A stretch of DNA of 64,000 nucleotides from Inonotus obliquus (Eukaryota; Basidiomycota; Agaricomycetes; Hymenochaetales; Hymenochaetaceae): positions 930,001 to 994,000 of the forward strand of contig JAJHTX010000008.1 of the NCBI GenBank assembly GCA_032164295.1. The letters run 5' to 3'. Position 1 is the first letter of the stretch; each line of letters opens with the position of its first letter. A model generated the notes under the pieces. That model saw only the letters and a list, made by a program, of their open reading frames with translations. It was not told where the DNA came from and did no database searches. Positions 1 through 64,000 of this stretch are shown here, in pieces. Made by a program: the position numbers and the translations under genes.

Positions 1-63
1 GAGTAACCTTCATTTTTCTTACTTCCGGAGCTTACATTACCCCGCAATTGAATTACCATAAAG

Positions 64-827
64 CGCTAATAACATACCGAACACATATTCCGCCGGGCTC
101 TCAATGCAAGCTCTAGGTCGACCGTTCGCGCTTGTTCCACGATTCTTCTGGACATTCCTCGCTTTTGTCATCTATACCGTTGCGGGAGTAGCCGGCCGCG
201 AGCACTTCTCTGACATCCTGTTCGTATCGTTCTTTCTCTTTATTGCGATGGGGCATCTATCTCCCTAATTGACGTACTTGACCATGCCCCTTGTATGTAC
301 AGCTCGAACTTTCTATCAATCCTCTCTTATTGGACAGCATTCTTCATCACAATAGTCGCAGAAGAGCATTTCATCTTTCGAAGAAGAGGCGGGTCGTTAG
401 GAGGCTATGACCTAGACTCATATGATGATTGGAACAAGTATGCCTCGATAAACGGAGACTTCTCTGAATCTAACAATGATCGCAGACTCCCATTGGGCGT
501 CGCGGGTATCTTAGCAGGCTGTTGTGGTGTTGCAGGAGCCGTTGTCGGTGTAAGTCCATACCTCCACTCGATATTTCTACTTTGCAAACTCTCTGATTCA
601 CTTATTCGACCAGATGGCAGAGGTATGGTATGTAGGCCCTATCGCAACCAGAATCGGAACATTTGGAGGTGATCTGGGATTCGAAGTGAGTTTCAGTGTT
701 TTTATCCACGATAGACAAGATTCCATTGGATTTATATTCTACTCGTGACTTGTAGCTTGCGGCGGCATTCGCTGGCGTGTCTTATCTACCCTTACGCTGG
801 CTCGAGATACGACTGACTGGTAGATGA
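64..827 (+). CDS. NCS1 purine-cytosine permease, C-terminal part (5' end outside window)
   Basis: Plasma-membrane symporter for nucleobases (Fcy2/Fcy21 type). Exons read 64-219, 303-549, 614-685 and 756-827; all phases agree and the frame stops at TGA 825-827. Bases 1-63 look like an intron ending in AAAG. Seen in the protein: NNIPNTYS followed by QALGR, the VPRFFWT helix, a YWTAFFITIVAEEH helix, an FRRRGGSLGGYDLDSYDDWNKY loop, then LPLGVAGILAG and a closing GVSYLPLRWLE helix. These match the last three or so membrane segments and cytosolic tail of fungal FCY-type permeases. The N-terminal half, with most of the substrate-binding helices, lies upstream. Substrate (cytosine, purines or another nucleobase) cannot be decided from this part. 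Confidence 0.88.
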
Positions 828-1196
828 TGCCTAGTATCTGAGACTTTTGACGCTCTCATCTTTTGGAGTTCGATGGTGAATGCGATCAGTGCTGGCTGGT
901 GGTCAACCTTTTTTACCGTTTTATACCGTATGAAGTTTATGAGTCGGAGGCATCTGTAACCTTTGTCGAGTCTACCAAGACTCATATGCGTATATGTATG
1001 TAGTACAGTATAAGGGAGGTCGGGGTGACCAATGAATGTTGATTGCAGTAAAGCAACACTCCCGCACTCCGCCGCAGGATACGGCCTGATGACTGATACG
1101 GTCCGGAACATGAATCAATTATCCACTGGCAGCGATAGATAACATAACATAAGTATTATAGTTGAATTATAATCATCAATCCAAACCACCACTGGC

Positions 1197-2499
1197 ATGT
1201 CCACACATACATCCTCATCCTCATCCTCATCCTCGCCATCATCATCAACCTCAACCTCATCACTCAAAGACACATTCACAAAACAAGGCTACATAATAAT
1301 CCCAAACCTAATTCCATCTTCCCTCCTCCCTTCTCTCCATTCCGCCTCTTCACGTATAATCTCAAAAACCCGTTCCGGGGAATGGTCTCATCGTCGTGTC
1401 GTGGGGAAACAATTTCCTCCATTTGATAGTGATAACCCGGATTCCTGGGGTGTACAACATGTTATGCATCCTGATTTGGACGAACCGGATTTTGCGAGGT
1501 GGTATACGTGTGATGAGCTGATTGGAGTTGTTAAGGATTTGTTGGGGTGTGAGGAGGAGCATTTACAGATGGGTGAGTATACAGCATGTGATTATATTGA
1601 TATTGTAGGAAGATTATGGTATGGGTATCATCTCGTTGATCTCGTTGATAAGATTGTGCTTTTTTTTACTGGGGATGTACGGATTTTATCGGAATGTTGA
1701 CTCGGATTATAGAACTTTTCAACTTGCTGATTTACCCGGAGTTTCATGAGTTCGCTTTGAGATGGCATAGGGATGACGTACGGGAAAATGCAACAGAGGA
1801 GGAAGAAATTATCGCGCTTGCACTTTGGCACCACGGTGTAAGTTTATCCAACAATTCAATCATCACTATATCCAAACATTGAAACGTGCCTTCCATTTCA
1901 GATACAATGGAACACGTAGGTCTACTATCCATCAATCGACCTCGTTTGTGCTGTGATTGCTGAAGAGATTCGTATTCGTAGGGCATTGTATGAAGACAAT
2001 TGTCTGTACGTTGTACCAGGGTCACACACCAAATCACGAACACCGGAGCAACGCGCGTTATCAGAAACGTTAGACCCTCCGAAGAACCCGATGGACATGT
2101 CTGGAGCCATCCAAGTCATCCTCAAACGTGAGTTTTTTCCTCCCTTTCTGCCTTCTCCTTCTCCTTCTCCTTCTCCACCAACGAAAATTGACAACCCCAA
2201 TTACCCCAATTGCACCCATAGCGGGTGAAATAGTCTTCTACAATAGTAACATCCTCCATTGCGCAACATACTCTCCTCACCGCCAGCGCGCAACGCTTCA
2301 CGCGTGCATTGGAGACATCCGTGGTGGTTCAGCGAGAGCGCGAAACATCCTTCAATATGACTTGAAGTGGATGCGAGAGGAACGGTTTAAGGAGAGTTTG
2401 CCTGAGGGACGTGCGAGGGATATGTTGGAGAGATTGTTGGAGATGGAGAGTCGTGTGAGTAATGGAAATGGAAAGGTTGATTATTCGTTGAGCGGATAG
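1197..2499 (+). CDS. Phytanoyl-CoA dioxygenase (PhyH) family protein
   Basis: Predicted Fe(II)/2-oxoglutarate-dependent oxygenase of the PhyH family. Five exons: 1197-1572, 1713-1837, 1902-1915 (14 nt), 1982-2127 and 2222-2499; phases agree and give 312 aa. The N-terminus is Ser/Thr-rich and low-complexity. The facial triad can be placed: HxD in FALRWHRDD (exon 2), and the distal His plus the oxoglutarate-binding Arg region in FYNSNILHCATY...RQRATLHACIGD (exon 5). WNTALYEDN...YVVPGSH is the usual strand pair between them. The substrate is not predictable; fungal members act on lipids and on secondary metabolites. The start was chosen because it is the first ATG of the only open frame leading into the conserved TKQGYIIIPNLI strand. 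Confidence 0.88.
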
Positions 2500-2905
2500 G
2501 TTGGATAAGTTGGGTAGGTCGAGCGATATTGTTGCATTACACACAGGGCAAAAATACATCTTTCAGGGTAAAGAACTTTGGTCAGAATGCGAGAAAACTG
2601 CTCTGATTGGCTGGTATTGCATTCTGACCAAAATTCTGGAGGTTCCTATACGTAATTTTGCCCGGTGTGTTATTGTCATGATGGTATGTTCGCTGTGTAT
2701 AGATAATAGCTGTTGCTCCTGTCCTCGCTTCATCGTAATCAGGGCGCAGGTGGAGGACGAGATCCAGGCACTGAGGAACTCCATGTGGTCCGCGGGGCCG
2801 GTTCCCACTTGTTGGCTTCATTTCTTCCCGGTCGCCTAACCACTATGGTTACGCGAAAGCGAACCGCGTAAGAATAGTCGTGGAACTGCGTGGAGTGCCA
2901 TCCAC

Positions 2906-3823
2906 CTATTTAACTTCGAATCCATCATTGGTCTCGTAATACGGATCACCCTTAAAGCCCTTCGAAACGAAGTAGTATTCGCTTGATTCGCCGCGACTCG
3001 CCGAGGGTTTTGCGATATATGTATGATAGAAGTTAGGCTTGAGTACGTTGAGATAAAAAGACTTCGTTGACTCGTTCGCAAAGTGCTTCAAGCTGCAAGA
3101 AAGCAGCAAAATTATATAAGGTTGTTAACGATAACTGGTAAAAGAGAGGTAAGAGGAAGCTTACACCAAAGTCCCACCATCTGACGCGGTATTCCCTCCA
3201 ACCTGTAAATGCCGAGCTGCAAACTGATACACAGACTCGCAAATCTCCAAACCAACAGCTTCGTCACGCGTCCTATTTCCCGACAAATTCGGTGCCATGT
3301 CAGACAGTATCACATCCGCCTTGGTATCAGGCGTCGGCAATAGTTTTGCAATGACTTCTTCGCCTCCAGCGAGGAAATCTTGTCGTACAGTCCGAACGCC
3401 GCGAATAGGAGCAATAGGCAGCAAGTCAAGCGCAATGATAGTTTTGTCCTGGCGATCCACGGAAGAAGGGATAAGAGCGGTGCTCCAATTACTCGTACTC
3501 GATTCTCGTTCCGAGATAATATCCTGAAGAACATCATCGTTCGACCTTTGTATTTTCGGTTCCTCCGCCGTCGACAATCCAAGAACATCGGCTACTACTT
3601 GACTCCATCCACCAGGTGCCGCTCCGAGGTCAATAACAACTTTCGCCTTGTCCCGTTTAATGATATTATATTTCTTGTCCAACTCAAGCAATTTGAACGC
3701 CGACCGAGCACGGTAATGCGATGGACTGGTCGTCCGCGCCTTGACGTATGGATCGCGAGCTTGTCGAGAAAGCCATTGTTTGGATGAGCCTGACTTTGAG
3801 AGGAGTATGAGCGACGGCCGCAT
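2906..3823 (-). CDS. MRM2: FtsJ/RrmJ-type rRNA 2'-O-methyltransferase, mitochondrial
   Basis: SAM-dependent ribose methyltransferase of the FtsJ family; yeast Mrm2 modifies a uridine of the mitochondrial 21S rRNA. Two exons, 3823-3165 and 3092-2906, joined in phase, give 281 aa. SRQARDPYVKART near the N-terminus is typical of Mrm2. The KDKE tetrad is all visible: K44 in RSAFKL, D in LSDMAPN, K in LVLKHF just after the intron, and E in GESSEYYFV. The SAM-binding loop is VIDLGAAPGGWSQV. The short N-terminus before RQARDP is basic and hydroxylated, consistent with a mitochondrial presequence. A 3' neighbour (the PhyH gene) converges on it. Confidence 0.92.
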
Positions 3824-4451
3824 GAGTCGGTGTGCTGGACTGGAAAATGAGAGGGCGAGTAACGGAAGAAAAATATTGTGCTTTTGCGCTTGTTTGTTTT
3901 AGACAAATAAAGTCAATACATTACGTAATGTCCTTCACTAACCCTTCTCTTGAACACACAATCAGCTACTGCTATTGAAACTCTCCGCTTTCTGTTGACT
4001 CGCAGGCTCTTTGCTTCTGCACACGAGTGATCACATTCAGCAACAATGAGTCTGTGTTGATCATCTCATCTGTGTTCTCTGTACCAGTGCCAGGCTGAGC
4101 GAGCGCTCTGATGGCGGTCCTCGTCCAAGCTGTGGCTATCCATCTTCTTGTATTCACTCGTGATTCCTGCGCAAACTCGTATGGATGGTACCGGATATGG
4201 TCATAAGATGTATCCGACAATCTGGCCATGCGCAGCGCATCTCCTTTATCAGGTTCACACTTCTCGACAGTATTGGCTAGGACAATTGGCTGTGATATCG
4301 GGATGGCATAGTCCGACCCATGGCCCTGTCGGATATCTCGAGTACCGTTCATCACCCAGAGGGCACCATGAGCTGAGTGTACCGCCAGCTGCTTCGCTTT
4401 CATTCGAGTATAAACCATGCCGTCGACCTTCGGTTCCTCTCAGTTCCCACA
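3824..4451. other. Intergenic, no supported gene
   Basis: Lies between divergent genes MRM2 and DUF6533-like gene A. A 148-codon open frame on the minus strand (3972-4418) has no recognisable domain, no intron logic and a composition typical of a chance frame, so no gene is called. A TATA-like GTATAAA sits at about 4407-4413, roughly 40 nt before the ATG of gene A. Confidence 0.5.
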
Positions 4452-6307
4452 ATGAGCTTGATCGACTCCGTTAGCGGATTGCCTCTAAAAGATGCACTGA
4501 ACCTCATGAACCAGGTCGTCCGGGATCTACAGATCCATAGGGTGAGTTCTGTACACATTTCATCTACGAGCCGCTTCGAATAATATTCTTATCTGCAAGT
4601 ACGTTGCTGGTGAGCGACTTCTTCAAGGCGATATACCTCAGCATCTCTCATGTGTTATGGACCTAGTGGCGGCTGTAACATGCATGCTTTATGACATACT
4701 TTTGACGATCAAGCAGTATGTCTGCACCCATCTTTAGCGGAAAGCCAAGCTAACTTATTTTTAATCTAGAGAGGTTTATTCATTGTCTCACTGTCTCCTC
4801 CTAGCTTGAGCTCATCAGCACTCTCCAGAGCTCCTTGATTTGGTCAGCTCCTTGGTCATGTGGAAAAGTGCTGTACTTCTTGGTACGATATCCTGTCGCC
4901 ATCGAGGAAATCCTTTGGCTTGTCTGTAGGTGTACGATCCAGAGATAGACCATGGCAACGCTGATGTTTGATCGTATGCCTTTCCAGATCTCGTAGACTT
5001 GGATGCTCCCGAATCAGTGAGTGTCCTACCAAGTACTTCAGATCAGGATGCTTAACGTTCTCTGCCTAGTTGTAAGTGATAGATCGTCTACCACTTCGTA
5101 TTTGCACCGACCCTGAGCAAATTTCCGAGTAGTTGCAAGTTTGAAGCATATTTTGGGATCTGGTGCGTTCGCCTCGCTTTCTTCCGCCCAGCTCTGAAAT
5201 TCTCACTGAGATCTACTTCAGGGCATCATTAATTTTCCTGATTCCGCTTCAAAGTTGGTTCACCCTCTTGTCTTCATACCTTCGCTTGTACCTGACGACT
5301 TTCGTTCAAGTCGTTGTCGTGTTGCGGATTATTGCGATATGGAGCAAAAAGCGCCTGGTCGTTCTAATTCTCTGGTCTTGTCTAATCGTAAGTCGCCTGC
5401 GGCAAATTACCTGAGAAGAAGGAATGACATTTTCGCACGTATTGCGCAAGACCACGGATGTTGTAGCTTTGGTCACCATAGCGCGTATAACGCACATCTT
5501 TAAGTGTAAGTAAATCTACTTCAACCCGTCCCATAGCTGAAACTATATGGTCTTCAAATGCCAGACACCGTAAACGACTTGTCGGTAGTATCTCACCGCT
5601 CCATGATTTCGTTGAGTTCATAGCTTTATTTCCAGATTCCGACCGATACTTGGCTGTCAAAGCGGCTTCATGGCACTCAATCCGATGACAACTGTGCCTG
5701 CATGGGCGGGCATCATCGCTTTCGACACTGTGCTCTTCGTGCTGACACTCGTAAAGGCGGTTCGCTCATGTAATGCTGATACCATCTCATTATCTTTTGG
5801 TAACTAAACATTCAAATCACAGGCAAGACCGGTCAAACTCGCTTGCTTAGTGTCCTCATTCGCGATGGCTTCGCCTATTACTGTATCATGCTAGGTAAAT
5901 ACTCCATCCGCTCGCTCACCATAGATGCAAACTGAGCTCATACCCCTGATTTCCCAGCTCTTGCAGTGTCCAATACAGTTTTCCTGTCTGCCATGCCGCT
6001 AGAGCGCTCTGGATTGAACTCATTGCTCACCCCTGCCCTACGATGCAGCTACTCAATCATCGGGTCGCGCATCATACTTAACCTTCGCAGTGCATCGTCA
6101 ACACGTATTGAGCTCGGTTCCCGGCAGCAAAACATTCGGATGTCGGAATTATCATGGCTGTCGAGTTGGAGAGGTCAAGCAGAGACTTGCGTGGAGACAA
6201 CCGTCAATGTCGGCGAATGTATTCCGACCAGACATCAGCGAAGCGGGAAACTCATCGCAACGTCGCTGCAGGAAGGGCCCGGTGTAGATTCGAGGTTAAT
6301 AGTATGA
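4452..6307 (+). CDS. DUF6533-like multi-pass membrane protein, paralog A (15 exons with micro-exons)
   Basis: Predicted integral membrane protein with about seven hydrophobic segments; function unknown. Exons: 4452-4541, 4600-4609 (10 nt), 4667-4715, 4770-4773 (4 nt), 4829-4925, 4988-5016, 5070-5071 (2 nt), 5133-5162, 5222-5253, 5311-5387, 5451-5505, 5565-5580 (16 nt), 5636-5769, 5823-5894, 5958-6307. Summed length 1047 nt gives 348 aa with no stop. A DUF6533-type core is seen: MLYDILLTI, then LIW, then WSCGKVLYFLVRY. Further on come FLIPLQIVVVLRIIAIW, FRPILGCQSGF, IIAFDTVLFVLTLVKA, the loop LIRDGFAYYC, and CSYSIIGSRIILNLRS before a polar tail. Every exon length except the first and last is identical in paralogs B, C and E, which is the main support for the micro-exons. 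The 2-nt exon (TT) is needed because continuing after its acceptor meets a TAA at once. Confidence 0.82.
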
Positions 6308-6824
6308 GGACCTTTATATTCCGTAGAATTCAAGGAGAACAAGATTATCCGAATCAAGCAATTCATAGTGGAGTATGCTCGGTGATAGGACGGAGGACGG
6401 ACTAGCGCACTTGAGGTCATTGGCAAGAGTCCCCTTCTTGATCCGAGGTTCGTGAGAGTGAGTCTATTCTTTTTTTATCATCCTTGTCTATATGTACCAG
6501 TTGAAACGGGTGCATCGATAATTTGATCTTCTGCCATAGTGATCAGTCTTCTCGACATGAGTTTTTGAAAGTTCCATTCTGTACCTTGCAGTCTCGATTG
6601 AATCATATAGATTTTCCTCGACAATTCGGTCATTGACGGAAGCTCCTTACTGTGTCGGAGCTATCATTTGTCAAGGAAACAGACCGTCGGAACAATGTGG
6701 CCTTGTTTGAACCATGATGCGACATCGACTCACTTTGCTTCCGGGGATTCCGCCCAACGTTCATCGTCAAGAAGATCCCTATGGGGCTACTTTGACTTTG
6801 GCGTGTTTCAGTCTGTGCCCGGCA

Positions 6825-6832
6825 TATAAATA
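6825..6832 (+). promoter_or_regulatory. TATA box candidate of DUF6533-like gene B
   Basis: TATAAATA about 40 nt before the ATG of gene B at 6872, in a region otherwise not T/A rich. Similar GTATAAA and TTATAAA strings precede genes A (about 4407) and E (about 33245) at comparable distance, so the promoter seems to have been copied with the gene. Confidence 0.45.
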
Positions 6833-6871
6833 AAGCGCGCTTTCGGAACCGAGAAACCTTCGCCCCCCGAC

Positions 6872-8795
6872 ATGAGCTTGACCCACTACACTGACGATCT
6901 CTCTTTGGAAGATGTGCTCAAGTTGATGAACCAGGTCGTCATGGACCTGCGGACGCATAGAGTGAGTCTTAATCATTTCATAGTAACGCGATCCATTGCT
7001 GACACAAAGTTCATGTAGTATCTTGATGGTCAGCCTGAACAATTTTTTAGCATGAAGGTCTTTTCTTATAATCGCGGGTGCAACTTGTATATCTTTAGTG
7101 GCCGCTGTGACTTGCTTGCTCTATGACATACTGATAACCATCGAACAGTACGTTTGGGCTAGCTTCCGCTTCCTCTTACGCAATGCTGAATACCCTTACA
7201 ATCCAGAGAGGCTTGTTGACAAACACACTGTCAGATGTGGAAGTAAACTCACTCGTTCCTTTTAGCGCGCGTTGATTTGGACAGCGAGATGGTCGTTCGG
7301 AAAAGTGCTCTACTTCTCAGTGCGATACCCTGTAGCAATTGAAGAGATATTCTGGCTTGTCTGTGAGTGCGTTTCATTGTCTCGCAGGAGTTGCCCTGAA
7401 TTGATGACTAGATCTCATTGACCTAAACGCTCCTGAACCCGTAAGTGACTTACGTGTAGTCTTGTTCACCAGTCTGATTTCTTTCGTGCCAGTTGTTAGT
7501 AATGAGTTGTGTACGATATTGTTTCCTCGCTCACCGAAGGTTTGCGCCTGACAGCTGCAGATTTGAGGCATACCTCGGTATTTGGTGCGTTCATCCACGT
7601 ACAATACACGGTTTCCGATTTATTACTGATCCAAAATGCAGGGCTTCGTTGATCTTCTTAATCCCTCTTCAAAGTCCGTTCATCTTATAAAACAACTGTA
7701 CAAGAAACTAATGGACATTCTGCCGTCAAGTCGTTGTCGTCCTTCGAATTATCGCGATTTGGGAGCAAAGGCGAATGATTGCGATACTTCTGTGGTTCAG
7801 TCTAATCGTGAGCCCATAGCCCATGCCGGCTAGCATGACCTAAAAATCACAGTTGACTGTTATATCGTAGGCAACGGACATCATTGCCCTAATCACTCTG
7901 GCACGGATTATGTCCGTATTCACTTGTGAGTAAAGATAATTCCGAATTATCGTCTCCACTCATTTGAACTTGACTTCAGTCTCTATGAATGAATTGTGAG
8001 TGGTATTTCATCTGGATACATTTTACTCATAACTTTTTCAGGCTCCGTCCGATACTAGGCTGCCAAAGTGGCTTTGTGCTACTCAACCCAACGACGAGTA
8101 TCCCCGCTTTTGCGGGAGTCATAGCATTCGATACAGTACTATTCGTACTTACCCTCGCTAAAGCGATTCATTCATGTAAAGTTCGATCCTTTCTTTGGTC
8201 ATGATCCTGTGTTTATTGAACGTTTGCGTTGTATTATGTAGATACGACCGCACGGACGCGGTTGATCACAGTCCTCTTTCGGGATGGATTCCTCTACTAC
8301 TGTATCATGCTGGGTACGTCACCAATTGATTCTCCCCAAGAATCACCCGACTCACAGGATGAATACAACCTACTTCATACAGCCCTCGCGATCTCAAATA
8401 CAATTTTCCTCTCCGCCATGCCACTAAATCGCGCCGGACTTACCTCCGTCCTCACTCCCGCTCTAAGATGCAGCTACTCAATCATCGGTTCTCGTATCAT
8501 ACTCAATCTACGTAGCGCCGCTTCATCTCGCGTCGATCTTTGTTCCCGGCAACAGGATATTTGTCTCACAGGTCTGTCGAGACTGTCCAGTTGGAAACTA
8601 CAACAAGAGTCACGGATGGAGAGGACTGCTGATATAAGTGCATTGACTGAGGAATCGGGGAGGGAGACAGGAAGTCACAGGGAGGAGGTGAGGTTTGTAT
8701 CGACGGTGCCAGGATCAGGAAGTACTCAAACGTCATTATCAAGGGTCCAAGACGATGATACGCACGATGAGCAATTTGGATCAACAAACCTCTAG
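6872..8795 (+). CDS. DUF6533-like multi-pass membrane protein, paralog B
   Basis: Tandem paralog of gene A, 565 bp downstream. Exons: 6872-6961, 7019-7028 (10 nt), 7099-7147, 7207-7210 (4 nt), 7266-7362, 7412-7440, 7493-7494 (2 nt), 7555-7584, 7642-7673, 7731-7807, 7871-7925, 7980-7995 (16 nt), 8042-8175, 8242-8313, 8383-8795. They total 1110 nt, 369 aa. Core motifs: LLYDILITI, LIWTARWSFGKVLYFSVRY, FLIPLQIVVVLRIIAIW, LRPILGCQSGF, LFRDGFLYYC and CSYSIIGSRIILNLRSAAS. The intron after the 4-nt exon begins GCTTGT, a GC rather than GT donor, unlike A, C and E; it may be a GC-AG intron or an early lesion. The tail is longer than in A and rich in Glu, Ser and Thr. Function unknown; probably a 7-helix protein. 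Confidence 0.8.
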
Positions 8796-8944
8796 TCGAG
8801 ATCTTTCAATGCCAGTTCCCCATTACGTATCCCTAGAGTACATGCACAGACGGTTTATTTACAGTCAGATTGAGCTACACGTACAAAACAAAACACAGAC
8901 TCCCATCTTCGTATTCGCCTTCCCGCACCTTTCTTCATCCATCA

Positions 8945-10804
8945 TTAAGCCGGTATCATTTGTCTCCTTCCCGGCTCTACCCTCTCACCATCCCTCTCTC
9001 GCCAATTCCTATCTTCCAACTGTATAGCCTCCTGATGCTCCTCAAAAGTATCAAACATCCTTTCCTCATTTCTTTCCATCTTCCAATCCGGTGCTGAGAA
9101 TGTTGATATACGTAGATCTATATGATCCATTCGAGAACCGAAATCAACGTATGGTGACGCTGCGCTACGGAGGTTGAGAATAAGACGAGAGCCAATGATT
9201 GAGTAGCTAGCTCTCATAGCGGCGATGAACATAGCTGAAATTCCGGGGCGTGTTTCAGGAAAGACGATGAGGAATACGGTGCTAACAACAACAAAGGCTA
9301 CAAAAGAAGCGCATACCGCATGAGTTCAACAAGAATATGATAAAAGTACTGAAACGCACCAAGCATGACACAGTAGTAAGCGAAACCATCCCGGAAGAGA
9401 ACAGTAAGTAAAGGCGTTCGTAAAGCTCTGTCTGTAGTACGATCATTCAGTTAGTTTTACAAGTTTGCAAGTTGTGAAGAAATGTAGAACTAACATTGGG
9501 ATATGCCCCTGACGAGGGTCAGAACGAAAAGGACCGTGTCAAACCATATGAGTACCACGTATCCGGGCACGGTGGACATAGGATCTAGGCCTTCAATACC
9601 ACTTGCACAACCTAGTATCGGTCGCAGGCTTGAGACAACCATGTCAGTCGGAAAGACACGAGGGTCCATAAATTTCTACTAACGCGTCAACCATACGGTC
9701 TAATGCGGGAGAACTCAGTTTCAAAACACGAAATAAGCTATCAACTGTGTAAGCACTCACATTCGAAAACGGTCATGAGACGCGATATAGTAACTAGTAT
9801 AGCAATATCCGCTGCCTTGTGGAGCAACCGGCACAAGGGAAGATCAATTCCACCTCTATTGATTCAATAGACCGATTATGACTCACAAAGAAGCTGAACC
9901 AGAGGAGTGCGGCGACTATACGGTTCTTGTCCCATATCACAATAATCCGCAAGACAATGATGACTTGATCGCATCGAGTTGTCAGTTCGACTAAAATTGC
10001 AGATATAGGACGGACAGACTTTGCACAAGCACCATATCGATCCATGATGCCCTAGAGACAGTATAGGTGAGCATTTAAAGTCTTACCGAGATGAAACGAA
10101 CGTACCAAATACCGAGGTAGGCTTCAAATCTGCAGCTGTAAAGCGCATCCTCCAAGTTAGAACAAGGACGATACAATCCTCAACTTATCACTGACAACTG
10201 ACGAAACTTAGCATGTCATTATACAGAAGTTCTGTTGACACACTTACTGGTTCGGGAGCCTCCAAGTACACAGTATCTAGGGGATATCGCAGCTGAGATA
10301 TCAGTTCCGAATCACTGGCTACAATACTATGGACTCACAGACAAGCCAGAGAATTACTTCGAAAGCAACGAAGTATCGCACCAGGAAGTAAAGTAACTTT
10401 CCATAGGACCATCGTGCTTTCCAGATGAGTGAACGCTGCCGGATACGAGTGAGTAGACCCTTCACAACGATGTAGAGTTGGTGAATGAACCTCTCTAAAT
10501 ACGAAGAAGATGAGCCCAAGTAAAATAGAGGAACGTTTCAAACGTACAGTTCAATCGTGATCAATATGTCATAAAGCATGCATGTCACCGCAGCCACTAA
10601 ATTCGTCCCAAAGTCTGAGTCCAACCAACTCCCCTTGTTGAATTATCCCTCACTCACCATAGAATTCCTTCAGGAGAACACACGTCAGATAGAACTGGGT
10701 AACGTTGGAATTGCACGTACTCTGTGAGTCCGCATGTCTCGGACCAGCTGGGTCATCATCTTGAGCCCGTCCTCGAGGGACATGCCATCTGGGAGTTCAG
10801 CCAT
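8945..10804 (-). CDS. DUF6533-like multi-pass membrane protein, paralog C
   Basis: Inverted paralog, tail-to-tail with gene B. Exons from the start: 10804-10721, 10667-10658 (10 nt), 10596-10548, 10494-10491 (4 nt), 10435-10339, 10276-10248, 10197-10196 (2 nt), 10135-10106, 10051-10020, 9963-9887, 9815-9761, 9699-9684 (16 nt), 9628-9495, 9431-9360, 9297-8945. They sum to 1044 nt, 347 aa. The start MAELPDGMSLEDGLKMM matches the M-x(8-10)-L-x-D N-termini of A, B and E. Core: MLYDILITI, LIWKARWSYGKLLYFLVRY, LRPILGCASG, LFRDGFAYYC and ASYSIIGSRLILNLRSAAS. A nearer 16-nt exon candidate next to an in-frame TAA was rejected in favour of 9699-9684, which keeps the frame and the local similarity (YRMVDALRPILG). 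Confidence 0.8.
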
Positions 10805-13800
10805 GCCCCGTAGTAACTGATTGCTGGTGTAATTTTACTGTAAAGCTCGACCGACTCTCGCGGTAGCGATAACCTCGGTATATATCCGTTTTTTTAGTCC
10901 ATTCTTCTGTTCTCCTTGGCGGTGAACGATAAGGTACCGAGGGACTAATACGAATGCGAGTAACCGAGTAGAGGAATTGCCGCCGACCGAGGGTGCCCTA
11001 ATTTCTCCATTTGGATAGTGATCTGCAGAAGTCACCAAAGACGATATCTGAAAGGACAATACATTTTGTGAGTACCAACCCCTCTCAATTCTATTGTAAC
11101 CCGAGATAACAGCCCGGCATATGCAAGCTCATATGGCTTACCGCCGAGTCGGGGTGACCACTTCCGGATTGACTGCCTAATGGAGTAAAAAAGCTGCAAC
11201 CACTTTCAAGTGAAGGGAGGTGAAGGGCTCCTGTTGCTTCGGTACACTTTATCTGGACCTTCCACCTGCCGTAACAACATACAATCATCGTTCTGCAATC
11301 CAAGTGAGAGGGACTAATAGTAGTAAGAAGTTGCTCAATGCCCTAGAATGTCCTCTGACTCTCGTTTGAATCATCGACAGGGCGGAGGTCCACTTTCTTG
11401 GCAAGATTTGATTCAGAAATCTATATGGTCCGATTTTGATCGGCGTCTGTGATTCAGTGTGAACTTCATATTCAGCCAGGGCGCATAGCCATTAATGACA
11501 GTTTGTCAAACCTGAATCAGATCTCGCGACATACGACCAACACCCGAGGCATGGCTTCTTTATCTTGAGAGGTCTTGAGATGATTACGACACCAAGGAAT
11601 CGACCGTTGTGTGCGTCCTCCGAGTCCGATAGGTTCAAATTCTCCGCCATTGCTGATACTAGTAGTCATTGATAAGTATTGACGTTCCTTGTGCAAGGTG
11701 TAGAAAATCACATAGTGGTCGATCGATGGAAAATTCCCCAGTAAGTGCGCATCATTCCGCTTGGCGCTCCAGAAAAAACATCAAGGTCCAGACCCAGATT
11801 GATCGCATGAAAGCCGTGCCTGCCGATTGAACAGGCAGTTGCTGGCAAAGTATTCCGCTTCGTCTAACAGTCAATGACAAATTCGTGAAAAGAATTAGGA
11901 ATTACTAGTAAACGGACATCGCCAGGAGCTCCTTCCACACTCTCCCACAGCATCGCTTCGGTATTCGGAATGCAGAACCCGGCCCAATCTTCTCTCGACT
12001 ATCTCAGATCCGCAGTAAGAGTAGTGCGATACGGGACTTAGTAGAAACTAGAAAGTCGTGCGTGGAGTTGTGGACACCGTGTCACTGGTAGTTTTGAAAA
12101 AAAACTCACATATACTGACGGCATCTCCTCAAACAACGCAACATACTGGGTGGCTGCTCCGCATCCGCATCCTCGTCAACACCTTCATTTTCCAATCATA
12201 AGGGCGTCCCGAATCAATCGTATGGTTCGTGTCCACTGTCGACGAGTGTAAGATCGTAACAGTGCTAGGTGTAGGGCCTAATCGGCTATGCTGAAAAGAA
12301 CGAAACCAATCCATCACGTTTTGGTACCTCACTCTGTTTTGCGGGCCACTTATGCCCACTGCGACATTAAGAGGTGTCAGGTAAAATAAAGGTGGTGGAA
12401 GAAAAGCTAAACCATAGTCCTCCAAGTCGAAATAAGTCACACGTATTAGTTGTCCAAGTACCTGTACTAGGCCTCTACTCTAGGTGCACGACAAATCCAG
12501 AACCAGAGCCAGAGCCAGGACAGTCAGAAGGACATGTGCGCTCTTACTTCATGGTTCATTACATGAAGAAGGACACAATCCACGATGCGATGGATGCGAA
12601 AGTCGTATTTGAGAAGAGGAGTCAAGAAATAGCACTGACGCTGTGTGGTTGTGGCGAAGGCAATCACAACAACGCAGCAATCAAACACGACTCTTTGAAC
12701 ACCTTGTGACGTGATGTCACGCTAATAACCGGTTGTAATGAGTTGCCGAGATATCTTATTTTGTCAGCACGCCGATCATTTTGACTATCACTCTCCTGAG
12801 ACTTTTTTACGATATTAATTGATTGAGCAGCAGTTTCTCCCTGAAAATTGGAGTGAAAGTAGAATATATAACATATGATTAGAGTATCAAGTTATCTACA
12901 CAGATTAATCTCAGGGGAAATTGCAGGAGGAATTGCTTTCGACTCAGGTCTGTGAATTTCACCAGATATCAGCACTGTATAATTTTTCTAGACTCAACAG
13001 CTAGTTCAAATTTCTTGTATATTTTCAGGTTCGCTGATACATATTATCCTTGAATACATGCATTTTTCTGAGTTGATAAGTGAAGAATTGAGTGAAAAAA
13101 GTCATGGTGTTCAAAGGAACAGTACTGTTTAAAGGACCGGAATTTTCCTGTAATGAACTTCAGCCAGATCCCGCGTCGCGTTCTGTTTTGTCCAACTTTC
13201 TTCATCGCCTCACCAAACGGAACCAGCATGTTGAACATCACCAAATCTTGTCTTGAGAGACCCTTTTGCAGCTCTGTAACTTCTGATGCCTCTCGTGTTC
13301 TCGTGGGAGACTCCGGGAACTCACCATGACCGCGAACTTCGAGGACCTGAAGCTTGTCCACCACCAAGAATACAAACCGGCAATGCAACGAGTTCCTATC
13401 TCTTCTCATGTGCCAGCACATGAGGGCGGTGAAGACGCCACACGAAACGGGTCACTGGCGTATACTTTATTCGCACCTCAGTCCCTCCTATCTCATTCCG
13501 TCAGTATTTATCCTTAGTTCAATACTCGTCTTACTGACATGATCCAGTTTCATATTTTGTCTGGGATGTTCGATAGTCGCTCGGGAATTTGCTTGGATTG
13601 TCGAAATCACTCGTATAAAAGATCATTCTAGGCTTGAGCCATCATCGCAGTTTCTAACATCTTGATTCCGATCACGACAGTTGGTACTAGTACTGCATCT
13701 TGAAACAAGCTTACATCAAAGCTTCGCTCACAATGATCTTATTACTGTGCTCATATAAAAGCACGAGGGCCCCTTCTTGTATTCTTGCGCCCATATCGTC

Positions 13801-13832
13801 ACACTACCCTATAACTCGCCCGTCGGTATCCA
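10805..13832. other. 3 kb without a supported gene
   Basis: Several short open frames occur: minus 12129-12440, plus 12374-12709 and minus 13044-13421. None shows a known motif, a membrane segment pattern or convincing intron borders. The plus frame at 12374-12709 has a short PEPEPEPG run. No DUF6533 exon was recognised here although genes flank it on both sides. Read as intergenic or decayed DNA. Confidence 0.45.
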
Positions 13833-15519
13833 ATGGACCAAGATCCCAGTCATTTGAACAATTTGTTAAAACACGGTCTGCTGACAAACGCAAGTCATTT
13901 TCAGATAGGCTATCCCTCAAGTATACTTTCTGACAAAGCTCTTGTTATTCAGTATTCATTTGGTGGGCTCTTTATGGCCTGCCACGTAGCATCCAGCTGA
14001 TCGACCCACCGTACATTATTTCATATTGCATTTCTTCTGTGAAGTCTGCAGCTATACCATTCTTGTAAGAGGTTTCCCGTGGAATTTCGACTGCATTGCT
14101 GAATTCTCGACTATCGAATAGCTATATGATTACCTGCTCACGTTCGACGCTGAGAAGACGCTGATATGGCCCTCTCCGTGGTCAATAACTAAGGTCTTGT
14201 ATTTGCTGACAAAATACGCGCCATTCATTGATGGCACCATAATCTTATGGCGTGCGTATACAGTTGCATCCTAACGTGATCCACAATCCTGACTTTTCTC
14301 CACTTTACAGAATTACTCTCCAGTCTCAGCCCGCAGGAATGCACTTTGTTTTTCAGAAGCACTTGTTGTACGCAGCGAGAATTTGTCTATGGATGGGCAA
14401 GAACTTATTATAAAGCAATTACAGGGCTCATTCTCCTTGGTATTTTCACTGCGGAAAGTACGTTCGTCTGATTTTCACGGAGGAACTGTAATATCATACT
14501 AACCTTCTTACAGTCATCCTCATGCTGCGTACATGGGCGGTATATGAACGAAGACGGGGAGTTGCAATAGGTCTCGCTATATGGACCATTATTACTTGGG
14601 CTCCAAACATGGCCAGTCTTGGTATCTTTCTAGATTCGTTACGCTGTGAGTGATCTTGGCATCCGGTGATTGTAATTTTCTCACATACACTATTGCTCTC
14701 TTGTTCTCCTTTGGAAAGTCGAACCCTCGCCTTTCTCAGTACCTGGATCAAATTGCCTCGTCGTCACAGGCAGCCCCATTATTTTCGCATGCTGGGCTCT
14801 GCTTATGACCTTTGAAGCTGGTATGTTCAATTGCCTTGGAGTACTCACGAGCAGAACACTCATCCAATGGCTTTCAGTTATTTGGGCGTTGATGGTGATC
14901 AAAGCGGTGAAAAACTGTTCGTCGCCTCAATCGTTTACATGTAGTGATAAGCATACTGATGTGCATTCCCTGTAAAAGACCGGATGCATAGGAACTCCAG
15001 CGTCTTCAAGGCTGTATTCAGAGATGGTCTGTATAATTCTGATGTCTCATCGATAAGGAGGTTTGCTGAACTACTTTCTGCAATGGAGGATCGGTATTCT
15101 ATCTATACCTTTTCGTGCTATCAACTGCAAATGTAATCATCATATTAACCACCTCGGTGAGTTAACCTGCGTTACTCTGGATACACGCCAGCTAATATCG
15201 AAACCTATCCGGACCGTCAGGCCGATCTTGTGAATTTACTCTCAACGTAGGTCATCCCATCAACTAAATTTCCCATTTTAATAATTCACTCATTTTCCGA
15301 CCTAGAGTTGAACGTGTCATACACTCCGTGCTGACAGCGCGAATTATCCTCAACCTACGCGAGCTGGGGACTCGCCGAGAGCTCGGACTGAGTACTTTCT
15401 CGACGGATGTCGGATCCAATGATGAAATAGAGTTTGCACCGAATCGAAATCGAGGCTCATTGTCACTGGTCGGAATCGGTGAGAATACGACCACGACAGA
15501 AAGCAGATCTGATGCTTGA
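13833..15519 (+). CDS. DUF6533 domain-containing membrane protein, paralog D (canonical type)
   Basis: Predicted multi-pass membrane protein, the most typical DUF6533 member here. Model: 13833-13875, 13905-13920 (16 nt), 14052-14064 (13 nt), 14122-14251, 14311-14457, 14514-14645, 14719-14820, 14878-14940, 14979-15026, 15089-15156, 15221-15246, 15306-15519; 333 aa with phases agreeing. From exon 4 onward the model is firm: LYDYLLTFDAEKTLIW, then PWSITKVLYLLTKYAPFID, a SPQECTLFF Cys loop, LMLRTWAVYERRRGV, VFRDGSVFYLYLFVLSTANV and VIHSVLTARIILNLRE. The three 5' exons were chosen by phase (MDQDPSHLNN start) and are uncertain. Exon structure differs from A/B/C/E, so D belongs to another branch. 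Function unknown. Confidence 0.7.
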
Positions 15520-16302
15520 CTGCACGCTCAATTGTGAGATTGATTTTTCGTCAGCTGGCCGACGAACTTGAAATACAAGCTTATCGGATAATGTGTTTTG
15601 TGATTTCTTAGATTATGCCTTTCCAGAGCCATGGTACCAGATGTTAGAAGTAGTTCATTAAGTAATAACTATGGATTATGTTTGATCAATCAGAACCGTG
15701 TCGTTCTCGATTGTCGTCCTTTTCTTTTCATCATCGTCCACTGCCTGTGTCTAGCCTGATACTTACAAATAACACGATGGTTGTTGTCTGCGGCAAGCAT
15801 GCTCTATTTGATGGAAAAACTTCCGTCCTTCCTCCTGCTGTATGTACCAGATATAATCGCTGTTCCTGGATGAACTTCTTCGCTTTCCACCTGTGCTTAC
15901 GTGCAAGGAGCTGCTGCAGGATACCGAGGTTACTTTAATGACTGCCATACGTTACTTGAGGACAGTTTGGGTTCGACGTGTTTCTCCTGGTTCGTCGTGG
16001 CTGCCGTTTTGGAACCATTTCAAATCTAAGTTGCAGCCCTATACAGATCAAGGACGCTAGCTATCGCCACATTATCGACCATCTATGATAATGAAGGATC
16101 TATCACACCTGATCATCACACTTGCCATCCTCACAAGACCTGCTCATCAGCCTGGTAGCCTGGTAGAAGTGGCTCTTATTTCTGTGTAGCGACTTTCAGA
16201 TGTATAGTTTAATGCTTTCGCTCCGGGTTGAGGGTTGAAGGCTATCCTTGCTTATCCCCCAACTTGACATTTCCCTGCTGAGAGATTTACCTAGAGCACA
16301 CC
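15520..16302. other. No supported gene
   Basis: Contains only short open frames, the longest a plus frame at 15678-15938. No motif or intron pattern supports any of them. It separates gene D from the 5' remnant of paralog F. Confidence 0.5.
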
Positions 16303-16435
16303 ATGATTCATGAGGACGACCCTACGAAGTGGAACTCGAAATTCCAGTACATTAGTCTGTCGAATGTGAGTCCCAACAGCTATTCTTGCTGAGCTGTTTG
16401 ATTTCGACAAGCGCCTGCCCATCAGTACGCGGATG
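16303..16435 (+). pseudogene. 5' fragment of a DUF6533-like paralog (F), two exons
   Basis: Exon 16303-16365 encodes MIHEDDPTKWNSKFQYISLS plus one Asn and ends at GTGAGT in phase 0. It is followed by an acceptor and exactly ten bases, TACGCGGATG (16426-16435), then donor GTACGT. This repeats the exon-1 plus 10-nt micro-exon arrangement of paralogs A, B, C and E (TACGTTGCTG, TATCTTGATG, GAATTCTATG, GAGCTTTATA). No exon 3 follows; reading past the next AG hits stops. It is therefore a truncated copy. A 3' fragment of the D type lies 2.9 kb downstream on the same strand (19350-19790) and may be the other half. Confidence 0.6.
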
Positions 16436-16739
16436 GTACGTCGCTCTATCTAAGACCTCCCCCAACTCAAGCTTCTCATGCCATAATACATGGTTATTCT
16501 TGCCCGAATCATCAGTTTCACCATAGGATCATGTTGATGTTGCCGTCTTGCAAACGTTAATGCGAAGACACACCAACAACTCGGATGGTTTCGTACATGT
16601 ATGTACAATATCATAAATCATAGTACACATATGCCCACAATGATGAATTCAGTGATCAAATGTGAGTCAACAACATACATGTTATTCTTTCCTACGTGTG
16701 TCTAGTCGTCACCTGCGTTCTTCCCGTCTTTGCCATGAA

Positions 16740-17376
16740 AGTCCAGCACTTACACATTACCGGAGGGGCTTATCAGGTCCCTCGGGATTTCCAACCCGAA
16801 GACGCTCTTGCTCTGAATGAAGTCCCTGATAGCCAGAAAGGTATGCTCATTGCGTGTCAGTATCGACACTCATCTTGACCACACCACTCTCCACAACAGT
16901 CTTGATTTCCTCCTTGTACAAACCAGAACCGCCATGGAATACAAGGAAATTCGGCTTCGGATTCTTACCCTTGATCTGTTCGGCTGCGCATGCTTGATGT
17001 TTGGCCAGAAATTCAGGGTGCATTCGGACATTGCCAGGATTGTAAACACCATGAATGTTTCCGAAAGCAGCAATCGAGAAGTTCGGACTGATTTTGGACA
17101 AAGCGGCGTACACATCGTATACGTCTTCCGTTATGTATAGAGCGAGGCTTTATCCACACAGAAATAACCAGGCTTAATATCTGGCTCGAAACGTAAATCA
17201 GTAAAACTGGAAATATTTCACACATATAGCAATGCTCTCTTCTTTGGATTCCTGAGAGATCCGAGCATGTGCGAACTAAAAAGCGGGTCGCCATGGTCAG
17301 CAAAGTACGCCTTGTTTGCCTCGAGCATGCCGTCAAACCACGGGAGCAGTTTCTTCGCACAGTGATCAGTTCTCGC
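16740..17376 (-). pseudogene. Class II fructose-bisphosphate aldolase pseudogene
   Basis: Remnant of the glycolytic Zn-dependent aldolase (FBA1 type). Minus-strand pieces in order: DHCAKKLLPWFDGMLEANKA and FADHGDPLFSSHML from about 17376 (DHCAKKLL holds a zinc-ligand His); a frame break in the following SEESKEE-like stretch; then from about 17135 LYITEDVYDVYAALSKISPN, FSIAAFGNIHGVYNPGN and VFHGGSGLYKEE; and finally VVKMSVDTDTQ, where a TGA follows. A VGNPEGPDKPL piece lies beyond. The segment with the catalytic and second metal region between the first two pieces is missing. Deletion, frameshift and nonsense codon together make a functional gene very unlikely. It may be a relic of duplication or retroposition; spliceosomal intron borders seem partly retained, which favours DNA duplication. 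Confidence 0.8.
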
Positions 17377-17887
17377 CTACCATCGTTAACACCAGTCGTG
17401 GACCTGACGCACCTGCGGTGGTGATCGTACTCTTCCCCTCGTAAACATTTTGAAGTTTTGAAGGAGCTTGTCGAGAAGGATGGCGATGTATGTGCCTGCA
17501 GCTAAGCATATGATCAGAAGCAACAAACACCAGGACGAAGAGACAAAAAGTCCAGTAAGAACATTCACGATCACCTAATCAAGTGAAATAACGAGGGAAA
17601 AGCCTGCCAGCAAGCTAGGGTCGAAGAAACCACCGCTGCCCTCGGAGTAACTCCGAAGCTTGTGATCTGTCATTTCAGACCTAGAGTAACGTGAGTATGG
17701 TTAGTATTACAAGCTACATTACAGTCTGCAGACCCACAGATCGGGTTGTCCTGTCCTACAGATAGCTTGACCAATCTCTTCTATTCCATCCTGCCCTGCC
17801 TTGTCCCGTTCTGTCCTGACCCGTCCACTAGACAATCCCGGATTCTAAGACCGTTCCCTCACAGCCGTGGACATCGGCTTCAGACAG

Positions 17888-19172
17888 TTAACTCAGATAC
17901 CCGCGAGGTCTCTTTTGAGGCACTGCAAAGACCGCAGCTGTCCTAGTAACTTCATCCTTCCCCGTCCATCCGAACAATGAAGGCCGGCGATCAGGGTACT
18001 CGTCCTTCAGTCTATTCGCGAGATTCTCGAGGTCCTTGCGCTGACACAACTTCCTGTCAAAAAAGAGGAAATTGCTGATCGTCACACCACAAGAGTACCT
18101 ATCCGCTAGAACGGGACTGTACGGTATCATCCGCCCGTCGTCATCTCGCATACAAGTCTCCGCGGCAGCATAATCCGGAGTGCCCAATTCCACGTCAATC
18201 TCATCATTCTCGTCCTCAAGTCGGATGGCAACATCGAAGTCTCTGATCTGGATCCGGAATGAATCGGTGTACACCAAGTTGTCGGGCTTGATATCGAGAT
18301 GGGCCACGAGTTGGCGATGAAGGAATGCCACGCCCTTGATCAATTGCTCCGCGAAATGAATGAAGATCCCTCACAGCTCCCCTTCACGTCTAGTCATCAC
18401 CAGTTGCCTGACACAGTGGCGTATGGGAAGCAGGGCCACGTCGCCCAAGTTCGAATAAATAGTGCTCTCATGAGGAATAACGTACGTGCCCATCGAATCC
18501 CTCTCGTGTAGATGCTCGAGTATCCGCTTCTCGTCAACGTGCCTCATGACTTTAGCGACGAACTTCTTCCCGTCTTTAACTCGTCGGACAGCAAAAAGAT
18601 TCTGCGGCTTCTGTGAAACTTATTAGCAAACAATGCCGTCAAAAGGACAGGACGAGTTAACGAACAGTCCTCGACACAGTCCAGTTTATCATTTCATAGC
18701 CATCTACTGCCAGGGCCGCAAGCCTGCTCGGCTTTATATATTTCCTGACTTCAGATGCTAGAATCGACTTTAAGCATCATCTTGAAAAGAGGAAGAAGCG
18801 CAACGCACCGGGCAATTGCACAAGCAGTATCTCAGTCTCGGAGAGGTTGAGTGCCGTTATTTTTTTTCTGACGCCAGGCCGTTCGACCATTTTCTTATCG
18901 GTGAAGTTGACTTTACTCAATGCTTCCTCCAATTTTGGCAATGCCACGTCTGCGAGCAGTTTCGGGTCCGTGCATCTCCACACAGTGAGCGTTGCGGGAT
19001 GGAAGTGTTTGAGGGAATCTGGTCTCTTCTCCAAGTTCTCCTTGACCGCCTCTTTCAAGTAGTAAATGTTTGCATTGGGGTGGACCGTGACACTAAAAGC
19101 ATCTCCGAAGGCAGCCTTATGTTCTGTATCAATTAAGAGGCACCAGACTTTGAGATCCGCCATGTCGACCAT
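17888..19172 (-). pseudogene. Crinkler-type ubiquitin-like domain plus protein kinase, disrupted
   Basis: The N-terminal exon (from about 19172 or 19163 to about 18808) encodes MADLKVWCLLIDTEHKAAFG and a ubiquitin-like fold typical of Crinkler (CRN) N-domains, with YYLKEAVKE and a TLTVWRC strand, ending near LLVQLPG. A later part starting at about 18612 reads as a kinase N-lobe (NLFAVRRVKDGKKFVAKVM, Lys in FVAK) and continues to a C-lobe with AHLDIKPDNLV, then RDFDVAIRL in place of DFG, and GTPDYAAAE in place of APE. An in-frame TGA at 18371-18373 sits in the hinge between the lobes, and no intron of usable size removes it. The family is known from oomycete and fungal effectors; CRN-kinase fusions occur. 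Called a pseudogene because of the nonsense codon; programmed readthrough or an unrecognised intron are weaker options. Confidence 0.6.
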
Positions 19173-19349
19173 CTGGTGTGGTTGGTAGAGTGAGAGGGTG
19201 TGACGTGATGTGACAATGCGCGTTATGTACATTCAAACTTGGACTCGGCGAATCCCGCCCCTCTTGCTGTGTCACGATTCCGCCAAATACTTCTATTTGA
19301 TTTAGAACTTAGATGTACCGTTACCGGTAGCCGTCAGGCAGTCCCATAG

Positions 19350-19790
19350 TCATCTTAAACTGGGCTCATCTAATGATTTTCGAGGCTGGTATGCTAAGCC
19401 ATGTCATCCAGTGGACTGACATTTTACTCAGTCGTTTGACACTCACGGTGATCAAAGTAGTAAAGAATTATGGGTTTACTCTGTTCAAATCCTTTTGTGT
19501 TGAACCCTACCTCTCAAAAAGTACGCATGCATCGCAACTTGATCGTTTTCAAAAACTGTATTCAGAGATGGTACGTACCATACAACGAAGTCCGAGGGGG
19601 ATTGACATTGTTTGCTCAGGCTCTGCCTTCTATCTATGTCTCTTCATAGTCGTATTTGAGTAATATCGAACGCCCAGTTGCTAGGCCGATCTTATCAATC
19701 TACTTTTAGTCTAAGTCCTCCGCTTCATCCTCCCGAGTTCAGGTCAGCTCAACTTCACCCTACGAGGCTTTGTTGTGAGCTTTGTAGGCT
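19350..19790 (+). pseudogene. 3' fragment of a D-type DUF6533 gene (F)
   Basis: Aligns by eye with exons 7-12 of gene D. WAHLMIFEA then GTATGC matches WALLMTFEA then GTATGT. GTGATCAAAGTAGT follows the next acceptor but with one base lost, breaking the frame. VFRDG before GTACGT is followed by a SAFYLCLF exon ending in TAA, and then GCCGATCTTATCAATCTACT. The frameshift and stop make it non-functional. It begins abruptly near 19350 without the upstream exons. The CRN-kinase relic and the aldolase pseudogene lie between it and the 5' fragment at 16303. Confidence 0.65.
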
Positions 19791-20074
19791 CAAATAACCA
19801 AGTCAAGTATGTAGAGCTATCAAAAGCCTGCGTTGAGTTCAATCCCAGCAGCAACACTAACCTGTCCGTACGCAAGGGACAAGGACAGCAAGGACGAGAA
19901 TTCGAATTCATGGCTAGTATGGCTATGGCTCATTAGCACGATTACTATAAATAGAAATCCCAATACTGCACACTGTGTCGATCTTCGCCAATCCTAATCC
20001 TGTCGCTGTCGAAACTTCGACGCGACTCAACTCAACTCAACTCGAATACTCGAATACTCGACCGAATTTGAACA

Positions 20075-21326
20075 ATGTCCACAACCACATCCGCACCCAC
20101 TTCCAACCTTTCTGCCGACGATACCGATGACGATACCCTAAACCCGGGTTTATTATTCCCAGGATACAAACAGGTCGATCAATTCGACGACGACGACGAT
20201 GGTGCCGATCTTTACGATGTATACGACGAAGAGGTAGAAGAGTGTTATGTGACGCTTGATCTGGGGAGTGTTGATCAGACTCTTGTGTCGAGTTGTGAGT
20301 CTTATAGACTTGTTGTACGTACTGTTTGTCTTTTCTTTGTTTTGCGCATCTGCCTTTCGCCTTTCGCTTTTTGCCTACCCCTACCCTTTGCCAAATTGCC
20401 ATCTTGCCTAAACGGAAAAACCTGACATGAAATATGAAACGAAACGGTTTATGTTGATGTTAACGTTAACGAATTAGGGCCTCGACACACCAACACCATT
20501 CTTACAACTCTCTAAAAAAGTGATGAAAGGACAAGTTCGAACGCTCATAGGCACAGAGTTGATCTTTAAAGACGTTTCTGGTACGTCTCTTCTTCTTCTT
20601 CTCCTTTTCCCTCTCCTTCTTCATCTTCATCTTCATCTCTATCCCCGTCCTCCATCTCCATCCTCATCTTATCTATAAAAAACGAAAACAAAACGAACTA
20701 ACAAACACCTCTACCTCTCTACCTCATTACCTCACACCCCACCCCACCCTCCATCCCATCCCAATTCTACAGAAGAATCAAGTACACCACGCTCACGCTC
20801 ACCCCTACCCTCACCCCTACCCTCACCCCTCCACCCATCAACACCCCCACCAACCAACACCACACCTCATCCCACAACTCATCCCACAACTCATCCCACA
20901 ACCACAACCCATCCCACAACCCATCCCCATCCCCCAACCACAACCAACACAATCAAATACCTCACCAAAACAACCAAACGCATCCAATTCCAAGAACTCT
21001 CCCTCAAACCAAAGAAAGAACCCAACGATGCTAACGATACCTCGAATTCAAACTTCAACTCAAATCCGCGTGGGAATGAGAACTTGGATGAGAACGGGGT
21101 TGGGAACTCAAATTCGAATAAGGACGGGAACGAGACCGAGGCCGAGGCACAAATAGTACCCTCCAACAACGACACCACGAACGAACGTGTAGAGCCTTCA
21201 TCTCAAGTCGCAAGACAAGCCTCCTCAATCTCTCAAGTAGTGGAAGCTGCGTCGCAAGCAGAAGCCATTCGAACGGATGTCGGACTCGAGGTACCAACAG
21301 ACCAACCCATGGACGTTGATTCATAA
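20075..21326 (+). CDS. TFIIIC subunit with triple-barrel domain (TFIIIC sub6/Tfc7 type)
   Basis: RNA polymerase III initiation factor subunit, nuclear; in yeast the Tfc7 triple barrel pairs with Tfc1 in the tau-A module. Exons 20075-20314, 20478-20580 and 20773-21326, phases agreeing, 298 aa. The triple-barrel signature is visible: YVTLDLGSVDQTLVSS, then across the intron GLDTPTPFLQLSKKVMKGQ and IGTELIFKD. Upstream is an acidic stretch with a DDDDDG run. The long third exon is low-complexity: PT, HPTT and SNSN-rich, a short basic KTTKRIQFQELSLKPKKE segment that recalls the conserved C-terminal piece of the family, and an acidic end (MDVDS). The first exon was read through an alternative GTGAGT at 20295 to the donor at 20315 because that keeps SSCESYRLVGLDTPTP in frame. 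Confidence 0.85.
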
Positions 21327-21856
21327 ACGACAATCAACGATAACCTTCTTCTGGCGAATTAAGTGCCGCCGTCATACGCCGCCGCCATAGAATGCATCGA
21401 TGGATGCTGCCAATGTAGACAGTCGGTTGGATGGACCTGAACGCTGTGAAATACTTATCAAAGTTGTTCGGTTCGCTCTCGTTCTCTACTACTACACCTC
21501 TTTTCGAAAAAGTCGCCTTCACCCGATACACTAGATCACGTGTGGGAGGTGTGGCGTGAATATCCGCCTTCTTCCGGTCATCATCATGGTTGTGGCACGA
21601 ACGAGACTGTCACGGCAAAAGCGATTATGTCTGACCTTTCATGGAACATGGCACCGGTGGCATGGGTGGTATAAACGGCGCGTGTGTATTTTACCAATCG
21701 TGGACAAGATTAGGACACGAAAATATAGACGAATGTTCAAAATCGACTAGAATAACGACAAAAAGGTGAAACGAATCAAACTTGGAGTTTCAAGAGTTTC
21801 AAAGAGAAACATCCTTGAGAGAGACTGGGATGCCTCTTGGCGCAATGCGCGACTTT

Positions 21857-22376
21857 TTACAGTCCGACGTTGATGGGGCTGCAGTTAATTCCGATGGGAA
21901 GGAGTCCCGCATCTATTTGACGGTTATCAGAGATTTGAAGAGGATTCCCTCGGAGAGAGTAAAGCGACATACTGTGAATGTCGCCGCAGCAAGCCGCCTG
22001 AGCATTGCAGGAACCAGAACTACCTACGCCGGCGATGTTTAGGGGAATGCTTGTGAGGGAGGAAGTTAGGTCGGTTGTCGCAAAGCGAAGCTAAACAAAC
22101 GCATACCAGTTCAATCCGAGAGGAGCTTCGAGTCCCTGAAGGTTAGTTGGAAGTAGACCTAAGAGCATCGCGTTGCTCGAGCTACCACTGGGCTATTTCC
22201 TTACGCGTCAACATTGCGTGCCACTCGACTGCGGTATAGGAAACACTAGTACTCACAGCGATACTGTTACAGCACTGAACCTTGCCCGTGCTGCAAGAAC
22301 TTGCTTCAGGAGTCGGGGCTGCAAGGACAGCAGTAGAAACGACCGCAAGGATAGTGGCAACTTTGAAAGCGAACAT
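21857..22376 (-). CDS. Class I hydrophobin H1 (frame discrepancy at intron 1)
   Basis: Small secreted amphipathic protein that self-assembles at air-water interfaces. Exon 1 (22376-22257) encodes a signal peptide, MFAFKVATILAVVSTAVLAA, and CSTGKVQCCNS. Exon 2 (22187-22107) gives AMLLGLLPTNLQGLEAPLGL and the start of NC. Exon 3 (22049-21973) gives IPLNIAGVGSSGSCNAQAAC and CGDIH. Exon 4 (21912-21857) ends INCSPINVGL. All eight Cys are present in the C-CC-C-C-CC-C order. Exon 1 ends in phase 0 at GTGAGT, but the only good acceptor leaves exon 2 one base out of frame (TGG TAG). Either one base is lost (a young pseudogene or a sequence error) or splicing differs. A TATAAA lies at about 22600, roughly 225 nt upstream. 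Confidence 0.72.
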
Positions 22377-25300
22377 CTTTTCTTCGACTTTGTTGGTTGA
22401 GTTGGACTGAAGTGGAGGAGTGGAGAAGTGGAGTCGACGAATAGAGTCTTTTTTGACTTTGAAGAGGTTGAGGTTGAGGATAACGAAGGTGCGAACGACG
22501 AACGAGAAAGAGCGACTTTGCTGAAGCACGGGAATCGAATGTGGGATGTGGGATGTGAAATGAGGAAGAGTGGAGAGTGGAGGACAAAACACGTCGAGTT
22601 TATAAACCATTTACTCAAGCGGAGTCCAAAAACTCTTGAACTGACATACACATATTCCAGGGTGATAACGCGTAACGCATTTGTATGCACGGAAGAAGAA
22701 AGAGCTAGTCAAAATCTAAATTCGGGTACGAGTTTGGGTTCGAGTTCGAGTGGCACATCAATATCATATCAGTTAGACTTGGGTGGTACGCCTCCGGCGC
22801 GCCCGAGGGTACTGGTATGCTAGTATCATTACTATTACAAGTACAATTCATGGCTAACGACCGACGTCTATTGATATTATGCCTTATGCGTTATGCGCTG
22901 TACCGCTCGCTCTTCGAATGATAGGACGCACATGCATATGCTCGAATGCGACAGCACATACTATACATAATCTTGGTGGAGATTGTAATATGTTATCGAA
23001 ATTTGTATATCTTGTGTAAACTCGCGGATCACTCACTTTGAATTTGAACTTCTCTCTGCGAGTACTAGTGAGGCATATCGGACTCGGGCTCGGGTTCGTT
23101 GAGAGTGTTATTATCACAGATAGAACTAGTGGCCGCCCGCCCTTATGGATTGCCGAATTCTCCGCGTTTCACTTTGCATCATCCTAGCAACTCTACATCA
23201 GTTCTTCGTGGCGTGGATTCGGATTCGCGTCTTCCTACTCTGTTCTTCTATACGCCGATACATGTGCACATGCACATAGCACATGTTCACATATTAATGC
23301 CACTGCCACAGCTAACGCCACATGATCGACAGGCAACAGTCCGAGTCAATTTGAAATTTGAGAAGTAATGAATGAAAGGTTGACGTAAAAACGTAAACGG
23401 GAGCGTTTGGTATGATGGTGATGATGATGATTCATCTGCGTCTGATTTTGATTTTGATATGTTAGAGATCTGGAGAGTGTACAGACATGGAACGGAACAT
23501 TTGTTTCCTTTGAACATGCATACTTGGCGCCTATGACGCACGAACAACTCGATGACGATCCCCAAGTCTTCTCACCAATATTGACGCTAGAGCCACTCGA
23601 GCAGATCAAAGTTTGAAATCGAAATCTACGATTCTAGGATTCTGTGCTGATTGAGTGATTGACTTTGACTTTGAGAATAGGACCATCAAAAGAAGACCGC
23701 GGCCACCTCGACATCCTCGGCTCGGAGTCGGAGTCGGAGTCGGACAGGCGAAATTCGAATAGACTCACAAGATCTTCCCGGCAGCGAAGAACTGAAAACT
23801 GAAGAACCCCATCGGATCATAACTTCATAACACAGAGCATAAGCGATTTCGAATTCGCCGAGACCGTGACCGTGACCGTCACTTTGGCACTTCGGCACTT
23901 TGACACTTTGGCAGGTTAGCATTTTGGCGTCTGAACTTTACTTTACTTTGATGTGGCGATCGGACGCGCGCCGCGGCGTCGAACAAACATCGAACGATAA
24001 TCATTATTGGACGCGGTGGAGCTTGCTTGCTTGACCGTCAAACAAAGAACTTTGGGATTCGGATCCTACCCCGACGAGTCCGAGTCCGAAGCCGAAGCCG
24101 GAGCCGAAGAGTGAAGAGTCTGCCGGTGAGTGCGTGCGTGGAAAGTTCTAATCCAATCCAAGTCGAGTCGAGTTCTTCATATGGTCGCGGTCGCGGTTGT
24201 TTCCGTATTCCATCTAGTCCTAGTACTACAAATAGTATTGAGGCAACAGGCGTTGAACGTTCTCAGCGTTCTCTTCGCTCGAACTAAAGCTATAGTCCAA
24301 TGGGAAATACTAACACACCCCAAGCTGTTAGTTTTAGATACGCGAGTGAGTATTCGATTACAAACCTCGACGGCCGTCCTTTGGTATTCCATTACATATG
24401 CATCCGTGCATCCGTGCATCCGAGTCCAGGACCCAGGACCAAGACATACGTATTATGCATCGCATCGACCGTAACTCTTCCCACGTTCTCACAGAAAGAG
24501 CTTCGCGTCTTCGCGTCTCCGAACCAAACTGCACGGAGACGAGTACTAATATTAATGTTCGACAGGATCCATTCACTAATACTGCTACGACAGCGTTGCC
24601 GTAAATCGTATCATCCACCATTCATCACGAGTCACTAGGAACCCACTTCCCTTCCCTTCCTCGCTTTCTCTCTCTAATGCTGACCGTTTAATTGCAAATT
24701 CAATTACATTTACATTCTTATCAGTCATAACTTGTCAGCCTCAGCCTCAGCCACGCCGCCGCCGCCGTGGCGCAGCTCGTACCTATCACATATCCACAAT
24801 TTCACAATCTAAATCCGTGCTCTCAGTAATCAGTAGTCAATACCCCTATCGGAATCGACTAATCAGCGTTGAGGTTGAGGTTTGAGGTTGAAGTTGAGCT
24901 TATTCTTCGGAGATATTTATTCTTTCGCGACATTAATACTGGATAGATTCTGACCATTATCGTTACCATTTAAACAGCAGCCCGAATACACTAGTACTAG
25001 TACTAGTATTAGTTCTAATATTGGAACCGACACCGACACCGACACCGACACTTTTCGGCCTCACTAATCAGTTCGAACTTCGCAAGTCTCCTGTTTTGCT
25101 GTGAAGCTCTAGGTTTGGGGTTATAAAGTGAGCTATTCGTATCTACAATAGTGCTTAGTGCTTACCCAACGCCTTAACGACTTTTTGCTATTTTTATTTG
25201 ATATACCGACTAAATTAACCATGACTCCATGTATACGGTATGGAGATTCGGGACTAGTCACGGACTCACGGACTCTGAACTCACGGACCCACGGACGGCA

Positions 25301-26861
25301 AAATATTGGTGGCGTTGCTTACACTCCAGAGAACTCCAGAACTCCTGTACTCCGGCACCCCAGCGCTCCAGTCTCTGTCAGAAGACAGAGCACGGAGCAC
25401 TGGAGCATGCACATGGAACACGGAACTTTGCCCCATCCACATCCGCATCCGCATCCGCATCCAAATCCAAATCCAAATCCAAATCCAGGTAATACTAATA
25501 TAGCTTTTCGCCTTTTGCTTTACGCCTTTTACCTTTTGCCACCGTTCGGTCCGACGTAGATTCATCGATTCGCGCGATTCATGGTTAATCAATATTTGCA
25601 GCGGAACAACACATGCATGATGCATGATGGCAGACTCCACATGTATTCGTGTTGTATGTAAATGGGGTGTGCCGTGTGCCGTGTGCCGTGCGCCGTGTGC
25701 CGTATGCCATTTGCGTTTCGGGTATACATCAATATTGAATATTGACCTGTAAACTAATGTTGGGAACGTTGTTGACGACTAGTGGAGTACACGATCCATC
25801 GGAGATACCATTAGCACCACATCACATCATACCAAAAATACGCAAAAGCCGTACTACATTGAATGTAAGAATGTAAGGAGAGAAACGAACTTCCTGTACT
25901 TGTCTTTTAGTCAGCCCTAGGCCTTAGAATAGTACTCCGACCACTAGTCTTGTACTGTTTCTTGATCAATATGCTTTATCGACTCGGACGTTGTGCTATC
26001 TCGTTAATGTTCATGGGTGGAGCAAAAAAGATAGATCTAGAGTTGAGTTGAGACTCACGGATGAAAAAGGGAAATAAAAAGAAATATATCACTGGCACTG
26101 GAACTGACATCTTTCCTCCGGAAGACTGAAGATGGAAGACGGAAGATGGAAAACGAAAAGACAGAGAAACGGAAAATGAAAAACGGAAAACGGAAAACGG
26201 ACTCGGAGAGTCAGAGTCGCTCGTTTCCGAAAGGAAAGTTTGTGGAGACCTGGAAACCTGAAGACCGACATGCCGACATGCTAACATACCGACATGAAAG
26301 ACGGAAGAGACGGAAGAGACGGAAGAAGATCTGATATTCGATATTCGATATCGTGTTCAGAAAACAGTTTCCACGCCTTACTTTTCACTGATATACATAC
26401 ATAGATAATGGCGAAATCCCAGTGGGTATCAACTGCTCGCCACTCAACACCGACTTCTGGACACGTTCAACCAACAGCAGCCAACATACTCGAAGAAGTC
26501 GGAGGAGGAGTTTGTTTTTACTCACTTTTCGTATCTGTTAGTTTTACTTTGTGCATTTACCTTTTACTACTGTACTCTTCACTTTTTCGTCTTCTCCGCG
26601 TCCTAATCTGTGTTCTTCATGCCACTTTGCCCAGACGGTCCACACATATACCCCAGATCTTGTGTATTGAGCCTGTACGTGCGCAGGTCAACTGCCTGCC
26701 ACGCCATGGAGTTTTGGGAGGAATATGGCCGATAGAAGCGATAAATGTAGTAAGCAAAAGCGTAAATTGCGACGCGTTTCGACGCGTGACATCACAGGTC
26801 ACGTCGTGTAGACTTGGCAAGGATAACGTAATCATTACCAACACAATTCTCTCAGCGCACC
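22377..26861. other. 4.5 kb intergenic, low-complexity, no supported gene
   Basis: Holds many short simple-sequence runs, including GAGTCCGAGTCCGAAGCCGA-like stretches near 23.7 and 24.1 kb, GACACC repeats near 25.03 kb, CTAGTACTAG repeats near 25 kb, GTGCCGT repeats near 25.68 kb and GGAAAACGGAAAAC-like runs near 26.18 kb. Open frames here (22428-22823 plus, 25158-25559 plus, 26408-26911 plus) are compositionally biased and lack domains. The last could be a 5' leader exon of the METTL7-like gene, but no splice path is evident. Confidence 0.5.
25437..25487 (+). repeat. CATCCG / CATCCA-AATCC hexamer microsatellite
   Basis: Four CATCCG-like units run into several CAAATC units. Read in frame, the stretch would encode HP repeats followed by NP repeats, but both strands are open over it only because of the repeat, so coding is not inferred. 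Confidence 0.8.
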
Positions 26862-28156
26862 ATGACCTCGCTCCCGCTATGGATTCGATTACTTTATGGA
26901 ATGCTCATTGACATCTATGCATGTTTTCGTATAGCTGCACTCCCGACTTTCCGAGCGGTTCGGAAAGAGCCTTTGTTACTTGTCAAACCCCGCGAGCTCT
27001 CGCGGATGTTTATGAGTTTTGTGTGGATTCCTTTTGGTGATGGGGTTGATGAGGCTGCGAGGGAGGAGAAGGAGAGGCTTGTGACGCCGTGGGCGAGTGG
27101 TGTTGTTGTTGATATTGGTGCTGGTATGTTTTTTTTGGTCGATTTTGTTCCGTGTACGTGTACGTGTCCGTTGAGAGATTGTCTGACGTTCTTTCTTTTC
27201 TCATTTCCTAATTCCCATTGCTCATTGCTAATTCTGCCCTGTTGCCTGTTTTATCGACTCATGGACTATGATCACTTGTTCGCTTGATGAAAGGTTACGG
27301 GCATTTATTGAAGTACCTCGATCGAACACGAGTAACGGCTTATATTGCAGTTGAGCCGAATGTGAATATGCACGAGCGATTACGGGGAAAGGCGAGAGAG
27401 TTTGGGTTTGGTGTTGATGCTGATGCTTCTAACGATGCTTCTAACGATAAGGATGAGGATGAGGGTCGGGGTGAGGGGAGGTTTTTGCTTATTCCTTATG
27501 GTGTTGAAGAAGTTGATAAAATCGGAGAGATGATTGAGGGGTGGGCGAGAAAGTGGGGGAGGGATGGAGGGAATGGTGAAGATGGAGGAAGAGGAAGAGT
27601 AGTGGACACTATCGTTTCGATTCTTACGCTTTGCTCCGTTCCTGCTCGGCCATCTCTTTCTACGACTACGTTTACATCGAGTGCAGGTGCATCATGGATC
27701 GCTTCGCCTTCGACTCCTCCGTCAGATACAATCCGTGCATTACAAACCCGAATTTTACGACCTGGAGGACAACTATTGTTCTATGAACACGTTCGATCGC
27801 CTATCCCCGCTTTTGCTCAAGCCCAGGATATCCTCGCACCGATTTGGAAAACGTTTTTCGATGGATGTGTTATTGGTGTTGATATTGTACGAGCAGTCTG
27901 GGAGGCCGGGTTTGAGTTTGAACAGGGTGATATCAATGTCCTCCCTGGGGAAGGGGAGGAGGAGGAGGAGGATTCAAAGATAAAGAAAGGGTATACCGCG
28001 GCGTATGATGAGTGGATTGAAGAAGGAGGTGTGATGATTTGGAAGAACAGGAAGATTGAAGATGGTGGGTGGGCGGAAATGTACACTTGGGGGAAGAAAG
28101 GAGAGGTATCGGAGTCGCTCTTCTTTCATCAGTCTGGACGATGTGTGAAAAGGTGA
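26862..28156 (+). CDS. METTL7-like SAM-dependent methyltransferase
   Basis: Class I methyltransferase related to METTL7/TMT1 proteins, which are membrane-anchored and include thiol methyltransferases in animals; the fungal substrate is unknown. Exons 26862-27123 and 27294-28156, in phase, give 287 aa. The N-terminal segment TSLPLWIRLLYGMLIDIYAC is a likely membrane anchor. The SAM motif I is VVDIGAGYGHLLKYLD, split by the intron between GA and GYG. It continues with AYIAVEPN (motif II acidic residue), DTIVSILTLCSVP and LRPGGQLLFYEHV, the family hallmark, followed by WKTFFDGC. Two Gly/Asp/Glu-rich insertions (SNDASNDKDEDEGRGEG and RDGGNGEDGGRGR) lengthen the loops after motif II and look recent. 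Confidence 0.85.
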
Positions 28157-28961
28157 ACGGACGAAGTTTTTTCTGTCGCATCATACGCAGACCTTGCTTC
28201 GTGCTACAGCTACAGTTGTTGCGCGAAAGGTATGTTGTTTTCATACCTTCGACCGGGTCCGTCTCATTCATCAAGGATTTAGTCTGAAAGGGGAAATCGG
28301 GAATTGAGGAGAGTTAAAGGTTCCGTCAACGACTACTTGATCAGACGGTCTTGTTTCGTTAAACCATGACCACTGCCTCGAGGCTTTGTATGGACAGAAA
28401 AGGAATAAGTCTCTGTTAACGATACGCCAATCTCTAGATGTGAGATGTTGGAAACTCCCTATCTCTCCCTATATGCTATGTCGGAAATATCACCGAACAA
28501 GAAAACAGAGAGAGGAAAGTAAGCATGGCATCGCCAACCTATCATTTCAAAGGTATTATATCAATCGCCACTCTATCTATACCGTATCCACGAATAGATG
28601 TCGAGGATCCAAGGACTCAATAATGAGAACATGCATTGTCGAGGTCGAAAGAACGAAATGCCATCATTCTTCGATACTGGACCGAGTCGGAGTGGTATTA
28701 TATACTTATTATATCCGTTCAGATAGTACTAGTGTTCAGATCTGGATTCCACAGCCGACCAACCAATAACTTGGCGACGAGGCGATCAACGTCAGTCAAC
28801 GTCCCGCGTCGCGCTTGTTCCCCTTTTCCACCAATTCACGACGATTAGAGCGTATCGGCAACAGGGCTCGGAGGCTTTTTGTTTTCCCTTAAGGCGAGAT
28901 GCAATATACTTAAGCCTCATAAGGAGATCCGGCTAGTAAATTTTTTAGGATATGCTTACCT

Positions 28962-29055
28962 ATTGGTACCTGGCACGGCCTATGTAATTTCCGTGATATT
29001 CCCACGGTCCTTTCCATGGCTAAGCGGTGATCGACGCACGGATTCACTATTCCAC
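28962..29055. repeat. Dispersed repeat, copy 1
   Basis: Shares blocks such as CACGGCCTAT, CCGTGAT, TTCCCACGGTCC and GATCGACRCRCGGAT with 54451-54530 in the same order. Probably a remnant of a mobile element family. Confidence 0.6.
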
Positions 29056-29989
29056 TTTTTGTTTTGAGATTCGAGGGCCTGTCCTCCCTTCCACAACTTT
29101 AAAACAAATCTGAAAAAATGTCCAAAAAATATTTTTCGACACTCTGAACAAGGTGGTAAGAAAAATTTAAAAAAATGTACTACAGATTCCAAGATATGGC
29201 AATTTTTGACACATATATAAATAACTAAGACACTTCTTAAGAATTTTTTTTAACAAAATCTTTATTTTTCATTAAGATTTATATATCTGAAAGAAATATG
29301 ACAAGAAAGCCTGAATTCATTGAGCTAGGAAGCATATATACTGCTGTGTCTACTGTATATGCTAATCTCCCCACCACTATGTTGATTTTTTTCGCATATT
29401 GTTGATAGAACTACCCTAATACACATATACATGATGTCCAAGCAGTTTTAAAGGAGTTTTATAAGAGGAAAATATGGCCATGCAAAAAAGACAAAATAAG
29501 ATCACGTAACACATAAGTGAAAACAGTTATGTATATTCTGCCTGAATATCACCTACAATAGATTTGGATTTGGTATATTTCACATCAGATAGTTATTCTA
29601 AGCATTTTTATGTTGAAAGGAAGGGACAAATAACTCAAATTCTGTGAAACTACATATTCAAGAGATTTGGGAAAGTGGGACATGAAGATCGACATGAGTT
29701 ACTACAAATAGAAAGTATTTTAAGCTCCGCCCAGGTAAAAGTGTCACGGATTTTTCATAGGCCATGCCAGACCCCACCTTTCCTTCAACCACCACCATTG
29801 AGTATGGAAAACTCCCTCTCCCTCCCTTCATTCCATCCGCCTCGCTAGTGCAGTTCTGGAGAGTCTGCACTTTTATAGTGTCTCCCCTGTGACATCAGAT
29901 TGTTCAGCTTTATGCTGTCTCCTGTTTGCTGTGGGGTTAATCTCTTTTATGTGCAACGTAAGTCATGCTCGCTAAATGTGCGAGATCGC

Positions 29990-31500
29990 GTCCGGTACCG
30001 AAATACCGAGACGAGAGGTGTATGGTTTTAAGTGGGGGAGGGCTAATACGTGCCGGTACTTAACCAGTACGGTCACAGACAAGTCGTCAAGAGAGAATAG
30101 TAGGGCCTGGCTGGATTGATGAGTACAGGAGGCTATAGGTGACCGCTCCAGAGGCGAGGTATCAGGAGATGATCGATACCGAGACAAATCCGTCGATACC
30201 GAGTCGTCTGGTGTCCGGTATCACGGTAGAGAGATCAAAGCAGTAGAGAAGGCGAGCTGAGGGGGTGTTTCTGATGGGACTAGTCGTGAGACGAGAGGCG
30301 AGGGCAACGAAGACGATAACGATGACTACCGGTATCGATACCGGTGACTACGAGACAAGACAAACGAACGGGGGCTTGAACGAGATGAGCAAAACCCAGA
30401 CCTTCACTCTGGAAGTTCCTCTCAGATTAGCTGGTTTGCTACTGTAGAACATGCAGGCTATAAATACCATAATACCGTAGCCATTCAAGATACCAAATGG
30501 GGGGTTTTTACAAGTTGAATCGTACCGCAATCCGGTACAAGAAAGGGAACATAAAGTCGAATTGAATGTAAAATTATAATCAGGGGAAACATAAGATGAT
30601 GAATGAATAAGAAGTTTTATCAGGGGGTAGCTAAGAATAGGGTGGGACGAGACAAGAACCCCATGAAAACTCACGATGAGTGATACCGAGGTAGGGCAGC
30701 GGTACTGACGTCGACCAGCACTAAAATAAGGACGTGTCTCAAGCTACCGCATGGGTGCTCCTGGCGATGTCCCTGTCGTCTCCTTAGCAGGAGAAGCACG
30801 TCATCCTGATTTACCTTTGTTCCGGTATCATGATCCGTGCGGCGTCAGTCTGGGCATCTACCGATCGATCGGACGGCGTGCTCCGATGTTGACGTGTCGG
30901 TACAACCCAACCTTGGCAATGGAGTACTCTACCGCTCGGTACCAATCAGTACCCTGGGATCGTCCCTGAGCATCAACGAGATCGCTCGAGCCCCTCGATA
31001 TCGATCGGTACGCGTTGCCTGACTCGACTGGGCATTGCTTGGCTTCCCCTCCGAGTCGGATCGATGGCCTCCTCCGAGATCAAAGCAGCGTACGGCAGAC
31101 TTGATTCATTTCCCAACCTTCCTCTCGACGTAGATCTCCGAGGGCGTGGTCTCGACCTAGCACACGTTACAAACTCCGGTACTGGAGCGGACCATCGGTA
31201 TCAACACCAGTATCGTCGGTATCGATGCATGGCAGTTCAGAAGGGCATACCGTTGGACTTGGAGCTTCGACCATGATCCAACTCTTCGCAGCAACGTATG
31301 GCAGACCGATCGCAGCTTTGTGAGCCTTTCCCTCTGGTATGGGCTGTCGAGGGCGTAGTATCGACTAGACGTGGACTATTAAGCATCGGTATCAGGATGG
31401 GTGGGCGGTACGGTATTGGTATCATCGGTATCGAAGTCTGGTGGTTCGGTACTGTGATGGAAGACGGGCATAGGGATTGGTGATTCGGTATTGGTGCAGA
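29990..31500. repeat. CGGTAT/CGGTAC-word-rich tract
   Basis: Short words of the type CCGGTAT, CGGTACC, GATACCG and their complements recur dozens of times at irregular spacing on both strands, often with TCGAT next to them. An imperfect tandem duplication of an AGAAGCGGTAGAATC word lies just downstream at about 31629-31688. No coding frame is retained. Confidence 0.55.
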
Positions 31501-33288
31501 AGTCTGGCTAAACGTATGTAGGACCAGTTCTCAATCGTTCTTAGCCTTGTCGAATCGCAGAAGCCTCGTACTTTGTTGGAACCGCAGGCGTAGATAGGAC
31601 AGCAGAAGTACCGTGGTCTGAAGAGAAGTAAGAAGCGGTAGAATCACAGAAGTATTGTTAATTGGAAGAAGCGGTAGAATCGCAGAATTAAGCCCATATC
31701 GATCGTAGCCTCCGGTATTACTCTTTATCGCCTCCCTCGTCAGGCAAACTGGTGAAACCCAGTCTAAAAACTATCCTTTGTCCCACCCCCTAGCGGGGGT
31801 CCATTCTCACTACCCTTGTTCGCGCACTGTAGACTGTCCTGGCAGCTTCAGGGCTGGGTTAGTTGTTGTAATGGCGCACCGCAGTTGTGCGCTGGGGCAC
31901 CCGATTCTTCCCTCCGGACTGGAGATAAGGAGTGGTCATGTGGATAAGGAGGATATACCCGTGTAAGTCGGGGAGCGACGGACGGCGGCGGTGCAGGGCC
32001 ACGAGGTCTTGAGCCTGTAATGGGCTTCTACGGGGGCCGGGAAGGCCTTCCTATGACGACACCATTGCAAGTAGGGCCGTAAAGCAGGAGGGCTCGAGGA
32101 CGGTTGTCATGCCGGTAACCAGGCCGGATGCCATTGGATATGGCCAACCTATTTGCTTTGGGTAGGAAAGTACCTGCAGGGAAACCGCACCTCTTGCAGG
32201 TGTAAACCGAAAGACATAGAAGTTGCGAGCTGCGACAGGGATCATCTGGGCTGAGCCATTCTGGGTTTCAGGTTAGGGGGGGGGGTCATCCGAGTTGGAG
32301 GGGGTTTTTCTTCTGCAATATCCTTTTGTAGACTGTTTTCCTCCTCCCTTTTCCTATCATAAGTGCCAGTTGAAATCCCGGTGTATGTACTCTCACTGTA
32401 TTGTATATACTATGCAATACAACACTGTTAAGGCACCATACCTATGCATTCAGCAGCACAAGGATAACGTGCAAATTTATGCAAATAAACATTGTATTTA
32501 ATCTCAAATTATGCTCTACACAGACAGAGGCTGAATTGACGTAAGGCTCTGAGACGGAGGGCGCAGTCAACAAAGATGTGATGTGTCATCCCTAATTTGG
32601 TATATCAGGCTTAAGGATATTCACACGCCCGCCGGAACTTCGGCATATCATAATATTAATAAGAAAATCCTCAGGGCTTCGTCCAAGCTCACGATACACA
32701 CTCCAACTCGTCATCTTACTCAAAAAGTACGCCCTTCCAATTCCCAATTCCAGTATCCACTAAACTACTTAAGACTTACGAGGCAGGCTTGAAGACGACC
32801 CTTTCTGGGCGAACACCGTATCAAAAAGAAACCGATGGCAGGGCTTTCTTTCTTGCCAAATAGACAAGTCGACATGCAATATACGAATCGATCGAAGGTG
32901 GATGGTTGGGGTTGCTCTGTTCGATCTGGCATTGTTACTGTACCTGGTAATGGTCGATAGAAGGGAGTGCAATGAAAATTTGAGGAAGGCGTCGATCGCT
33001 TTATATAGGACAGATACCAAGTTTCCACCCATGAAATGAAAACGATGGATCTATCAGATCTCACCCTACAAGGTGTTCTAAATTTCGTTTCTGTTTTGTT
33101 TTCAAACTCAACCCTCCCCAACCTCGGTGCCTTTCGGTAAGCCAGCTGACTATGTCTTACATGGAAATGGTACGATCGTTCACCTAAATCGATGCTATAC
33201 AAAAAGGAGCAATCGTCGCAACTAAAATACTAGTCCCTTCTCGATTATAAACACAGGAGGACGACGACCTGATCAAGCGGACACGACG

Positions 33289-35206
33289 ATGAGTGCGAGC
33301 AACATCCCTCCTGATATGCCCCTAGAGGATGCCATCAAGCTAATGACCCAGCTTGTTCGCGATTTTCGGTTAACGAGGGTATGTGATTCGCTTGTTTGTC
33401 GAACGAGTAATCACATTTTGTCTGATACGTTGCTTTTCTTCCCGAAGGAGCTTTATAGTGAGCAGGATTCTTGATTTAGTGAGAAACAGTTCAGACTCAT
33501 ACCCTAAACGAATTCAGTGGGCGTGGTGGCGTGTGTGTGGTATGATATACTGATTACGCTTGATCAGTACGTCTGGTTTTCTGCCTCCTTCGTTCGAGTC
33601 TAGGAATCTAACACATTCTTCTCCGCCTGCATTTAGAGAGGTGTCTTTTAGAAACGCATCTTCGTTGCAGCATGTACACTTACCTGCACTCTCACCCGAT
33701 AGCGTGCACTCATTTGGAAAGCCCGATGGTCTCTTGGGAAGGTTCTTTACTTTTTTCTGCGATACGTGGTTGCAATAGAAGCGATCCTCTTTCTTGTCTG
33801 TTAGTGCTCTGGGCTGTTCTAGGGGATGATACGTTATTGACAGTCTTGAACCGGTTTTCTCTAGATACCGTAGACTTGAGTGCTCCTGAGGCCGTAAGTA
33901 CCTCGTTACCTCGTTAGAAGGTGTAGAACAGCACGCTGATTCTTCGGGCCTAGTTGTCAGTAATAATCCGAGACTAGCATTTCACTCGCTCTTATTCAAG
34001 GCCAATTTCTTCTAACAGCTGCAAATTGGAGAATTATATTAGCATGTGGTGCGTTACTGTCATGTACAGTACTTCGATTCCTCTTCTTAACAAGTTACCT
34101 CTAGGTCCTCGCTGGCGTTCTTCATTCCTCTTCAAAGTCCGTCCAAATTATACCGTCCCTTCCGATATTTCAAGTAGCTAACGGGTATAGTACTTCAAAA
34201 GTCGTTGTCGTTTTGCGTATTATCGCGATATGGGATAGAAGGCGTGCGATTGTGGTGATACTCTGGTCTGGTTTAGTTGTGAGTCGTTTGTTGATTGATA
34301 GGGTCCGGGTCTACCTAGGTAGAGCTAAGCCTTTTTTTTCTCCGTGTGCTGTATGCCCTCGGACTATAAGGCAGCAGACATCGTTATCCTAGTATCAATA
34401 TCGCGCATTCAGGCCATGTACACATGTGAGCATCCTTATACATAGACTGTTAATCCTTCGTGGTTGACTGTTTCTTATCAGATGACATGGATGAGACGTC
34501 AGTAGTACTTCATACATCTTTGCGACCTCCGGACTTATTTAACCTCGGTCTCAAGCCTCGTGCCGATAATAGGCTGTCATGCAGGTCTTGCGTCGATCAA
34601 TCCAATGGATAGTGTTCCCGCGTTTGCAGCGCTCATCGGATTCGACACACTATTGTTCGTCCTGACACTAACGAAGGCAATCATGACATGTAATGATTCA
34701 ACTTCATATGTTTATTTGTTATTTGTTCTATTTACACTGACTGCTCGTACAGTTAATATTACCAGGACACGATTAATGGGTGTACTCTTTCGGGACGGTC
34801 TCGCTTATTACTGTACCATATTAGGTACGTTACTACTCCTCCGTGGTTTCTGAAGCTGATAATGTATCATTCCTTTTGTCAAGCCTTCTCTATCACGAAT
34901 ACGGTGTTCCTAAGTGTTTTCCCTCAAACACGACCTGGACTAGCAGTACCATTTCCTCATCTCCAACGAGCATGTTATTCAATTATCGGATCTCGTCTTA
35001 TTCTCAGCCTTCGCGGCGCCGTGAAACCTCGCGCCGAGGATATCCGACTTCAAACCTTTTCGAGTGATCGGAAAGCTCAAATAGAGAGGAGGACGGAGAC
35101 TTATGTTCATGATGAAGATCAAGCTCGGAGTTCGATTTTTTTCAAAGAGACAGAGGGGAGTATTGTTACGTCGCCTTTGGAAGAAAGACGTTTGACGAGG
35201 GTGTGA
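33289..35206 (+). CDS. DUF6533-like multi-pass membrane protein, paralog E
   Basis: Fourth member of the A/B/C exon-structure group, about 24 kb from the others. Exons: 33289-33378, 33448-33457 (10 nt), 33518-33566, 33637-33640 (4 nt), 33703-33799, 33865-33893, 33954-33955 (2 nt), 34019-34048, 34105-34136, 34202-34278, 34371-34425, 34482-34497 (16 nt), 34556-34689, 34753-34824, 34884-35206; 1020 nt, 339 aa. Core: VWYDILITL, LIWKARWSLGKVLYFFLRY, FFIPLQIVVVLRIIAIW, VPIIGCHAGLASINPMDSVP, IGFDTLLFVLTLTKAI, LFRDGLAYYC and CYSIIGSRLILSLRG. The polar tail is unlike A-C in sequence. TTATAAA lies at about 33245. Function unknown. Confidence 0.82.
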
Positions 35207-36507
35207 AGGGGGCGTAAAAAATGACTTATAGCTATGAATTTGGTGATATGAGGAGGATTTGAATTGGTAAGATTATTGAACGTTGGATATCACGTTTATT
35301 TCCTATCCTATAATTCGTGTTTGTGATCTGTGCATGTAGAGAAACGATCGTCTTGTGGCACTGGAACTGGAATAAGATAATGTACATGTACTCGAGTTTG
35401 TTTGCCTTCATGATCAATGAAAGTGAATGAAAGATGATCCTCAACATTTGGAGACACACTGTCGTAAATCCATTCAGAGCCATGGGCGTTGGACATTGTA
35501 TTCTACATCGTCATTGTGGTGGTAGGGAAGAATAATGAAAAACTTTGAAGGAGTGCCGGCTCGTAGGTGGAGGTGGAAGTTGACAGTATTCAAGCGTCGA
35601 TACCTATTTGTGTGCTACTATGCTACAATGGTAACGCTCAATTTCCTGACCTGACTAATAGCCCCATTAGTATGGTTGATAGTAAGTATAGCATGTGGAG
35701 TTTAGCGTGTCGCTTGATGAAGAATACGAAATGAAGAATGAAGACTGATGAAGAGTTGTTCTGTGCCTCGTGCCTCGTATAAGCTAATTGGGATATTTCT
35801 CGGTACCGAAGGACCCTGCCGACCCACGGACCCAATGATCTAATTTTTTCTTTATCAACAGGAATCCTCTTGGTACTGGAGTGCAGAAGAGTGCAGAAGC
35901 CATGAATGAGGAGCACGAACTCCCGTCTACGCGTACGGAGTCTACGGACAGATTAGTATTGCTACCGCTGCAAGTATTGACTACTACGCGGTGGGTTTCC
36001 GATAGCCTTATTCTTCATGCTTCATGCGTCATTGAACCCACAGCGGCCCGGATTATCTTGGACCTTGATGAATCACTCTGAGATCCTCTGCTGTTTGGGA
36101 GTGTTTGTAGTCTCTTCGGCACAACGGCACAACACAGCATGTACCATGGGAAGCCTGCCACAACCACCTGAGGCCTCTTCTCGTCTTTCAAGTTCATCGG
36201 GGGCTGGGCAGTTCAGCACTTCCGAACAAAATCACGACTGCGTGCTCGCAAGTCTGAGTCAAATAACAGCAAGTAGGATGGGCGAAATTCGACACAAGAC
36301 TACTAGGGATTTATTTTATAGGTAGTAATCATACTATGCCATGCGTGAGGAAGGCACAGCCACTTGTGCTGTGGAGGATGACAATAAGATGTCATTAATT
36401 AGTTCAAGTACACAACAAGCAATGCGAAAACGGATTGAATACATCAGTGGGATTACATCGATACGATACGATGTCAATGTCAATTAGCCTGCCCTTGAAC
36501 GAGTAAC
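35207..36507. other. Intergenic, no supported gene
   Basis: Short frames at 35881-36081 (plus), 36017-36325 (plus) and 35638-35916 (minus) show no motifs or splice logic. It holds the 3' flanks of gene E and Sld5, which converge. Confidence 0.5.
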
Positions 36508-37794
36508 TCAAACAAGCTCTATTTCCCCTCGCAGAACTTGTTGTTCGATAATGCGGTATGGAACGAGCATGATAGTGTCCTTCGGTATTGAGATTAAATC
36601 ACCACTAGAGATAGTCGATTACGATGATCATCGAAATGAGTCCGTTGTATATGTTTGCGAAGGAAAAAGGTAATACGCACTTGTCCGTTTGAAGACCGTC
36701 AATTGCTTCAAGGGCATGGAAGAATACGGGTTTGCTCTTATCCGGCACCGGCGCTATAGGTAGAAGAAAAGAGAAAAAAGGAACGGACGAATGAGTCGAA
36801 AGTGGGTGGTGAGAGTTGCCAAACTTACTCATGCTCGGTACTGCAGGTACGGCTTGTTCGTCAAGATCTCGTTGCGCATCAGGTAAATGATCCAAAACAG
36901 TTGCTTTGAACTGAGACACAACAAGTTTTCCGTATCTGAAAGGAGAAGAAACTTAATGAGTTGGAGTAATATTCGCTGAATGGAACCAACCTTTTTGCGT
37001 GCCGTAATTCTGCTTCTGTTAGTCGCGAATGAGTTTCTGGATTGAGTGTAATGTAGGCTGCATATTGCTCAATCTGAGATATACATGCGAGAGTTGAGAG
37101 AAAAATTAGCGATCTTAAAGAAATAAAAACGTGTCGGAGATATGCTTGCCTTGGATAACCGCGTACGCACATAACTACGTATGATAAACTTTATACGCTC
37201 GATTTCCGTCTGTACCAAAGTCACACAATAATGTTCTTCGTCGCTTAATGTTACATCGGCATTTCTCAGGGTGTTCGTCATATCTACCTAGGCCAATGCG
37301 TAAGCCACATGAACATCACGAATCAGCATCATGAAACACACTTTACTCCGAATCAAGTCAAGAGTTAGACTGAGAAGATCAGAACAGACGGGAAGAATAT
37401 CCGGTGCGTGTCGTTCGTTCTGCCATGCACGAAGGAGTAATTGCATATCTATCTGTTTCTGGCGGTCCTCGTTCAACAAGCCGAGGTCTCGAGTAGGCAT
37501 TCGAGGGACATCCACATCCATCGCATCGCCCAGCATCGAACGCTCACCATCAACTCCAGAGCGACCAACAGTTCTTGCCCTCGGATCCCTCCCCGTAGCT
37601 ATTCCAGTCTGACCATACAGTCCATCCGCGGGCCCTTTGCCATTGCGATGTGGATACGGCCGTGTACGCACAGAAGACGACCCAGCTCCGCGTGTTCTCG
37701 AAACTGATCCTGAGCTTGAAGCATCCGCGGAGACATAGGTATCGCTAGTCTCCCCATAAGAGAAGTCTCGTCGTGTTTCTTCGCTATCCGTCAT
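36508..37794 (-). CDS. SLD5: GINS complex subunit Sld5
   Basis: Subunit of the GINS tetramer that joins Cdc45 and Mcm2-7 to form the CMG replicative helicase; nuclear. Exons 37794-37342, 37287-37150, 37073-36991, 36935-36829, 36753-36681 and 36604-36508 give 951 nt, 316 aa, all in phase. Diagnostic helices: ILPVCSDLLSLTLDLI, TLVQTEIERIKFIIRSYVRT, RLSKIEQYAAYITLNPE, then LVVSQFKATVLDHLPDAQRD. The C-terminal beta domain reads KPVFFHALEAI, GDLISIPKDTIMLVPYRIIE and ends RGEIELV, as in other Sld5. About 90 N-terminal residues before the A-domain are Ser/Arg/Gly-rich and longer than in yeast. Intron 2 uses a GC donor (AAG then GCAAGC). Confidence 0.93.
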
Positions 37795-38261
37795 TCCAGG
37801 TTGCCTACAGTAGGTAGAAGGTGTTCTGACGATGAACGCTATGCAAAAACAGTAATGGAGTGTGCCAAGTGAGAAACCTCGTGTCCGTCCGTCTCGTGAC
37901 GTAGCACGCGTAACGGCCTGCCCTCAGGTAATGGCGGTGCAAGATTTGGATCGCCATTATGTCTCCGACCAAACTACATGTTGTCTCTCCGTTTCTCCGG
38001 CTCGACGCTCTTGAGCTGCGGGCGAACCACCTTTCTGCAGTCAGATTCCAAACATTGGACCAGGACTGCTGGAAACTGGTTTGAAATGATATACTAGTTG
38101 CGGGAAAGACAATGTTTCTCCCGCAGTTGTAGTCTAGGCTGAGCTGCCCGCAACATAGAGAAATGCTATAAAAATAACGCGTGTTTCGCTCTTTCTCCTT
38201 ACCTATCGCATTCACACCTTTCTAAACCTTTACTTTCAAACTGCTTTACTCTATACCAAAC

Positions 38262-40153
38262 ATGCTCACAAAGATGCTTGGCAACAACCTGGGATTCCTG
38301 CCGGCAACTAGGGCGTTCCCAGTTCACCTGTTTCGCGTACAGTTAGGAGTTCTCTATCCTCGTTGCTTGGTGCGCTTACCCCCGATCAAGCAAGCTTGCG
38401 AACAGGTGAGCGATGATCTTAGCGAACGGCTTCGGAACTACACTCTCTTGAAGGTCCTCGGTGAGGGAGGCTTCGGCACCGTCTATCTTGCTGAGACCAC
38501 CTTGGACGGCGAGCGCACTCTTGTCGCCATCAAAGTCATTCGAAGATCAAAACTCAAAGGCCTGGCAACGTTTATCCATGATGAGTTAGCTTTTATGAGA
38601 CTCTTCACTAACAATGATCTAGGCATTGGCGCTTTCCCTCATCTCGTCGAGTCGTTCTGCGATGTGTACAACTATTACATCATACAGGAGTTCATACCTG
38701 GAGGGACGTTACGCGATGAAATGGAGCGGAATGGCGGCAAACTCTCTTACTCCAGAGCAAAATTCGTTTTGGCGCAGCTGATTACTATTTTGTTAGAAAT
38801 GCATCGTCAAGGAATCATGCATCGCGACATCAAGCCCGAAAACATCTTGGTTGACGCAGCTGGAAACGTAGTACTGACTGATCTGGGCCTAGCTAGTCGC
38901 TTCTGTACGGCAAGGGACATTTCAGGCGGCCTGTTCGAGATGGACAACCTACACTTATCCGAACGACAATGCGGAACTTACGGTTACATGGCCCCCGAAA
39001 TACTACGCGGCGAGGAGTACTGCTATCCGGTCGACATCTATTCTCTTGGAGTAGTCTTTTATGAGATGGTCACAGGAATTGTAAGTTGCTGCTTATACAC
39101 TCTGAGTCAATCGTTTATCTGACGCGTTGCTTTCAGCTACCGTTCTACAAGAAAGACCGCCAAGATATGATTACGACGATGATGAGCTATGAATTCCAGG
39201 TGTCACTCGATTATCTGCCGAACGAGACTGCCCAGCTTATCTACTTGGTAACTATAACATGCGATTTTCTTCAGCGTCGGGCAATGTACTGACTTTCGAC
39301 TCCAATTCAGATGATGAGAAGGTACCCCGAAGATCGGATCGGACTCGAGGATATCGCTCAACATCGGTTTTTCGAAGGATTGGATTGGCACCTCATCAAA
39401 CACCGCTTGTACGACATCTCAGCCAAATGGGCGCCACCTACGGCCCATTTGGATCGAAGCGAGGCTATCAGTAAGAGCATCCTTGTCGACCATGAAAGGA
39501 CTCGATTGCCGTACGGTCGATATCGCCTAACACCTATCGACCGCGCTTTCGTGACGCCGCGTCGGACGCCAACAGTCAAGCGTCCGACACCCCTCCCCGT
39601 AGTCTTCGATGGTCCGCAAAAGTCGAAGGTCAGTCATGAATCCACAATGTCATCGGTGGTTGTTCCTTGCCCGCTGGCCGCACAATTATATCCGGCGGGC
39701 GAGAACGTTCATGCTGACGCCCTCGGGCGCCGGGGAGGCAGCGAACAACGGTTCGTTGTCGGGGCAGGCGAGGTTGAAGAGTTTGTTGGTCAAGCGGGTT
39801 TGTGGGAGGAGATTGAAGAAGGAGAAATCGTCGAAGTGAGGAGCACGGGTGCCGTCAATGTCAATGTTCCTGGTAATCACTGGGACGATGATGGTCCGGT
39901 GTTCTCAGCTTTTGCGGTCTCCATAGTTCAAGTCGAGGAACTACTTCCAGCTCCAGGTCTCGGTAACCAACGTGCCTTTGTCTTCCAGGTACGGGCGCCT
40001 TCAGAGCTTGCACCAACGCACAACCTGCAGGCTCTTGCGCTACCAAGGGTTCCTGGGCTCGATGCGACTGACACGACTCTTCCGCCAACACCGGGCCCAG
40101 TTACTCCTGCCTCCGAGACCAATCAAGGACGGGCCGAATTGAAGGACGAGTGA
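38262..40153 (+). CDS. Serine/threonine protein kinase (CAMK/AGC-like)
   Basis: Exons 38262-39080, 39137-39247 and 39311-40153 give 590 aa in phase. The kinase domain spans about residues 61-350: Gly-loop GEGGFG at 67-72, Lys in VAIKVI at 91, HRDIKPEN from 187, DLG at 207-209 in place of DFG, and APE at 244-246 after CGTYGYM. YSLGVVFYEMVTGI and LPFYKKDR mark the C-lobe, with RYPEDRIGLEDIAQHRFFEG at its end. The ~240-residue tail is Pro/Val-rich and unordered, with WHLIKHRLYDISAKWAPPT just after the domain. All catalytic residues are present, so it should be active. A full family assignment needs a profile search; no regulatory domain is recognisable. The 40-residue N-terminus before the domain is hydrophobic and basic and could be a targeting segment. 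Confidence 0.85.
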
Positions 40154-40698
40154 GGTTCACGAACGAGAAAATACGAAAACACGAAACAAAATCGAAAAAA
40201 TTCGGGTAGAGGATGGTCCAGGAATTGTCGTGGTGATGTGCAGCGTACAGAGAGTACATTGGTGCGTTGCGTATTGTCCGTTCGGACCGTGGCGGGCTAA
40301 AGGCTATAAAAAAGTTTAAAAAATCAAAACGAAAAAAAAGGGATTGGGCTCTGGTCTTGACTCATACTTGTACTACTGATCTCTTCTCTTAGGCACCAAG
40401 CATTCACTAACATTTGGATACCAGATGGACGACGCGAGGACCAAAAGATAAGTAGTCTGATGCTCCGATCCATTGATAAAGGTGGCTGACACTTCTCCTT
40501 CCTTTTACAAGTCCCGACGTTCCAACACCCTCTCAAACGCTCAAGCCTCCGACAATATGAAGATGGGTAACCTATTCTGTTTTATCAACCTGACTATGCT
40601 CTGTGTTTAGGTCCGCGATCTCTTCCGGTTGAATCATCAAGTTACATTGCGCAAGTTCTCCAGGTGAAACACTCCTGTCAGCCTCGAATCGTGAACGT

Positions 40699-40773
40699 GG
40701 ACGCTTGGGTTGACGCGGGGGAGGTCCGGTGACTGGCCACCACTGGGTCTTTCCTTCTGATGCCTGAGCGTCC
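40699..40773 (+). ncRNA. Hairpin unit 1
   Basis: Loop ACTGGCCAC at 40732-40740. Fifteen inner pairs are unbroken, counting G-T; a six-position internal loop (40712-40717 against 40755-40760) containing one G-C pair follows; then an outer stem of twelve pairs to 40699/40773 that includes GGACGCT against AGCGTCC. Hand count: 28 of 33 positions pair. Confidence 0.7.
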
Positions 40774-41104
40774 TTTCTAGTGGAAAGATGAGTAACATTA
40801 TATCCACAGATGTATCGCGATGGAGTTCGACTAACACAAGCTGTTCCAGAATAATTCACCTTTGGCCTTTCACACTTTTTCAAGATCACAACTTCAAGAA
40901 TCTCGACGAATCCCCACGAAGCAACAAAACGATACTACTCACACATACCTACCCCCTTCCGTGGTGAACACCTTTTCATCCTTTCTCATGTACCGCAACC
41001 CTTCCGCGTTGATTTCAGCTTTACAGACTCGAACAACGCCACCACTAGAAGATCAACCACCCTCTTTCAACGTCGGAACCCAGAAGGCTGGACTAGGAAG
41101 ACGG

Positions 41105-41175
41105 ACGTTCGGACTGACGCGGGAGGAATTCGGTGACTGGCCATCACCTGGTTTCTCTCGTTGAGGTTCGAGCGT
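41105..41175 (+). ncRNA. Hairpin unit 2
   Basis: Loop ACTGGCCAT at 41136-41144, a single-base variant. About 27 of 31 positions pair; the outer stem ACGTTCG against CGAGCGT is complete. A GGTGAGTAAT donor-like word follows at 41192-41201. Confidence 0.7.
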
Positions 41176-41496
41176 ACTGTCTGGGGAGAAAGGTGAGTAA
41201 TGTCCATCGTTACAGGATTAATATCATTATCTACCCTCTTTTCTCTCCACCTCAAGCCAACATCGACCTCAAGCCAGCATCGACCTCAAGAACCAGAGCT
41301 TACCGGACCAGGTACGAAGTGAGTATGTTGCTATTATCTCTCATCCTATCTGCGCTCCTTTCCTTCTATTTCTGGTTATATCTAGATCCACGAAGTTTTT
41401 ATCCACGACAACGACGACGACGACAGGATCCAACACCTCACCTACAGGGCGAAGCGATTACGAATACGACCGGTGGGTAGGAAGGAGGTAGGGCGG

Positions 41497-41568
41497 GCGC
41501 TCAAGTTCCGGTCCGGGACGCTCAGTGGCTGGCCACCACTGAGTTGTCTCTCGCCGGAGCCTGAGTGT
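41497..41568 (+). ncRNA. Hairpin unit 3
   Basis: Loop GCTGGCCAC at 41528-41536. The inner stem CTCAGTG against CACTGAG is fully Watson-Crick, differing from its neighbours on both sides of the stem (compensatory change). After an internal loop with a one-base offset, the outer pairs GCGCTCA against TGAGTGT hold. About 26 pairs by hand. Confidence 0.68.
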
Positions 41569-41898
41569 TGACGCCGGCAGGAAAGGTGAGTTAACTTGTG
41601 CACTCTAACACTAACTTCTCCCCTTCAGTCACCATTGAACTCCGATCTTCCCCCGATACTCAACATCCATCCGAACCAACGAACTCCCGCGAACCACCAC
41701 ACCATCAATGCTCCCAGTGTCCAACGATACAATGGTGAGCACACTCACAATCTTTTTCCGATGTATCCCCACTTCACTGCCTACCACTTTTCAGAATTTA
41801 TATCGCCACATGCAAACAAGACATCGAAAACAACCCTCAGCCCGCTTCCAGACTTTGCAAGATAACACCCCCGACGGTCAGCAAGACAGCCACTGTGA

Positions 41899-41951
41899 CC
41901 GTAGCGGGCAAGGCTCGGTGACTGGCCACCACTGGGCTTTTCCCGCTACGG
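41899..41951 (+). ncRNA. Hairpin unit 4
   Basis: Loop ACTGGCCAC at 41921-41929. GTAGCGGG pairs exactly with CCCGCTAC outside, and GGCTCGGTG with CACTGGGCT inside using G-T pairs; one mismatch in 22 positions. Confidence 0.72.
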
Positions 41952-42207
41952 CCTTTCCATAGGAAAGATAAGTAACGAATCGATTTGTATATCTATCAAC
42001 TCAAGTATACTAACCTTCCTTTTTACAGTTCTTCGCGTTGTACTTTATTCAGAAATGGACGGACGGAGAAGCATCTATCAGGTGAGTCAGTAGTCCTTTC
42101 TTTCCCGTTGCTCGCTTACTTTACAATCTATTTTGCATGTCAACTCTTCGCCAGGCAACTTCGACCTTAACGACCCGACACACTTACGAACTTTGGGGCG
42201 GGAGGAA

Positions 42208-42282
42208 AGGCGTTCCAACTGCGGTAGGGGGAATCCAGTGACTGGCCACCACTGGATTTCTCTTGCTGGAGCTTGGGCGTCT
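42208..42282 (+). ncRNA. Hairpin unit 5
   Basis: Loop ACTGGCCAC at 42241-42249. Inner stem ATCCAGTG against CACTGGAT is perfect; 30 of 33 positions pair by hand count, eight of them G-T. GATGAGTAAC follows at 42298-42307. Confidence 0.72.
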
Positions 42283-42663
42283 GGAAGTGAACAAATAGAT
42301 GAGTAACACTTTCTACATTCTTATTACTGAAGAACGTTTTGTAGTTCCTACAAGCAACCGATACCTATCACACCCTTCAAGAATCAGCCGCCCGCTCGCA
42401 CCAACGATACATCATGAGCCGACATCAAGACATAGTTTTCGCCTTCCCGCCGTTCATCGTCCGCCCCATTTCCGGTGTCTCGACTGATCACATAGGCGAG
42501 TAAGTTTACTTTTTGTTATTAACGTACCCTCGCTCCACTTTCAAGGACTCACGACACCCTACTCAGTAAACCGCAATCAATATCTCCAAGACGATCAACA
42601 CCCCGCCTACGACTCAGAAGTATCACGCCTCCACGGTCTCAACGGTCATCAAGACGGACGCTA

Positions 42664-42722
42664 GGACTACGGTGGGAGAGGTTCGGTGACTGGCCACCAC
42701 CTGGCTTCTTCCGCCGTGGTTC
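42664..42722 (+). ncRNA. Hairpin unit 6
   Basis: Loop ACTGGCCAC at 42689-42697. 24 of 25 positions pair, with the single C-T mismatch at the fifth pair, as in unit 2. GATGAGTAAC follows at 42736-42745. Confidence 0.72.
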
Positions 42723-43006
42723 CTCAGGTGGAAAAGATGAGTAACATATCTACTGAAATATCTGATACTACACGCAAATTAACCCTCCATCTCCCTCTGT
42801 AGTTCCCCAGCAACAATACACCATTCGCTCTTTACTCAATTCAACATTGGACGTCCGGAGAAGTATCCGCCAGGCGAGTATCACAACGTTTCTGTCCCAT
42901 TGCTCGCTTACTTCACTCCACCTATTAAATTTGCTTTTAGAAATCTTCAATAGTAACGACGCGACTCGACAAGCTTACTATTTCCGAGCAGAAGGGAGGG
43001 GGAAAG

Positions 43007-43075
43007 GCGTTCGGGCTGCAGTGGGAGGATTCAGTGACTGGCCACCACTGGGTTCTCTTGCTGGAGTTGTGGTAC
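43007..43075 (+). ncRNA. Hairpin unit 7
   Basis: Loop ACTGGCCAC at 43037-43045. The first 18 pairs are unbroken and at least seven of them are G-T; the outer part is looser. GATGAGT follows at 43085. Confidence 0.7.
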
Positions 43076-43352
43076 GGGGAAACAGATGAGTTCTTCTTTT
43101 AATCTTCGCATTACTGAAGTACATCCTTTTCTAGTCCAAACCTATCACCTCAGCCGCCCGCCTGCATCGACGACATACCATAAGCCAACATCGACACACC
43201 ACTCGCACCTCCCTCCTTCGCATCCGTCCCGACTGATGATTCAGGTGAGTACATTTCTTGTTCGTCGGCAACGCGTCCCCGCTCCACTACCTACTACTTT
43301 CCCAATCTATTCTATCCTATGTAGCTAGCCGCAATACAACAGTCAGCAAGGC

Positions 43353-43427
43353 AGGCGTTCGGATTCTGGTAGGAGGAGCTCAGTGACTGGCCACCACTGG
43401 GTTTCTTCTGCTAGATTCCCGACGTCT
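43353..43427 (+). ncRNA. Hairpin unit 8 (best pairing)
   Basis: Loop ACTGGCCAC at 43386-43394. 31 of 33 positions pair by hand count, eight of them G-T and none A-C. GATGAGT follows at 43441. Confidence 0.73.
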
Positions 43428-43671
43428 GGTTCAGTTAAAAGATGAGTCATCCTTCCTCTAGTAATGTGAGCTTACAAGTTTTCTTCCCCTGTATATGTAG
43501 TTCTCCATCACCCAAAACCCGTCATTCCCCTGCTTCCTCACCTCATCTCCGCCGTAATGTCTATCAGGTGCGTAAATGTCCACTCCACTTCCATCCCTTC
43601 CCATCTGCACTCATCCCCACCCTCCTCGGGGTTATTTGTTAGTTATCTACTCAGGTACTTACTGGCGACGA

Positions 43672-43790
43672 CTGCGACGACGAGGACGACGAGGACGACG
43701 AGGACGACGAGGACGACGAGGACGACGAGGAGAACACACGAACATCCGCCATTCCGCCATTCCGCCATTCCGCCATTCCGCCCTTCTGCC
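43672..43790 (+). repeat. GACGACGAG and CCATTCCG simple repeats
   Basis: About eight GACGACGAG-type units run to 43729, followed by four ATTCCGCC units at 43752-43783. They expand the spacer between hairpins 8 and 9, which is the longest of the array (528 bp). Confidence 0.85.
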
Positions 43791-43898
43791 ATCACTCCAC
43801 TACGGCGCTACACTTCCGATATCACGTCAAGGACTCAGACTCGGTTCTGAGTGGGAAAGGTTAGTCGTTAGACTTGGACTTCCAGTTTGGAGAAATTT

Positions 43899-43937
43899 CG
43901 GTGACTGGCCACCATCGAAATTCATCCTTCTGAGTTG
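43899..43937 (+). ncRNA. Hairpin unit 9 (terminal, divergent)
   Basis: Loop ACTGGCCAC at 43914-43922. Inner stem ATTTCGGTG against CATCGAAAT has a sequence unlike the other units yet pairs completely (one G-T). Outer pairing is weak. No GATGAGT word follows, so this unit may close the array. Confidence 0.65.
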
Positions 43938-44619
43938 GAGTTGTTTGACGTCGGGTGGAGTCTTGATATTTTCGATTGCAGATAAAAAGCGACTTTTCAC
44001 CTCCTCAAGATACCGACACTCGAAAACTCCAACGCCCTCAATCGGGACAGAGACGAACTGTCAAGACGAACCAACAACGATTCTCAAAACTCCCGCCGCA
44101 CCGCTCCCGATCCGACATTCGAACCCGATTTATCGTCCAAGATTTCAGCATCGATCCCAACCTATCCAATTCCCAATTTCCGATTTCCGATTTCCGATGT
44201 TCCACCCGACCTGAAGCCTCACCTTCACCTTCACCTTCTCCTCATTTTTCCGTTCTAGCATTCTCATTTTTATGTTCTTCCGCCAATTTTATTTGTTGTC
44301 TGTCTTGAATGTATGTCTTGTACTTTTTCTGTTGCATGATTGTATATGTTGCGCTGGTTGTAGAGTACTTGTATAGCGTGTTCCATATGAATTTATTCGC
44401 TTTTTATTCTGAAGCTGCTCATCAAGCGTGAGCGACAGTGACTCGATGCTTACATTTATTCTACCAGGTAAAAGTAGTGCTATCATCCCCACTTGTTTAC
44501 TTTACAATAATAGTACAGTTACGCGTACAGTACATAACATAACACACAATCCTATCTCATCCGTCACCCTTCGGTATGTTCGACCGTGTCCTCATCCTTC
44601 AAATGAAAAAGGTATTCAG

Positions 44620-47600
44620 TCAAAATATACTTAGACACACACGGTATAGGATACTAACCGCATATACGCGAACCATTGAAAATTTTCCTGCGAACACCTT
44701 CCCTATTATATTGTTATGATTCGGGCACTCGAACCTCTCAAGGTTTTTCGATAACACGAAAACGAAGCGCCAATTCTCCTCCCCTGGGATTCCCTTCATT
44801 ACCTTAAGATTCTTCAGAAAATCCTCGAGCAATGCTTTGCTACCCTGTGTATAACCTCCAGTCATTTGCAGAAGGTAGAGATAGTTGCCGTGCATGAAGA
44901 ACGCATCGATACCAACTTGCTGGCTCTCGCGTTGATAGTAGGTGTTTGGTTCAACCTGAATGTCACCGGCATCGGTGCCATATGTCTTGCAGCTGTGAGG
45001 ACAAAAATCGATTCCAAACGTCTGAAGAACCGAACGAGCGTCGAGACTTTTCTTCAGATGAGGTGAAGACTCATCTGTTGCCATTTTTGCGTGATATGTG
45101 TATGTGCCGCCGGTAGATTCGACCATCTCCAAACCCTCAATCGTAATCCGACGTCGGAAGTTATTGTGAACAAAAGCCTCGAAGATCGAGCCAGTCATTC
45201 CACGAGCATCCTCATACACCGATAAAAGATCCCAATCATCCCATACTCGCAAAACCTCATCATCGTCATCGTCCAGCTGCCCGAGTCTAGCCGCAATACG
45301 ACTTGCAATATCCTTCGACTTGATCGACATCACATGCGCATCCGATACAGTGTTAACGTCCGGTCGTCGGATTAGGCAAATCATGTCTGATAGCGACTGA
45401 TATTCCATGCTTAATACCCTACACTGCGTGATGATGCTCCGCAACGTATCCGCCATACTTTCGATCCCGTTTATTGCGAGTTGACGATAGGAATCATAAG
45501 TCTCTACGTCCTTGTCCTTGTCCTCGAGACATATGCGCGCAATAGGTCCGTACTTCTCGAACCTCAAAGATGCCGCGGCGGCTTTATCGGGGGAGAGAAG
45601 CTTATGTGATCTATCCATCACTAATAGGGTTCCGCAGCGTAGCGTAAAGTACGGAAATGGGCCGTACGTATACGGAACGCTCTGTACTCGTATGAAGGAA
45701 TAGGACTTACTTTACGGATCTGTATTGCACGGTCCGTGTTCCGCATCAAGAAATCCAAATTTGGGCGTAAACGACCGCATACGGCCCATACGGCATACGG
45801 TCATGTGATAGTGATCAACTGCGCGATCTGCTCTGTCCATGACATGCCCCAGCTCCTTGTTCTCTCCCGCATGCTGCTATCTTCTCGTTGGCGTGTCCGC
45901 AAGGCTAGGGTCACTGTGAATGCTCTCAAAAGGTAAGTAGTAGCTTTTTTATTGAACAGAATGGACATTGTTTTACTGATATTATTCCACATTGAAGATC
46001 ATGTATCCATCACGTCGTGTTCGCAACATTATCTCTCTGGTCATCCTGATCGCACGTTGCAGACCCGGTGTTTGGTAGTAAGAGGTGTTGGAATATGTGG
46101 CTGGAAGGTGCGTAGTTACATCACACAGTCCACATGAAGTGGATGCTCATGGCATATTGCGTTGCAGAACATGAGTCTTGGAGAGACACAATGCACGTCG
46201 CATTGCAGAACATGAGCCACAGTCGAAAAGCGATGCACTTCGACACTATCTTAAGGAACTACCACCCGACTCACCTTCCTTTCTTCGAAAGGTCTTACTC
46301 CTGCACAACGCAAACTCTCAGACTACTTCACTCTTTTCAATACCTTGCCATTCTTTATGTGGGCTGCCCGTGAGTCTAATTGACCCTTCTGCTCGCTCTA
46401 ATTGATACTTATCTTAATAATTAGTCACTGAAGACTCAAGGTCATCACTTGAACATCGCTTTGCAGCTCGGTCTCCTTCAAGTACTTCAGCAAAGGACCA
46501 GAGCCATCGAAACATTGTAATCGCTAAGGGTGCAAATATGGATACTGTCCAAAACGATGATGCTCTATCCCCGTCCAAGAGCATGATATTTGCTTTCATG
46601 GCAGGTTATGGCAGTGAGGAGGATACTATTCCATTAGACGAACTCGACACTTACTTCAGTGTGAAACGCGAAAAGTCTTGGGATGCTGGAGAAACAATTC
46701 CATGGTGGTCCGCACGCCGTGCTCAGTTTCTGCACTTGTCAAAGTTTGCGTGTGAGATCCGTGCCATTCCAGGTGAGTCGAAAACTTTCTTCTTGACATA
46801 ATAATATGTGGAATATATAATTGATGATCTTTGCAGGCTCCTCAGTCGCCGTCGAACATGTATTCTCGGGAGGCAGAGATACTATTGCACTCCGTCGTGC
46901 CCGTCTGGGGTCAGAGACCATCACAACCCTTATGCTGGTGAAACAATGGCTACGTTCGAAAGACAGATCACACACTCCTTAAATTATCTCTCTTATTTCT
47001 TGTTATTATAGTGTGTACTTCCTTCTTGGTGTCGTATATACGGCGTATTGCCGTATACTCCCGGTGCGTTTCCGTAGCTCACCCCAAAATAAAAAATACG
47101 GAGCGTAAAGCACGGATCGTAATCCGTACTGTGTCTTGTCTTTACGCGCGTATCTGTATACGTACGCTGCGGAACCCTAATCACTAATGAGAGCACGATA
47201 CCAAAGTTCCAATTCCCATTCAGTACTTACGCAAGATCCATTTCTTCCCGTGTCCAAGGGTTCATTACTGCGACGTAGCGACTTTTCGTCTTGTCGAGGG
47301 TTTTCCACACTTTGAAGTCCGGAGGGCTAACATAGACCAGGTTGACTCCCCTAAGATGGTTGCCACTGATGTGATAGGGAATACGGTCTGAAGCCTCAGA
47401 CGAGTCAATTAAGCACCAAGGTGGTTCTGGGTAGTCGTTTGTAAGAAAAAAGGGACTTTCTGTAGGCACCATTTCTACACCCGATTTGGTGAAGAGGTAG
47501 TAGCAACCACCCATTAGCAGCATCGTCGGGCGTCCCTCCCCGAGGCGCCGTCGTAAGACGTACGAAATCCAAACAGTTTTTCCTGATGAGAACATAGTTG

Positions 47601-48115
47601 GTTAATATGTCAGATGGCAGTACGGCAGATGGCAGATACTACGCAGAAATATTAATGATATTCTTACCAATTCCCGGTTGTCCGGTGATGATGGCAGTTG
47701 GAGGCTTTGCTCTGTGATCCTGTAAGGTCTTCGCAAAGGAGGTTTCGACAAACTCGTACATCCGGATATATTCCGCTCGGACAAGAAATTCTATGTCGTC
47801 CAAAGGATCCTTCAGAAAAGCATTCCCGGGCCCGGGAAGAAGGTCTCCATCCTTAACATGAGACTCCGACTCTCTTCCGCTTGTTAAATGTGCAGGAAGG
47901 GCGACACCCCAAGACTTGGTCCACATCTTTACCATAATATGCTCTGTCGAGTATATATATTAGATTGGACCGTTCAGTCATGAAGTTGGAAACATCGTAT
48001 TCGTATTACCTGGATCGAGCACGTAATGGTGGAGACCAAAGTTGCGTCCCAGCCCTTTAACTTTAGAAGGGAAGTTTCCACTGGCATCTACCAGTTTAAT
48101 CAGGTCAGGGCTCAA
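44620..48115 (-). CDS. Crinkler-like protein with P-loop NTPase and REase-type C-domain (CRN1; hAT in an intron)
   Basis: Resolved exons: about 48115-48010 (LIKLVDASGNF...HHYVLDP), 47943-47668, 47582-47231 and 45610-44620. The Walker A motif GQPGIGKT is split by the intron 47583-47667. PPWCLIDSSE is a likely Walker B-type strand. The last exon holds SPDKAAAASLRFEKYGPIAR and a PD-(D/E)xK-like core, GIDAFFMHGNYLYLLQMTGG. This NTPase plus nuclease-like order is known for fungal CRN proteins, which can enter nuclei and cause cell death or act in conflict between strains. Intron 45611-47230 holds a whole hAT element; without it the intron would be 57 nt, and the flanking exons join in phase (DLA-SHK). 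The 5' exon and any ubiquitin-like N-domain could not be found; probably still expressible. Confidence 0.7.
45617..45624. repeat. hAT target-site duplication, left
   Basis: ATCACTAA, identical to 47180-47187 on the other side of the element. Confidence 0.93.
45625..47179 (+). mobile_element. hAT DNA transposon, internally deleted (1555 bp)
   Basis: Terminal inverted repeats are 17 bp and perfect: TAGGGTTCCGCAGCGTA at 45625-45641 and its reverse complement at 47163-47179. The 8-bp target duplication ATCACTAA lies at 45617-45624 and 47180-47187. Length of duplication, TIR type and encoded protein all indicate the hAT superfamily. Both ends carry many subterminal CCGTA/TACGG words, the usual transposase-binding arrangement. 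Only the C-terminal part of the transposase remains, so the copy is non-autonomous. Perfect TIRs and duplication suggest a fairly recent insertion. Confidence 0.93.
46426..46982 (+). pseudogene. hAT transposase, C-terminal remnant
   Basis: Two exons (about 46426-46772 and 46837-46982) joined in phase encode the hAT dimerisation region: LDELDTYFSVKRE, WWSARRAQFLHLSKFA, then SSVAVEHVFSGGRDTI, RRARLGSETITTLMLVKQWL. The catalytic DDE part and the BED zinc finger are absent, so it cannot catalyse transposition. Short frames upstream (46134-46405) may be decayed transposase. Confidence 0.85.
47180..47187. repeat. hAT target-site duplication, right
   Basis: ATCACTAA, identical to 45617-45624. Confidence 0.93.
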
Positions 48116-48628
48116 TTATTTCTCGATCCGATCCAATAATGAGACGGCAGTCAGAAATTTATATCGCAAGGAAGGTGCCAATGCCCAACAGTGCAGTAGT
48201 GCAGTAGTGCACTTACCGGTAGGAGCAGAAATACGATCGTCAATCGCGCGCGAGAGAGTACTAGTGTGGGAGACCTTCATACTCATCATGGTTGTTGTGT
48301 GAGTTGAACGAATGTGGAAGTGGAACTGTCTCAGCTCAGTCCTTCAGTCTTCAAGTCCTTCCGAGTCGCCAAGCGCATCAAATTGCCAATAACCAAAGCC
48401 AATAACAGCGCAAATGCAAATTTCCGACGGATCTTGCCGCTATGTTTTTCTTTTGTAGCGCCTTCAACTCTTCACTATTTTTTTTTCAAATTTCAAATGA
48501 GAGGATAAAGAGAAAGAGTTGCGACTTGCGACTTGCGAGAGAATACTCGAATACTCGAATACTTGAATACTAGGCTAGTAGGCTAGTAGGCTACTCGAAT
48601 ACCAGGATACTAGCATAATACACATGTC

Positions 48629-50794
48629 TTACAAAGTATTATAACCATAATCATAACCATTTGCCGTACCGTTCGTACCATTCACAGTCGCAAGTCCAAG
48701 TCCAAGTCCCTCAAGCACCCATCCCACCAATACCGAAGACTTTGACTTCAAACTCTCCAAACTCTCCAAATCCTCCAACTCCACCTTCGAATTCAACCCT
48801 AATCCTAAATGCCAGTGACACACCTTCACGAGCCGTCTAGCCTGCTCATACGTAAGACGCCCAGCTCTCTCTATAACCTTTTGTCCGATGTATTCGGACT
48901 TGAATCCTGGGATGAAGTAGTCTGGGTCCATTGGGTGCGTGTGCACATTCGAGGTACCATCCGCTGCGTCCGCGCCTGAGTCTTCCGAGTCTTCCGAGTT
49001 GGAATTGGAATTGGAGTCACCAGGCTGAACGTTCAACACTACCAATTCATGCACAGCCGGCATCTCAAACGCAGATACCGAAATACGTTCCAACGACTTT
49101 ACAAGTTCCTCTTTCTTCGTCTCATTCACATTACCATATGCGTATGCGTACGAAAGCTTATCCAACGCATCGTTGATAAGAGATTCGTATTGTTTAGGGT
49201 TGAGGAGTATGTTGTAGATGTCGCGCGGGACGTTACCGTATTGGGTGATGGTGGAGTTGAGTAGTTTTTGTATGGCAATTTCAATTTCAACTTCCGTATC
49301 CGCGTTCTCGTTCTCGTTCTCGTTTTCGAAGATGCATTGGGATTGGTCCTGCTCCCGCATGAGGACCCGAATTTTCTCGATAACGTCTATGTGAGAGAGA
49401 GTAGGATCCGGACTCCGTATTATCTCAAGGATTCTATCGTATCTGTGATCAAGCTTAAACCTAGAAGAAAGGTAAAAACAAGCTCAGACTAATCGGGAGG
49501 ACGACTACGACTACGAAGAAGAATAAGAATAAAGACACTCACCCTTTTATTATATCATCCCTACTCCACAACGGCATACCCAAAATAATACCATATCGAC
49601 GTTTGAACCACGCATTGTATCGCATATAATCAGGGTCGGGCGAAGACGCTTGAATGGGGAAGATCCTCATGTCGTCCGATGTAAGGAATACCGGTGGAGG
49701 CTTACAAGTACCAATTACGTCGTTGTCAATCAGACACCATATAGGGTCTTTGGAAGTGGCTGTCGAAGGAAACCCAATGCCCACAGGAGCGTTTCGGGAT
49801 ATAACGTAGACGTGATCACGATAAAAGAGATGTGTCTCTTCACGCGTGTATAGAATGACGTTTTTCTTCAATGTGAGGAGATAGATGAGCATGAACCATA
49901 GCCAGGTGGTTTTACCTAGTTGGAGTGACGAGTTCGACATAGTAAGCAACGAACGTCGAATATGACACATAAGAAGATACGAACCAGTTCCAGGTTGTCC
50001 CGTTAGAAGGATACTCTGAGTCAACCTAATTCGTTGTAGTCGAATAATTCGATCACTGAGGCGATGATAATAGTCCAAAACGAGTATTCGACCTTTACTT
50101 TGACCAAGTTCCTTTAGACGATATTCCGCCTCGTATTCTCCACGGTCGTCAAACGCGAGTGGTAAGACTTTTTGGTGTTTAGGGAAATCTCTGCCTCGCC
50201 AGTAGTTGAGGAAATCACTCCAATTGCATCTCGTCTCTAGTTCCCAACCATCAATCGAGAAGTTCCAGACGTACTCGTCTACCTCCCCAAGGGCAAAAGA
50301 CAAAAGACAAAAGAATCAAAGCAGTTCAGGTAACAAGTAACGAGTCACTCACCACGCCTCTTTACTTCAATTACCAAATGGATCCGATCCCTACTCAACT
50401 CAACATCCGTTCTGAAAGTGCTCTGAATCGAAGCTTGACCCGTACAATCAAGCTTTTCCCGATTTGCACACTTGACGCGTTCGAACAGACGTTCTTCTGT
50501 CTCTTCTCCATCTAATATCAGGGTATCCGGCTTCTCCGTGTGTGGTTAGTATACCATTAGTTAGGAATAGTAGTGACAGACCTTTTGCAATTCAAGCTGC
50601 GTCTCATGAATACTGGATCCAAAGACACTCCTGTGAATCTGGTTGCGAATCGAAGAGAGAGAAGTAAAAACTGGACGTATAAGACCAAAGTGTTGGAGGC
50701 TTTGGTCGAGGATATGATCATTATAAAGAATGAAGTAATTTATCACTAAACACATGGTGGCTGGTAGAGAAGAGATTGTTTCAGAGCATAGCAC
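48629..50794 (-). pseudogene. Crinkler-like protein lacking the REase domain (CRN2)
   Basis: Pieces in order: about 50794-50582, 50533-50353 (ends LVIEVKRR), 50282-49985 (VDEYVWNFSIDGW to TGQPGTG), 49915-49543 (KTTWLWFMLIYLL, WCLID, MPLWSRDD) and 49460-48629. The Walker A GQPGTGKT spans the intron 49916-49984. The last exon carries YGNVPRDIYNILLNPKQYES and YEQARRLVKVCHWH, then stops where CRN3 continues into its nuclease-like domain. An Asn/Glu repeat (ENENENEN) and a Ser/Asn-rich tract are inserted. The intron between 50353 and 50282 does not keep the frame with the available acceptor. Missing C-domain plus doubtful frame suggest a decaying copy, though a truncated product is possible. Confidence 0.6.
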
Positions 50795-51193
50795 GTGAAT
50801 TTTGCGTGACCTTTGTAGTAGTTCCAGATTTGGTTAGATGATGGTACCTCACCGAGCTGCTGTTGTATTGTGAAGTGTTGCGTGCCGGATAAGGGAAGGA
50901 TTGACGTACGGGAAGGTTATCGTGTCCCCGCCGGCTTGATTGAAGCAAAGTGCGATCCACAACAACTGGGTAGCGAGCTGTGGAGGATTCCGTACTTGTT
51001 GGAACATGCAAGGCAGGAAAAGATGGTCATGTTTATATTTATTGTGATTTGGAGAGATACATAGACTCGGACCGAGGATACTATCGGACATGAAATCCTT
51101 ATGCACTAACCTCCACTCACGCAACACATCCTTTTTACTGGTTAGCGATCATAATATGCCAAGGGATCGTGAGGTACATAAAAACTAGCTGGT

Positions 51194-51651
51194 TTAGAAT
51201 GTACTCTCCTCAATAAAATTGACGAGGCCGGAAAGAGCTTTGTCCTCCTCGGGATCGCCCCACACAGTTTTGGCCTCGCGTCCTTCATACTCAGCTGTGG
51301 TTCCTTACTGTGAGCATGTGGCATGCTCCTTGCATAAGAAGGATTAGGACTTACCAATCGCCGCCCATTGTGACCCTTCAAGACGAACTACAAACTTTAC
51401 AACCTTTCTAAAAAGGTGTTTCTTTTCTTGTGCTGCTCAGACACAAAATGCGGAAGGGTGGTATGCAAGTCAATATTGTAAGGATCGGGAATGAGTAGAT
51501 GAAGATGAAAGGAGAACATACCGTCAAAGAACTTCTGAACATATGGCGGGAGGTTCTTGTCGCCTGGCTGGTAATGCTTTTCGAGTTTCTTGTCGTGCTT
51601 TTTCTCGGCGGATTGCACCGCTTTTTGTATGGCTTTGAGGAACTCGGGCAT
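51194..51651 (-). CDS. Small conserved-looking protein, 83 aa, function unknown
   Basis: Exons 51651-51522, 51375-51355 (21 nt) and 51294-51194 join in phase to an 83-residue protein without a signal peptide. The start MPEFLKAIQKAVQSAEKKHD is an amphipathic, basic helix; NLPPYVQKFFDG follows, then SQWAAIG from the 21-nt exon, then an acidic end with REAKTVWGDPEEDKALSG. I do not recognise the family. Support comes from three clean GT-AG introns, balanced amino-acid composition and a stop that follows a sensible C-terminus. It sits between two CRN copies on the same strand as both. It could be a basidiomycete-specific cytosolic protein. Confidence 0.6.
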
Positions 51652-52204
51652 TATTGCTATTGCGCGTGCTTCGGGAAGCCGAGTGACTCTGTGTCAGTGA
51701 ATAAGAATTCTCGGTCGTTCGTCAAGACGAGCAGCTATTTATCATCTCAGAGACAGAAGCAAACTGGGGTCCCCTCAGAATGCATACATACATGCAAACA
51801 TATGACTTGTACTAGGGTAGCAAAGTGCTCTCGTTACGGTTAGCATCATGCATCAGTAGAATGGACGCCACACTAGAATGCATCTACGTCCTTCACATCG
51901 AGCTTGAGCGAACAAGATCAAGAAAAGATAAAATTCTGCCATCCAACGAGGGTGCGACATATACGACTGGGCTTGACGCCGCCAGAATACCTTGAATCAC
52001 CGTTTTGCTTTTCCCTGAGACAGCGTTTGTCATCCTGCCGACCTCGTACTCCGATTTTGGGCTCGAACAAACCACGCCATTAACAATTACACAGAAGCAG
52101 CGTACAGAGAGTAGTGAGCCATCAAATAGTCATCATGATGCATAGGAAGAAACGGGTGTACCCTGTCCGTAATAATGAGTGAAGTCGCCACGGAAAGTTT
52201 CAGA

Positions 52205-54420
52205 TCAGCAGTTTTCACATACCGAGTCATCAATGAACTGGCAGAAAACGTCTCCATCAACATCCCTTCGTCCAGTTTTAGACATATCCCAAAAGTGACT
52301 TGAAGCATTTCTCGACGCAGGACAAACGAGGACGTAGCACACTTTCACCGCCAATGGTTTGCGATGGATCGTTCGGGCGGTAGCTCGTGCGGTAGTTCGT
52401 TTAGCAGTTCGTCGTTTTCTCTTCCTCGACGGCCCCGGTTCTTCTACTTCGCTTGCACTATCATCTATTCCGACCACTTTCTTGACATTACTGTGTTCCG
52501 CGAAGGCTTTCGCTCTCGACTTGGCAACTTCGACAATCGACCGAATCATCGGATATCCAGTTGCGGAACCACTATGCCTCTCGGAAATGGTCGTCTGGAA
52601 AATCCAGACAACTGGCTGCACGGTATTTTTCTGGCCATTTTCTCTGAGTTCCACGAAAAAAGAGTCGAACAAAGGATTGTTGATCTTATTTGGCACACAG
52701 AAGCACTGCTCAAGCGGAGTAGCAAAACCTGCCGCTGGTGGCCACCTAAATGTCGTGCCAGAAAAATCGACCCTGGTATATACCCTCGCACTGATGGCAT
52801 CGGCCAGGCAGGAATTTCCAGTGAAGGTTCCTGTTAGCGTCGCAAAGTGGAGTTCCCTGTTCTCTGGCTGCGATTCCGACATGTCCATAGGGATGAGAAG
52901 ACCAGAAAGACAGATGTCTGTTGCCAGGCCGCACAAGGCACCATGGGCGAGTCCCTCAAAGATCCACCCCACCAGCGCAGAAGACTTAGGATGCCATTGA
53001 TATACTTTAAATAAACGTTTGGCTTGTTCATACGTAAGGTGCCCAAGTTTCTCTACCATTTTACAGCCGAGGTACTCAGACCTAAATCCTGGCACGAAAC
53101 GATCGGGGTCCATTGGGTTCTCACCGGGTTCGACGCTTAACAGTACGAGCTTGTGCATAGGTGGTGTGTCAGGCGTGATCGTACGGGATGAGGAAATATG
53201 CTCCAGAGACACCACAAGCTCCTCATAAGAAAGCTTATCCAGTGCGCCTTGGATTAGTGACTCGTGCATCTTGAGGTTAATGACCGCTTTATAAACATCG
53301 CGGGGCACGTTTCCGTACCGTTCGATAGCGTCGTGGATCATTCTACGTAAAGCAACTTTCGTATCCTTGATAGATTGTTCCCGCATGAGAACCTGGATCT
53401 GCTCGATAACGCGAGGAGCGTCAGGATCTGTAGTCTGTGGATTACTAAGGAGCGTATCGTATTGTTTATGGAGCTCAAAACTAGATGAGAGTAAGTCTAT
53501 GGCAACGGCTAATTGGGAGGACGAAGACTTCACCCCTTTACAATGTCATCACTAGTCCACAACGGCATACCCAAAATAATACCCATTCGCTGCTTGAACC
53601 ACGCCTTGTATCGTTCAGGGCTAGGCGAAGAGGCTTGGATGGGGAAGATTACCAAGTCGTCCTTCGTTGTAAGGTATGCCGGTATAGGTTTGCTAGGATC
53701 GTCGCTATCAATCAGGATCCATATAGGCTCATTGGAAGTGGCGGTCGGACTCGGATACACGATGCGACCGACTTGAGGAACAACAGCGTAAACATGGTCA
53801 CGATAAAAGAGATGTGTTTCATCACGAGTGTATAGAGCGACATCCTTCTTCCGCGTGAGGAGATAAATGAGCATGAACCACAACCAGGTAGTTTTACCTA
53901 GATGGACATAAGCAACGAGTGACACGCAGGAAGGAGATACGAACCAGTTCCAGGTTGCCCCGTAAGGAGGATACTCTCTGTTAATGCATCCTTCTGAACT
54001 TTGATAATTCGGGCACTGAGGCGATGATAATAGTCTAAGACGAGGATTCGACCTAGACTCTGGCCAAGCTCTTTAAGACGATACTCCAAATTCTTATTGC
54101 CATCGTCGTGAAAAGCGAGTGGCAAAACTTTTTGGCTTTCAGATAATTCCTTCCCCCGCCAGTATTCGAGGAAATCACTCTAATTGCCTTTCGTCTCTAG
54201 TTTCCAACCATCCTGGGCAAAGTTCCAGCCGTACTCGTCCACATCCACTGAGGCATAACGATCTATTAGCTTAGTTCAAGCAATATCGAACGAGCTGCTC
54301 ACCCTGCCCCTTTACTTCGACTACCAAATGGATCAAATTTTTGCTCACTATAACCGTTCTTGCGAACCTCAGAGAGAGGGGTTCCACTCTCTGCTTGTAT
54401 AACACCAAGTTATTAAAAGC
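52205..54420 (-). pseudogene. Crinkler-like protein with nuclease-like domain and NLS, nonsense-mutated (CRN3)
   Basis: Exons from 5': about 54420-54303 (ends HLVVEVKG), 54247-53945 (to TGQPGTG), 53897-53534 (KTTWLWFMLIYLL...IVK) and 53480-52205. It is the closest relative of CRN2. In the second exon a TAG at 54180-54182 stands where CRN2 has TGG (NWSDFL), so the frame is cut early. The last exon is intact: YGNVPRDVYKAVINLKMHES, TYEQAKRLFKVYQWHP, a PD-(D/E)xK-like PLFDSFFVELRENG...WIFQTT, then a strongly basic SRKRKRRTAKR segment that should act as a nuclear signal. 5' exons present in CRN2 are missing beyond about 54420, where a dispersed repeat begins. A long ORF from 53533 exists only because intron 53481-53533 is open. 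Confidence 0.68.
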
Positions 54421-54450
54421 GTCATACTCCCATGGCCCGGCAAGGAACGG

Positions 54451-54530
54451 CTAGTGCCACGGCCTATTCCGTGATGTTCCCACGGTCCCTTTAAGGCTAA
54501 GATCGACACGCGGATAGCTCACTACTTACT
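54451..54530. repeat. Dispersed repeat, copy 2
   Basis: Related to 28962-29055 (see that entry). It lies exactly where the 5' part of CRN3 is lost, so it may mark the breakpoint of the truncation. Confidence 0.55.
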
Positions 54531-54839
54531 TAGGGAACGTCCTCCTTCGCTAAGTTCACATGTCGAATAGGTGACAAAATTGGATTGGAAAATATTGTCA
54601 AAGCAAGCGAAGTGTCAATGTGATGGCGTGCCGGATAAGGCAAAGGATAGACGTGCGGGAAGGTATTCGTGTCCCCGCTCCCGCCGAGCAAAGTGCGATC
54701 CACAACTGGGTAGCGAGCTGTGGATGATGTGACAGAGTGTGCCAGTGTCACTCAAGCACAACATACTGGTACAAAAGTCGAACCTCCTCCAGTCTACTCC
54801 CTAGTTCATCGCCCTCACGTTCTTTACTTTCCTCTTAAT

Positions 54840-55882
54840 ATGAAGTTCACTCTTCTGCCACTCCTTGCCACAGCTCTCCTCCTTCAACATGCCACTCCAG
54901 CAAACGCAGCGGCCTTGTGTATCCCTGGTATTTACTGTCCCCAACATGACCCTTCTCCTGTCCCTGTTCCACAGTGTACTTGTTCGGAGGGGAGTGCGTC
55001 GAGTGCCACTCATTCGATTTCTTCTACTCCCATTTCCATTCCAAAGCCGTCTTCCAGTACGACTGCTTGGACGCCACCGTCGCCGAGTAGTGTAGTTCCG
55101 AAGCCTACTACGACTTGGTCACCGCCGACGCCGACTGTAGTCTCAAAGTCTACCACAACTTGGTCACCACCAACCAGTACCGTTATTCCCAAGCCTTCGA
55201 CAACTTGGAGTCCACCAACGAACCCCGAGCCGTCAACGTCTGTGGTCGAACAGCCCAGCACAACGACTCACGTTGTCCCGACAAAGCCTACTGTATCAGT
55301 GTCTTCCACTCCAGGTGCCTCGAAGCCTGTGGACTCTTCGCCTGTCGGCGGTCCTACAGTCACGACTACAATTACAGTTACAGGTATGTTAAAGCGTTTG
55401 TAAATATGTATGCGCATATACTTACATTGATTGCACTAGGCACACCTCAGCCCACTGGTTCGACTTGCAGCACTGGTCCAGTTCAATGCTGTAATAGCGT
55501 CACGTCGTCGGATTCTCATGAGGCCTCGTCAATGCTGGGCCTCCTTGGTATCGTTCTCCAAGGCTTGAATGTTCCGGTTGGAATGAACTGCGCCCCCATC
55601 AATGTATGTATGGTTTGGGACGTATGTTATTCTATAATCTGACTTTCTATCACAGGTCCTTGGTCTTGGTTCTGCTGGTTCTTGGTCAGTAAAGTCAATC
55701 TTTTTGTTGAGAGTAACTAACGATTTGTTTCTCTTACCAAATAGCAATGCGCAGACAGTTTGGTTCGTCTTTGTCTATCTCTTGCTTTCGTCGCATTTAA
55801 CTCCTTCCTTTACAGCTGTGAGAACAACAACTTCAACGGGCTCATCAACATCGGATGCTCGCCGATTAACATCGTCCTTTGA
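54840..55882 (+). CDS. Class I hydrophobin H2 with Ser/Thr/Pro-rich stalk
   Basis: Secreted surface-active protein, 273 aa, from exons 54840-55383, 55440-55603, 55656-55684, 55745-55762 (18 nt) and 55816-55882, all in phase. Signal peptide MKFTLLPLLATALLLQHATP. After it a CIPGIYCPQ segment with extra Cys, then about 120 residues rich in Ser, Thr and Pro with four TTWSPPT-like repeats, likely O-glycosylated. The C-terminal hydrophobin domain has all eight Cys: CSTGPVQCCNSV, MNCAPIN, GSCNAQTVCCENNNFNGLIN, IGCSPINIVL. Typical class I members are 100-120 aa, so the stalk is unusual; it could serve as a spacer that ties the hydrophobin layer to the cell wall. H1 (21.9 kb) is a plain member with a similar C-terminus. 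Confidence 0.88.
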
Positions 55883-56194
55883 TGGACAAAAGTTTGGACG
55901 TATATGCTTTACGGTCTTTTCGGAAGGACGTACATTTTTCATTCTTGCATTCTGGGAACTTTTATCATGACCGCGCGATTTATTCTCTTGACCTTGTCTG
56001 TGTTTTGTTCTTTCGAACTTCGAGTCGTTCCTTTATAAGCCGTAGTACTGTCACAGATACATGATTATCTTTCTCATCACCTCGTCTGGAAGGAGATCTC
56101 GTTCGCTTTGCAAGAGAAGGGAAGAAGTGATAGTGATACATTAGAAAAAATGCCGATGGTATACAGTACATCAAAGAGGAGAAAACGTTACTAT

Positions 56195-57218
56195 TCATTC
56201 CCAGTCTCGTTCAGACACTCCTCCTCCATCGTCCTCGTCAGTCCCATCCTCTCTAGCAACACCAGCCGACTCTACAAGCCACGTTCCATTCCCCTTGTCG
56301 CCTTCACCTTCATCAACAGCACCATACCCACCCGCTCCCACTCCGACTTCTGTCTCCGTCCCCGCGTCCATCTCCATACTCGTACTTAACCCAGCTTCAC
56401 TCTTCTTTCGTCTCTTTCTTTGCGTGGTGTTGTTACCTTTATTACTACCTCCACCTCCACCAGGACCAGCACGACGCTTTTTAGCTTCTTGTTTTTCAGC
56501 TTCGATGTCTATTGTTCCGCCTGCTGATGGGTCTGGGACGCCGTCGACTATTTCTTTGAGGAAGTCTAGCATGTCTGTTGTTTCTATTGCGTGTTTTCTG
56601 TGGGGAGGAGTTGAGTCAGGCAGGTAGTTTGGTGATTGGGGTATTTGTGATATGGGGATGTGTGAATGAATGATTGGGCGGATGGGCGGATGGGTGGATG
56701 GCGAGAGGGGGCGAGACGAGGAATGGAGGAGGAGGAGGAGGAGGAGACGTACAAGTGATAGGCTTCGACACGTTTTGAGTTTCGTTCGCGAGTTACTTTG
56801 GAAGCTGAATCTACTAGCATGCCGAGGAAGAGTTCGAGGGCTTTGGCTATATTATCGTGTGTCGTGTAAGTGTGAGTGCAAGTGTGGAGGAGAAGATGGG
56901 GTTGAAAAGAAGAGGGATGAAGAGGACGTACAGATGACGACTGGAGTAGCTTGAGCTACTTTACCGACTTCTTCGTCTTTTTGCATTATTTTTTTTATTC
57001 GGGCCTGTTATTGTAGCGTTTTAGCATAGTAACATGGAAGCGTGGTTGGCGATGTAGCACGGTTGGCGTTGTGGCGTAGTTGGTGTGTGGGGGAGGGGTT
57101 GTTGATTAACCGAAAGAGAGAGGAATATGTGGTAAGAGTGTGGTTTTGGTGAGAGAGGGAGAGGGAGGGTGAAGGAACGTACGACGGGGAATTTCGTTTG
57201 TTTGTTTCTGTTCTTCAT
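56195..57218 (-). CDS. NC2-alpha (DRAP1/Bur6) histone-fold transcription regulator
   Basis: Alpha subunit of negative cofactor 2, which binds TBP on DNA together with NC2-beta and controls RNA polymerase II initiation; nuclear. Exons 57218-57183, 57004-56932, 56846-56753 and 56597-56195, in phase, 201 aa. The histone fold is complete: TKFPVARIKKIMQKDEEVG, KVAQATPVVISKALELFLGM, KVTRERNSKRVEAYHLKHAI, ETTDMLDFLKEIV. It is followed by PDPSAGGTIDIE and a basic KQEAKKRRAG segment, then a Gly/Asp/Glu-rich tail without clear function. The short first exon (12 codons) was chosen because FPV-ARIKKIM is the invariant entry to the fold. Confidence 0.92.
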
Positions 57219-57543
57219 CGTTTCGTTTCTTTCCTTTCACACTCAATCCCGTGTAGTATTTGATGTTCGGTGTTCGTTGAGTGCGATACGGTGATTTGGG
57301 TGTAGGTTGTCGTTGGATGTTGAACAAGAAATAAATGCGGGTGTGTGTACGCGCCATGCATCACAAGCATCACATGAGGTTGTCACGCCGTCACTACTAC
57401 TCCTCCGTCACCGTGATTCGTTTCTGTCACTGTATCAGGTCAAGGTTCGCGTCCACCACCACAGCACCAGCACCTAGCCTCTTAGCCACCAGCCCGCTAC
57501 CACCGCTCATCCATCTCATCTCACCATTCGACTCGACTCAATC

Positions 57544-58482
57544 ATGTCCGAACTAGGCAGTATAGGCACAATCAGTACCCCAATCAACACTCTCCTCCTC
57601 CTCCTGATAACCTACTACGCCCATCGTATCATCCTTCCTTCCACCCCTTCATCAAAATCAAAATCGGGATCAGAAATACCATCGGATTACAAACAGTCTT
57701 ATTCGTGGATGCCGAAATCTCATCCTCCGAGTGTTGTTTATCAGAGGTTTACGCCGAGGAGTTTGAGTAGGTTTGATGGGAGGAATGGGGAGAGGATTTT
57801 GTTGGGTATTAAGGGGGTGGTGTTTGATGTTAGTGCTGGGAGGAGTTTTTATGGGCCTGGTGAGTCTTTCTTTTTCGTTCTTGATGCGATTGGAGGACGT
57901 TTGAGGGATTGATTGATTGTCGTTAACGTTGACGTTGTCCTTTCGTTGGTGTTGTAGATGGACCGTATGGGAACTTTGCGGGACGAGATGCTTCTCGTGG
58001 TATGGCTAAACAATCTTTCGATCCCGGTAAGTCTTTCAACGCTCTATCGCTCTGTCTTCCTCTATACTAATCCCTCCTTACTAATCCTATCGAATCACTA
58101 TTACTCTTCGTCTCACTCCATTGACTGGTGCTATTCGTTCAGAGGTCCTCACGCCTATCGACCAGCCTCTTGATAAGCTGGAAGATTTGACGCCTTCGGA
58201 GATGTAAGTACTCGATCGTCTTCTTTCTCGGCTTGGTCTCTGATAGCGTTCATGACTAACGTGTGTCCCTATTATCTTCTTTTCTCATCATGGCTGTGAT
58301 TGTCGGTTATACGATGGATAGTGAGAACATGAATGGTACGTCATACTTCCCATACCTTCAATATTCTGAAGGGATGAAAGAATTGAAACTGATAACGCCA
58401 ACTGGTCCAATTTATAGGTTGGATTGAGCATTTCACGAATAAGTATATTGTTTGTGGAGAGCTGGTGGATAACACGGATTAA
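57544..58482 (+). CDS. DAP1: Cytochrome b5-like haem/steroid-binding protein (MAPR/Dap1)
   Basis: Membrane-associated progesterone-receptor-like haem protein; yeast Dap1 supports cytochrome P450 enzymes of sterol synthesis at the ER. Exons 57544-57859, 57958-58026, 58143-58203, 58322-58335 (14 nt) and 58418-58482, in phase, 174 aa. One N-terminal membrane helix, INTLLLLLITYYAHRIIL. The domain reads FTPRSLSRFDGRNGERILLG, IKGVVFDVSAGRSFYGP, DGPYGNFAGRDASRGMAKQS, then LDKLEDLTPSEIENMNGWIEH. The haem-ligand Tyr of the family lies in SFYGPDGPYG. It is transcribed divergently from NC2-alpha, with a 325-bp shared promoter region. Confidence 0.92.
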
Positions 58483-59937
58483 AGGGATTCTATTTTGATG
58501 CTTTGATGAATGGCTGTTGTGCTCTTGTACTCGACCTAACACGCGTTACGAGAATACCAATCAAATCGCTCGATCGTCTTTATCGTTAACGGAGATCCGG
58601 ACTTCAGAGGGCTTCAGAAGACTGGGACGCCAGTACTAGTACGTAAATCGAACTGCCAATGATACTGCACATATTGTCTGTCTCTCACGTAAACATAGTA
58701 ACAACATATAAATACTCTTCATACGACTTCATCCGGCCTTTTAAACTCATCATAAGTAGGCCCCTCATACGACCTCGTTGGACGTTGGACGTTGTCATAT
58801 GTTCATGATCTCAGGACTGAAGTTTTCATTCATAGGCACCGAGTCACTCTCATGTTTCTCCGAATGTTGTTTCCTTTCGTTGAACTTTCCTCTCATACAA
58901 CTCCATTCTTAGTCAACCAAACATACGAACATCATGCGCTCGTGCCCACATTGGAGCAAATGGAGCAAATGAGCGAGCGTGGTGTAACTGTAAACTTCAC
59001 TGGAGCGGCCCGCCTGATCGTCGATGCGATGTTCCTTGTGACCACTATATCGCGTGCTCGACTACCTGATCTAATTACGCCAAGAAAGTTGTACGACTCT
59101 CATCACTACAGTCGTTGAGGTATGTTCACAAGCCGTCCTACACAGCGCAACGCCCTCATATATTCTAAAAGACTCCGTTTGGGAGAAACAGAAGTCATAT
59201 CAACGTCCTCGTCGTATGGACTACTACGAATATATCGAAAAAATCACATCGTTCTAATCTCGACTCGGCTCGGAGTTACTCGCCATGTCTAATTTCGTCC
59301 TTGTCTCGTGGACGGAACTTGTCTTCGAATTTTCGGGAGATCGCTCTCATGCCATGACTTACGGCACGAATGACGAGGCGAGGATGAACGGCGAATGAAA
59401 TAATGACACGAAGCCCAAGGGCGAAGGCTGGAAAAACGAATGAAGAAAATATCAAACATCGAATATCGAATACCGGTCATGTTTTTTTTCGGCTGTCGTC
59501 ACGGTGCCTCTGTCGTTCTCTGCAGTTCTCCCGCGTGCTTCTATAACTTCCAGGAGCGAAATGAGCGAAATAACCGACGGCTTGATGTCAACGCGCACAG
59601 GGAACCTTTTTCCTTTTTTCCTTTCCGAGTTGAGAGAGAAACCCGAGGATGATACCATGACTCCCGGGTCAACATCGGCATGAAATAATTAGTTTGACTT
59701 GGCTCTGGGTACCGGACTTTCTTTGGGTGTGGAAATTGGGCTCCGGCTCGTTGGGTATATATAGGCCAGTGAGACTGGGACAATTGATGTGTTGTTCTTT
59801 GAATCCTCAAGTTGTCTGACTTCGCTCTGGTCGACGTCGACTTTATTTTCGTTTCGAATTTGCAGTAATCCCTTGCTCTCTTCTCTGTATAAATTCTCTC
59901 CCTCACCACAGGCATCCTCTCGGTCACCATCACCATC
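58483..59937. other. Intergenic, no supported gene
   Basis: A plus frame at 58792-59118 (108 codons) has no motif or intron logic. A TATATATA box at about 59757-59764 belongs to the xylanase gene; in front of it lies a stretch rich in CGAAT and TTCCTTTT strings. Confidence 0.5.
59757..59764 (+). promoter_or_regulatory. TATA box candidate of GH10 xylanase 1
   Basis: TATATATA about 175 nt upstream of the ATG at 59938. A CT-rich leader between about 59810 and 59935 is typical of strongly expressed fungal secreted-enzyme genes. Confidence 0.5.
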
Positions 59938-61849
<1,912 letters not shown>

Positions 61850-62313
61850 TTCTGATTCTGTGCTTCAAGGATCATAGTCAGCGTTTACATGTAGTCGACT
61901 TTGGTAACCAATATTGTCTCCTGTCTCATTGTCTCGGCTCATTAATCTGAACATGAATTTAATGGGCTGAAAATACCATGTCTTCGCATCGTAAGAATAC
62001 TGGTACTGGAATCTGTCTCCGAGTTTTAGAAATTTCGACTATCGTTACATGTATCTCTTCAGGAATCTGGAATATAAACCTTTCTTTGGGTAAGGGACGA
62101 CGCGGACGGACACGAAAGGGTCAAGATTTGACAGAACCTATGAGAACTCCAGAAAGGTTCCGTATAGCAGGCGCAGGCAATTCAGCCACTGGGCGCGTTT
62201 CGGTTCCCACGGTCTTCGGGATGTGCTTGAGCAATGAGCAATGAGCACTCACAGTCTCGCACTAAGTCTAGCAGGCGATCCTTTTGTTTTGATCTCCACC
62301 CTCTGTGCAATGA

Positions 62314-62600
62314 TCAATCCCAATTTTCTGGCTTGCTCACATCGAAATCTGCTAGAAGGAGTACCGAGTCGTCTGGTCGTGTGACACCTGTGGTATGTGC
62401 GAGCGCAAGATAATGGATGGCCCAGGGTGCCAGGGAGCACGCAGCACCGCCAGTGTACGAATCTGCTTCGTCTGTTAACTCTGGAGACTTTACCAAGCTC
62501 AGTTTCAATCTGCCTATGTGACGAACGACGGGACGGGTGGCGACGTTTGTACCGTAGGTTGGGATAGCAGTTCTTGCCCTCCCACCACCTGTCGACTCCG
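62314..62600 (-). other. Orphan coding-like fragment, family not recognised
   Basis: A minus-strand frame reads RPVVRHIGRLKLSLVKSPEL, then GGAACSLAPWAIHYLALAHT, TGVTRPDDSVLLLADFDVSK and stops after PENWD. Composition and hydrophobic pattern look like real protein rather than chance, but no upstream exons or start were found and I do not recognise the family. It may be the 3' end of a decayed gene between the two xylanases. Confidence 0.35.
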
Positions 62601-62955
62601 ACCCGACCCCTCACTCCTTTTGTACTTCTTTTCGGAATGAATAAAGATGATAGATGTACCAAGGATGCATCTCAATCCCACATCAACACCTAGCGTGTAT
62701 CAGGACTCAGGTGCACTGAAGGAACTGATTTTGGGGTTACGGGAGATGAAGTATCGGTACGCCGTACCTCTTTCTCAATCAATATGTGGGAGATCTAAGA
62801 CGTTCTGAAGTCAAGCGACGTCTAACCTAATCCCTCGCGAAATACGGTGGGCTAATGTTATCGATCACATATATCTACCATCCGAGACGTTTTTGTGATG
62901 GTTGTTGTCCCCTTAATATGAAGCTGAGTTTCTCGGCTTCAGGAATGATAACGCA

Positions 62956-62961
62956 TATATA
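62956..62961 (+). promoter_or_regulatory. TATA box candidate of GH10 xylanase 2
   Basis: TATATA 77 nt before the ATG at 63038, preceded by GATAACGCA; placement fits a fungal core promoter. Confidence 0.4.
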
Positions 62962-63037
62962 CTCCACTGCTCGCCTTCGTCCTGTTCGCTCACCTCATTG
63001 ACATTGTTGTTGAGGCTTCACTTCCGAGCCAGTGACC

Positions 63038-64000
63038 ATGCTAACTCGCAAACCCTTCTCCTTCTCTTCCATCTCCTTTGCCCTTCTGAGTCTCTCCTCC
63101 ATCACTGGCACTCCATGTGTTGTCCATGCCGGACCGACGACGCTAAAAGCGGCAGCTGCTACAAGTTCTCGCTATTTTGGTGCAGCCCTCGCCGCTCCTC
63201 ACCTGGCTAATGATGCGAATTTCTCACTTTTTGCTAAGGAGCAATTTAGTGGTGCTACCCCGGAGAACGAAATGAAGTGGTGCGTTCATATGTTGCTCTC
63301 TGCTCTGGTCGGTTTTATCGATCGAATCAGTAAGGAAGTAGTAGGCAGCCACTTACTGATTCGATTGATCTGAGAAAGAGTTTGCGCTGATCTGGTACTG
63401 ATGGTCCATTTAAACTCGTATCTAGGGCATTCACAGAACCAGAACAGGATGTATTCACTTTCGACGATGCGGACCGAGTTGCAGAGTTTGCTGTTGCTAA
63501 TGACTTGCTCCTACGCGGACATCCGCTTGTTTGGCATAAGTGTGTATATTTTACTTCTACTTGATCACTGCCTTTCATGGAACCTATTTTGACTGTATGG
63601 GCCTCGTAACATCCTAGTCGTCTCCCGGATTACGTGTCTACGCTTACAGGGGATGATCTCCTGAATGCAATGAATGATCATATTACAGCTTGTACGTGTC
63701 GACTCTTCCAAGTTGTGCTTTCACGTATATGTAACCTTTTCTTTCCTTTTAGTGGTGACGCATTTCAAAGGTCAAGCTTTTGCATGGGACGTCACCAACG
63801 AGGTTCGTAGCTGCCTCTCCATCTACATCGTTACCCAGGGCATTTTTCCTACACTAACGACTCTGTTACCTCCTGGATGCTCCCTGTTCGACTTTGATAG
63901 GTATTGAACGATAACGGCACTTTGCGCCAGAGTCCTTTCCTGACGGAACTGGGGTCTGGGTATATAGGGTCGGCGTTTAGGACTGCTCGTGCAGCTGACC
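63038..64000 (+). CDS. GH10 endo-beta-1,4-xylanase 2, 5' part (runs off window)
   Basis: Tandem paralog of xylanase 1. Exons 63038-63279, 63426-63539, 63618-63691, 63753-63802 and 63901-64000+, at the same positions and phases as exons 1-5 of the first copy. ATG 63038 was preferred over an upstream GTG because it gives a clean signal peptide, MLTRKPFSFSSISFALLSLS. Motifs: YFGAALAAPHLA, SGATPENEMKW, LRGHPLVWHN, DVFTFDDADRV, GQAFAWDVTNE with the acid/base Glu, then VLNDNGTLRQSPF. The nucleophile region lies beyond the window. Intergenic distance 1.19 kb. Promoter and signal sequence have diverged more than the catalytic part. Confidence 0.9.

Follow-up and report, generated by a model that had tools for sequence, protein, structure and literature searches.

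Nine hairpins sharing one loop sequence were found on the + strand of a 64,000-nt window from Inonotus obliquus (the whole stretch of DNA analyzed), with loops spanning positions 40732-43912, and a 5′ splice-site word, AG/RTRAGT, stands 6-17 nt past the stem in all eight inter-hairpin units. Our leading, if tentative, interpretation is that the array represents a multi-exon non-coding RNA gene that arose when a two-exon unit, comprising a hairpin-dominated exon and a short, unconserved exon, was duplicated in tandem, with hairpins that would be read through their loops and with splice sites that mostly carry A at intron position +1. Conserved structure is reported to be rarely detectable in long non-coding RNAs (PMC4947167); here, it is visible from nine copies within the same genome, without outside homologs.

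The pattern GTGACTGGCCAC, with at most one mismatch, matched the + strand at nine positions (Table 1), and no additional match with up to two mismatches was found on either strand of the whole window, which bears out the first-pass annotation of nine inverted repeats sharing a 9-nt loop, ACTGGCCAC. The one-base variants that it placed in units 2 and 3 are also present (last C to T, giving ACTGGCCAT, and first A to G, giving GCTGGCCAC, respectively). Successive hairpins are 404, 392, 393, 320, 448, 348, 349, and 518 bp apart; the lower end of the spacing originally given as 320-528 bp was therefore right, and the upper end is 518. The units are tandem duplicates and show dimer-scale repeats 766-797 bp apart; for such duplicates, tests assuming independence are generous.

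Table 1. Hairpins, intron-like stretches, and candidate promoter of the array. Hairpin energies refer to hand-set boundaries; the 3′ ends of E1 and A1-A8 were chosen by hand, and the ends of B1-B8, which separate each short exon from the hairpin exon that follows, were partly hand-picked.
Feature	Coordinates	Strand	GTGACTGGCCAC match	Loop	MFE (kcal/mol)	z	Remarks
TATA-box-like TATAAAA	40305-40311	+					candidate Pol II promoter of the array, by sequence match only
Intron-like E1	40448-40511	+					AAAAG/ATAAGT; upstream of array
Hairpin 1	40699-40773	+	40729	40732-40740	-41.1	-4.11	
Intron-like A1	40788-40849	+					GAAAG/ATGAGT; CTAAC; CAG end
Intron-like B1	40964-41018	+					
Hairpin 2	41100-41181	+	41133	41136-41144	-46.6	-5.58	loop ACTGGCCAT
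Intron-like A2	41193-41256	+					GAAAG/GTGAGT, canonical
Intron-like B2	41319-41385	+					
Hairpin 3	41492-41575	+	41525	41528-41536	-54.4	-5.69	loop GCTGGCCAC
Intron-like A3	41586-41628	+					GAAAG/GTGAGT, canonical
Intron-like B3	41735-41794	+					
Hairpin 4	41899-41951	+	41918	41921-41929	-37.1	-6.44	inverted repeat I1
Intron-like A4	41968-42028	+					GAAAG/ATAAGT; CTAAC; CAG end
Intron-like B4	42082-42154	+					
Hairpin 5	42208-42282	+	42238	42241-42249	-44.9	-5.38	
Intron-like A5	42299-42344	+					AATAG/ATGAGT; TAG end
Intron-like B5	42496-42566	+					
Hairpin 6	42659-42730	+	42686	42689-42697	-42.7	-3.89	
Intron-like A6	42737-42802	+					AAAAG/ATGAGT; TAG end
Intron-like B6	42874-42940	+					
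Hairpin 7	43014-43068	+	43034	43037-43045	-30.7	-2.73	centroid extent
Intron-like A7	43086-43134	+					AACAG/ATGAGT; TAG end; YTNAY not found
Intron-like B7	43245-43324	+					
Hairpin 8	43352-43428	+	43383	43386-43394	-49.5	-7.11	
Intron-like A8	43442-43500	+					AAAAG/ATGAGT; TAG end
Intron-like B8	43568-43654	+					
Hairpin 9	43871-43942	+	43901	43904-43912	-25.4	-2.25	last, weakest

All nine units folded at hand-set boundaries (-25.4 to -54.4 kcal/mol; z from -2.25 to -7.11). In fixed windows, + strand z was weakest in unit 9 (-1.0) and strongest in unit 8 (-5.7), and the minus strand folded worse in every unit, still reaching -2.7 in unit 3 and -2.6 in unit 4; the unit 1 hairpin was absent from global folds of the entire locus. 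A strand-neutral arm score gave 14-23.5 across the units, compared with at least 14 at 42 of 15,051 positions outside the array (every fourth base; maximum 17.5, exceeded by five of the nine units) and a maximum of 19.5 among 3000 random positions, array included; units 7 and 9, each scoring 14, would be unremarkable singly. Within a consensus stem of 24 pairs, 12 were changed on both sides while 89.6% of 211 cells stayed paired, whereas slid controls reached at most 6 pairs and 56.9%; the observed covariation was matched by 0 of 500 shuffles (2 of 500 for further pair types), as expected from the co-varying stems described in the first-pass annotation. Mispairs over the nine units comprised 68 G-T vs. 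4 A-C, an excess that persisted after correction for arm composition (p = 7e-6, to be read with caution, the units being non-independent duplicates). The reported bias toward G-T thus stands, but the null of equal likelihood behind it was too lenient because arm composition alone predicts 74% G-T, and the hand counts of 8, about 11, and 8 G-T pairs in units 5, 7, and 8 were slightly off (7, 10, and 10 here). Given changes on both sides of the stem and G-U rather than A-C mispairs, pairing appears to be maintained at the RNA level, on the + strand. A covariance model (R1) recovered the nine units from the window and also gave four minus-strand matches within the array (E from 6e-4 to 0.74), which hairpins would be expected to produce.

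No open frame is common to all nine units (0-3 stops per unit and frame), consistent with the earlier preference for a structured over a coding RNA, and a protein reading based on a GDWPP frame was rejected, with stops in six of nine units. The longest ATG frame was 68 aa both in the fully spliced model of 2868 nt (shuffle mean 95) and with A- and B-type introns removed (shuffle mean 91); it was 111 aa when the B introns were taken out (shuffle mean 91) and also when E went with them (shuffle mean 95). Removal of E alone left a 212-aa ATG frame across unit 9 (43576-44214) that exceeded all of 200 shuffles (mean 102, maximum 206); it had no Pfam match, and its residues 85-175 yielded nine homolog candidates, none significant. 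Rfam gave no match at gathering score anywhere in the window (best sub-threshold match 25.3 bits against a cut-off of 58), in agreement with the original statement that no described family resembles the array. Searched against the 36-Mb genome, the array DNA matched only itself, with no second copy found, and viral contigs and prokaryote genome contigs gave no matches. The neighboring gene matched only five proteins, all distant, and the genome has 68 matches to DUF6533, a family whose range accords with a basidiomycete. Allowing one mismatch, GTGACTGGCCACCA occurred 19 times in the genome, nine of them in the array; the other 10 are at background, because the reversed pattern gave 9, and R1 applied to those 10 loci gave a best E of 0.079 over 19 loop bases.

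The 5′ splice-site words following the hairpins, mostly with +1A, are a new observation that the first-pass annotation missed. Between 40335 and 44320, AG/RTRAGT occurred 11 times on the + strand and never on the minus strand, and the control words AG[CT]TRAGT were absent from the + strand. Six of the eight hairpin sites had A at +1, as ATGAGT or ATAAGT (five of the six AUGAGU in RNA), and two had canonical GT; no RTRAGT site lies 3′ of the unit 9 hairpin, and the stretch before E1 folded into no array-type hairpin. Identity among the sites was 0.92 at -2 to +6 vs. 0.31 at +10 to +49 (ungapped), gapped spacer similarity being at shuffle level and thus uninformative. The combination of GGCCACCA followed by AGATRAGT occurred six times in 36 Mb, all in the array, vs. 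none for the reversed-pattern control. All eight B-type 5′ ends had G (six GT, two GC), and their contrast with the hairpin sites (+1A in 0/8 vs. 6/8; Fisher 0.007) is overstated because a word open to A or G at +1 retrieved only those at 41319, 42082, and 43245, the other five being picked by G-only words or by eye; against those three alone (0/3), p was 0.06. The branch-point-like YTNAY was present in seven of eight A-type introns with hand-picked AG ends, which is no evidence because shuffled introns equaled it in 388 of 1000 trials. As a genome-wide feature, AT-AG introns were rejected: the pattern AGxTGAGT..CTAAC..TAG matched 19 times with G, 6 with A, and 5 with C (4 distinct places), against 10, 28, and 17 for reversed controls, so that A is at background and G only about twofold above control, making the pattern a weak instrument; the six A matches all lie outside the array, and the array introns depart from this exact pattern. 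Reading AGATGAG as a snoRNA box C was also rejected, as the variants GATAAG and GGTGAG depart from the box C consensus but conform to a 5′ splice site, and no Rfam match reached gathering score.

A +1A 5′ splice site shortly past a structured RNA recalls Aspergillus-type telomerase RNA (5′ site AUA(A/C)GU), whose +1A intron is reported to allow the spliceosomal cut with hardly any ligation; when S. pombe TER1 carried the A. niger intron, +1A gave the cleaved form and A1G made the spliced product dominant, although the same report describes +1A alone as insufficient and as able simply to inhibit splicing (PMC4299874). By sequence, an AU 5′ splice site is present at six of eight hairpin sites and at E1. 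The array differs from telomerase RNA in having tandem hairpin units instead of one RNA, AUGAGU at five of the six +1A hairpin sites, no Sm-like site within 60 nt upstream of any of the eight hairpin 5′ sites, and no telomere template. For the latter, with a telomere repeat that we take to be TTAGGG, CTAACCCTA, TAACCCTAA, AACCCTAAC, CCCTAACCC, and CTAACCCT were all absent from 40201-44500; a single 7-mer, TAACCCT, lies at 42780. Following the telomerase precedent, +1A may, at the six hairpin exons followed by it, permit the first spliceosomal cut and block exon joining; the outcome would be either the release of hairpin RNAs ending in AG or hairpin exons left unjoined. A more specific possibility, which we regard as doubtful, is a polycistronic precursor from which the spliceosome would cut out hairpin RNAs singly, each +1A site (AUGAGU/AUAAGU) serving as a one-step cleavage site; predicted products would consist of a short exon plus hairpin, ∼197-321 nt long with AG 3′ ends, in five pairs ending at A4-A8. 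If true, such one-at-a-time release would mean that spliceosomal 3′-end cleavage acts not only on telomerase RNA but also on a multi-copy structured RNA of a basidiomycete.

The core CUGGCCA is invariant in all nine loops. The seven units in which A·C flanks this core fold with a 9-nt loop, whereas a 7-nt loop is closed by A-U in unit 2 and by G-C in unit 3; because both variants convert the facing A·C into a Watson-Crick pair, the recognized loop is probably the 7-nt CUGGCCA, closed by A·C, A-U, or G-C. Under the multi-exon gene model, this loop and the GUG/CAC neck would be read by a trans partner, most likely a hairpin-binding protein, and the nine copies would render the RNA multivalent. 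The arrangement resembles NORAD, in which strongly diverged tandem units of a few hundred nt likewise retain a hairpin along with a short recognition element (PMC4947167), but the array is fungal, keeps a hairpin loop rather than a Pumilio site, and has intron-like spacers whose splice sites are unusual. With its loop present nine times, the RNA also offers a handle for finding whichever protein or RNA reads it.

The small-RNA precursor cluster raised as a possibility in the first-pass annotation is unlikely; under such a reading, Dicer or another RNase III would cut the hairpins and the invariant loop would position the enzyme. The stems are long and imperfect with G-U pairs, and several would share one presumed precursor, as in fungal milRNA precursors and yeast Rnt1 substrates; the genome has RNase III and many Piwi matches; three miRNA-shaped Rfam matches were seen far under the cut-off; and a 5′ splice site just past the hairpin helps some plant miRNAs. 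Despite these domains, the reading fits less well because it is the arms that diverge around a constant loop, the opposite of a miRNA family, where the mature arm is conserved and the loop variable. The array also lacks the AGNN tetraloop of yeast Rnt1 substrates, and no extended target was seen in the genome, since the array DNA matches nowhere else in it.

That the loops are Smaug recognition elements, by which the RNA would titrate Vts1 as NORAD titrates Pumilio, is likewise improbable. The 7-nt loop opens with CUGG in 9/9 units, reported as the best variant of the consensus loop CNGGN0-3 (PMC4053848), and VTS1 is described as preferring hairpins with CNGG at the loop 5′ end (PMC8118286, PMC2895634); the genome encodes a Vts1 homolog (L043; E 9.3e-18 to PDB 2b6g) that would be the putative partner, and NORAD, with 12 diverged ∼300-nt tandem units, offers a precedent (PMC4947167). 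However, a CNGG start arises by chance 1 in 64 times, and in Smaug elements CNGG opens a 4-8-nt loop that a canonical pair closes; such a pair occurs in only 2/9 units here, the other seven having A·C and a 9-nt loop. The stems are also long, the base directly 5′ of the loop is A in 8/9 units rather than the preferred G, and the CCA half is invariant even though the SAM domain reportedly makes no contact with the 3′ part of the loop (PMC4053848).

Kissing loops, with the self-complementary UGGCCA pairing within or between transcripts to assemble the RNA, would account for the invariance of this palindrome in 9/9 loops, but the preceding C is just as invariant outside it, no unit has an alternative palindrome, and a 6-nt palindrome is expected by chance in ∼1 of 64 cases per register, making this distinctly unlikely. 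Least probable is a decaying array, derived from an older duplicated gene whose +1 G to A change would predate duplication, leaving defunct splice sites and hairpins that are remnants of inverted repeats: tandem duplicate units with dimer-scale repeats and shuffle-level spacer similarity would suit it, but it is opposed by the covariation, the G-U excess, the invariant loop core, and AG/RTRAGT sites that are intact in 8/8 units while the adjoining intron sequence is saturated.

A scan of the window located nine hairpin copies in tandem on the + strand (units 1–9, numbered 5′ to 3′), and searches of the 36-Mb, 30-contig genome with the array DNA, the loop, and a loop-plus-splice pattern placed the array at this one site, with no second copy. 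The genome has 68 DUF6533 matches and, given the range of that family, is taken for that of an Agaricomycete. The first-pass annotation had described nine spaced inverted repeats with one-base loop variants in units 2 and 3, both of which the scan reproduced; its spacing of 320–528 bp is corrected to 320–518 bp. The loop, ACTGGCCAC, is exact in seven of the nine units, ending in T in unit 2 and starting with G in unit 3. Units 4–5 and 6–7 resemble a duplicated dimer, with common stretches 766–797 bp apart that include similar short-exon ends, and two short tandem repeats fall in the longest inter-hairpin spacing, between units 8 and 9.

A structured-RNA core of the array is well supported by comparison of the nine sequences. 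The alignment, which was not fitted to structure, yielded a consensus helix of 24 pairs, of which 12 changed on both sides (20 cells in total), and 89.6% of 211 alignment cells were paired; 0 of 500 shuffles matched these covariation and pairing values, further pair types were equalled by 2 of 500, and a slid-partner control reached at most 6 pairs and 56.9%. These controls are generous because the structure was derived from the alignment's own consensus and the units are duplicates. The initial claim that the arms diverge yet stay paired was borne out. In a separate test of strand, mispairs comprised 68 G-T vs. 4 A-C under strand-neutral scoring, so the reported G-T bias held, whereas the accompanying assumption that the two types would otherwise be equally likely did not: arm composition alone predicts a G-T share of 74%, over which the excess persists (p = 7e-6). 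The + strand folded better than the minus strand in all nine units; unit 9 was weak, at z −1.0 when a fixed window was folded and −2.25 when the fold was confined to its own boundaries, and when the whole locus was folded, either spliced or unspliced, every unit formed except unit 1.

Loop positions 1 and 9 oppose each other as A.C, and each of the only two variants allows Watson-Crick pairing between them, as A-U in unit 2 and as G-C in unit 3, whereupon RNAfold closes a 7-nt loop. CUGGCCA is invariant in 9/9 units on a GUG/CAC neck, and the two loop-adjacent neck pairs never vary; read from the two variants, the functional loop is probably CUGGCCA, and an invariant loop on variable stems would be the mark of a loop-reading partner. 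The most concrete candidate is a Smaug/Vts1 protein, since the loops carry CUGG at the 5′ end, fitting the CNGG that Smaug-type proteins recognize in that position, with CUGG the best variant (PMC4053848), and the genome encodes a Vts1 homologue; however, only two of the nine loops have a canonical closing pair, so the set falls short of a Smaug recognition element. Kissing loops between hairpins would be allowed, because UGGCCA within the loop is a palindrome. RNase III or Dicer is a possible reader, such domains being present in the genome, but the arms vary among units. Genome-wide, RNase III gave 7 matches and the Piwi domain 21, of which 18 lay above cut-off and several came from a single gene; these counts point to a putatively expanded RNA-silencing set.

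On its + strand, the array region holds 11 copies of the 5′ splice-site word AG|RTRAGT and none of the analogue with C or T at +1 (the first intron base); the minus strand has no AG|RTRAGT. Eight of the words (hairpin sites) sit 6–17 nt after the stems of units 1–8; unit 9 has none after its stem. The hairpin sites are conserved against a saturated background, because ungapped identity is 0.92 at −2..+6 vs. 0.31 at +10..+49. The +1 base is A in six of the eight, which read ATGAGT five times and ATAAGT once, and G in units 2 and 3, whereas the sites of the introns preceding the next hairpin exon (B1–B8) have G in 8/8 (Fisher p 0.007, five of these eight having been chosen with G in mind; with the B sites restricted to the three picked up by a word that leaves +1 open, 0/3 with +1A, p 0.06). 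Genome-wide, a strict intron pattern occurred 6 times in its A version, no commoner than the C version (5), and 19 times in the G version.

In PMC4299874, an Aspergillus niger intron (AUAAGU) placed in Schizosaccharomyces pombe TER1 gave mainly the cleaved form, an A-to-G change at +1 lowered that form >10× and made spliced RNA dominant, and +1A was not sufficient alone and could inhibit splicing. Because of this behavior, the +1A sites of the array could release hairpin RNAs or else keep the hairpin exon unjoined. Decay is another possible outcome, because the spliceosome-mediated decay of BDF2 shows that first-step products may equally arise in the course of decay (PMC3792478). The locus itself bears little resemblance to a telomerase RNA, because no Sm-like site precedes any of the eight sites and no telomere template is present.

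Features of the array region and its surroundings (window coordinates)
Feature	Position	Strand	Remark
TATAAAA	40305		
Region scanned for splice-site words	40335–44320	both	
Word ATAAGT	40448	+	upstream of array
Words in second half of units	42082; 43245	+	
Array, first to last loop	40732–43912	+	
Dimer-like units 4–5 and 6–7	42082–43250		
Sub-threshold Rfam match	42500–42566		25.3 bits, cut-off 58
ATG frame, 212 aa	43576–44214	+	crosses unit 9
GACGACGAG repeat	43676–43731		6 copies
TCCGCCAT repeat	43745–43792		6 copies
ORF downstream of array	44620–45621	minus	
ORF pair	48629–49360; 52205–53533	minus	

An exon model of 18 intron-like stretches (43–87 nt) and 19 exons alternates hairpin exons of 117–200 nt with short exons of 53–151 nt and closes on a 666-nt exon with unit 9, its end assumed; the further 5′ sites were G-only words or placed by eye, and AG ends were hand-picked. 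The model is offered as a reading of the sequence rather than a test, because branch-like YTNAY motifs, found in 7/8 introns following the hairpins (A1–A8), were matched in 388/1000 shuffle trials. Fully spliced, its longest ATG frame is 68 aa, under the shuffle mean of 95. We regard the locus as probably non-coding, with one reservation, a frame of 212 aa: obtained with only the two upstream introns removed, it exceeds 200/200 locus shuffles (maximum 206), contains the GACGACGAG repeat and is partly repeat-derived, and has no Pfam match, residues 85–175 being without a homologue in a protein search.

Rfam gave no match to the window at gathering score, in keeping with the earlier remark that no described family was known, and among the papers listed on fungal tandem hairpin non-coding RNAs, spliceosomal cleavage, and basidiomycete milRNA clusters none resembled the array. 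The nearest architectural analogue is NORAD, with 12 diverged units of ∼300 nt (PMC4947167). The sub-threshold match is to a stable intronic RNA of Epstein-Barr virus; it coincides almost exactly with predicted intron B5 and is probably due to chance.

The ORF downstream of the array had only five homologues in a large protein set (32–34% identity), none with a Pfam domain. On visual inspection the two more distant ORFs have YGNVPRD-like stretches in common, and they seem to be diverged paralogues from a family to which Pfam has no match.
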